From: Acidobacteriota bacterium
GTDB lineage: Bacteria; Acidobacteriota; Terriglobia; Bryobacterales; Bryobacteraceae
Assembly (NCBI GenBank): GCA_016178945.1
Contig: JACOSH010000231.1
Span: 1-38,796 of the forward strand
Direction of reading: 5' to 3'
Length of the DNA stretch: 38,796 nt
Positions 1 through 38,796 of the stretch are shown piece after piece. Both the position numbers and the translations under genes were made by a program. The notes below the pieces were generated by a model. It did not search any database. It saw only the letters and a list, made by a program, of their open reading frames with translations, and had not been told where the DNA came from. Positions within the stretch are counted from its first letter, which is position 1; each line of letters begins with the position of its first letter.

Positions 1-110
1 ACACGCTGGCGCGTGTCGGAGCTGATGTCCCGGTGGTTTCGCAGGACCTTGGAAACCGTCACCACGGAGACGCCAAGGTCCTTGGCGATGTCTTTCATGC
101 GGACGGGCAT
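1..110 (-). CDS. LacI-family transcriptional regulator, N-terminal fragment
   Basis: Only the first 36 codons lie in the window; the gene runs off the left edge. The start ATG is at 110-108. The peptide begins MPVRMKDIAKDLGVSVVTVS and continues KVLRNHRDISSDTRQRV. This is the LacI-type helix-turn-helix: helix 1 MKDIAKDLG, then recognition helix VSVVTVSKVL. The missing remainder should be a periplasmic-binding-protein-like sugar-sensing domain. No clear Shine-Dalgarno precedes the ATG. The gene lies 65 nt downstream of, and on the same strand as, receptor 1, separated by a palindromic repeat. Such a pairing usually means the regulator controls uptake and breakdown of a saccharide; that link is inference here. 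The family call is secure and the effector unknown. Confidence 0.85.
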   Translation of the reverse strand, partial: MPVRMKDIAKDLGVSVVTVSKVLRNHRDISSDTRQR

Positions 111-116
111 AAGGAA

Positions 117-168
117 GGTGGCAGGTGTTAGGTGTCAGGTGCGCCCTAACACCTGACACCTAACACCT
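117..168. repeat. Palindrome built from heptanucleotide tandem repeats
   Basis: The left arm is made of 7-mers: GGTGGCA (117-123), GGTGTTA (124-130), GGTGTCA (131-137), then GGTG. The right arm is TAACACC (147-153), TGACACC (154-160), TAACACC (161-167). Positions 123-141 and 150-168 are perfect 19-nt inverted repeats around an 8-nt loop. The element fills the gap between the receptor stop (176) and the LacI start (110). It could act as a terminator or mRNA-end stabiliser, although no T-run follows. Confidence 0.8.
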
Positions 169-175
169 TCCTGGA

Positions 176-3100
176 TCAGAACGCGTAACGGAGCCCAAAC
201 TGGATCTGCCGCGCGGCGGTGGCGCTAGTAACTTTGCCGAACGCCGACGAGGAGTAGCTGCTGTTCGGGTTGCCCATGCTGACGCTGTTCGGAAGATTGT
301 AGAACTCGGAGCGGAATTGGAGCAGGTGGCCTTCCTTCACCCGGAAGTCTTTCTGCAGCGAGATATCCCAGTTGTAGCGTCCCATGGCTTCGACCACATA
401 AGCGCCGGCACTGCCGTAGGTGTAGATGGCCGGCAACTGGAAGGACGAGGTGGTGAACCACTGGTCGGGTGTCTTGGGGCCGTTGTTGGGATTGGAACGC
501 AGGTCGGGGCGCTGATAAGTCCGCCCCACATTGGCGCGGTCCTGGCCCAGGAGCACGTTGACCGGCGCTCCGGTTTGCGCCCGCGTAATGCCCTCAACGG
601 ACCAGCCGCCCAAGACGAGGTTGGCCGCCGGATTCCAGCCCGCGCCGAACTTTTTGCCTTTCCCGAACGGCAATTCGTACACATAGGCAAGCTGGAAAAT
701 ATGGCGCAGGTCGATGCTGGATCGCGCCCACTCCTGGCGCAGGTTGTAGGGATTCTGGGTCCGGTACTCGGCCAGCGAGGAGGTGTTGTCCATGGCACGG
801 CCCCAGGTGTAGTTGGCGTTAAACTGTAACCCTCGGCTAAACCGTTTCACGGCGTTGGCACGGAAGGAATGATACGCGGAGGAGTACTGGTTGGCGCCCC
901 CGTCCAAGTCTCCGAAGGCCGGCATCAAGCGCCGCGGTTGGACGTCGCCGGGTCCGGGAGTGGCGGCGTTGATGGGATTGTACCCAATCTGCTTTTTGTT
1001 GGCCGAGCCCACGTAGCCGAGGTCCAGCGTCATGTCATCCATGAGCTGGCGCTGGATGGTCAGGTTCCACTGTTGGGAGTAAGGCGTCCGGTTCTCCGGA
1101 TTCTGCGGCCAGCCGCCGATGGCCGACGTGTTGCTGAACGCCGGCCCGTCGCCTGTGATCAGCAGGTCCGGGATCACCCCGGTGTTGGCCGTAAAGACCT
1201 GTTGCACGGTAAACGGCCAGAACTTGCGCATGTCCTGCAACTCCTGAACGAAGGTGGAGTTGAAGAAGATGCCGAACGCCGACCGCAGCACGGTCTTGGA
1301 ATTCACCTGGTAGGCCAGGCCGATGCGCGGGGCGAAGTCCGTGTGGTTGTTCCGCTTCAGCCCGCGGCCGAAGCCCAACGTCTTGGCGGGCTGGTTCCTC
1401 TGGCCGGTATCCGGATCGATCTCCGGATTGGTGGTGGCCCACATCAACGATCCGTAGTACCGTCCGGTGGTGGCGTCGCGCCGCACCCAGAGATTGCCCA
1501 GCCGGTCCGTCACGTCGTAGGGAGAGTTGGCGTACTCGTAGCGCAGCCCGGCGTTGATGGTGAGCTTGCTGTTTACGCGGAAGTCGTCCTGCACGAAGTA
1601 CTGATGCGCGTGGATGCGCCCGTCGGTAGTGGTGTTCCCGGTGCCCCGGCGGATCTCGGTGGGAGTGCCCAGCAGCATGGTGGCGAAGCTGTGACCGGAG
1701 TTGGAGTCGGTCGCCAGCGAGGTCAGGCGCCGGTCGAAGTCCCCGTTGCCGTTCATGGGGTTGGAGGTGTTGGTGAAGAAGATGCGGTGGCTGTAGTTGG
1801 CCCCGAACCTCACCGAGTGGCGCCCCATAACCTTGGAAAAGTTCGCAATCCACTGGTAAATCTTGTCATAGGTGATGTCGCCGCCGCCGCCCGCACCGAA
1901 CTCGCCGATGGCCGACAGCGAGGGGATCGGATCGGAGAACACGTCCCGCTGATACAGCTTGATGCCGGTCTTGTCCAGGAACTCCCCGCGGGTGATCTTG
2001 CGGTTGTAGTCCTGGCCGGGATTCTGCGGGTTGTTGTATCCGAACTTCACTTCCAGAACCGTGGTCGGACTGAAGATATGGTTCCAGGCCCCGGCATAGT
2101 TCACCGCGTCGAACCGCTGGATGCGGTAGAGATTCGGATTCGAGTTGGGATTGAACTCGCCCACGTTCTGGCTGCTGTAGCGGAAGAAGACGTTGTTCTT
2201 GGCGTTGAAAGTATGGTCCGCCCGGATGTTCCACAGATCCCGGTCGTTCCTCAGACCCTCCGTGTTCAGCAGGTTGTTGTTCAGGCCCGGCTGGTTGGGA
2301 AGGGGCATCATCGTGTCGAGGAAAAACTTGATGGCTGGGCTGATGCGCCCCTGGGGGATCCTGTTTCCGGCAAAGGGCTGCCGCAGCAGGGTGCCGTTGG
2401 GTTGCTGCACCGAAGTGAACGGATCGTAGATGGTGCGCGGCTGCTGCGTGAAGTCGCCGTTGCGCTGCTCGACGATGGGAGTGGTGCTGATGCCGGTGGT
2501 GGCCCGCCGCCGCCGGAACCCTTCCCAGTTGATGAACCAGAAGGTTTTCTCACGGCCGTTATACAGCTTGGGGACTATCATGGGACCACCCAGGGTGAAC
2601 CCGTACTGGTTCTGGCGGAAGGGAACTTTGCCCTGCCCCTGGCGGTTGGCGAAGTAATCGTTGGCGTCGAACTTGTCGTTGCGCAGATACTCGTACATGC
2701 TGCCGTGCAGGTCGCGCGTTCCGGACTTGATGGCGATGTTGACGTTGGAGCCCGCCGAGCGCCCGAATTCCGCCGAGGTGTTGTTGAGCACGCGGAACTC
2801 CTGGATCGAATCCATGGGCGGCGATGCGCCGGGCGAGTTCATCATCATGAAGTTGTTGTCCACGCCGTCAACGGTGAAATTGTTGTCCTGGCGGCGCTGG
2901 CCGTTCACCGAGATGAGCTGCGTGCCCGAGAAGGTTCCGCGCGACTGGCTGCCGCCTTGGTCGCTGGTGCCCGGCAGCAGCAGGATCAGACGGGTGTAGT
3001 TGCGGCCGTTCACCGGCAGGCGCGCCAGCTCCGAGCCCGTCACCGTGCCGCCGACCGAGGCCTCTTGCGTCTGCAGAATGGAGGCCGTCGCCGCCACCTC

Positions 3101-3448
3101 CACCGTCTCGGTGACCTGGCCCACTTCAAGTTGGAAATCCACTTTGACGTTGGACGCGACTTCCAGCACCACTCCCGGCGCGACTTTGCTCTTGAAGCCC
3201 GGCGCCGAGGCCGTCACTTCGTAGGTCCCGGGGTTGAGGGGAAAGACGCGATACGTTCCCAGTTCGTTGGTGGTCACCTGGCGGCTCACACCGGTGCCGG
3301 TGTTCTTGACCACGATCACCGCTCCGACTACCGCGCCGGCCTGCGGGTCCGTCACGCCACCGACCAACGTGGCGTTGGTGGTCTGACTCCAAGCCATCGA
3401 AGCCAGCACGAACCCCATACCCAGCGCAAACACGAGTTTTCGGCCCAT
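176..3448 (-). CDS. TonB-dependent receptor with carboxypeptidase-regulatory-like N-terminus (receptor 1)
   Basis: A 1090-residue outer-membrane receptor of the large acidobacterial Oar-like type. Residues 1-22 (MGRKLVFALGMGFVLASMAWSQ) are a Sec signal peptide. About 23-105 form a carboxypeptidase-regulatory-like Ig-fold domain (TLVGGVTDPQAGAVVGA, then GTYRVFPLNPGTYEVTASAPGFK). A plug domain follows with the LPVNGRNYTRLILLLPG block and VDGVDNN. The remainder is a 22-strand-type barrel ending in LRYAF, with the aromatic C-terminus expected for outer-membrane insertion. I chose the ATG at 3448 over an upstream in-frame ATG because it gives a clean signal peptide and has AAAGGAGG at 3455-3462. 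A strong promoter lies just upstream. The adjacent LacI gene suggests a carbohydrate-derived substrate, but the ligand is unknown. Confidence 0.93.
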   Translation of the reverse strand: MGRKLVFALGMGFVLASMAWSQTTNATLVGGVTDPQAGAVVGAVIVVKNTGTGVSRQVTTNELGTYRVFPLNPGTYEVTASAPGFKSKVAPGVVLEVASNVKVDFQLEVGQVTETVEVAATASILQTQEASVGGTVTGSELARLPVNGRNYTRLILLLPGTSDQGGSQSRGTFSGTQLISVNGQRRQDNNFTVDGVDNNFMMMNSPGASPPMDSIQEFRVLNNTSAEFGRSAGSNVNIAIKSGTRDLHGSMYEYLRNDKFDANDYFANRQGQGKVPFRQNQYGFTLGGPMIVPKLYNGREKTFWFINWEGFRRRRATTGISTTPIVEQRNGDFTQQPRTIYDPFTSVQQPNGTLLRQPFAGNRIPQGRISPAIKFFLDTMMPLPNQPGLNNNLLNTEGLRNDRDLWNIRADHTFNAKNNVFFRYSSQNVGEFNPNSNPNLYRIQRFDAVNYAGAWNHIFSPTTVLEVKFGYNNPQNPGQDYNRKITRGEFLDKTGIKLYQRDVFSDPIPSLSAIGEFGAGGGGDITYDKIYQWIANFSKVMGRHSVRFGANYSHRIFFTNTSNPMNGNGDFDRRLTSLATDSNSGHSFATMLLGTPTEIRRGTGNTTTDGRIHAHQYFVQDDFRVNSKLTINAGLRYEYANSPYDVTDRLGNLWVRRDATTGRYYGSLMWATTNPEIDPDTGQRNQPAKTLGFGRGLKRNNHTDFAPRIGLAYQVNSKTVLRSAFGIFFNSTFVQELQDMRKFWPFTVQQVFTANTGVIPDLLITGDGPAFSNTSAIGGWPQNPENRTPYSQQWNLTIQRQLMDDMTLDLGYVGSANKKQIGYNPINAATPGPGDVQPRRLMPAFGDLDGGANQYSSAYHSFRANAVKRFSRGLQFNANYTWGRAMDNTSSLAEYRTQNPYNLRQEWARSSIDLRHIFQLAYVYELPFGKGKKFGAGWNPAANLVLGGWSVEGITRAQTGAPVNVLLGQDRANVGRTYQRPDLRSNPNNGPKTPDQWFTTSSFQLPAIYTYGSAGAYVVEAMGRYNWDISLQKDFRVKEGHLLQFRSEFYNLPNSVSMGNPNSSYSSSAFGKVTSATAARQIQFGLRYAF

Positions 3449-3454
3449 ATGAAC

Positions 3455-3505
3455 CCTCCTTTCGAGCTTTCCGGGGAGCATATCACGGCGGAGGCTGAGT
3501 GTCAA
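3455..3505 (-). promoter_or_regulatory. Sigma70-type promoter and RBS of receptor 1
   Basis: Read on the minus strand: TTGACA (3505-3500), a 17-nt spacer, then TATGCT (3482-3477). A Shine-Dalgarno AAAGGAGG (3462-3455) lies 6 nt before the ATG at 3448. The -35 is a perfect consensus match. Confidence 0.7.
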
Positions 3506-3520
3506 TATCGATTACGTTAA
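3500..3520 (-). promoter_or_regulatory. Possible LacI-type operator overlapping the -35 of receptor 1
   Basis: The minus strand reads GTAATCGATATTGACA, with the ATCGAT core at 3507-3512. A related box, GTTATCGATTTC, occurs about 120 bp upstream with its ATCGAT core at 3630-3635. LacI-family operators commonly have a central CG dyad, and a LacI gene lies just downstream of the receptor. The flanking symmetry is poor, so this is a suggestion only. Confidence 0.3.
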
Positions 3521-3552
3521 ACTTCGCCAGCCGCCAGGCTGCAGGCGAAGTT
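3520..3552. terminator. Hairpin between the truncated gene and receptor 1
   Basis: Arms AACTTCGCC (3520-3528) and GGCGAAGTT (3544-3552) pair over 9 bp. An inner AGCC/GGCT stem adds 4 bp. T-runs on both sides are short. The position fits termination of the minus-strand HAD transcript before the receptor promoter. Apart from this hairpin and the second ATCGAT box, I see nothing else in 3553-3645. Confidence 0.4.
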
Positions 3553-3645
3553 TTGGTAAGTCCTTATTGATGTGTCGATTGTACTGGATTGTCCGGTTTG
3601 GTCTAAGTTCCTAGCCGAGGGTCTCGGAAATCGATAACTGGAGGG

Positions 3646-3906
3646 TTACGACTCCCGGTACAGGCCCGTGAAGAGCCGAGTCATGTTCATGCCGCCGGCG
3701 GCCAAGGTATCAAGATAGCGGTGGTAGTCGAAATCAGCATGGAGGACCTGGCCGTAGTGCCCGGCCGATGTGATCAGGAGGGTGGGCTTGCCACGGAAAA
3801 GGAAGTAGCGTGGATTCTCCGGGTGGAGGCGCAGAGGTTCGGCCCCACAGGCCCACAGTCCAGACAGCAGCAAAAGAAGAAAGCGGGAAGATAGCATGGA
3901 ATTCAC
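3646..3906 (-). pseudogene. Truncated glycoside-hydrolase-like exported protein, N-terminal stub
   Basis: An 86-codon ORF from a GTG at 3906 (or the ATG at 3897) to TAA. It begins with a signal peptide (SSRFLLLLLSGLWACGAEP) and continues LRLHPENPRYFLFRGKPTLL. It also contains HYGQVLHADFDYHRYLDTLAAGG and NMTRLFTGLYRES. This matches, from memory, the first ~85 residues of large exported acidobacterial proteins with a GH5/DUF4038-like TIM barrel. There the corresponding segment runs on through a Y-x-E-P motif for several hundred residues. Here a stop follows directly and no continuation is visible in other frames of the downstream ~200 nt. The GTG overlaps the HAD stop (GTGA). I read it as a deletion remnant; a genuine short lipoprotein-like peptide is less likely. 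Confidence 0.6.
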
Positions 3907-4508
3907 GAAATGCGGGCCCGCACGGCCTCGGCTACCTGGGCGGGACTGGAGACTCGAATCACATCAAACCCGGCCGCCCGCGCGCTGGCGACTCCGGCCT
4001 CGGAGTCTTCCACCACCAACGGGTGCGTGGCGCGCAACAGTTCCGCGGCGCGCAGATAGGGGTCGGGCGCCGGTTTCAGCCGCGCGACGTCGCCGCCATA
4101 GACGGCGGCTTGCAGGCAGGTAGCCAGCCCGCTGCGCTCCAGCACCGGCTCCACTTCCAGACGGCCGCTGGAAGTCACCACCGCCAGCCGGTAATCCCTC
4201 AATCCGTGGAGGAGCGCAAGGGTCTCCGGGCGGCACACATCCATTTCAGCGATACGGCGCCGGAACAGCTCCTTTTTCACCTCGTAGAGCGGCAACAACG
4301 ACTCGACCGCCGGAGGCCGCTCGGCCCGCGCGGCGAAAAGCTCGAGCATGGCCCGGTCCGAGACGCCGATGCAGTCGCGTCGGTAGGTTTCCCAATCCAG
4401 ATGAAGCCCGGCGGGAGCCAGGATCTCGGCCCAGCAGGCGTAATGCAGGGGTTCGGTGTCGGCCAGCACGCCGTCGAAGTCGAACAGGATGGCGTCGTAG
4501 CGGTTCAA
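3903..4508 (-). CDS. HAD-superfamily phosphatase, beta-phosphoglucomutase-like
   Basis: A 201-residue cytoplasmic HAD hydrolase with all four motifs. Motif I is DFDGVLADTEP with nucleophile D10 and acid/base D12. Motif II is VVTSSG, motif III the lysine in RLKPAPDPY, and motif IV EDSEAG. A helical cap of subclass I type sits between motifs I and II. Relatives act on sugar phosphates or similar small phosphoesters; the exact substrate cannot be read from sequence. The start is a TTG at 4508 whose last bases overlap the M48 stop (TTGA). No in-frame ATG lies upstream within reach, so translation is probably coupled to the protease gene. The next ORF downstream again overlaps by 4 nt (GTGA). The DxD motif and ED dyad make the family call firm. 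Confidence 0.88.
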   Translation of the reverse strand: MNRYDAILFDFDGVLADTEPLHYACWAEILAPAGLHLDWETYRRDCIGVSDRAMLELFAARAERPPAVESLLPLYEVKKELFRRRIAEMDVCRPETLALLHGLRDYRLAVVTSSGRLEVEPVLERSGLATCLQAAVYGGDVARLKPAPDPYLRAAELLRATHPLVVEDSEAGVASARAAGFDVIRVSSPAQVAEAVRARIS

Positions 4509-5845
4509 TTGCTGAACCGGATGGATTGCAGCATGTCCTCGAAGGTCCGCTGCAAATTGCGGAACTCGCGCTCCGGGGCGATGAACACCATGTAGAAGAC
4601 GCCTTCGGGCCGCTCGACCGTCACCAGCATGTCGACCTCGGCCTGACCCGGATAGGGCGACTCGCTGGCCAGCGTGGTGACCAAGGCGCTGCTGCCGTCC
4701 ACGCGCAGGCGGCGCTGGTCGCGCGACACGGTGTGGATGCTGGGATTGGCGGCGTGGAGGCTGTGGATCAATTCGTCGGTGTAGCCCCGCAGATTGCGCG
4801 CGCGACTGTCCTTGGGGAAGAAGTAACTGACCATCGCCCCGTAGCCCACTTGGACGCCGTTTCGCGTCTGGATCAGACCCTCCCGCGGCGCGATGGTCAT
4901 GGAGGCGGCGTTGTTGTCACCGAAAACCTGCCAGCTATCCGGATAGGAGAGTCCGAATTCCCTGCCCCGCAATTGGCGATAGCCCCCGGTGGGAGGCGGC
5001 GGCAAGACCACAGCTCCGCCGCCCGGTCCAGTGGGAACCTGCGGGCCGCCCGCAAACTGAACCGCGATGGCTTTCATGCGGGAGAAATCGCCGGCCGAGG
5101 CGTCATAGTTGCGCCGCGGCAGGGCCCGGATCTCCTCTTCGATGGCCTTGACCCGGTTGCCCGGGTTGGGGTGATCGGAGAGAAACTGCGGCGCGCGCGA
5201 GCCGCCCTCGGCTTCCAGCTTCTCGAAGAAGCGAGCCAGCTCCAGGGGGTTGTAGCCGGCGTTGTTCATCAGCCTTGCGCCCAACAGGTCGGCCTGGTTC
5301 TCGGCGGTGCGGGAGAACTTCAGCATCACACCCACCGCGCCGATCTGGGCCAGTTGCGCCCACAGATTGCTGCCCGTGATCACTCCCGCCAGGATGGCCG
5401 GGATCTGGAGAAAATTGGCCTTCGAGGCCTGGTTGGTGCCGTGACGCAAAGCCACGTGCGAGATCTCGTGAGCTAGGACCCCGGCCACCTGCGCCTCATT
5501 GTCGGCGGCGGCCAGCAGTCCGGTTTGGACAAAGGCCGGGCCTCCGGGCAGCGCGAAGGCATTGATGCTTCGCTCGTTGACCACCGTGAAGGTGTAGGGA
5601 TAATCGTCGGCCTCGGGCTGCGAAGCCAGCCGCCGGCCGAGCCGACCGATGTAGTCCTGCAACTCACGGTTGTCGACCACCTGCACCTGGCGCCGGATCT
5701 GGTTGGCATATTCCCGGCCAAGCTGGATGTCCTGTTGCTTGGAGAAAAGGTTCAGACCTGGCTTGATCGGCTCTCCCGGCTTGCGCGCCCACGCGGGCAG
5801 CGCCAGAGCCAGCGTCAGGACGAACAGGAGACGGCGAGGTTGCAT
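4505..5845 (-). CDS. M48-family zinc metalloprotease, exported (BepA-like)
   Basis: 446 residues from the ATG at 5845. A GTG nine bases upstream is possible, but TAGGTG sits better before the ATG. Residues 1-20 are a Sec signal peptide (MQPRRLLFVLTLALALPAWA). The peptidase domain carries HEISH (H126, E127, H130), with a third zinc ligand in ENQAD (E182). It is preceded by NAFALPGGPAFVQTGLL, typical of periplasmic M48 proteins such as BepA. After about residue 275 a proline/glycine linker leads to a C-terminal domain of ~170 residues (REFGLSYPDSWQVFG onward). That part resembles PsbP/DUF1795-like modules and may bind substrate. The likely role is periplasmic quality control of outer-membrane proteins, which would suit a cell with many large receptors; this is inference. 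The downstream HAD gene overlaps by 4 nt. Confidence 0.88.
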   Translation of the reverse strand: MQPRRLLFVLTLALALPAWARKPGEPIKPGLNLFSKQQDIQLGREYANQIRRQVQVVDNRELQDYIGRLGRRLASQPEADDYPYTFTVVNERSINAFALPGGPAFVQTGLLAAADNEAQVAGVLAHEISHVALRHGTNQASKANFLQIPAILAGVITGSNLWAQLAQIGAVGVMLKFSRTAENQADLLGARLMNNAGYNPLELARFFEKLEAEGGSRAPQFLSDHPNPGNRVKAIEEEIRALPRRNYDASAGDFSRMKAIAVQFAGGPQVPTGPGGGAVVLPPPPTGGYRQLRGREFGLSYPDSWQVFGDNNAASMTIAPREGLIQTRNGVQVGYGAMVSYFFPKDSRARNLRGYTDELIHSLHAANPSIHTVSRDQRRLRVDGSSALVTTLASESPYPGQAEVDMLVTVERPEGVFYMVFIAPEREFRNLQRTFEDMLQSIRFSN

Positions 5846-5898
5846 GGCGGGCACCTACAAACCAGGATACGTCATTTCATCAACCCAAGTTTCATCAT

Positions 5899-5946
5899 CC
5901 TAATTCCTTTTGCCTTTTGGTTTTTGCCTCTTGCCTTCTTGTCTTT
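5899..5946. repeat. Low-complexity pyrimidine tract with TTTTGCC-like units
   Basis: Directly after the LssY_C gene stop, the plus strand is almost purely pyrimidine plus G, with repeated units such as CCTTTTG, TTTTTGCC and CTTGCC. On the coding strand it is a purine-rich 3' tail. It forms no hairpin. Function unknown; composition differs sharply from the surrounding GC-rich genes. Confidence 0.5.
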
Positions 5947-7923
5947 CTACTGGCTCCGGTCCACAAACCGAACCAACGCCTCCAACAACGCCGCTCTCGG
6001 ATACCGCCCCTTGTCCATCACTGCCCGGACAGCTTTGTCTTCGGACTTGTCGAAGGGCAGCGCCACCGCCAGGTGGTCGGCGCGCGCCGCGCCCAGGTAC
6101 GTGGCGCCGGGCACGATGGCGTCCCGCTTGGTGAGCTGGGCGTCCTGCTCCGGATCAAAGACCGAGAGCAGTTGCCAGGCCTGCTGGAGCATCTTGGAGG
6201 TGGTGGTCTTGTCGGAAACCGCGGCCAGCGAAAACGTGGGCACGACCGGGTTGGGATAGCGGGCCAGAAAGGCCTGGCGCACGTCCCGGCGCAGGCTCTT
6301 CAGGCCGGTGGATAGATCGCCCTTGCAGCCGCCCAGGTTGAGCTGCTGCATCCAGCGGTCGGCCAGGCCGGGAAGCGCGTCGGCGATCGGCGATCCGCCT
6401 ATGGCGCCGGCCACGGTGATGAAGGCAGCCACGGCGGAGGCGGCGTCGGGCTCGGTCGCCAGCGCCACTTGCAGGTCGGGCGCGCCCTTGCTGTAGCCCA
6501 CCACAATGTACTTGCGGGAGTCCGCCCGCATGTGCTCGCGCAGGTACTGCGCGATCTGGCGGGCGTTGGCTTCGCAGGAATCGTTGGGCACCGCCAGCAG
6601 CTCTACCGTAAGACCGTGCTTGTCCCGGAGGTGTTGCTGTCCTTCCTGGAACGCCGGGGCGTTTGACGCGCAGGAGTTCATGATGCCCGGGACGATCAGC
6701 ACCCGCCGCCGGCCGGGCATGGCCGCCAGAGCCAGATCGCTCTTGCCGCGCGCGTGCAGGTATTGATCGCAGCCGCCCCAGTCGCCGCCATCCGGATTCT
6801 CCTGCTGGAGGACGGAACAGAAAAGGTCGGCGAAGGCCCCGGTGGAGTCGTTCTCCGATGGAGTCAGGTAGATGACGAGGGTCTTGCCGTCCGAGCGGAA
6901 GCTGCCGCCGGTGGCCGTCTTGGCCCCGGTGATGGGCTGCGACGGCGTCACCATCTCGAGCTTGGCCACCAGGCCGGTCTCATTCAGGGACTGGCCGATA
7001 AAATCGCGCTCCTTGTCCACTTCCGGGTCGATCTTGTGGGTGACGCTGTTGTTGCGCTGATCGCGCTCGAAGCCGATGTCGTGCGTGCCGGCGCCCACCC
7101 AGAGGGTCTGGCCGCCGATCTCGATGGGCGCTTTCCAGAGCCGCAGATGATGGCGCGCGGCCACCACGGCGATCGGGTCGGCGTGGGCCATGCCGAAATC
7201 CTGGGCGCGTCCGAACAGGTTCAGCTCGCTCATGGGAAGCTGCGTGTAGGCCTGCTTGGACAGGCTGGCGAACACGCCGTGCAGCAGGGCGTCCTTGGTG
7301 GAACGATCCACCTGCACCCAGCCGGCGGCCTGGAAGGCCTGCCTCATCTTCTCTTCCGAGCCCAGTATCAGGAAGTTGACGCGGTCGCCGGCGTTCCCGT
7401 CTTTGTCCGCAATCCGGCTCGGCAGTTTGTCTACGTGCTCGGCGGTCACCCGCGGAAGATTGACAGCAGCCGGAGCCCGGGCCGCCGCGGACCCGCGCCC
7501 GGTGAATTCGATCTTCACGTGAAAGCTGCCCTCTGCGCTCTCGTTGGCCGTCTGGTTGATGCCCAGAAAGAGACGCCCGGCGCGCGGCGGGTGAATTTCG
7601 CGGCGGGAACCTACCGGGAAGGGCTGGGCGGCTTCGTTGGACCCGATGCGCCCGATCAGCGCGCCGCGCCCGGCTTCGTTGATGGGGAGCGCGCGCACCA
7701 GGTCCCTCCATCCGCGCGACAGCCCTTCGGGGCCGTTTTCTTTCGATTGCGCGAAGCGGAGCGCCCCTGTGGCGGTGATCAGCAGGGTATCACCGGCCTG
7801 CACATCCACGCCGGAATCCATCCAGCGCTGCGTGCCGGCGACATCGAGCTCATAAGAATTCTTCGGCGCCTGCGCCAGGAGCGCGAGCGCCACGGCGGCG
7901 ATTACAAGGCTGGGTTTGCTCAT
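5947..7923 (-). CDS. PA-IL-like lectin fold + LssY_C domain + serine hydrolase fusion
   Basis: 658 residues in three parts after a signal peptide (about 1-19, SKPSLVIAAVALALLAQAP). Residues ~22-145 resemble the calcium-dependent PA-IL/LecA-like fold: TQRWMDSGVDVQAGD, GALIGRIG, GRLFLGINQ. Residues ~160-325 match the LssY C-terminal domain (VNFLILGSEEKMRQAFQAAGW, RHHLRLWKAP, HKIDPEVDKERDF). Residues ~405-650 form an alpha/beta-hydrolase with nucleophile elbow GYSKG (S478), a plausible acid D601 (TKRDAIVPG) and H617 (ADHLAVALP). The start ATG lies 7 nt after a TATGCT box, so the mRNA may be leaderless, though GAGG is close by. The LssY_C function is not well known. I infer a secreted or periplasmic esterase/lipase that binds glycan or lipid. 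Alternative upstream starts give no signal peptide at the N-terminus. Confidence 0.8.
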   Translation of the reverse strand: MSKPSLVIAAVALALLAQAPKNSYELDVAGTQRWMDSGVDVQAGDTLLITATGALRFAQSKENGPEGLSRGWRDLVRALPINEAGRGALIGRIGSNEAAQPFPVGSRREIHPPRAGRLFLGINQTANESAEGSFHVKIEFTGRGSAAARAPAAVNLPRVTAEHVDKLPSRIADKDGNAGDRVNFLILGSEEKMRQAFQAAGWVQVDRSTKDALLHGVFASLSKQAYTQLPMSELNLFGRAQDFGMAHADPIAVVAARHHLRLWKAPIEIGGQTLWVGAGTHDIGFERDQRNNSVTHKIDPEVDKERDFIGQSLNETGLVAKLEMVTPSQPITGAKTATGGSFRSDGKTLVIYLTPSENDSTGAFADLFCSVLQQENPDGGDWGGCDQYLHARGKSDLALAAMPGRRRVLIVPGIMNSCASNAPAFQEGQQHLRDKHGLTVELLAVPNDSCEANARQIAQYLREHMRADSRKYIVVGYSKGAPDLQVALATEPDAASAVAAFITVAGAIGGSPIADALPGLADRWMQQLNLGGCKGDLSTGLKSLRRDVRQAFLARYPNPVVPTFSLAAVSDKTTTSKMLQQAWQLLSVFDPEQDAQLTKRDAIVPGATYLGAARADHLAVALPFDKSEDKAVRAVMDKGRYPRAALLEALVRFVDRSQ

Positions 7924-7930
7924 CGTCCTC

Positions 7931-7959
7931 AGCATACCGGCGGGGAGGCCGGAGATCAA
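7931..7959 (-). promoter_or_regulatory. Promoter of the LssY_C fusion gene
   Basis: The minus strand reads TTGATC (7959-7954), a 17-nt spacer, then TATGCT (7936-7931). The ATG starts 7 nt after the -10. The promoter overlaps the tail of the decayed permease gene, so the downstream gene can be expressed independently. Confidence 0.55.
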
Positions 7960-8405
7960 TGGGTACGCCGCTGAGCAACAGGAACTTCGCACACCCCGGT
8001 TATGGGATCGACACGAGTCGCACGCCACGCCGGGACGTAGCCGGCCGCCAGTCTCACGGCAGTAAGCAACAGCGCGGCCCCGGCAAACGTTGGGGGATCG
8101 GTGGCGCTGACCTCAAAAAGGAGCGCCTTTAGCAGCCGAGTCAGCGCGAGCGCGCCTCCGATGCCGAGGCTCGCACCGGCCAGGGTGAGGCTCAGCGCCT
8201 GCCGCAGCGCCAGTCGCAAGATGTCGGCTGGCCGCGCCCCCAACGCACGCCGGATGCCCAATTCCTTGGTTCGTTGCGCTACCCAGTAGGCGATGATGCC
8301 GTAGATCCCGACGACGGCCAGCAGCAGGCCCACGCCGGCGAAACCTCCCAGCAAGATCAGGATCGAACGCCGCTGCCCCTCCGAGGCATCCACGACGTCA
8401 TCCAT
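7956..8405 (-). pseudogene. ADOP/MacB-type ABC permease, C-terminal fragment
   Basis: 149 codons giving the last FtsX-like membrane domain of an acidobacterial duplicated orphan permease. It has three hydrophobic segments: ILILLGGFAGVGLLLAVVGIYGII, LSLTLAGASLGIGGALALT, and TFAGAALLLTAVRLAAGYV. The family hallmark WVAQRTKELGIRRALGA is present. It ends PAWRATRVDP then a non-standard tail (ITGVCEVPVAQRRTH). The N-terminal continuation is in another frame (see 8398-8816). Removing one base from the C5 run at 8414-8418 would join the two as DQAIYGVKTMDDVVDA, the expected family sequence. The intact family is about 800 residues, so most of the gene is missing even after repair. The lost protein would have been an inner-membrane component of lipid, peptide or drug export. 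Confidence 0.8.
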
Positions 8406-8816
8406 CGTCTTGACCCCCGTAGATTGCCTGATCGCGATCCATGGCCATTACCTCACGGCGAATCGCATTCACGAACTGGAGCGGATTGCCGTCCGTGCGC
8501 ACCGCGAACATGGCCGACATGGGAGGGCTCTGGGAACGAGGGCGATATAGGCCGAGCCCCGCTTCGCCGGCGAGCCCGGCCTGACGTACGTCCGACACGA
8601 TGCCGGCAATCCGTAACGGTTGAGGATTGGCGCCGGCCAGGACATAGCGGCCTACAGGGTCTTCACCGTCCGGATAGCCGGGCCAGAATTGGCGCGCCAG
8701 GCTTTCGTTGACGATCGCTACCGGCGGCGCGGTGGGAATATCCTGAGCCGCGAACTCCAGTGGCCGGTAGGCTCGGAGCGCGCGATAATGATAGTGCGCA
8801 CTAAGGAGGCAGCCTC
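8398..8816 (-). pseudogene. ADOP/MacB-type ABC permease, upstream out-of-frame fragment
   Basis: The minus-strand frame reads RALRAYRPLEFAAQDIPTAP, then PVAIVNESLARQFWPGYPDGEDPVGRY, then LRIAGIVSDVRQ. It continues MFAVRTDGNPLQFVNAIRREVMAMDRDQAIY. This is the periplasmic MacB_PCD-like domain that precedes the last FtsX domain in ADOP permeases. The frame is closed upstream by TGA at 8819-8817 and no earlier part of the permease is recognisable. The plus strand instead begins a different gene at 8817. The family match fades at roughly 8790-8800. I read this as a 5'-truncated and frameshifted pseudogene created by a rearrangement. A single sequencing indel could explain the frameshift but not the missing 5' end. 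Confidence 0.72.
8792..8803. promoter_or_regulatory. 12-bp perfect palindrome upstream of the 76-aa ORF
   Basis: TAGTGCGCACTA is self-complementary and lies 13 nt before the ATG at 8817, directly before the AAGGAGG ribosome-binding site (8803-8809). It could be an operator. It also marks the boundary between the permease remnant and the plus-strand ORF. No cognate regulator is visible nearby. Confidence 0.3.
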
Positions 8817-9047
8817 ATGAAGATTCCGGCGCGCGCCACAACCCCGGCGACATCCCTGCGGGAGACTACAGAAACCCTTATTAAGGAAGTGGCTCTACCC
8901 GCGCTCGACGCGTCCGGCAAGGACCCGGCGAGCATGACCGTCAAGTTTTCTCCCACGCCGCGCGGCGGCGGGAAGGCGAGCGGGCCACGCGCCGTTCAGT
9001 CGGCATCGGTGTCGACCAAGCGCTGGCTGAAGTTCCGTCGGCCGTAG
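8817..9047 (+). CDS. Small protein resembling the C-terminal part of a gp19-like tail-tube protein
   Basis: 76 codons starting ATG with an excellent RBS (AAGGAGG, 7-nt spacing). Residues ~13-50 read SLRETTETLIKEVALPALDA then SGKDPASMTVKFSP. From memory this resembles the conserved segment ALITEITFPALDAASKDAAYMTVKFAPEYTR of T4 gp19-family tube proteins. These are found in phage tails and contractile injection systems, including many Acidobacteriota and Myxococcota. The end (STKRWLKFRRP) may correspond to the KKWLPSNFRL motif but stops early. The first 12 residues and the N-terminal half of the family are absent. It is therefore probably a fragment placed behind a foreign start site, although the strong RBS means it may still be translated. 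The family call is from memory and tentative. Confidence 0.4.
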   Translation: MKIPARATTPATSLRETTETLIKEVALPALDASGKDPASMTVKFSPTPRGGGKASGPRAVQSASVSTKRWLKFRRP

Positions 9048-9106
9048 GCAAGAATCGCTCCCTCAAGAGATGTGCAAGACATCGGTTCGCGTCCATTCCT
9101 GTCGGG

Positions 9107-12091
9107 TCAGAAGATGAAGTGGATGGCCAGCCGCGTGAAGCGCTCGCCCTGCCAGCCGTTGGCCAGCCCGAATCGCGGATCGACGCGCTTCTTCTGGACC
9201 TGCATCAAGGCCCTGTAATCGAAGCCCTTGAAGATATCGGCCTGCCTGGCGAACTGCAGGTTGCCGTCGCTCGAGTGGTTGTACCGCACGTAGCTGTTGG
9301 TGACGTTGCCCTGGTTAAACAGGTTGAACAGGTCGCCCTGCACGCGCACTCTTAGGCCTTCGCGAGCGCGCGGCAGCTTGAACTCGTGGCCGATCTGGAG
9401 ATCGGTATTGGTGTAGACCGGGGTTCGGCCCAGATCGCCGCGGCCGTTAACCAGGATCGGCAGACTGATGACGCCGGCCTCGGTGGAAAGCGGAGTGCCC
9501 GTGAAAGCCTGGAAGACCGGCGACAGGCTGGTGGAACCCACCCGGGACCTCAGGCTGTAGGAGCCGAACAGCTTGAAGGTGTGCGGCCGGTCGGTAGCCA
9601 GCAAGCCGTAAACCGGTTTGCCCCCGCCATCGTACTTCTCCCAGGGTAGATCGAAGTTGCGGTCCACGTTGGGAGAAGTCCGCCCGCCTTCATCCGAGCT
9701 GGCCAGGCCGCTGTAGTTGCCCCACAACCGGCTGTAGGTGTAGCTGGCCGCGTACATGAAGTTCCGCGAGAAGCGCTTGTCGCCGCGGATCTCTAACGCA
9801 TCGTAGTTCTGCACAGCGGCCGGAGAGGTGGGAAACCCGGCTGGGTAGTTCCTGGGATCGGCCGTCACGCCGTAACCCGGGTTGGCGATGAAGTACTGCT
9901 CCCCACGGGACGTCAGCAGGCCGGTGTCCTCGATGGCCCGGTCCAGCCGGTTGCGCGTGTAGCGCACCGAGAGCACCGTGGTCTCGGTCAGCCGGTAATC
10001 GGTGAGCAGGTTGTAGTAGTGCTTGCGCATCGGCGCCAGGTTCGGGTCGATGAGGTTATTGCCGGGATCGTTGGACGTGATGCGCCAATCGACCACCTCG
10101 AAGAGATTGCCCGGCGTGTTGGCCGGGGTGATCTTCAGGATGTCGGGATCGTCCAGCGGATAGACGAAATCCAGCCAGACGTCGCCGCCGAAGCTGCCGC
10201 GCGGCAGCTCGTACTTGAACTGATCGAACAGCCTCCCGTAGCCGGCCTTGAGCGTCCACCTGGCGTTGCCCAGAACATCCCAGGCGAAACCCAGCCGCGG
10301 CGCGAGCTTGTCGCCGAAGCCCCATTCGATGGCGCGCGACTTGGCGCCGTTGTCGGTGCGGAAGGAAGGCACGAATTCGCGGTCGAAGCGCACGCCCAGG
10401 TTCAAGGTCAGCCTCCGGTTGACCCTCCAGTTGTCCTGCAGGTAGAAGCCCTCGTTGTTGCTGCCCACATTGCCCTTGGTTCCGATGACGCGATTGATAT
10501 AGTAACCGTGCGGGCCCCGCATCGTGTCGGAACGAGTGACCCCGCTGTAGGTGAGGTTCCAATAGATCAGGAAATAGCCGTTCGGATAGCCCGTGAACAC
10601 GTCGTTGCTGAGCCGGTTGATCGAATATCCGGTCTTGAAATTGTGCTGCCCCCAACGGCTGAGCAGATAGTCCGCGTCCAGGTAGTGAACCTGCCGGTTC
10701 TGCTTGTCGAAGTTGGTCTGGTTGGTGCCCGGAGTGAAATTGCCCGTGGGCGCCTGGAGGTTCGCCGGCACGCCCGGCAGGCCGATGCTGGAGTTCTGGA
10801 AGCTGTAGAAAATGTTGGACGGGACGCCGTAGCTCTTGGTGTTGGTGTAGACGAAGCCCCCGTGATAGTTGACGACCAGCTTCGCCGTTGGCGTATAGGT
10901 GACCGACCAGCCGTAGGTGGCCGCCGGCGAGCGAGAGCCGAGTTGCGTCCAGGGAGTGGTCGAGCGGCTGGTGCCGTCCTGCGCCGGCAGGTTGCCGTTG
11001 GTTTTCGTGGGTGAATACAGGTAGCTGACAAAGCCCCGCAGCTTGGAGGTTGGCGCGTAGTCGAGCTTGCCGGTGAGATAGTCGCGCCGGCTTCGGGTCT
11101 CGAAATCCCGCGGCCTGTGGCTGGGATCGTCGAAGAAGGAGGTCACCCGCGTGGTCCTGGTGAACAGGGGCGACCAGCCTCCGAAGAACCAGGCCTTGTC
11201 CTTGACGATCCGGCCCCCCAGCGACAAGACCGGGCCGAGCGTGCGATAGGGATCGCGCGAGTTCTGAAAGTACTCAATCGAGTTTCGACTAGAGTCGGTC
11301 GGGACCAGCCGCAAGGTGGGGCGCGGCCGCGCCTGGAGCGCGTCGTTGTTGAAATACAGGCCCACCTGGCCGTGGAAGTCGTTGCCGCCGCTGCGGGTGA
11401 CCGCGTTGATCACCCCGCCCGTGGTGGCCGGGTATTGCGCCTCGAACCCGCTGCTCTTGACTTCGACCTCCTGCACGAACTCGTACGGGATGCTGGCGCT
11501 CCCGCCAAGCGCGCCGGTCCGGATACTGCTGCGCTCGACCCCGTCGATGATCCAGGAGTTCTCCGACCCGCTGGCCCCATCCACGGTGTACTGGCCGCTC
11601 TTGGGCTCGTTGCGCACGCCCGGCGCGAGTTGGATCAGACTGTCGAAGCTCCGGGACTTGGGCATGCGGTCGAAGAACTCCTGGGTCACGTTGATGGTCG
11701 CCGAACTGGCTGTGGTGTCGATCTGTACCGCGCTGGCCTGGATCACGACGCTCTCGGTCACCGCGCCCACCTCCAGCTTCAGGGTCAGCGAGGTGGTCCT
11801 GCCCACCGCGACTGTCACGCCGGCCTGCTTCAAGCCGCGGAAGCCCTGAGCCTGGACCCCGATGGTGTAGGTCCCCGGCGGCACCAGCGGAAACTGGAAT
11901 CCGCCCGAACTATCTGTGACGGCCGCGAGGGCGCGCACCAACGTGGGGCTCGCGATCTCCACGCGCGCGCCCGGAACCACCGCGCCCGACGGGTCGCTCA
12001 CAGAGCCCGAAAGGGTTCCGGTGGTTTCCTGCGCCACCCCCGCGCCCACCAGCAACCAAAGAATGGACACCCGAATCGACGAACGCAGCAT
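9107..12091 (-). CDS. TonB-dependent receptor with carboxypeptidase-regulatory-like N-terminus (receptor 2)
   Basis: 994 residues from the ATG at 12091, chosen because it opens a clean signal peptide (MLRSSIRVSILWLLVGAGVAQ) and has GGGGA 6 nt upstream. An upstream in-frame start would bury the signal. Residues ~22-105 are the carboxypeptidase-regulatory-like domain (TLSGSVSDPSGAVVPGARVE, then GGFQFPLVPPGTYTIGVQAQGF). The plug follows (FFDRMPKSRSFDSLIQLAPGV, IIDGVERS, PYEFVQEVEVKSSGFEAQYP), then a long barrel ending AIHFIF. It is somewhat shorter than the other three receptors and lacks the LPxNGR plug motif. It is transcribed divergently from a sialidase-like gene across 147 nt. Co-function in glycan use is plausible but unproven. 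Confidence 0.92.
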   Translation of the reverse strand: MLRSSIRVSILWLLVGAGVAQETTGTLSGSVSDPSGAVVPGARVEIASPTLVRALAAVTDSSGGFQFPLVPPGTYTIGVQAQGFRGLKQAGVTVAVGRTTSLTLKLEVGAVTESVVIQASAVQIDTTASSATINVTQEFFDRMPKSRSFDSLIQLAPGVRNEPKSGQYTVDGASGSENSWIIDGVERSSIRTGALGGSASIPYEFVQEVEVKSSGFEAQYPATTGGVINAVTRSGGNDFHGQVGLYFNNDALQARPRPTLRLVPTDSSRNSIEYFQNSRDPYRTLGPVLSLGGRIVKDKAWFFGGWSPLFTRTTRVTSFFDDPSHRPRDFETRSRRDYLTGKLDYAPTSKLRGFVSYLYSPTKTNGNLPAQDGTSRSTTPWTQLGSRSPAATYGWSVTYTPTAKLVVNYHGGFVYTNTKSYGVPSNIFYSFQNSSIGLPGVPANLQAPTGNFTPGTNQTNFDKQNRQVHYLDADYLLSRWGQHNFKTGYSINRLSNDVFTGYPNGYFLIYWNLTYSGVTRSDTMRGPHGYYINRVIGTKGNVGSNNEGFYLQDNWRVNRRLTLNLGVRFDREFVPSFRTDNGAKSRAIEWGFGDKLAPRLGFAWDVLGNARWTLKAGYGRLFDQFKYELPRGSFGGDVWLDFVYPLDDPDILKITPANTPGNLFEVVDWRITSNDPGNNLIDPNLAPMRKHYYNLLTDYRLTETTVLSVRYTRNRLDRAIEDTGLLTSRGEQYFIANPGYGVTADPRNYPAGFPTSPAAVQNYDALEIRGDKRFSRNFMYAASYTYSRLWGNYSGLASSDEGGRTSPNVDRNFDLPWEKYDGGGKPVYGLLATDRPHTFKLFGSYSLRSRVGSTSLSPVFQAFTGTPLSTEAGVISLPILVNGRGDLGRTPVYTNTDLQIGHEFKLPRAREGLRVRVQGDLFNLFNQGNVTNSYVRYNHSSDGNLQFARQADIFKGFDYRALMQVQKKRVDPRFGLANGWQGERFTRLAIHFIF

Positions 12092-12128
12092 GCTAGTCCC
12101 CTTCCCCGCCCTACCCGTGGTTCGGACG

Positions 12129-12158
12129 AGCATACGCCAGGAAGGTCGTGGATGTCAA
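12129..12158 (-). promoter_or_regulatory. Sigma70-type promoter of receptor 2
   Basis: The minus strand reads TTGACA (12158-12153), an 18-nt spacer, then TATGCT (12134-12129). Both boxes are identical to those of receptor 1. The transcript would have a leader of roughly 30 nt. Confidence 0.65.
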
Positions 12159-12223
12159 AGGTTAGAAACGGAGGCCTGCCGTTCAAGGTAGCACAGTCTG
12201 TCCCCGGCGCCCGCGCAAAGTCG

Positions 12224-12232
12224 TGTTACTAT
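12224..12232 (+). promoter_or_regulatory. Extended -10 promoter of the sialidase-like gene (leaderless)
   Basis: TGT-TACTAT (12224-12232) is an extended -10. The ATG at 12239 follows after exactly 6 nt and there is no Shine-Dalgarno. The expected transcription start coincides with the start codon. Confidence 0.5.
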
Positions 12233-12238
12233 TCGGCC

Positions 12239-13705
12239 ATGAGACACACCGCTTTGCTGATTCTCTGTTCCGGGGCGCTTTGGGCCCAGACCAACAACGC
12301 GAACCGGCCCACTTGGTGGGCCAAGTACGAGTACCTGTCGGCCAACCAACCGCAGCCTGCGGGAAACACACCGGCCGTGGCCGCTGGCGCCAACGTGGAC
12401 GCGTCAAACGAGTGCGGCCCACAAAGCGAAACCTTCATTACACTCAACCCGGCGCAGCCGAGCATGCTCACGGCGGGCGCGAACGAGATTTTCCGCTTTC
12501 CGATGCGCGGCTATTTTTCGAGCGACGGTGGATCGACCTGGGGTGGCGTGGATTTGCCGCTGCCGCCGCCGAAGGGGAATGGAATCAACTTCGGCTCAGA
12601 CCCGACCTTGGCGTATGACACGCTTGGCAACGTTTACTACGGCTATATCGCGGTGTACTTTGGCCATGGGACTGGGATCAACGGAACGGAAATGGCCGTG
12701 GCCCGCTCCTCCGACGGCGGCCGGACTTATCCACGGGCGGCGTTCTTCTCGTTTGAAGGGGGAGAGAATCACTTCAACGACAAGCCCATGATCACGGTGG
12801 ACACAAACGCGGGAAGCCCGTTCAAGGATCGCATCTACATTGCTTGGGACGCGGCCGCCGGGGGGTCCACAAGCGGAGGCATTCGGGTAGGCCGTTCTTC
12901 GGACCACGGCGACACTTTCATGGTGAACCGGGCGGACGATCCGAAAGGACCGGGGCGCTCGATCGGGGCAGTTCCGTTTGTCGGCCCTAACGGGGAACTC
13001 TACGTGGCCTGGAACGACTACCGCGCCAATGCGATCGTGTTCAACCGCTCCTTTGACGGCGGCGCCACCTGGGACACGCCGCGGTTGGTGGCGCCTAAGA
13101 CGATTCCGTTCGATATCGCGCTGCCGGCTATCTTCTCGCGCGGCGCGCTGGTCTATCCGGCGTGCGACGCGGACCGCTCCAACGGGCCGCACCGCGGGCG
13201 CCTGTACTGCTCATGGATGGACCTGACGCCGGCGGGATCAGCGGACATCCTGGTGGCCCGGTCCGACGATCAGGGGGCCCACTGGTCGGCGCCGGTGGCC
13301 GCCGGAGACGCGCTGACCTCGCCGGTCGACCGGTTCAATCATTGGTTTTCGGTGGACCCCGTGACCGGGGCGGTGGCCTTATCCTTCTATGACACCCGGA
13401 ACGACACGACCGGCGGCCGCTTCATGACGGACGTGTATTTCACACGGTCCGGGGACGGTGGGGTCTCGTGGCTGTCGCCGAATGTCAGGGTCTCGTCAGT
13501 CAGTTCGAATGAGCACGACTGCGGCGGTGTCTTACCCTGCGCCGGGATCAACTACGGCAATCAGTACGGCGACTACGAAGGGCTGGTCAGTTACGGAGGG
13601 GTCTCGCACGCGATCTGGACGGACAGCCGCCGGCAGCTCCAGCCCGCGACGGGCTGCCGCACCGGTTTGACGATGGAGGAAGTGTTTACGGCGCGGATTC
13701 AGTAG
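12239..13705 (+). CDS. Exported sialidase-like six-bladed beta-propeller (Asp-box/BNR protein)
   Basis: 488 residues with a signal peptide (MRHTALLILCSGALWAQ). Six Asp-box motifs are evenly spread: SSDGGSTW (94-101), SSDGGRTY (157-164), SSDHGDTF (220-227), SFDGGATW (271-278), SDDQGAHW (342-349) and SGDGGVSW (404-411). Six such repeats define a six-bladed propeller of the sialidase superfamily. The full sialidase arginine triad and the RIP motif are not obvious. The protein may therefore be an exo-glycosidase of another specificity or a non-catalytic propeller. The ATG at 12239 is preceded by TACTAT at 6 nt, and the long open frame further upstream is antisense to receptor 2. It converges with the kinase gene after a 7-nt gap. 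Shared divergent control with receptor 2 is likely. Confidence 0.85.
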   Translation: MRHTALLILCSGALWAQTNNANRPTWWAKYEYLSANQPQPAGNTPAVAAGANVDASNECGPQSETFITLNPAQPSMLTAGANEIFRFPMRGYFSSDGGSTWGGVDLPLPPPKGNGINFGSDPTLAYDTLGNVYYGYIAVYFGHGTGINGTEMAVARSSDGGRTYPRAAFFSFEGGENHFNDKPMITVDTNAGSPFKDRIYIAWDAAAGGSTSGGIRVGRSSDHGDTFMVNRADDPKGPGRSIGAVPFVGPNGELYVAWNDYRANAIVFNRSFDGGATWDTPRLVAPKTIPFDIALPAIFSRGALVYPACDADRSNGPHRGRLYCSWMDLTPAGSADILVARSDDQGAHWSAPVAAGDALTSPVDRFNHWFSVDPVTGAVALSFYDTRNDTTGGRFMTDVYFTRSGDGGVSWLSPNVRVSSVSSNEHDCGGVLPCAGINYGNQYGDYEGLVSYGGVSHAIWTDSRRQLQPATGCRTGLTMEEVFTARIQ

Positions 13706-13712
13706 CCGGCCC

Positions 13713-16700
13713 TTACTGGGTCCGCTTGCGCGCGTCGTCCACCAGCGGACCGGGCATCTGGCCCTGCATGGAGAGGAACTTCCGGTACGATTCGCGAGCC
13801 GAGGGATTGGCGGCGCCCTCTTGCGCCCGTCCCAGATAATAGTAGACCGGCGGAAAGTACGAGTAGGTGGGAACGTCTTCGATGATCAGGAAGGCGGCCT
13901 CGCCGCGCCGCCCGAGGCAGATCTCGAATTCGGTGGCCGCCTTGGCGAACTCTCCTCCCGCCAGATACGCGCGACCCAGATTGAAGTGCCCGAACCAGGA
14001 ATCCACCTGTTTCAGCGACTCTTCAAACAGCGGCGCCGCGGCCTTGGGATCCTTACGCGCCAGCAGCAATTCGCCGCGCGCGATCCGCGCGCGAGCCTGG
14101 CCGGCCAGCTCGCTCTGCTGCTCGATGCGGGCGGCGAGCGCCTGCGCCTTGGGCTCCAGGCCGGCTTCCAGGTAGAGGTGCGCGCCGAGCAACAGCAGGT
14201 TGGCATCCTTGCTGTTGCCCACGGCCTGGTCGATGGCCTCCACGGCCTTTTCTTTCTGATCCACAGCCAGACGCGCGGTGGCCAGCAGGATCCACTTGGC
14301 GGCGGCGCCGCCGAGATTGCCGTTGGCTGCATCTCCGGCGGCCCCCTTTTCCAGAAGGGAGATCGCGTCGGCGGCGCGGCCTTGCGAGAGAGCCAGATCC
14401 CCCAACCCGATCGCGGCAGTTGAGATCCCCCAGGTTCCCGTGCCCTGCAAGCGCTTGTAGGTTTCGGCGGCCTGCGCATCCTGGCCCGACACCAGTTGCG
14501 CCAGGGCCATCGCCAGGAAAGCCTTTCCGTAATTTGGATTCAGTTTCAGCGCCTCTCGCGCTTCGCGCATGGCGGTTTCCAAATCGCCCGCCGCCAGGCC
14601 GAACAGCGCCAGGTTGTTCCGCTGGGCCACGTTCTTGGGATTCAGCTCCACCGCGGCGCGCCCCTCCTGCAACGCCTTGGAGAAGTTGCGCAGCGCGCCG
14701 TAGGAGACGGCCAGATTGGCGTGCCCGGCGGTATCGGCCGGGTAGCGCTCCACCAGAGCCGCGAACTCCTCGACGGCCTTGGCGAACTGCCCGTTGGTGA
14801 CGTAGTAGCTGCCGCGCGTGCGCAGTTTCTCCCGCTCGGTCATGCGATCGATCCGCTCCATGGCCATCTGGAAGTATTTCTCCGCGTCTTGGGGATGGCC
14901 CAGGTTGCGGTGAATCACGGCCAGGCCGGCGTAGGCGCGTCCGAAACCGGGATCGAGCTGGATGGCCTGGGTATAGTTGCGGAGCGCCTCTTCGAAGTTG
15001 CCGGCGTACTGCTTCTCCTGCGCGACGGCGTAGCTGTGCGCGGCTTCAATCGAGCTGGCCGTAAACGTCTCTCCGGCGCTGAGCTGCACGGATTCGGGCG
15101 TGGAGTCTCCCAGAATACGCCGCACCGGCGCGGCCAGCTTGGCCACCGAAGCCAGCACCGCGTCCCGGGTGGCCGATTCGGCCCGGTTCTCCGCCAGCAG
15201 ATGGCCGGTCACGGCATCGATCGCCTTGGTATTGAGCGCGTAGCCCTTGCCCTGTTTGTCGATCGAGCCGGCAAAGATCACGTCGTAGCCTTCCCGCACC
15301 GCCACCAGGCGGGCCAGCGATTCGTCCAGCCGGGTGGCGTTCGGCTGCACGCCCTGTCCCAGCTTGCGCGCCTGGTCCCGGTTGACCGACGTGATGAAAG
15401 GCGCCCCTTCCAGCGCCACGCTGAACATCGGCTCCAGCGTGCGGTCGAAGACCGGCTCGCCGCTTTTGTTGTCGAAGTCGGCGATCAAGATCCGGACGGG
15501 CTTCTGCCCGCCGGGCCGTGGCGCTTGGAACCGGTCGCGAAACACGTATCCAGCAAGGGCCAGCGCGACAACCGCGGCGCCGCAGCCGATCCACAGTCCC
15601 GTCCGGCTCTTCGGAGGCGCGACCAGGGCCTCGGTCGGCGGCGCTGCCATGGGCAGGGCCACACTCGCGGCTGGCCGGCTCATCGCGCCAATGCTGGATG
15701 GAGCGATACTGGGCGAACCGAGGCTGGGCGGAGCCAGGCCCGACCGGGCCAGGCTGGGCTGCGACCCGCTCGCCCCACTCGGCGCCCAGGCGGCCAGATC
15801 TTCCACGACTTCGCGCGTGCTTTGATATCGCTGCTCCGGGTCGGGCGCCAGGCACTTGACGATCACATCGCTCAGCCCTTGGGGGATGTTGGGATCCACC
15901 GTCACCGGAGGCGCCGCGCGCTCCCGTGTCCGCGCCACCAATGTCCCGACCACCGTGTCCGTCCGGAAGGGCACCTGACCGGTCAGCATCTCGTAGAAGA
16001 TCAGACCCACCGCGAAGATATCGGATCGCTGGTCGATCTTCTGGGCCAACGCCTGCTCGGGAGACATGTAGTCCGGCGTGCCCAGGATCGCGCCCGCGCG
16101 GGTCATGCCCTGCTGGTCCATCACGTGGGCCAGCCCGAAGTCCATCACCGCGACGCGGCCCTGCGGCTCGATCATGATGTTCTGCGGCTTCAGGTCCCGG
16201 TGGACCACTTTCTCCAGGTGGGCCGCCTCCAGCCCCAGACAGACCTGGCGGATGATGTCGGCCGCCTCGTGGTAGGTGAGTTTCTTCTCGTCGACCAGGT
16301 GCTTGAGGTCGCGCCCCTCGACGAACTCCATGGTGATGAACTTAAGCCCCTCGGTCACCCCCAGGTCGAAGATGCGGATCACGTTGCGGTGCGTGATCTG
16401 GCGCGCCACGATGAGCTCCTGCTTGAAACGCTCCAGAATATCCTTTTTGGAGGCCAGCTCGGGGCGGATGACCTTGATCGCCACAACTCGGTCGAGCTCG
16501 CGATCCACCGCCTTGTACACGGCCCCCATGCCGCCTTCCCCGAGCAGGCTCTGGATCTCGTATCGCTCCGCTAAGACGTCACCCGGTTCAAACGTGTGCC
16601 ACTCCACCGAGGGCGTGCGCGGGCCGCCGCTGGTGGAGCGGATCGCGCTGACCGGCGCCGGAGAGCGCGCCACGGACTGCGACCCCTCGTAGAGCGTGGG

Positions 16701-16784
16701 CTGGTCCGAGTCCCAGGACGAGTTGCACTTCGAACAGCGGACCGCCCCTTCCGGATTAACGGTTCGGCAGTGGGGACAAATCAC
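13713..16784 (-). CDS. Zinc-ribbon / Ser-Thr protein kinase / TolB-like / TPR membrane protein
   Basis: 1023 residues from a GTG start. A zinc ribbon opens the protein (C3, C6, C17, C20). The kinase domain spans ~75-335, with glycine loop GEGGMGAVY, K104 in VAIKV, HRDLKPQN (catalytic D197), DFG (D215) and GTPDYMSPEQ. All catalytic residues are present. A Ser/Pro/Ala-rich juxtamembrane linker (335-392) follows, then one membrane helix ~396-415. A region starting VRILIADFDNKSGEPVFDRTL looks like the FlgO/TolB-like domain of acidobacterial signalling proteins, and about ten TPR-like repeats follow to the C-terminus. The topology is kinase in the cytoplasm and TPRs outside. The target is unknown. 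No Shine-Dalgarno is seen. It lies downstream of a repeat block that separates it from the M24 peptidase gene. Confidence 0.9.
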   Translation of the reverse strand: MICPHCRTVNPEGAVRCSKCNSSWDSDQPTLYEGSQSVARSPAPVSAIRSTSGGPRTPSVEWHTFEPGDVLAERYEIQSLLGEGGMGAVYKAVDRELDRVVAIKVIRPELASKKDILERFKQELIVARQITHRNVIRIFDLGVTEGLKFITMEFVEGRDLKHLVDEKKLTYHEAADIIRQVCLGLEAAHLEKVVHRDLKPQNIMIEPQGRVAVMDFGLAHVMDQQGMTRAGAILGTPDYMSPEQALAQKIDQRSDIFAVGLIFYEMLTGQVPFRTDTVVGTLVARTRERAAPPVTVDPNIPQGLSDVIVKCLAPDPEQRYQSTREVVEDLAAWAPSGASGSQPSLARSGLAPPSLGSPSIAPSSIGAMSRPAASVALPMAAPPTEALVAPPKSRTGLWIGCGAAVVALALAGYVFRDRFQAPRPGGQKPVRILIADFDNKSGEPVFDRTLEPMFSVALEGAPFITSVNRDQARKLGQGVQPNATRLDESLARLVAVREGYDVIFAGSIDKQGKGYALNTKAIDAVTGHLLAENRAESATRDAVLASVAKLAAPVRRILGDSTPESVQLSAGETFTASSIEAAHSYAVAQEKQYAGNFEEALRNYTQAIQLDPGFGRAYAGLAVIHRNLGHPQDAEKYFQMAMERIDRMTEREKLRTRGSYYVTNGQFAKAVEEFAALVERYPADTAGHANLAVSYGALRNFSKALQEGRAAVELNPKNVAQRNNLALFGLAAGDLETAMREAREALKLNPNYGKAFLAMALAQLVSGQDAQAAETYKRLQGTGTWGISTAAIGLGDLALSQGRAADAISLLEKGAAGDAANGNLGGAAAKWILLATARLAVDQKEKAVEAIDQAVGNSKDANLLLLGAHLYLEAGLEPKAQALAARIEQQSELAGQARARIARGELLLARKDPKAAAPLFEESLKQVDSWFGHFNLGRAYLAGGEFAKAATEFEICLGRRGEAAFLIIEDVPTYSYFPPVYYYLGRAQEGAANPSARESYRKFLSMQGQMPGPLVDDARKRTQ

Positions 16785-16871
16785 GGCGTAAGTCTGTTAA
16801 CAAGTTTACACTATCCACACTGGCGCAACTCCCGAATCTAATCCACCGATTCGGCGGAGCCCCGCACGTCA

Positions 16872-17146
16872 GAAGCTGTGAACGACATCGGCAACCGCTC
16901 CCTCACGGTCGCGGCTCTGTACCATTCGCGCAAGCGGTGCAAAGTTCGATTCTCGGCGCCCTTTGTCGCATACCCGTCCAGAGCCGCGACCGTGAGAGCC
17001 TGTGAAAAAATCGAACCGTGCACCGCTTGCTTACGCGCGCGGCTCTGAAAGTGCATTCGTTGCAGCACGAATGGTGCAGAGCCGCGACCGTGAGGGAGCG
17101 GTTGCCGATATTTTTCACAGCTTCTCAGCAAGCGGTGCAAACGGTG
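16872..17146. repeat. Nested inverted-repeat block between peptidase and kinase genes
   Basis: This block fills most of the 384-nt gene-free gap 16785-17168. Outer arms of 57 nt (16872-16928 and 17068-17124) are inverted copies with about five mismatches. Both contain the core CAGAGCCGCGACCGTGAGGG. A third core lies inside at 16979-16995. A shorter unit, GCAAGCGGTGCA or its complement, occurs at 16930-16942, 17019-17030 and 17129-17139. The remainder of the gap (16785-16871) shows nothing recognisable. Small ORFs here are repeat artefacts. Such blocks resemble REP/BIME-type elements and may stabilise or terminate transcripts. Confidence 0.8.
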
Positions 17147-17168
17147 TTTCGCGGCACTGGCCGGCGCC

Positions 17169-18473
17169 TCATTTCACCAAATGGTAGCCGGCCTGCCGCC
17201 GCAGCACCCACTGGATGCGGCCCTGCTCGTCCAGCGCGGCGTCCTCTTCCATCCCGACCCACAGCTCCGCGCCGCCCCACTCGGCCACCGGCGTCCTGGC
17301 CGAGAGCTCGATGGAGAACCAGGTGCTGGGAATCACCTTCACGTCCCCGCGGCCGGGCGCCCCCTGCTGGCGGTCCCACAGGCCGATCAGCGGCCCGGCG
17401 CCATGGCCGTGGTCGCCGATGGGATGCGTATAGACCGATCCGTGAATACCCGCTTCGCGCATGGCGTGCAGCGTATCGGCCAGCACTTCGTTGCCGGTGC
17501 GTCCGGGCTTCATGCGCTCCAGCAGCAGGTCCTGCAGGCGATTGCCGTTGCGCAGCGCGGCGCGGATGCCCTCGGGCGGCGCGGTTTCGCCTTCCTTCAG
17601 AACGTAGCCCATGTGCTGCGTGTCGGTGTTCAGCCGCATGGCCGTAATCCCGAAGTCGACGTGCAGCACGTCGCCGCGCTCGATCGCGACGCCCGCTTCG
17701 CTCTCCAGCAGACTGACGCCCGCCTTGCCCGGCTTCTGCACCCGCACGGAGGGATGAAACCAGGTGCCCAGGCCGAGGTCGTTGACCTGCTGGCGCAGCC
17801 ACCACACGACGTCCTCATTGGTGGTCTTTCCCGGAGCGATCACTTCGCTCGAAAAGGCCCGCGCGATCAGCCCGTGCACCGTCTCCATCATGCGGCGGTA
17901 GACCGGCAGCATCTCCGGCAGGCGCACCGACAAATACTCAAGCGGCAGTTCTTCGGCGCGCACCAAGCGCTTTATCAGCTCGGGTCCCAGCGCGGACTCC
18001 AGCTCCTCGCGCTCGCCCGAGGAGAGTCCGTCGGAAAAGGCATGGGTTCGCGAAATGTTGACCGCCACAGCGGCCGGGTTGCGCTCCCCGATCAGCTTCC
18101 GCAGCAGCGCCCACTGGCTGTCCCCGTGGATTTCAGCCCCGCCGTCTCGAAAGACCGTGTAGAGGCCGCCGTTGGAGCCGCCGCCCAGGGCCAGGCGCTC
18201 CAGGCCCTTGTCCGGGCCGCGATCGTGGAACAGGTAGATGGTGCGCCGCCGCGCCGCCATCATGGTGGGCGACACCAGCGAGAAGAACACCGGGTCCTCG
18301 TTGTACTCGCGGCAGATCACCACCCACATGTCGACGCGGTGCTTGCGCATCAGCGCCGGCAACACGCGCTCCAGCCGCGCCTTGAGCCACTGCTGCTGGA
18401 TCGCATTCTGCTCGCGCAGCGGCGGCACGGGAGACTGGGCCAGGAGGCCCGCCAGCAACAGCAGCGCCGTCAC
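17169..18473 (-). CDS. M24-family (Xaa-Pro aminopeptidase-like) metallopeptidase, exported
   Basis: 434 residues with a short signal peptide (TALLLLAGLLAQSPVPP). The N-terminal creatinase/prolidase-like domain (~30-190) includes HRVDMWVVICREYNEDP. The C-terminal pita-bread domain keeps the five metal ligands: D273 (HVDFG), D284 (NTDTQHMG), a histidine in THPIGDHGHG, E389 (FSIEL) and a glutamate in VGMEED. It should therefore be an active dinuclear metallopeptidase cleaving Xaa-Pro or similar peptides. The start is a GTG whose last bases overlap the sulfatase stop (GTGA), showing translational coupling with the upstream sulfatase. No second reading of the family fits as well. The stop is followed by the inverted-repeat block. 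Confidence 0.88.
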   Translation of the reverse strand: MTALLLLAGLLAQSPVPPLREQNAIQQQWLKARLERVLPALMRKHRVDMWVVICREYNEDPVFFSLVSPTMMAARRRTIYLFHDRGPDKGLERLALGGGSNGGLYTVFRDGGAEIHGDSQWALLRKLIGERNPAAVAVNISRTHAFSDGLSSGEREELESALGPELIKRLVRAEELPLEYLSVRLPEMLPVYRRMMETVHGLIARAFSSEVIAPGKTTNEDVVWWLRQQVNDLGLGTWFHPSVRVQKPGKAGVSLLESEAGVAIERGDVLHVDFGITAMRLNTDTQHMGYVLKEGETAPPEGIRAALRNGNRLQDLLLERMKPGRTGNEVLADTLHAMREAGIHGSVYTHPIGDHGHGAGPLIGLWDRQQGAPGRGDVKVIPSTWFSIELSARTPVAEWGGAELWVGMEEDAALDEQGRIQWVLRRQAGYHLVK

Positions 18474-20113
18474 GACTTCCTCACATCCACGTAGTGAACG
18501 CCGCGCGTAGTCTCGCCGGTTTGGACAAAGGCCTCCAGCTTGCCGGGTCCGGGCTTCAGCTTCAGGCCGTTGAACCGGACTTCGCCGGCGCCCTTGGGGA
18601 CCGGCTGCCGATGCGCGGCGCCGGAAAGCTGGAAGTGCGCGATCCCGGCATCGCCGCCAGGCCTGCGCAGCGTGACTTCATAGGCTCCCGCCGCGGCTAC
18701 CTCGACTTCCCAGTGCCCCAGCCCGTCCCCATCCCAACTGGCCCGCGGGCCCCGCCAATCCTGGCGCGTCAGGGTGACCGGATTCTCGTGCGGCGTGCCT
18801 AGCTGAATCCGCGGCGGCGCGTAGCCCCGGCTCGTAGAGACGTCCTGGAACCAGCGTTCGTATCCTTCGCGCATCCGCGCGACGATCGCGGGATGGGCGG
18901 CGCCGATGTCGCGCTGCTCGCCGGGGTCCTCGAGCAGGTCGTAGAGCTCCTTGCCGTCCAGCAGCTTGTAGCGTTGGGTGCGAGCCGCGCAGGCGCGATA
19001 AAGCTGCGGCTCGTCGCCGCGATGCCACTGCGTGTAGAGCGTCCGCTCCGGCCAGCCGGCCCCGTCGCCGCGCAGCAGCGGCATCAGGCTGCGGCCATCC
19101 AGCGGTGGTCCCTCGCCGCGCTCCACGCCGCACGCCTCTAGCAGAGTCGGCAGCAGGTCGATATGAGCCGCGATGTTCGGCACGGCGCGGCCCGGCGCCA
19201 GCGTCTCCGGCCAGCGCGCGAAGCACGGTACGCGGATGCCGCCCTGGTACACCGTGCCCTTGCGCCCTCTCATCCCGGCGTTGTAACGCTGCCGCTGCGG
19301 TCCGTTGTCGGTCAGGAACATCACCAGCGTGTCGCGCTCCAGTCCGAGCTTCGTCACTTGATCGAGCAGCCGGCCCGCGTTGTCGTCGATATTCTTCACC
19401 ATCCCGTAAGTCTTGGCCGTGGCATCGTCGAGCCCCATCGCGCGGAACGGCGTCACGTAGGCTTCATCGATTTGCAGCGGATCGTGCGGCGCGTTGGTGG
19501 CCAGGTAGGTGAAAAACGGCCGGGCGCGGTTCTCCTCGATGAACCGGGCGGCGGCTTCGAAAAAGATGTCCGTGCAGTAGCCCTTGTACTTCCGCCACTG
19601 CCCGTTGTGTTTGAGGAGCGGATCGAAATAGGTGTTGCCCGGCGGGTCGGAAGGCTGCGTCAGTCCCCCGCCCGTGCACACCACCGACTCCTGAAAGCCC
19701 TGGTCGATGCTGCGCAGCGGATAGTTGTCGCCCAAGTGCCACTTGCCGAAGATCCCGGTCCGGTATCCGGCGCGCCCGAGAATCTCCGGCAGCGTCACTT
19801 CGTCCGGGTGCATCATGGAGCGCCCCAGGTAGGTGTCGACCACGCCGGTGCGGTAGTTGTAGCGCCCGGTCATCAGGCTGGAGCGCGTCGGCGAGCAGAC
19901 CGGGCAGACCTGGAACTGCGTGAACTGCACTCCCTCGCGCCCGATGCGGTCCAGGTTCGGCGTCTTCAAGTGCGGATTCCCGTGCAGCGACAGGTCGCCA
20001 TAGCCCTGATCGTCGCTGATGATCAGGATCACATTGGGACGCCGCGCGCGGGTCTGGGCCACCAGCGGCGCGGCGACCGCCCCCAGAAGCTGGCGTCGGG
20101 TGACGGCGGGCAT
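18470..20113 (-). CDS. Type I sulfatase (arylsulfatase-like), Tat-exported
   Basis: 547 residues. The N-terminus TRRQLLGAVAAPLVAQ is a twin-arginine signal. The sulfatase signature C73-S-P-T-R77 (VCSPTRSSLMTGRY) provides the cysteine that is converted to formylglycine. D34/D35 (IISDDQGYGD), GKWHLGD and DNGP supply metal and substrate contacts. Residues up to ~425 form the alkaline-phosphatase-like core. About 440-547 form a beta-rich C-terminal domain that looks carbohydrate-binding. It probably removes sulfate esters from a glycan, but the substrate cannot be assigned. Its cysteine-type active site requires a formylglycine-generating enzyme not seen in this window. The ATG lies 7 nt after TACAGT with no Shine-Dalgarno. 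The M24 peptidase gene overlaps its stop by 4 nt. Confidence 0.92.
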   Translation of the reverse strand: MPAVTRRQLLGAVAAPLVAQTRARRPNVILIISDDQGYGDLSLHGNPHLKTPNLDRIGREGVQFTQFQVCPVCSPTRSSLMTGRYNYRTGVVDTYLGRSMMHPDEVTLPEILGRAGYRTGIFGKWHLGDNYPLRSIDQGFQESVVCTGGGLTQPSDPPGNTYFDPLLKHNGQWRKYKGYCTDIFFEAAARFIEENRARPFFTYLATNAPHDPLQIDEAYVTPFRAMGLDDATAKTYGMVKNIDDNAGRLLDQVTKLGLERDTLVMFLTDNGPQRQRYNAGMRGRKGTVYQGGIRVPCFARWPETLAPGRAVPNIAAHIDLLPTLLEACGVERGEGPPLDGRSLMPLLRGDGAGWPERTLYTQWHRGDEPQLYRACAARTQRYKLLDGKELYDLLEDPGEQRDIGAAHPAIVARMREGYERWFQDVSTSRGYAPPRIQLGTPHENPVTLTRQDWRGPRASWDGDGLGHWEVEVAAAGAYEVTLRRPGGDAGIAHFQLSGAAHRQPVPKGAGEVRFNGLKLKPGPGKLEAFVQTGETTRGVHYVDVRKS

Positions 20114-20120
20114 CAGGCAA

Positions 20121-20126
20121 ACTGTA
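20121..20126 (-). promoter_or_regulatory. -10 box of the sulfatase-peptidase operon (leaderless candidate)
   Basis: The minus strand reads TACAGT (20126-20121) followed by 7 nt and the ATG at 20113. No Shine-Dalgarno and no good -35 are visible. Confidence 0.35.
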
Positions 20127-20163
20127 GCACAAGGCGCGGGCTCGCACGAATAGTGACCTCATT

Positions 20164-20178
20164 CAGAGCCGAGACCGT
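20164..20178 (+). repeat. Degenerate copy of the CAGAGCCGCGACCGT repeat core
   Basis: The 15-mer differs at one base from the core of the 16872-17146 block. The two therefore flank the sulfatase-M24 operon. A short hairpin, CTGAGCG-TGC-CGCTCAG, follows at 20211-20227. Nothing else is recognisable between 20127 and 20323. Confidence 0.45.
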
Positions 20179-20323
20179 CGAAGTTAGCGGAACCTGACTC
20201 AAGAGGAGGGCTGAGCGTGCCGCTCAGTGAATAGAGTCAACCGGTTTCCCGGTACTGTTCTTCTTAGGGATCTTGGCGTTCTTTGCGAGATATATCCTGA
20301 ACACCCACAGACCAAAAGCTGCA

Positions 20324-20353
20324 TACATGCTGGACATGTATACTGGTACATGT
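20324..20353 (+). promoter_or_regulatory. vapBC operator/promoter, overlapping a leaderless GTG start
   Basis: Half-sites TACATG (20324-20329), ACATGTA (20334-20340) and TACATGT (20347-20353) are separated by CTGG-containing spacers. The last two form a perfect 7-bp inverted repeat. TATACT (20339-20344) within it is a likely -10, ending 7 nt before the GTG at 20352. Binding by a ribbon-helix-helix antitoxin here would block its own promoter, the usual autoregulation of these modules. Confidence 0.55.
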
Positions 20354-20582
20354 GAAGCAGCTCAACATGAATGTCACTCCGGAGTTTGAACGGGACTTGA
20401 AGCACTTGATGGCCCGAAAGCGCATCCGCCAAAAGTCCGAGGCCATCCGGCTGGCCGTTCGGGAGGCCGCTCGCCGTGGCACGAGTTCTTCCTACGATTA
20501 CCGGGCGTGGCTCGGGCTGGCCTTGAAGGGGCCACTCAATCCGAGGCCAAAGTTCCGGAACGAGGACCAATTGTGGTCGTAG
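20352..20582 (+). CDS. vapB: Ribbon-helix-helix antitoxin (VapB-like)
   Basis: 76 residues. The N-terminus KQLNMNVTPEFERDLKHLMARKRIRQKSEAIRLAVREAARR is a short beta strand followed by two helices, the RHH DNA-binding fold that dimerises and binds the operator. The rest (TSSSYDYRAWLGLALKGPLNPRPKF) is the toxin-binding tail. The start is GTG at 20352; an ATG at 20367 is possible but has a weaker context. The start overlaps the operator palindrome and lies 7 nt from a TATACT box, which suggests leaderless translation. The toxin gene overlaps its end by 10 nt in another frame. Confidence in the antitoxin role is high because of the PIN-domain partner. Confidence 0.85.
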   Translation: MKQLNMNVTPEFERDLKHLMARKRIRQKSEAIRLAVREAARRGTSSSYDYRAWLGLALKGPLNPRPKFRNEDQLWS

Positions 20583-20953
20583 ACACATCCGCTCTCTTGG
20601 CGATTCTCTTTAACGAAGAGTCTGCGCCCTGGGTGGTAGATCAACTTCAGGGCAACGTCACACTCCGGATGAGCACGGTGAACTATGCGGAAGCGCTGAT
20701 TCTGGTGGAGGACCGGAGCCCGCACCGGCTTCAAGAGGTCCGGAAGGCGATCGAGGAATCCTCCATCCGGCTGGTCCCCCCCACCGCCGAGCACGCCGAG
20801 GTCGCGGCCGCGGCGCGGCTTCGCTACCCCATAAACTTGGGAGATTGCTTTGCGTACGCCCTGGCCAAAGAAGAGGACTGCCCGCTCCTGACTTTGGACC
20901 GGGCTTTCCGGCGGACTGACCTGACCGTAATCCTGCCGAGGCGAGGGGCCTGA
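20573..20953 (+). CDS. vapC: PIN-domain ribonuclease toxin (VapC-like)
   Basis: 126 residues starting at GTG 20573, inside the antitoxin gene, with GAGGA (20562-20566) 6 nt upstream. Longer versions extend in frame but add a non-family N-terminus. The acidic metal-binding set expected of PIN nucleases is visible: D4 (VVDTSALLAIL), E40 (NYAEAL), D91 (LGDCFAYALA) and D109 (LTLDRAF). PIN toxins cleave RNA, often tRNA or rRNA, when freed from antitoxin. The 10-nt overlap and internal RBS couple its translation to vapB. It converges with the next gene over an 18-nt gap. Confidence 0.9.
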   Translation: MVVDTSALLAILFNEESAPWVVDQLQGNVTLRMSTVNYAEALILVEDRSPHRLQEVRKAIEESSIRLVPPTAEHAEVAAAARLRYPINLGDCFAYALAKEEDCPLLTLDRAFRRTDLTVILPRRGA

Positions 20954-20971
20954 GCCTGGGGCCGTCGCTCC

Positions 20972-21841
20972 CTAGTTGCGCGAGACCTGGTCCTTGGGCA
21001 CCGACAGGTAGCCGACAATGAGGTCCTTCTTCACCTCGTTGACCACCAGCTCGTAAGGCTGCCGCGCCTTGGAGACGATGAACTGCACCGGCTCATTGAT
21101 GCTCTTGTCTTTCTTTTCAGTGCGCTTGTCGTCGGCGAACACTTCCACGGTGTACTTGTTCTTCTTGGGATCGGTCCGCTTCAGCAACAGCGTGACGTTG
21201 CCGACGCGCTGCGGATCCTTGGCCTTGCCGAGCTTGAACTCGAAGTAATCGCGCTCGCCGAGCCGCCGGAGCGCCGCCAGCTCCTTGCCGTTGGTGGCGA
21301 TCAATCCGCTCTGAACGCCCAGGTCGCCGGTGACGCGCTTCAAGTCGGAAATGGTCTTTTCCAATTCCGCCTTGGTGGAGGTCACCTCGCCCTTCACCGC
21401 CGTGACTTCCGTGCCCACCTCGCCGATCTTGGCGGTTGCGGTGCTGGCGACTTCCTTGACCTCGGAAATCTGGCCGGCCACCTGCTGCGCCTGCCGCCGT
21501 TGTTCCTCGGCAAGTTGCTTGGCGAGTTTGTCGGCGTGGGCCTCAGCCTCGGTCTTGGCAATGCCGGCCGCGCTGCTGGCCTGGCGGCGCGCATTTTCCA
21601 GTTCGGTCTTCAGCGTGTCGATGCTGCGGCGCGCCGTGGCCGTGGTGACCGTGGAAGCTTCGCGAATGTTCTGCAACTCCGACAGGACCGACTCGCGCAG
21701 CTTGTTGACATCGTTGCGCGTTTGATCGAGCTGGAGATACAGGTACACGTTGGCGCCAAGCAGCGCTATCACCGCCCCCACTCCTACCGCCGTCATGATG
21801 CCGGATGACCTGGATTCGCCGGGAATCTCTTGATCGCTCAC
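20972..21841 (-). CDS. Single-pass membrane coiled-coil protein, unknown function
   Basis: 289 residues from a GTG start with an ideal RBS (AAGGAGGA, about 7 nt). Residues ~15-37 form one membrane helix (MTAVGVGAVIALLGANVYLYLQL). About 38-205 form a long Ala/Glu/Lys-rich coiled coil, including repeated VGTEVTAVKGEVTSTKAEL-type segments. Residues ~206-289 are a compact beta-rich domain (YFEFKLGKAKDPQRVGNVTL, KNKYTVEVFADDKRTEKKDK). The short N-terminus is probably cytoplasmic and the coiled coil outside. I do not recognise a named family. It is divergent from the half-pseudokinase gene across 85 nt, so the two may be co-regulated. A role in envelope organisation or as a signalling stalk is speculation. 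Confidence 0.8.
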   Translation of the reverse strand: MSDQEIPGESRSSGIMTAVGVGAVIALLGANVYLYLQLDQTRNDVNKLRESVLSELQNIREASTVTTATARRSIDTLKTELENARRQASSAAGIAKTEAEAHADKLAKQLAEEQRRQAQQVAGQISEVKEVASTATAKIGEVGTEVTAVKGEVTSTKAELEKTISDLKRVTGDLGVQSGLIATNGKELAALRRLGERDYFEFKLGKAKDPQRVGNVTLLLKRTDPKKNKYTVEVFADDKRTEKKDKSINEPVQFIVSKARQPYELVVNEVKKDLIVGYLSVPKDQVSRN

Positions 21842-21872
21842 GTTGCAGTCCTCCTTACAGATCGTTGGACTT

Positions 21873-21878
21873 ATTGTA
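21873..21878 (-). promoter_or_regulatory. -10 box of the coiled-coil gene
   Basis: TACAAT on the minus strand (21878-21873) precedes the AAGGAGGA site and GTG 21841. TGAACC, 17 nt further upstream, is a weak -35. On the plus strand the same intergenic region holds TACTAT (21903-21908), 18 nt before ATG 21927. Confidence 0.35.
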
Positions 21879-21926
21879 GCAACTTTTGGTTTCCGGTTCA
21901 GGTACTATGGAAGGAATCCAGGCGTC

Positions 21927-22604
21927 ATGAATTGCGGCAAATATCAGGTTCTGGATCTGATCCAGGACGGCGAAACCAAGAGCTACCGGGGGCGCGATCC
22001 CATCGCGGGCCGCGACGTGCTGGTGCATCTGCTGCCGCCGCAGGGAAGCTCGGAATTCACCGTGATCATGCGCTGCATGGGGTTGCTCTCCCCGCAGGCG
22101 GCCCGCATGATCCTGGATGAGGGCCACCAGGATGGCCGCCTGTACCTGGTCACCGAGATCACTCCGGGGTTTTCCAGCCTGGTGCGCTGGATGGAGGACC
22201 TGCTGATCCGCCCGCCGCAGGAGCCAGGGACGCCGGGCAAACCGGCACAACCTGGCCGGCCGGCGCCTGTGGCGGAATCCAAACCCAGCGGGAAACCGGC
22301 GATTGGCGACCTGACCCGGATGTTCAACCCCGCCGCGCGGACCCCGCCGGAGCCCGTTCCGGCCCCGGTGGCGGCGTCCAAGCCGGCGCCGGCCAAACCC
22401 GGCGCCGGCGAGCTCACCCGGATGTTTCAGACCCCTCCGATTCCTGACGCGCCGGCCGCGCCCAGGCGGCGGCCCGTCCTGCCGCCTCTTCCGCCCCCGG
22501 TATTCCAGCGCCGCAAACCAACCCTGCTGCCGATCCTGGGTGCGGCGATGCTCGGCGCGGCGGCGCTCGCCGCCTACATCTACTTTTTTTTCCTGAAAGG
22601 ATGA
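21927..22604 (+). CDS. Kinase N-lobe-only pseudokinase with LTRMF motifs and C-terminal membrane anchor
   Basis: 225 residues from the ATG at 21927. Residues 4-92 follow the layout of a Ser/Thr-kinase N-lobe: GKYQVLDLIQDGETKSYRGRD, then GRDVLVHLL, then DGRLYLVTEITPGFSSLVRWM, which mimics beta 1-3 and the hinge. The glycine loop is lost (QDGETKSY) and the beta-3 lysine is H34. No HRD, DFG or C-lobe follows, so it cannot be a kinase. A Pro/Ala-rich linker holds two near-identical motifs, GDLTRMF (127-133) and GELTRMF (161-167). A helix ~199-222 ends three residues from the C-terminus, as in tail-anchored proteins. The TGA overlaps an ATG of the Gfo/Idh gene. I infer a cytoplasmic adaptor fixed to the membrane; the partner is unknown. 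Confidence 0.75.
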   Translation: MNCGKYQVLDLIQDGETKSYRGRDPIAGRDVLVHLLPPQGSSEFTVIMRCMGLLSPQAARMILDEGHQDGRLYLVTEITPGFSSLVRWMEDLLIRPPQEPGTPGKPAQPGRPAPVAESKPSGKPAIGDLTRMFNPAARTPPEPVPAPVAASKPAPAKPGAGELTRMFQTPPIPDAPAAPRRRPVLPPLPPPVFQRRKPTLLPILGAAMLGAAALAAYIYFFFLKG

Positions 22605-22609
22605 TCCCC

Positions 22610-23812
22610 ATGGCTGATAGTTCCCTCCCCCGCCGGACCCTGCTGGGCGGCGCGGTCGCCTGGACCGCGGCTTCCTACTCGCGTATCCAGGGAGCCAACG
22701 ACCGCTTCCGGCTCGGCCTGATCGGCAGCGGCGATCGCGGCCGCTTCGTGATGTCGCAGTTTCAGGCCACCCGCCAGGTGGACGTGGCGGCGGTGTGCGA
22801 CATCTACGGCCAGCAGGTCGACCTGGCGCAGCAGAGGGCGCCGGGCGCCAAGGGCTTCACCGACCATCGCCGCCTGCTGGAAATGAAAGAGCTCGACGTG
22901 GCGCTGGTGGCAACGCCCGACCACTGGCATGCCCAGACCGCCATCGACGCCTTGAACGCCGGCAAGGATCTCTATGTCGAGAAGCCGCTGTCGCTGACCC
23001 TGGAAGAGGGCCCGCGCATCGTGAAGGCGGCGCGCGTCAACGAGCGCATCTGCCAGGTCGGCATGCAGCAGCGCTCCGGCAAGCATTACATCGAGGCCAA
23101 GCGCGAGTACATCGACTCCGGCAAGCTGGGCAAGATCACGCTGGCGCGCACCTGGTGGCACGGCAACAGCTATCATCTGCGGCGCGCTCCGGCCTCCTTG
23201 CAGACCCGACCCACCAACCTGGACTGGGGCCATTTCCTCGGGCCCGTCAAGTGGCGCGACTACGATCCGCAGCAGTATTTCAACTGGCGCGCCTACCTGG
23301 ACTTCGGCGGCGGCCAGGTGACCGACCTGTTCACTCACTGGATCGACGTGGTTCACATGTTCCTGGGGCAGGAGATTCCCCATTCCGCGGCGGCCGCCGG
23401 CGGCGTATATCACTACAAGGACGGCCGCACGGCGCCGGACACTATCCACGTGCTGTTGGAGTATCCCGCCGAGTTCACCGCCACATTCGAGGCCACGCTG
23501 GCGCCCGGCATCCGCGGCGCGGCGGTCGAGTTCTGCGGGACCAAGGGACGGCTCTACATCGACCGCTCGCGCTATGAGTTCCACGCCGCCGAGCGGAACG
23601 CCAAGCCGGTGATCGTGGAAGCGCCGCCGGGCGACATGACGCTCGATCACGTCCAGAACTTCCTGGACTGCGTGCGGTCGCGTAAGCTGCCCAACGGGGA
23701 CGTGCTCATCGGCCACCGCTCGGCCCAGGCTTCGCATCTGGGCAACATCGCCTACGTGCAGAAGCGCAGGCTGAACTTCGACACGGTCCGGGAAGAGATC
23801 CTGCCGCTCTAA
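22610..23812 (+). CDS. Gfo/Idh/MocA-family oxidoreductase, Tat-exported
   Basis: 400 residues. The Tat signal SLPRRTLLGGAVAWTAASY is followed by a Rossmann domain (RLGLIGSGDRGRFVM) and the family motif E124-K125-P126 (LYVEKPLS). The C-terminal alpha/beta domain includes WGHFLGPVKWRDYDP and DLFTHWIDVVHMF, with a possible catalytic histidine there. Such enzymes oxidise or epimerise sugars or inositols with tightly held NAD(P). Exported members are abundant in Acidobacteriota and Planctomycetota. I prefer the ATG at 22610, 9 nt after AAAGGA. The ATG at 22601 overlaps the previous stop (ATGA) but sits on the RBS. Either way the gene is coupled to the half-pseudokinase gene. The specific substrate is not predictable. 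Confidence 0.9.
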   Translation: MADSSLPRRTLLGGAVAWTAASYSRIQGANDRFRLGLIGSGDRGRFVMSQFQATRQVDVAAVCDIYGQQVDLAQQRAPGAKGFTDHRRLLEMKELDVALVATPDHWHAQTAIDALNAGKDLYVEKPLSLTLEEGPRIVKAARVNERICQVGMQQRSGKHYIEAKREYIDSGKLGKITLARTWWHGNSYHLRRAPASLQTRPTNLDWGHFLGPVKWRDYDPQQYFNWRAYLDFGGGQVTDLFTHWIDVVHMFLGQEIPHSAAAAGGVYHYKDGRTAPDTIHVLLEYPAEFTATFEATLAPGIRGAAVEFCGTKGRLYIDRSRYEFHAAERNAKPVIVEAPPGDMTLDHVQNFLDCVRSRKLPNGDVLIGHRSAQASHLGNIAYVQKRRLNFDTVREEILPL

Positions 23813-23875
23813 AATTTTTCAGAAACTTCCGCCCCCAATTTGCGTCTGACTCAGTTGAAGGCTCTGGAGGGAGTC

Positions 23876-24055
23876 ATGAAGAACAAATTGGGAAGATCCC
23901 CGGCAGTGTTGTACTGTCCGATATGCACCCGCTACGTGGACGGCCAAGTGGAACAGGCCGGGAGAAAGCTGCAAGCCGCGCCCGGTCAGAAATGCCCGCG
24001 CTGCGCCTCCACGCTGGACGCCGCCATCGTGGTGCAGTTACGCCAGGCGGCCTGA
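23876..24055 (+). CDS. Small zinc-ribbon protein
   Basis: 59 residues, start ATG 23876 with GGAGG 5 nt upstream. Two CPxC knuckles (C14/C17 in YCPICTRY and C40/C43 in KCPRCAS) are spaced 22 residues apart, enough for a single zinc ribbon. The rest is VDGQVEQAGRKLQAAPGQ and a short C-terminal helix or strand (LDAAIVVQLRQAA). No family name can be given. Zinc ribbons this small usually mediate protein or nucleic-acid contacts. It may be the last gene of the half-pseudokinase and Gfo/Idh transcript, 63 nt after the latter. Confidence 0.7.
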   Translation: MKNKLGRSPAVLYCPICTRYVDGQVEQAGRKLQAAPGQKCPRCASTLDAAIVVQLRQAA

Positions 24056-24111
24056 GCCGTCCCAACCTGCTGGAAACACACGCAAGCGGCCAACCTGGGT
24101 CTGGTTGAAGG

Positions 24112-24117
24112 TAAACT
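24112..24117 (+). promoter_or_regulatory. -10 box (leaderless candidate) before the unknown 342-aa gene
   Basis: TAAACT is followed by ACCCCC and the ATG at 24124, a 6-nt gap. No Shine-Dalgarno lies at proper distance; AAGGT at 24108-24112 is 11 nt away. Confidence 0.35.
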
Positions 24118-24123
24118 ACCCCC

Positions 24124-25152
24124 ATGGCCAACGAAAGCTTCCTGTTGGAATTCCGCCGCAACGGCGAGTTTTTTCCGGCAACCCAGTTCATCCCCGGCGA
24201 AGGCATCATTCTGGGCGGCGAGTCGAGCGCCTGGCCGCTGGGAGTGGCAACGCGGCTGACCCCCACTTTACCCGGCACGAAAATCCTGATCGAGAATATC
24301 CAGCGCGCCCGCGGCTGGCTGGCCGAGCACAAGTTTCTCTTCCAGCTTGCCCCGGACAACGGGCGTCTGCGATTCTCCGGCCTGGAGCCGAACCTGTTTC
24401 CGCCCGGCGGCTATGAGGTGGATGTCTTTGTCGGCGGCTACTCGGTCCGGGATGGGCCGTTCCGCTTCCAGGTCCCCGCCAACGGATCCGCGGTCGTGCC
24501 GGTGACGCTGGCACCGGACAAGAAGCGCGTGGTGCTGGATCGCCCGGTTGCGGAGTTCGACGCCCTCACCCAGGCGATTGTGACCGATCCCAACTCGATC
24601 CTGGACGGTCTGCCGCTTGGCGGCTGGCTCAGCGATCCCAACCGGCGCGCGGCCCGCAAAGCCTGTGTATTGAATCTGCTGGCCAAGCTGCGCACGCCCA
24701 TCCAGCCGGGACGGCAGCCGCTAAGCGCCGGAGTGCGCAGCCTGTTCTTCGCCGACGTGGATCGCATCTACGCGGAGTTGGCGCCGGGCTTTGACGCCCG
24801 GCTCGGAGGCCCGGACAGCGGGTTTGGCAAGGACGCCACCCTGCATCCGACACACAAGCGCCTGATCGAGAAGATTCCTTCGATGAACCGCCCGGCCTTT
24901 CAGTTACAGAGTTTTCGCCAGCAGGTCGACACCGAGTCGATGCAGATCGTGGTGGCTTCCGACGGCTCCGCGGATGGCGCGCAGTACGCCGACATCGACG
25001 TCGATTTGGGCAATCCGTTCGTCAGCGTCGTGGGGTTCGTGGTCCACCTGGGCGAGCTGCTCGATCCGGGCAAGACCGACCACCTGGCGCTGTTCTCGCG
25101 CTTGAAGGGCTCGGCCAGCAACGACTTCCTGTATTACAAGCTGGAAGGTTGA
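24124..25152 (+). CDS. Conserved-looking protein of unknown function
   Basis: 342 residues, start ATG 24124. There is no signal peptide or membrane helix, so it is probably cytoplasmic. Residues ~1-140 are beta-rich with Ig-like character (MANESFLLEFRRNGEFFPAT, GGYEVDVFVGGYSVRDGPFRF, SAVVPVTLAPDKKRVVLDRP). A helical middle follows (~145-205, NRRAARKACVLNLLAKLRTP). The C-terminal ~140 residues contain FFADVDRIYAELAPGFDARL and YADIDVDLGNPFVSVVGFVV, which would suit a mixed alpha/beta domain. I recognise no family and no catalytic motif. Codon use and GC-rich third positions match neighbours, so it is a real gene. It converges with the broken kinase-propeller gene after only 9 nt. Confidence 0.75.
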   Translation: MANESFLLEFRRNGEFFPATQFIPGEGIILGGESSAWPLGVATRLTPTLPGTKILIENIQRARGWLAEHKFLFQLAPDNGRLRFSGLEPNLFPPGGYEVDVFVGGYSVRDGPFRFQVPANGSAVVPVTLAPDKKRVVLDRPVAEFDALTQAIVTDPNSILDGLPLGGWLSDPNRRAARKACVLNLLAKLRTPIQPGRQPLSAGVRSLFFADVDRIYAELAPGFDARLGGPDSGFGKDATLHPTHKRLIEKIPSMNRPAFQLQSFRQQVDTESMQIVVASDGSADGAQYADIDVDLGNPFVSVVGFVVHLGELLDPGKTDHLALFSRLKGSASNDFLYYKLEG

Positions 25153-25161
25153 GGCAGCTCT

Positions 25162-26586
25162 TCAAAACATCTGCCACCATTTCCGCGGCCCGGCGAAGCC
25201 TTCCAGAATCCAGATGTCCTCGCGCGCGACTCCCACCGCCGTGACGAAGCGCTTGCCATCGGGGTGGAGGCTGAAATTGGTGATCTGGCTGGGGCGAGGC
25301 AGGCCGGTGTCGCCTACGTCGCGCTCCTCCCCCGTCCGGACGTCGATGCGCACCAGTTTCCAGCCGCCCCCCGGCGTCCGACGCAGGCCCAGGATCTGGC
25401 GGCTGTCCTTCGAGAAGCCAAACACTGTGGGCACGGTCTTGGTCAGCAGACGCGAGAAGTCCGGTGAGACGAGGTGAATGCCGAGGTTGTCGCTGAAGGC
25501 GATCGCATCGCCGGAGGGTGCCCAGACGACATTCCCGCCGCCGCCACCCAGCCCCTCCTCCACGGCCAGCGTCATTGGCTTGCCGCCGCCACCCGATGGG
25601 GCTTTGGCCACTTCCCATTTTCCGCCTACCTGACGCCGATATGCGATCCAATTGCCGTCGGGCGACCAGGCCACTGTGTGCTGATCGTTGGACTCGGTTT
25701 CCAGCCGCACCGGTTGGCCTCCCGCCACCGTCGAGATTTGGATCGTATGACCCAAGCCGCCGTACAGTTCGAACGCGATGCGCTGCCCGTCGGGCGAGAA
25801 ACGCGGGCGCCGGTGGTTCACGATGGCGGTCCGCCGATGGTCCAGCAGGGGGCGATCCCAGCCGCCCTGGACGCGGCGGATCCAGATCTCTTCACCCCAG
25901 CCGGCGGAGTCCTTGGTGTAGGCGACCTGAGCGCCGTCCGGTGACCAGTCCGGGTTCTCTTCGCTGAAGGAAGTGGAGAGAAGGACTCTGGGAGGAGCGC
26001 CGTTCAGCGGCACTTCGACGAGATCGAAATCCGTGCGGCCCGAGGTGAAGGCGATACGCCCTCCGTCGGGTGACGCCGCCGGTGAGTGATCGTCCGAGAC
26101 GCCGGCCGTGAGCGGCCAGAACCGCCCGGTCCCAATCTCGGCCATATAGAGATGGTTGCCGGCGACGCCCGCTGTCGATCCGGAAAGCAGTACGTGGCGT
26201 CCGTCGGGCATCCAGCGAAAGGCGGCGCCGCCGATTCCGCGTCCAGCGTTCCAGCCGGCCAGCCCGCGCTGCGGCTGGCCGCCGTCGAGGGGAAGCAGCC
26301 AGAAATCGGGTCGCTCCGCATCACTCGCGCCCAGGAAAACACCTAGCGTCGACCGTCTTGGTGCAAACTGAATTTGACTCACAACCCACACTGGCGCGCG
26401 AAACGGACCCAACGAATATCGCTCTTCCTTACCATCCGCCATCGACCGCAGCCAAATGGTCACGTCGCCGGTGTTTCCCTTGGAGTACACCAGCGTCTTG
26501 CCGTCGGAAGAAATGGCGGCCCCGCGTGCCTCGTTCACTACGATTTGCGGGACGCCTCCCGCGGCGCCCACGGCCCACACTTTTCC
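25162..26586 (-). pseudogene. TolB/WD40-type propeller half of a frameshifted kinase gene
   Basis: This frame supplies the C-terminal ~474 residues that belong after the kinase encoded at 26538-27659. It starts GKVWAVGAAGGVPQIVVNEA and ends PRKWWQMF. At least eight PDG-type blade motifs are visible, for example SPAASPDGGRIAFTS, NPDWSPDGAQVAYT, RPRFSPDGQRIAFEL and TVAWSPDGNWIAYR. These are typical TolB/PD40 propeller repeats. Together with two or three in the kinase frame this makes roughly eleven, so two propellers or one large one. One added base in the run of four T at 26581-26584 would restore a single ~831-residue protein. The open frame upstream of 26586 is not family-like. Either a recent mutation or a sequencing indel explains it. 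Confidence 0.75.
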
Positions 26587-27659
26587 GCGGCCACGTAATA
26601 GATCCGCGACGCGTCCGGCGACCAGAAGGGTTGAGAGCAGTTGACGGGGGATTGGGTGATCTGCGCCGCGGCGTTGGATGTCAGGCTGCGCGTGAAGACC
26701 TGCATGACGCCGTTCACTTCCCGGAGATACGCCAGGGCCCTGCCGTCGGGCGACCAGGCGGGCGCACGCTCGGCTTCGGCATCGGTCGCCACCGGAGTGA
26801 ACTTGGGAACCGGCGTATCGCCGGCCGGCCGGTCGCGCAGGCTGCGCAGGTCGAAGTAGAGATCTGTCGTCGCGCCGTACCGCTGGTCGGCCTCCTTCGC
26901 CAGACACCTCTCCACAACCCAGCTCAGCGGCTCCGGGACCTTCGAGTCCACTCTCGCTAGTGGCGGTACCTCTTCCTGGAGGAGTGCGGCCAGCGTCTCC
27001 ATCGCTCCCGCTCGGTGGAAGACCCGCTGGCCCGTCGCCATCTCGTGCATCAAGAGACCGAAGGAGAACTGATCGGTGCGGAAATCGACTGTCTCCCCGC
27101 GGGCCTGCTCCGGACTCATATACGCAAACGTCCCCAGGATCACGCCGGCCTCGGTTTGGGTGGTGAGCTCGGAGCCGGCCACCGAGACCGGATGGGGCTT
27201 GGCCAGCCCGAAATCCAGGATCTTGGCGCGGCCGCCGGCGGCGACCAGGATGTTCTCCGGCTTGATGTCCCGGTGCACAATGCCCGCCTGATGAGCCGCC
27301 GCCAGACCATCGGCGATCTGAGCCGCCAAGTCGAGCAGCCTCTTCAGCGGAACTGGCCCGCGGCCCAGGATGTCGCGCAGCGATTCGCCTTCGACCAACT
27401 CGGAGACGATGTACGGGGAGCCATCCGCATCGCCGACGTCGTAAACAGCGACGATGTTGGGATGGTTCAGCGCGCCGGCGGCGCGGGCCTCGGTCTCGAA
27501 CCGGCGGCGGCGCTCGAGATCTCCGACCGCTTGCGGCAGCAGCACCTTGATGGCGACTTCCCGGCCCAGACGCGTGTCGCGACCGCGGTAGACCTCGCCC
27601 ATACCTCCGGCGCCGATCCGGGAAAGGACTTCATAAGGGCCCAGGCGGCTCGGCAACAC
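26538..27659 (-). CDS. Ser/Thr protein kinase with start of a propeller, truncated by frameshift
   Basis: 373 codons. The kinase domain (~8-270) is intact: GAGGMGEVY loop, K38 (VAIKVLL), HRDIKPEN, DFGLAKPHP and GTFAYMSPEQARG. The C-lobe contains CLAKEADQRYG. Two propeller motifs follow (APAWSPDGRALAYL, QPFWSPDASRIYYVAAE). Then the frame slips into KCGPWAPREASRKS and stops. No membrane helix separates kinase and propeller, unlike many acidobacterial relatives, so the intact protein would be cytoplasmic. The GTG start at 27659 gives the typical MLPSRLGPYEVLSRIG beginning and lies 6 nt after TATGCT with no Shine-Dalgarno. Kinase activity could persist in the truncated product. The propeller half is listed separately. 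Confidence 0.82.
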   Translation of the reverse strand: MLPSRLGPYEVLSRIGAGGMGEVYRGRDTRLGREVAIKVLLPQAVGDLERRRRFETEARAAGALNHPNIVAVYDVGDADGSPYIVSELVEGESLRDILGRGPVPLKRLLDLAAQIADGLAAAHQAGIVHRDIKPENILVAAGGRAKILDFGLAKPHPVSVAGSELTTQTEAGVILGTFAYMSPEQARGETVDFRTDQFSFGLLMHEMATGQRVFHRAGAMETLAALLQEEVPPLARVDSKVPEPLSWVVERCLAKEADQRYGATTDLYFDLRSLRDRPAGDTPVPKFTPVATDAEAERAPAWSPDGRALAYLREVNGVMQVFTRSLTSNAAAQITQSPVNCSQPFWSPDASRIYYVAAEKCGPWAPREASRKS

Positions 27660-27665
27660 ACTGGT

Positions 27666-27674
27666 AGCATATCA
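27666..27674 (-). promoter_or_regulatory. Extended -10 promoter of the kinase-propeller gene (leaderless)
   Basis: The minus strand reads TGA-TATGCT (27674-27666), then ACCAGT, then the GTG at 27659. The 6-nt gap places transcription start at the start codon. Confidence 0.5.
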
Positions 27675-27682
27675 TGCGCTCC

Positions 27683-27720
27683 AAAAAAAGCAGGGCGCCC
27701 CGGGGCGGGAAGAGTCCCGC
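27683..27720 (-). terminator. Intrinsic terminator after receptor 3
   Basis: On the minus strand, GCGGGA-CTCT-TCCCGC (27720-27705) and the overlapping palindrome CGCCCCGGGGCG (27707-27696) are followed by seven T (27689-27683). This should insulate receptor 3 from the kinase gene, whose promoter lies just beyond. Confidence 0.5.
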
Positions 27721-27756
27721 CGGTCCGTCCGGCTGACGAGAGACCGCTGATGACGG

Positions 27757-30700
27757 TTAGAAGAAGATCTTCAGCCCCAACTGGATCTGGCGCGGATCGA
27801 GCTGGTTCAGCACGCGTCCGAAGGTGGCGTCGTTCACGATGCGGCCGACGATGTTGTAGTTGGAGTGGTTGAAGGTGTTGAAGAACTCCAGGCGGAGTTG
27901 CAGCTTCACTCGTTCGACCACGGTCACGTTTTTGGCCAGCACGATGTCCAGGTTGGTCAGCCCCGGCCCGATCACCGTGTTCTTGCCGACATTGCCGAAG
28001 GCCGCGGCCGGCGGCGTCAGGAACGCCTGGGTGTTGTAGAAACGATCGGTGGTGCGCTCGGAGCCGGACAGCGCCACCGGAGCGCCGGAAACATAGTTGG
28101 GACGCACGAAGATGCCGCCGGTGCCGGCGCCCACGCCGGCCGAATCGCCGCGCAGGTTCACCGTGAACGGGAAGCCGGTTTGCAACGACAGGATGCCCGA
28201 CAGGTTCATGTCGCCGAAGATAGCGCTGAGCAGGCCCTTCTGCCGGGGAACGGGCAGGTCATAGAGGAACGTGTTCACCCAGCGATGCTCATTGTGGAAC
28301 GACGCCAGACCGCGCTCGCCGCGCAGGTTGTAGGAATCCTGAGCGGGCGAGTTCTCGTTGCCCTGCACCCCCCCGGCGTTGCGGAACTGCGGCGCGTTGG
28401 TGATGGACTTCGACCAGGTGTAGGAACCCAGGAAGGACATGCCCTTGTTCAGGCGCTTCTCCAGCCGCACCAGCAGCGAATGATAGTTGGACTGCGCCGC
28501 GTGGGGCAGGTAGTTGATGAAGCCCACCGGGACCGAGTCGCCCTGGACCACGATGTAATCCGGGAAGACGGTTCCCGAGGCATACTGCATGCCCAGGTAG
28601 GGCCGCCGCGGATCTACCGCGCCGGTTCCCGGGAGGGCGTTGTTGGGCTGCACGTTCTGCTCGAGCTTCAGGCCCAGAGTCGCCAGATAGCCCGCCTCCA
28701 GAACCAGCCCCTTTGACAGCTCGCGCTGCACCGAGAAATTCCACTGCAGCGAGTAGCTGGTGCGCTGGAACAGGTCGATACCGGCGGCCTGAAGCTGCAC
28801 CGGCCCCACCACGTTGGGACCGAACACATCGAAGCTGCGGAAGCGGGGGACAAAGTTGTCGCTATTGAGCGTCTGGGCGATGTTGGTGGGCAGGCCGGCC
28901 GCCAGGCGGAACAGCGGGTTGGCGTCGTTGGCCGCGTAGAAGACGCCGCTTCCCGCGCGAATCACGGTCTTGGGCGTCACCGACCAGACCACGCCCACTC
29001 GCGGGGCGAAGTTGTTCTTGTCCGTGTAGGCGCAGCCGGCCGGATAGCCGCTCTGGCCGCACACGAACATCAGCGGCTTGTAGAAGGCGGTCTTCTTCTC
29101 GGCGAAGACCGCGCCCGGACTGGGCACGTTCCGGTAGTCCAGGCTGGAAAGCTGCTGCCGCGCGTCGGACATGGGCGCGGCCAGCTCGTAACGCAGGCCC
29201 AGGTTGACGGTCAGGTTGTGGCGCAGGCGGATGTCGTCCTGGACGTAGAAGGAATAAGTGCGTTGCCGCCCGTCGATGCGGCTCGGGCCCACCGAGCGGG
29301 AGGCGATCTGGGGCAATCCCAGCAGCGAGCTGGCCAGCGCGTCGCCGGTGCCGTCGTTGCGCGCCGTGCGCGTGGTGAAGCCGTTGGTGAACTGATAGGT
29401 TCCGTTGACGTTGGCCGCTTCGAAGCGGTTGTACTGCACCCAATACGCTTCACCGCCGAATTTGACCGTCTGCCGGCCCACATTCCAGGACACGTTGTCG
29501 TAGATCTGGAAGGTGTTGTTGCGCACCAGGACAATGCCGCCGCCCGTGGTAGCCTGGAAACCGCCCGAGCCGCCCATGGTCGGATAGCCGGCCACGATGA
29601 ACTGCGGCAGCGCCCGGTTGGCGCCGTTGACGTTGAAATTGATCTCGGGCAGGCCGTTCAGCAATCGCAGCCGGCTGAAGCCGAACCGGGTCTCGTTGAT
29701 GATGTTGCTCTTGACCACCTTGGTGGCCCCCAGCACGGCATTCTGCGCGCGCGCTTCGTTGACCACATCCCGCCCCGTCACCACGGCCGGAATCAGGCCA
29801 TTCTCCTCGGAGACCGAGTAGCGGCTGAACAGCGTCAGGCTGGGTCGAACGTTGTAGTCGGCGCGGCCCGAATAGTTATCCGCATCCTGCCGCAGCACGC
29901 CGCCGGCGTTGACGAAGGTCGAGCGCGCCGGATCGGTGGGCAGCGGCAGGGCGTTCACCGACGTCTGCACCAGCGGATTGATGCGGCCGGCCGGAATCAC
30001 GTTATTGGGAAAAGGCTGGCGCACCCCGTTGGCCAGGGTGTCCGGATCGAAGATCCCGCCTCGCACGGCGCTGAAGTCGCCGCGGCGCTGCGCTTCGCTG
30101 GGCACCGTCTGGGTGGTCAGGCCGGCGCCGGCCTGGCGCACGTGCAAACCCTCATACGCCAGAAACGAAAAAACCTTGTTTTTCTTGATCGGACCGCCCA
30201 GGGTGCCGCCGAACTGGTTGCGCTGGAACTTGGGCAGGTCGCCCGGCGCGTTGAAGGGCCGCGCGTCCAGCTCCTTGTTGCGCAGGAATTCGAAAACCGA
30301 GCCGTGCAGCTCGTTGGTGCCCGATTTCGACGCCACGTTCACCGACGCCCGGCCGTATTCGGCGGTGACCATGGCGGTCTGGACCTGGAACTCGGCCACG
30401 GCGTCGATCTGCGGCGAATAGTTCAGCGAATTGTAGTCCGGGTCGAGGTTCGCCGCCCCGTCCAGCAGGAAGGCCGTGTTGTTGGTGCGGCCGCCGGAAA
30501 TGCTCAACCCGCCCAGTTGCCCTTGCCGAACCTGGTTCTGCTGAACCATCCGCCCGCCCGAGCTGGCGCCCGGCACCAGCAGCGCAAGCTGGATGAACTG
30601 CCGCCCGTTGAGCGGCAACTGCACGATCTTCTGCTCACCGACGATGGTCCCGTGTGAAGCGTTCTCGGTGCTGAGCGGGGAAACCGTCCCCTGCACTTCG

Positions 30701-31062
30701 ACGAACTCGCTGGCCGCCCCGATCTCCATTTGGACATTCAGGCGCGACAACTGCGCGACCTGCACCTGAACCCTTGAGTCGCGGAACTGCTTGAAGCCGG
30801 CGGCTTCCACGGTCAGCTCGTAGTGCCCCGGCGCCAACAGGTCGAAATGATACAGCCCCTTGGCATCGGAGGACTGCTCGCGCACCGCGCCCGTGTCCAG
30901 GCTCTTCAGGGTCACCTTAGAGCCGGCCATGGCGGCGCCCGAAGGATCCTTCACCACCCCGAACAGACCGGCCTTTTCCGACTGGGCGTGGAGGGCCATC
31001 ACCCACAGCACACTCAACACTATCCTGCGCGCAGAAACAGCGAGACGGCGATACGTGATCAT
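27757..31062 (-). CDS. TonB-dependent receptor with carboxypeptidase-regulatory-like N-terminus (receptor 3)
   Basis: 1101 residues. The signal peptide is MITYRRLAVSARRIVLSVLW followed by VMALHAQ. Residues ~30-110 are the carboxypeptidase-regulatory-like domain (GLFGVVKDPSGAAMAGSKVT, YHFDLLAPGHYELTVEAAGFKQF). The plug carries IVQLPLNGRQFIQLALLVPG and a pair of motifs, FLLDGAANLDPDYNSLNYSP and IDAVAEFQVQTAMVTAEYGR. The barrel ends QLGLKIFF. No Shine-Dalgarno is seen before the ATG, and no TTGACA promoter like those of the other receptors is found. Instead the divergent region to the TPR gene holds repeated GTACT boxes. A good intrinsic terminator follows the gene. The ligand is unknown. Confidence 0.92.
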   Translation of the reverse strand: MITYRRLAVSARRIVLSVLWVMALHAQSEKAGLFGVVKDPSGAAMAGSKVTLKSLDTGAVREQSSDAKGLYHFDLLAPGHYELTVEAAGFKQFRDSRVQVQVAQLSRLNVQMEIGAASEFVEVQGTVSPLSTENASHGTIVGEQKIVQLPLNGRQFIQLALLVPGASSGGRMVQQNQVRQGQLGGLSISGGRTNNTAFLLDGAANLDPDYNSLNYSPQIDAVAEFQVQTAMVTAEYGRASVNVASKSGTNELHGSVFEFLRNKELDARPFNAPGDLPKFQRNQFGGTLGGPIKKNKVFSFLAYEGLHVRQAGAGLTTQTVPSEAQRRGDFSAVRGGIFDPDTLANGVRQPFPNNVIPAGRINPLVQTSVNALPLPTDPARSTFVNAGGVLRQDADNYSGRADYNVRPSLTLFSRYSVSEENGLIPAVVTGRDVVNEARAQNAVLGATKVVKSNIINETRFGFSRLRLLNGLPEINFNVNGANRALPQFIVAGYPTMGGSGGFQATTGGGIVLVRNNTFQIYDNVSWNVGRQTVKFGGEAYWVQYNRFEAANVNGTYQFTNGFTTRTARNDGTGDALASSLLGLPQIASRSVGPSRIDGRQRTYSFYVQDDIRLRHNLTVNLGLRYELAAPMSDARQQLSSLDYRNVPSPGAVFAEKKTAFYKPLMFVCGQSGYPAGCAYTDKNNFAPRVGVVWSVTPKTVIRAGSGVFYAANDANPLFRLAAGLPTNIAQTLNSDNFVPRFRSFDVFGPNVVGPVQLQAAGIDLFQRTSYSLQWNFSVQRELSKGLVLEAGYLATLGLKLEQNVQPNNALPGTGAVDPRRPYLGMQYASGTVFPDYIVVQGDSVPVGFINYLPHAAQSNYHSLLVRLEKRLNKGMSFLGSYTWSKSITNAPQFRNAGGVQGNENSPAQDSYNLRGERGLASFHNEHRWVNTFLYDLPVPRQKGLLSAIFGDMNLSGILSLQTGFPFTVNLRGDSAGVGAGTGGIFVRPNYVSGAPVALSGSERTTDRFYNTQAFLTPPAAAFGNVGKNTVIGPGLTNLDIVLAKNVTVVERVKLQLRLEFFNTFNHSNYNIVGRIVNDATFGRVLNQLDPRQIQLGLKIFF

Positions 31063-31110
31063 ACGGGAAAGATCGGCTCAGCGTGGTGTAAAGTTTAGAC
31101 TTAAGTGATT

Positions 31111-31212
31111 AGTACTGTTACAGTTTCGGTACTATGGTGTAATTCTCAAACGGGTGCTATTATGATCGCGGGTCGAATTGTATCTCTAGTACTATTAGTC
31201 GGTTCAGTACTA
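31111..31212. promoter_or_regulatory. Four GTACT boxes in the receptor 3 / TPR divergent region
   Basis: AGTACTGT (31111), GGTACTAT (31128), AGTACTAT (31188) and AGTACTAG (31206) form two pairs with 17- and 18-nt spacing. ACTGT-T-ACAGT (31114-31124) adds a small dyad. The 165-nt region is clearly more AT-rich than the genes. These could be operator sites for a regulator or -10-like TACTAT promoter boxes. Confidence 0.4.
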
Positions 31213-31227
31213 GGCTGGAGAGAGTGT

Positions 31228-32364
31228 GTGGATCGTTTAGCGTGTCTGATTCCCCGGTGGGCGGCCCTTGCGTTTTTCCTGGGCCTGCTGGCGCCGGCCA
31301 ACAGTGTCGCCCAACGTTACAAGTTGGTCTCCAATCCGGATTCACCCGAAGGCGCGATGCTGGACCTGATCGAGCTGACTTCGGATGAGAACAAGAAACT
31401 CTCGCTACTGGAGGAGTTTGCGCAGAAACATCCCAAACACGCTTCTGCCTCCTGGGTCAACGAACAACTCCAGACCGCCTACATTACGGCCAGCCAGTGG
31501 GACAAGGCGCTAGCGGCCGGAGAGCGGCTGCTGGCTCAGAATCCCGACGACCTGGAAGCCGCCCAGTTCAACCTCAAGGCGGCCGAGGCCAAGAACGACA
31601 AGGTCCTGGTCAAGCTGTGGACCGATTTCCTGACGCGTGTCGCCGAGCGGATCACCACCGCTCCGCCACCCAAAGATCCGGAGGTCATGGAGGCCTGGAA
31701 AAACCGCGTGATGGCCGCGGCGCAATACACCTCGCAGGAAGAGTATGCGATGTTGAAGCGGGCGCTGGACGCGACCGACCCCAAGGCCAGGATCAAGCAC
31801 CTGGACGAGCTTTGTAAGCAGTATCCCAGCACCCAGTACATGGCGCAGGCCTTGCTGCTGTATTTTCAAACCTACCAGGTCCTGGGCGATTCCATGAAGA
31901 TGATGCACTACGCCGAACAGGTGCTGCAAAAGGATCCCAAGAACCAGGACGCCTTGTTGGTGGTGGCCCAAAACGCCGGCGGCGACAAGGCGCTCACTTA
32001 CGGCGCCAGGATCATCGAGCTGATGCAAAGCAAGCCCAAGCCCCAGGGCGTCTCCGACGAGGAGTGGACCCGGAAGAAGAACTACTACACCGGAACGGCC
32101 TACTGGATGATGGGCAACGCCCACATTAACGGCAACCGTTTCGGGCAGGCCGACCAGGCCTTGCGCGCCGCGCTGGGCTACCTCCGGCGCAACGAGCAGG
32201 CCGCGCCGGCCATCCTGTTCTATCTGGGCTGGGCGAACTACAAGCTGGACAACTTCGCCGAAGCCGCCCGCTTCTACACCGAATGCCTCGCCTATCGAGG
32301 CAGGTTCCAGGAGCAGGCCGCCAAGAACATCGACGTCCTGCGCCGCGAGCACCCGCCGGACTGA
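31228..32364 (+). CDS. Exported TPR protein
   Basis: 378 residues from the GTG at 31228, chosen because GGAG at 31217-31220 precedes it at 7 nt. It also yields a clean signal peptide (MDRLACLIPRWAALAFFLGL then LAPANSVAQ). Longer in-frame starts (ATG 31162) would run through the promoter-like boxes and spoil the signal. The mature part is helical throughout, with TPR-like pairs such as QTAYITASQWDKALAAGERL and LYFQTYQVLGDSMKMMHYAE. Further pairs are YWMMGNAHINGNRFGQADQA and FYLGWANYKLDNFAEAARFY. No catalytic domain is present, so it is likely a periplasmic scaffold. Divergent from receptor 3 and convergent with receptor 4, with a single base between the stop codons. Confidence 0.85.
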   Translation: MDRLACLIPRWAALAFFLGLLAPANSVAQRYKLVSNPDSPEGAMLDLIELTSDENKKLSLLEEFAQKHPKHASASWVNEQLQTAYITASQWDKALAAGERLLAQNPDDLEAAQFNLKAAEAKNDKVLVKLWTDFLTRVAERITTAPPPKDPEVMEAWKNRVMAAAQYTSQEEYAMLKRALDATDPKARIKHLDELCKQYPSTQYMAQALLLYFQTYQVLGDSMKMMHYAEQVLQKDPKNQDALLVVAQNAGGDKALTYGARIIELMQSKPKPQGVSDEEWTRKKNYYTGTAYWMMGNAHINGNRFGQADQALRAALGYLRRNEQAAPAILFYLGWANYKLDNFAEAARFYTECLAYRGRFQEQAAKNIDVLRREHPPD

Positions 32365-32365
32365 T

Positions 32366-35300
32366 CTACCAGAGCAGCTTCAGCCCCAACTGGATATAGC
32401 GTTGCGTGCTGGGTCCGTCGACCTGGCCGAAGGCGCGATTGCCAAGCTGGGCGTTGAGACCGTCGAAGTACATGTGGTTCAGCGCATTGAAGGCCTCGAC
32501 ACGAAATTGCAGCTTCAGGTGCTCGGCCACGCGCACATCCTTGAACGCAAACGCGCTGAAGTCGAAAGCGCCCGGTCCGCGGATGACCCACTTTCCGGCA
32601 TTGCCATAGGTGAAGTCCTTGGGCCGCGCGAAGGCTTCGGTCCGGAACCAGCGGAAGGGAGTGCGCTGATCGCTGGGCAGATACCACTCGCCCACCACGT
32701 CCGGGCGGGAAGCCACCTGGCGCGGCGCGCCGGTCAGACCCGGCCCGTAGAGGCGGCCGGTATTCCAGGTCCACACGCCATTCAGACTCCAGCCGCCCAG
32801 AATCCGTCCCAGGAAACCGCTCTGTGACCGGAACCAGGGCGTCTCATAGGTGTGGGTGACGACGATGTTGTGGCGGCGGCTCTCCTCCAGCTCCGAGCGT
32901 TCAGCCCGGATGTTGAGCGGATCCTGCGTGCCGCCGGCGACGCCTTCATTGCCGTAGCCGACGATCTTGCCCAGCGTATACGCCAGTGCGTAGGTCAGAT
33001 TGCTGCTGCGGCGCCGGACCGCCAACTGCAAGGAGTTATAGCTGGAAGTGGACGAAGGCTCGACGATGCCAAGACCGCCCAATCCGCGATAGGGCAGGAA
33101 GGGGCGCGTGTCCACGCCCTGGTGCGCCGCCACCTGGTCGGGCGTGAGGAAGTTCAGCGGGCGGGAGAACGACAGATGCCGGCCGCCGTTGCCCACGTAG
33201 CTCACGTCCAGCACGGTCTTGAACGGCAACTGATGCTGGATGCCGAAGCTGTAGATGTAGACGGTCGGGATCTTGTAGTCGTCCGGCAGGGAGCCGGCGT
33301 CGATGGGGAAACGGGTGGTGTTGGGGATCCCGCCGCCCGGGTTATCGGAAAACCCGTTGGTCAGGGTGGAGGCCTGCACCAGCGGGGCGCGCGCGCCGCC
33401 CAAGTACCAGCCCGAGTAGGCGATGCCGGTGACCCCTTGGAAGACGCCGGCGCCGCCCCGCAGCGCCGTCCGGCCATTGCCGAACACATCCCAGGCAAAG
33501 CTCAGACGCGGCTGAAAATTGGTCTTGCGGAGCGGGTTGAAGGCCGCCGGCACGCCGCGGAACAAGCGGTTGATATCCGGATCGCTGGCCGCTGGAATCC
33601 GCCCCTTGGCGTCATCGGGGAAGCCGCTGCCGGGCAGCACCAGCCCGTTATAAAGATCGCCCGTGCCGGGCACAATGGAGCCGTTGGCGGCCACCTGCGG
33701 CGCTTTGGACGGGTCCCAGAAGCGTTGCATGAACGCCACCATGTTGTTCCACTTCGCCGACCAGGGGGAGATGAGGGCATAGCGGATCCCATATTCCAGC
33801 GTGAAGTGGCGGTGCAGGCGAAAGCTGTCCTGGACGTAAAGCTCGCGGGCGTAGGCCTTGTATATGGTCTGCGCCGGCGGACCGGTTTCGCTGTAGGCGT
33901 CGAAGCTGCCCAGCAGCGCGTTGGCCCAGGGGTTTAGCGAATTGCGCGGGTTGCCCGAGGAGTTGCCAAAGCTGAACGCGCCGTTGTCGTTGGTCTGGTT
34001 CAGCTCATTCATGTTCATCGATTCCCAGTACAGCCCCGCTTTGAGGCTGTGGCTGCCGATGATCTTGGTGAGGTTGTCGCGGAGGACAAAGGTCGGCGTC
34101 CGGGCATAGCTGGGCTGACCCGAACCGCTGATGCCGGTGAAGCCGCTGATGCCCACGCCCGGAATGCGCTCCTCGCGGTTGCCGGGAAATAGCTCCGGAA
34201 AATTGAAGCCCCAGACTTGACGTTTGTATCCCTCGCCCACCAGGCGGAAATCCTCGCGGTAGTCCGACTCGCCAAAGCTCACTTCGTTCACCAGGGAGGG
34301 GCTGACGGTGGTGGTGAGAGTCACTACATGGTTGTTCCCCTTCCGGTCGCGATAGACCTGGAACAGCGGAATGTTGTTGCCCGTGTTGTCGAACCACGAG
34401 GTGAAGTCCTGCTGGCCCCTGAGACTGCGCACGGACACCTGCCAGTTGGGCTTAATGTTGTAGTCGATGCGGAAAATAATGTCCCGGTTCTCGGTGGGCT
34501 GAGCGCGAGTAGCGATGTAGTTGCCACCGGGCCCTGGATAGTTCGGGTCGGGATAGATCTTTTGCAGCGCGGCGCCCAACCTGCCGACGCGGGCGGCCGG
34601 AATCAGATTGCCTGGGAACGGCGCGCCGGTGTCGGGATCTATCGGCTTCTGAGCGGTGGCGCTGAAATTGCCCGCCCGCTCGAGCGGAGTCGGCACAGTG
34701 GAGCCCTTGGTGTTGTTCCCGGCCGAGTATCGTCCTTCCACGCCCACAAAGAAAAACAGCTTGCTCCTGTCCGTATTCCACTTGCCCGGCACATAGACGG
34801 GCCCGCCCAGGTTGCCTCCGTAGTTGTGATAGCGGACCCGCGGCTTGTCGCCCAGGATGAACCGTCGCGCCGCGAATTTGTCGCTGAAGAAGAACTCATA
34901 GGCCGACAGATGGTAGTCCTTGGTGCCGCGCCGCGTGATGAAGCTGATGGTGGCGCCGGTGGTGCGTCCGTATTCGGGGGCGTAGTGAGTGGTCTCCACT
35001 TTCACCTCTTCGAGGAAGTCCACGCCCAGGATATTGTTGACCTGAACGCCGTCGCGAACGCGCGAGTTATTCACCCCGTCCAGGGTCTGGAAGTTGGTGT
35101 CTTTCCGCTGGCCGTTGATTTGCAGCCCGCCCATGGAGTAACTGCCTCCGCGGAAATCGGTGGCGAAGTTGCCATACCGGGAGATCACCCCGGGCAGGAT
35201 GCCGAGCATGTAATACGGGTTGCGTCCGGGCAGCGCGTAATTCTGGAGTTGTTTGGCGCTCAACAGGCGCGAAACCTCTCCGGAGGCGACCTCGATGGTG

Positions 35301-35656
35301 GACGCCTCGGCGGTCACTTCCACCCGCTCAGCCAACTGCCCGATCTCAAGCTGCAGCTTGAGGGTGAGAACCGTGTCGGTGTCCAGCCGAAGTCCGGACC
35401 GCAGGAGCGACTTGAATCCGGCGGCCTCCACCGACACTTCATAATCGGCCGGGGGCAGATTGGGCACGGTGAAGTAGCCGTTCTCATTGGCCGCCGTCTC
35501 GCGATTGAGAGCGATCGCCGTGGCCCGGACTTTGAGTTTCGCATTCGGAATGGCTGCCCCGCTGGCGTCGGTGACATCGCCAACGATCGTCCCCTTGGAC
35601 TGGGCCAGCACTGGCAACACTCCGAGCAGCAGGAGAAAAATGGCGCGATAGAACAT
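32366..35656 (-). CDS. TonB-dependent receptor with carboxypeptidase-regulatory-like N-terminus (receptor 4)
   Basis: 1096 residues. Signal peptide MFYRAIFLLLLGVLPVLAQ. Carboxypeptidase-regulatory-like domain at ~20-105 (TIVGDVTDASGAAIPNAKLK, GYFTVPNLPPADYEVSVEAAGFKSL). The plug contains LQNYALPGRNPYYMLGILPG and LQINGQRKDTNFQTLDGVNN. A long barrel ends IQLGLKLLW, again with a terminal aromatic residue. The ATG has an ideal RBS (AAGGAGGA, 5 nt) and a TTGACA promoter upstream. The intergenic stretch to the toxin gene (35657-35776) holds only this promoter. Its stop is one base from the stop of the convergent TPR gene, so no terminator fits between. Substrate unknown. Confidence 0.92.
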   Translation of the reverse strand: MFYRAIFLLLLGVLPVLAQSKGTIVGDVTDASGAAIPNAKLKVRATAIALNRETAANENGYFTVPNLPPADYEVSVEAAGFKSLLRSGLRLDTDTVLTLKLQLEIGQLAERVEVTAEASTIEVASGEVSRLLSAKQLQNYALPGRNPYYMLGILPGVISRYGNFATDFRGGSYSMGGLQINGQRKDTNFQTLDGVNNSRVRDGVQVNNILGVDFLEEVKVETTHYAPEYGRTTGATISFITRRGTKDYHLSAYEFFFSDKFAARRFILGDKPRVRYHNYGGNLGGPVYVPGKWNTDRSKLFFFVGVEGRYSAGNNTKGSTVPTPLERAGNFSATAQKPIDPDTGAPFPGNLIPAARVGRLGAALQKIYPDPNYPGPGGNYIATRAQPTENRDIIFRIDYNIKPNWQVSVRSLRGQQDFTSWFDNTGNNIPLFQVYRDRKGNNHVVTLTTTVSPSLVNEVSFGESDYREDFRLVGEGYKRQVWGFNFPELFPGNREERIPGVGISGFTGISGSGQPSYARTPTFVLRDNLTKIIGSHSLKAGLYWESMNMNELNQTNDNGAFSFGNSSGNPRNSLNPWANALLGSFDAYSETGPPAQTIYKAYARELYVQDSFRLHRHFTLEYGIRYALISPWSAKWNNMVAFMQRFWDPSKAPQVAANGSIVPGTGDLYNGLVLPGSGFPDDAKGRIPAASDPDINRLFRGVPAAFNPLRKTNFQPRLSFAWDVFGNGRTALRGGAGVFQGVTGIAYSGWYLGGARAPLVQASTLTNGFSDNPGGGIPNTTRFPIDAGSLPDDYKIPTVYIYSFGIQHQLPFKTVLDVSYVGNGGRHLSFSRPLNFLTPDQVAAHQGVDTRPFLPYRGLGGLGIVEPSSTSSYNSLQLAVRRRSSNLTYALAYTLGKIVGYGNEGVAGGTQDPLNIRAERSELEESRRHNIVVTHTYETPWFRSQSGFLGRILGGWSLNGVWTWNTGRLYGPGLTGAPRQVASRPDVVGEWYLPSDQRTPFRWFRTEAFARPKDFTYGNAGKWVIRGPGAFDFSAFAFKDVRVAEHLKLQFRVEAFNALNHMYFDGLNAQLGNRAFGQVDGPSTQRYIQLGLKLLW

Positions 35657-35703
35657 GAATCCTCCTTGTTACTGGTTTGGGAACCCCATCTCTACCTACC
35701 AGC

Positions 35704-35733
35704 AGTATGCTCACGCTCACCCAGGCCTGTCAA
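35704..35733 (-). promoter_or_regulatory. Sigma70-type promoter of receptor 4
   Basis: The minus strand reads TTGACA (35733-35728), an 18-nt spacer, then CATACT (35709-35704). The layout parallels the promoters of receptors 1 and 2. Confidence 0.55.
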
Positions 35734-35776
35734 GGCAGCGCGGGCAGCGGGCCGGAGTCTCGGTAGCGCGTGAGGG

Positions 35777-36169
35777 TCAGTACCAGTCCATGAGCTTAAG
35801 CCGCCGGATGCGCCTGAACTCACGCGTGTTGTGGGTGACCAGCGTCGCCCCGTGAGCGATCGCGATGCCGGCAATCAGCGTGTCCATTGGACCGATAGGT
35901 GTGCCTAGCCTTTCCAACTCGGCACGCAACTCGGCTGCCGCCTTGGCCGCTTGGCCGTCGAGAGGCAAGATGGTGGTAAGCGCCAGGAATTCATCCAACT
36001 GCGCACGACGACGGCTAGGCTGGGTGGATTGCCAAACGCCCAGCTCGAGCTCGTACACTACCACGGATGGGACCGCCACCTCGCGGGGCGGTGTTGCAAG
36101 AAGCCGGTCTTTGACGCGACCGGCGCCCTTGAAAAAGTAGATCAGCGTGTTGGTGTCCAGGGCCAGCAT
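35777..36169 (-). CDS. vapC: PIN-domain ribonuclease toxin (VapC/FitB-like)
   Basis: 130 residues from ATG 36169; a GTG one codon earlier is also possible. The PIN acidic residues are present: D5 (LALDTNTLIYFFKG), E40 (VVVYELELG) and D96 (GPMDTLIAGIAIAHG). The conserved NTREF motif follows (VTHNTREFRRI). It is of the FitB/VapC type and differs from the first toxin in the window. The start overlaps the antitoxin stop (TGATG), so the pair is translationally coupled. The gene ends LKLMDWY. Confidence 0.9.
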   Translation of the reverse strand: MLALDTNTLIYFFKGAGRVKDRLLATPPREVAVPSVVVYELELGVWQSTQPSRRRAQLDEFLALTTILPLDGQAAKAAAELRAELERLGTPIGPMDTLIAGIAIAHGATLVTHNTREFRRIRRLKLMDWY

Positions 36170-36399
36170 CACAGCGGTTCACGCGTCGCATCGGTCCCCA
36201 TCTTCGTCCGAAGTTCCTCCGCCGAGGGAAAATCAGGCCAAGCGCCCGCCAGCTTGGAGACGGAGCATGGCCATTCGCTGCGCACTCGCTCTCGAACTGC
36301 CAGGGCGACCCACTTGCTTTGGGACAGGCCCGAGCCTCGCACGGCGGCTTTCATCAAAGCGGCGGTTTCCTCATCGAGGTAGATGGTGATCTGGCTCAT
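36169..36399 (-). CDS. vapB: Ribbon-helix-helix antitoxin (CopG-like)
   Basis: 76 residues from ATG 36399 (GGAAGAG just upstream). MSQITIYLDEETAALMKAAV then RGSGLSQSKWVALAVRERVR is a textbook RHH domain: strand, helix, turn, helix. The tail SKLAGAWPDFPSAEELRTKM contains the WPDFP element common in antitoxins that wrap PIN toxins. Longer in-frame starts would read through the operator palindrome and are rejected. It shares a 103-nt divergent region with the right-hand kinase gene. Confidence 0.88.
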   Translation of the reverse strand: MSQITIYLDEETAALMKAAVRGSGLSQSKWVALAVRERVRSEWPCSVSKLAGAWPDFPSAEELRTKMGTDATREPL

Positions 36400-36411
36400 G
36401 CTCTTCCACTC

Positions 36412-36425
36412 ATAAGTGCACTTAT
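36412..36425 (-). promoter_or_regulatory. 14-bp perfect palindrome, antitoxin operator
   Basis: ATAAGTGCACTTAT lies 12 nt upstream of the antitoxin ATG. Its outer part gives TATAAG on the minus strand, a possible -10, so an RHH dimer bound here would repress its own operon. Confidence 0.55.
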
Positions 36426-36465
36426 ACGATACCACGACCGGCGCACGCATCTGCCTGTCCCGTAC

Positions 36466-36471
36466 TATACT
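36466..36471 (+). promoter_or_regulatory. -10 box upstream of the right-hand kinase gene
   Basis: TATACT, preceded by GTAC, lies 31 nt before the ATG at 36503. No convincing -35 is seen. GGGGAGG at 36473-36479 is too far from the ATG to be its RBS. Confidence 0.3.
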
Positions 36472-36502
36472 GGGGAGGCCACACGGAAATGGCGGCCCGG
36501 CG

Positions 36503-38796
36503 ATGATCGGAGAAACAGTTTCGCGATACCGCATTCTTCAGAAAATCGGAGAAGGCGGCATGGGCGTGGTCTACGAAGCGGAAGACACAACACTGGGCCG
36601 GCGCGTCGCGGTCAAGTTCGCGACCCATCCCGATGCCGAGCGCTTCCTGCGCGAGGCGCGCGCCGCCTCCGCGCTCACCCATCCGCACATCGCCGGGATC
36701 TACGATTTTGGGAACGGACCCGGCGGCCGGGCCTTCCTGGTGATGGAGCTGGTCCGCGGACCGGCGCTGAATGATTTGATCAAAGAAGGCGCGCTGTCCC
36801 TTCCCCGCAGCCTGGAGATCGTCTCGGAGACGGCCGAGGCGCTGGCCGAGGCGCACCGGCTGGGTTTCGTGCACCGCGACATCAAGCCCTCCAACATCCG
36901 GCTGAACGAGCGCGGCGAGGTCAAGGTCCTGGATTTCGGGCTGGCGAAACAGGTCCAGGGGGCCGGCGCCTCGGCCGCCGCGACCGCTTCGGGCACGCTG
37001 ATTGGAACGCCGCACTACATGTCGCCGGAGCAGGCCCGCAACGGCGAAGTGGACGCGCGCAGCGATCTGTTCTCGCTGGGCTGCGTGCTCTACGAGTGCG
37101 TCACCGGGCATCGGCCCTTCCCTTCGGACAATGCGCTGGAGGCGGTATCCCAGGTGCTGCTAGTGGACCCTCCGGCGCCGTCGCGGGCGCGCCCGGGCCT
37201 GCCCGAGGAGCTGGACCGCATCACCCTGAAAGCCCTGGCCAAGAAGCCGGAGATGCGCTACCAGTCCGCCGCGGAGCTGGGGGCCGATCTGGCGGCGCTG
37301 CGGCCCGCCCTGATCGAGACGGGCTCGGCGCCGACCGTTACCACGCTGCGCCCCGAACCGGCGAAGCCGCGGTTTTCCGCAATGAAAAGGCTGGCGCTGG
37401 CGGCGGTCGCGCTGGCCTGCATTCTGGCAGCATGGGTGCTGTGGCCGAGCCGGGCGCGCGCGCCCTCCGGCGAGGCGCTGCGCTGGTACCGGGAAGGGGC
37501 CGGCGCGATTCGGGATGGCGCCTATCATCGCGCCAGCCGCTCCTTGGAGCGCGCCGTCCTGCTCGACCCGGATTTCACGATGGCGCACGCGCGGCTGGCC
37601 GAGACTTGGGCCGAGCTGGGCTACTCCGAGAAAGCCGGCCAGGAGATGCTGCTGGCCCTTCCCGGCGGTTCCCGCCGCGCGGCGCTCAGCGGCTGGGAGA
37701 CCACGCACGTTGAAGCCATCCGCTCGACGCTGACCCGCGATTTCGCGGCCGCGGCCCAGCGCTACGTCGAGCTGACCCGCGCCGCGCCGGACGCCGGGAA
37801 AGCGGCCCTGTACGTGGATCTCGGACGGATCCAGGAAAAAAACAACGAAGTCGAGAAGGCCATGGCCAGCTATCGGGAAGCGGCGCGCTGCGATCCGCAG
37901 TCGGCCGCCGCTTTCCTGCGCCTGGCCATCCTGCATGGCCGCCGCCAGAGCTTGGAGGAAGCCGCCGCCGCGTTCAACGCCGCCGAGACGCTCTATCAGG
38001 CCGCCAGCAACCTGGAGGGCGTCACCGAAGTCTTCTATCAGCGCGGCGTCCTGGCTCACAAGTTGCGGCGGGTCGGAGAGGCGCGCTCGGCTCTGGAGAA
38101 AGCCCTGGACCTGGCGCGGGCCAATTCCAGCGAATACCAGCAGGTCCGTGCCCGGTCGCTGCTCAGCTCGGTCGCCTATCTGGAAGGGGATTCTGCCTCC
38201 GCCGAGAAACTCGCCACTACGGCCATCGACCAGGCCCGCCGCGCCGGGATCGCCAATCTGGCGGCGAACGGCCTGATCGACCTGGGCAGCGCCCTGATGT
38301 ATGCGGGCGATCCGGGCCGCGCCGAGTCCTACTACAAGGACGCGGTCGAATTCGCCCGCCGGTCCAGCCTGCGCCGCAGCGAGGCCGCCGCCCTGTTCAA
38401 TCTGGCCGACCTGCACATCCGGCAGGGCAAGCGAAGCCAGGGCGTGGCGGAGGCCGAGCAGGCGCGAACGCTGTTCGAGCAGGGAGGCTTTCGCCAGGAA
38501 GTCGCCCTGGTTCTTTACCTGATCGGACGCGCGCAGCGGCAGGAAGGGCGCTACGAGGCGGCGCTAAAGACGTTTCAGGATCATCTCCAGTTTGCCGAGC
38601 GCACCGGGGACGCCGGACAGCGAGCTCAGGCCTACGAAGGCATCGCCGGCGTGCTGCTTCGCCTGGAGCGCTATCCGGAGGCGCTCGAATACTACGAGAA
38701 AACGCACGCCGCCGGCAAGGCGCTGGGCAATCAGGTTACGGTCGGCTATAGCCTGATGAATCGCGCCGCGGTGTTGTGGAGGCTGGGGCGTTACGA
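36503..38796 (+). CDS. Ser/Thr protein kinase with membrane helix and TPR domain, 3'-truncated by window edge
   Basis: At least 764 residues, running open to the right edge. It starts MIGETVSRYRILQKIGEGGM followed by GVVYEAED. The kinase domain (~8-270) has K38 (VAVKFA), HRDIKPSNI, DFGLAKQ and GTPHYMSPEQARNG, all catalytic residues intact. A linker leads to one membrane helix at ~296-314 (LALAAVALACILAAWVLW). A long extracytoplasmic array of TPR-like repeats follows, for example AEKLATTAIDQARRAGIANL, SALMYAGDPGRAESYYKDAV and YEGIAGVLLRLERYPEALEY. The architecture matches the kinase at 13713-16784, but there is no zinc ribbon and the kinase-to-helix linker is short. It is divergent from the second toxin-antitoxin module. 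A role in sensing through the TPR region is inference. Confidence 0.9.
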   Translation, partial: MIGETVSRYRILQKIGEGGMGVVYEAEDTTLGRRVAVKFATHPDAERFLREARAASALTHPHIAGIYDFGNGPGGRAFLVMELVRGPALNDLIKEGALSLPRSLEIVSETAEALAEAHRLGFVHRDIKPSNIRLNERGEVKVLDFGLAKQVQGAGASAAATASGTLIGTPHYMSPEQARNGEVDARSDLFSLGCVLYECVTGHRPFPSDNALEAVSQVLLVDPPAPSRARPGLPEELDRITLKALAKKPEMRYQSAAELGADLAALRPALIETGSAPTVTTLRPEPAKPRFSAMKRLALAAVALACILAAWVLWPSRARAPSGEALRWYREGAGAIRDGAYHRASRSLERAVLLDPDFTMAHARLAETWAELGYSEKAGQEMLLALPGGSRRAALSGWETTHVEAIRSTLTRDFAAAAQRYVELTRAAPDAGKAALYVDLGRIQEKNNEVEKAMASYREAARCDPQSAAAFLRLAILHGRRQSLEEAAAAFNAAETLYQAASNLEGVTEVFYQRGVLAHKLRRVGEARSALEKALDLARANSSEYQQVRARSLLSSVAYLEGDSASAEKLATTAIDQARRAGIANLAANGLIDLGSALMYAGDPGRAESYYKDAVEFARRSSLRRSEAAALFNLADLHIRQGKRSQGVAEAEQARTLFEQGGFRQEVALVLYLIGRAQRQEGRYEAALKTFQDHLQFAERTGDAGQRAQAYEGIAGVLLRLERYPEALEYYEKTHAAGKALGNQVTVGYSLMNRAAVLWRLGRY

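Follow-up and report, generated by a model that had tools for sequence, protein, structure and literature searches.

A kinase N-lobe protein of an Acidobacteriota bacterium belongs to a GEFTRMF-array family linked to type VI secretion genes

The function of a protein that keeps only the first half of a kinase domain, followed by short threonine-centred repeats and a membrane helix, is the question raised by a 225-residue protein encoded in the window, the 38,796-nucleotide stretch of DNA analysed here. The original prediction cast it as a possible regulator of the genuine kinases in the same window, or as a docking platform. The evidence described below points instead to type VI secretion (T6SS), a toxin-injecting machine: the protein is probably a reduced orphan member of an inner-membrane T6SS scaffold family, the motif array of which would dock a shared T6SS client and aid assembly. 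Acidobacteriota are abundant in soil, and to our knowledge their T6SS has been little studied.

Architecture and neighbors of the window gene

The gene, its parts and its neighbors are as follows.

21927..22604, + strand: complete gene for the 225-aa protein (half-kinase, linker with the motifs, TM helix at the C-terminus); assigned as a reduced orphan to the T6SS-linked GEFTRMF-array family
21927..22208, + strand: kinase N-lobe, aa 1-94 (β1-3, αC, β4-5, hinge and αD), with His at the β-3 Lys position and without a C-lobe
22212..22523, + strand: Pro/Ala-rich linker, presumably disordered (aa 96-195 are 30% Pro)
22305..22325, + strand: motif copy 1, GDLTRMF
22407..22427, + strand: motif copy 2, GELTRMF
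22524..22601, + strand: hydrophobic (membrane) helix at the C-terminus by Kyte-Doolittle, then a short tail
22601..23812, + strand: Gfo/Idh/MocA oxidoreductase, downstream neighbor (Pfam)
20972-21841, - strand: divergent membrane coiled-coil gene (weak coiled-coil matches only in Pfam)
26538-27659: full kinase (Pfam)
13713-16784: full kinase (HRDLK motif)
36416-38796: full kinase (HRDLK motif)

Modeling bore out the N-lobe-only reading made earlier from the sequence. An AlphaFold2 model of aa 1-98, built with 60 relatives, had a pLDDT of 91.5 and the element order β1-β2-β3-αC-β4-β5-hinge-αD, and its top structural matches were all kinase N-lobes, including those of SRPK1 (Z 9.7), Mycobacterium tuberculosis PknB (1mru, Z 9.2) and Staphylococcus aureus Stk1 (E 1.7e-4). 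Searching the PDB with the family profile returned protein kinases only (best E 0.0014). The glycine loop is degraded and the β-3 lysine is replaced by His34, both as originally described. Pfam gave no match for the protein, PF00069 (Pkinase) included, and of the two-lobed catalytic domain with β-3 Lys, HRD and DFG that marks that family, the β-3 Lys and the C-lobe are missing. As far as the sequence tells, these two losses would leave the protein incapable of phosphotransfer.

The remaining features of the original description also held. GDLTRMF and GELTRMF are the sole two matches to the motif pattern across the 7.3-Mb genome (expected by chance in the window, 0.00), and the hydrophobic helix, which begins at about aa 200, has a Kyte-Doolittle mean of 2.04. 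GC content at the three codon positions of the open reading frame (0.70/0.54/0.82) is of the coding type, as in the neighboring genes. The stop codon runs into a possible start codon of the Gfo/Idh gene (ATG at 22601 or 22610); the coiled-coil gene is divergent, and the window holds three genuine kinases. No relative of the coiled-coil gene was found in any locus fetched.

The GEFTRMF-array family and its T6SS loci

Relatives were first sought in 150 related genomes. The long members found there, mostly 390-1012 aa, have the linker-plus-anchor design: they combine this N-lobe with numerous GEFTRMF copies (up to ∼18 in full members) in a Pro/Ala-rich linker and end in a TM helix. The window protein belongs to this family as a small member. 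It has an N-lobe of the family type, repeated G-[DE]-[FL]-T-R-[ML]-F motifs in its Pro-rich linker, both with Leu at -1, and the C-terminal helix; of the T6SS core genes, the remaining family trait, TssK, TssC and TssM are missing from its own genome, and the protein is therefore called an orphan member by virtue of descent. Its N-lobe matched a family HMM built without it at 2.8e-21 and, in a phylogenetic tree, fell within a clade of 61 array-type N-lobes with all sampled kinases outside (support 0.87); the tree does not single out any one kinase as the source of the N-lobe. Of 61 family members, 56 have His at the β-3 Lys position and not one has Lys. The family is undescribed in the databases searched: no Pfam or NCBIfam model matched the window protein or the full array members tested, and a search for GEFTRMF in the literature collection used gave nothing.

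Some members depart from the common plan. The array proteins of loci L058 and L153 have no kinase N-lobe; at their N-terminus is a short stretch that closes with GRW(K/R)VP, which other members carry between N-lobe and array. As these two arrays do without it, the half-kinase is dispensable in places. One array protein (L042:7938-10484, the same gene as in L029) carries a second tandem repeat, ALERGETLPPFKAP, in about six copies.

In relatives, mostly within Bryobacterales T6SS loci, the array gene lies divergent from tssK-tssL-tssM and near a second tssK, with tssB, tssC, hcp, tagJ, tssA, tssE and tssF further along. TssK, TssL, TssM, TssB and TssC were assigned by Pfam, and the other five were named by their place in the operon and by features of their sequences. 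A further collection, of 84,980 genomes and overlapping the first set, gave no match to the window protein alone as query; a family alignment brought out 73 array loci there, and within ∼10 kb of the array TssK was encoded in 63/73, TssM in 47/73, TssL in 45/73 and a Ser/Thr kinase in 25/73; about ten had no TssK in the fetched flanks. The same gene order is kept in a Gemmatimonadota genome (CP070815, L152). The array is also present in a T6SS+ isolate, strain KBS 96. In G063, a nearly complete genome, the array lies ∼1.8 Mb from the remaining T6SS genes.

Co-occurrence was examined in 61 genomes, with the window's own genome left out. The strict motif was present in 23 of 27 genomes with a canonical TssK versus 1 of 33 without (p = 1.6e-11, a value that shared ancestry makes only a guide). 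Two of the four genomes with TssK but no strict motif, G008 and G098, have arrays with other +1 residues. For a third, G017, its congener G084 encodes a full kinase (Pfam) upstream of tssL with GDATRLF in the linker; in G017 the contig ends inside the same gene, but the linker is still there, with GDATRFF. Some genomes first scored as array-negative later showed variant arrays or a motif-bearing kinase.

Two further regularities were observed in these loci. Array-type T6SS loci (L040-L158) have two distinct TssK genes flanking the array gene (e.g. L042:6545-7912 and 10692-12047), and genomes without a clear array mostly have one. Next after the array gene there is often one for a HemK/PrmC-like methyltransferase (e.g. 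L041:4134-5681 and L184:8191-9666), even in G063 with its distant array.

A motif shared with TssM and its possible readers

The original prediction had singled out LTRMF as a possible short binding or phosphorylation motif. A conserved, Thr-centred motif does exist, but its family form is GEFTRMF, of which LTRMF is a local variant. Neither outcome named beforehand as a refutation, a predicted structure unlike the kinase N-lobe or a TRMF motif lacking conservation in homologues, was observed. Among 35 proteins, each position being scored with the others fixed, conservation was G 98%, E 89%, F 92%, T 97%, R 83%, M 62% (L 17%) and F 94%, and Ser almost never replaced the Thr. The +1 residue varies freely in the G008 arrays (GEFTAMF, GEFTEMF and GEFTMMF), and the core is therefore taken as F/A-T-x-hydrophobic-F. 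Gln often follows the motif (GEFTRMFQ), for which a link with the HemK/PrmC-like methyltransferase is conceivable.

The cytoplasmic loop of TssM has this core as well, in the form ATx(φ)F: it was present in 37 of 39 non-redundant loops. In shuffled loops, ATx(φ)F occurred 0.12 times on average and at most 3 times, and about 0.6 was expected for T-x-(hydrophobic)-F. In TssM it is a single conserved ATx(I/M/V)F site within an otherwise variable cytoplasmic loop (e.g. the TssM gene at L042:12813-16307), and the Phe at +3 is invariant. The AT form found in TssM is present in turn in 58 of 89 array proteins, a set partly duplicated through overlapping fetches, mostly near the C-terminus; the window protein has no such site, and the motif is absent from the kinases beside tssM. 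The core held in common with TssM is the strongest clue to function, since it links the array with the T6SS membrane complex by a route that does not depend on gene order.

A scaffold model can be framed as follows. A membrane-anchored Ser/Thr kinase would have given rise to the full members by losing its C-lobe and keeping the N-lobe as a non-catalytic adaptor. Such descent from a T6SS kinase is suggested by the fold, by the common kinase-linker-TM plan and by the G084/G017 kinase with its one motif. The array would lie in a presumably cytoplasmic, disordered linker with the C-terminal helix as tether, and one cytosolic T6SS protein would read the T-x-(hydrophobic)-F core common to the array and the one TssM loop site. 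Many copies of this reader would thereby be gathered beside the TssL-TssM membrane complex, and the gathered copies may seed or regulate T6SS assembly. Docking and concentration of a common T6SS client are suggested by the disordered, multivalent and membrane-tethered anatomy together with the shared motif.

The family can be compared with several known systems. It resembles PknB-type membrane-anchored Ser/Thr kinases in its N-lobe fold, linker and single TM helix, but the C-lobe is absent and the β-3 Lys is His. Like pseudokinases, it has a kinase fold minus catalytic residues; known pseudokinases generally retain both lobes, whereas the C-lobe is absent from the family members examined. Also comparable are the Fha scaffolds and PpkA-type membrane kinases of the T6SS threonine phosphorylation pathway, likewise encoded with T6SS core genes and combining a membrane-anchored kinase fold with a cytoplasmic linker. 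In condensates at the inner membrane, PpkA and Fha recruit and concentrate T6SS components (PMC12607579), a likeness to the role proposed for the array. Unlike PpkA-type kinases, however, the family has no C-lobe, catalytic Lys or periplasmic domain and carries an array of short motifs instead. As a working analogy, MDC1 is likewise a disordered scaffold with several T-x-x-F copies, RNF8 and Pellino reading its repeated phospho-TQXF motifs through their FHA domains (PMC11884936); MDC1 is unrelated and eukaryotic, and the phosphorylation and FHA reading established there would be hypothetical for the array family. A conserved accessory protein sharing a short linear motif with TssM would offer a testable handle on T6SS assembly and control, and the family would represent a kinase cut to a single lobe and put to new use as a scaffold domain.

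A partnership with the window's own kinases, whether as regulator or as docking platform, would fit the kinase N-lobe fold and the presence of three kinases within 17 kb. These genomes are rich in kinases, however, and the constant neighbors of the homologues are tss genes rather than counterparts of the window's kinases, so that this reading is very improbable; the idea of a docking platform comes near the best explanation, with a T6SS component as the probable client. The strict Thr and the Phe at +3 fit phospho-Thr/FHA recognition, and the motif Thr could be phosphorylated by a T6SS Ser/Thr kinase, which the half-kinase might help to hold, and then be read by an FHA domain with a Phe-accepting +3 pocket. 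Thr conservation, the invariant +3 Phe in TssM, the kinase genes in about a third of array loci and the GDATRLF in the G084 kinase's own linker all agree with such a switch, and binding of Fha to phospho-Thr14 of TssL (PMC3953482) is a precedent, alongside the MDC1 motifs and the PpkA/Fha condensates. Against it, the kinases beside tssM lack the motif, and a regular-expression scan of the array loci yielded no FHA gene, so FHA recognition was kept as a rival and not taken as the lead. In G009 and G024 the sole FHA match per genome is an FHA-GAF-phosphatase-like protein found in other genomes too, and the FHA protein adjoining tssK in G063, encoded directly upstream of tssK_b (L186:2696-3934), is fused to DUF4123. 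Taken as a whole, the phospho-switch seems rather unlikely. As modes of recognition, direct docking to a core T6SS protein and phospho-Thr/FHA reading are about equally likely, because an FHA partner is not consistently found. More speculative, and in our view doubtful, is an unrecognized T6SS module in which the N-lobe-only kinase would be a membrane-tethered array of phospho-switchable T-x-(φ)-F motifs, also present in TssM, with kinase signaling setting the number of machine parts gathered at the membrane complex; it would be the bacterial counterpart of TQXF scaffolds.

Fate of the window copy

The window genome is 92% complete and encodes no TssK, TssC or TssM. From these three missing markers at that completeness, the T6SS appears to have been lost, and the two-copy protein looks like a relic or a repurposed orphan. 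That the gene is a decaying fossil of a T6SS locus, with no present function, is possible but not the reading we favor: it agrees with the missing markers, with an array reduced to two copies in which Leu replaces the -1 Phe in both, and with the lack of a TssM-form site. Yet the reading frame is intact with normal codon-position GC, as are the N-lobe, both motif cores and the TM helix, and an old pseudogene is disfavored because frame, motif cores and TM helix have survived. Under the scaffold reading, the orphan copy would be a record of what remains after T6SS loss.

The Gfo/Idh neighbor bears on the history of the locus. Seven array loci, drawn from six genomes since L042 and L114 represent one locus, have a 73-75% identical counterpart immediately beyond tssK_b, although the orientation in the window differs from that in the T6SS loci, and the window genome itself has a second copy (72%). 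The gene is not thought to work with the scaffold and is read as a trace of locus history, and the window locus as a whole is suggestive of the remainder after T6SS loss. Upstream of the coiled-coil gene, a small open reading frame at 20507-20953 resembles, by eye only, a PIN-domain (VapC-like) protein.
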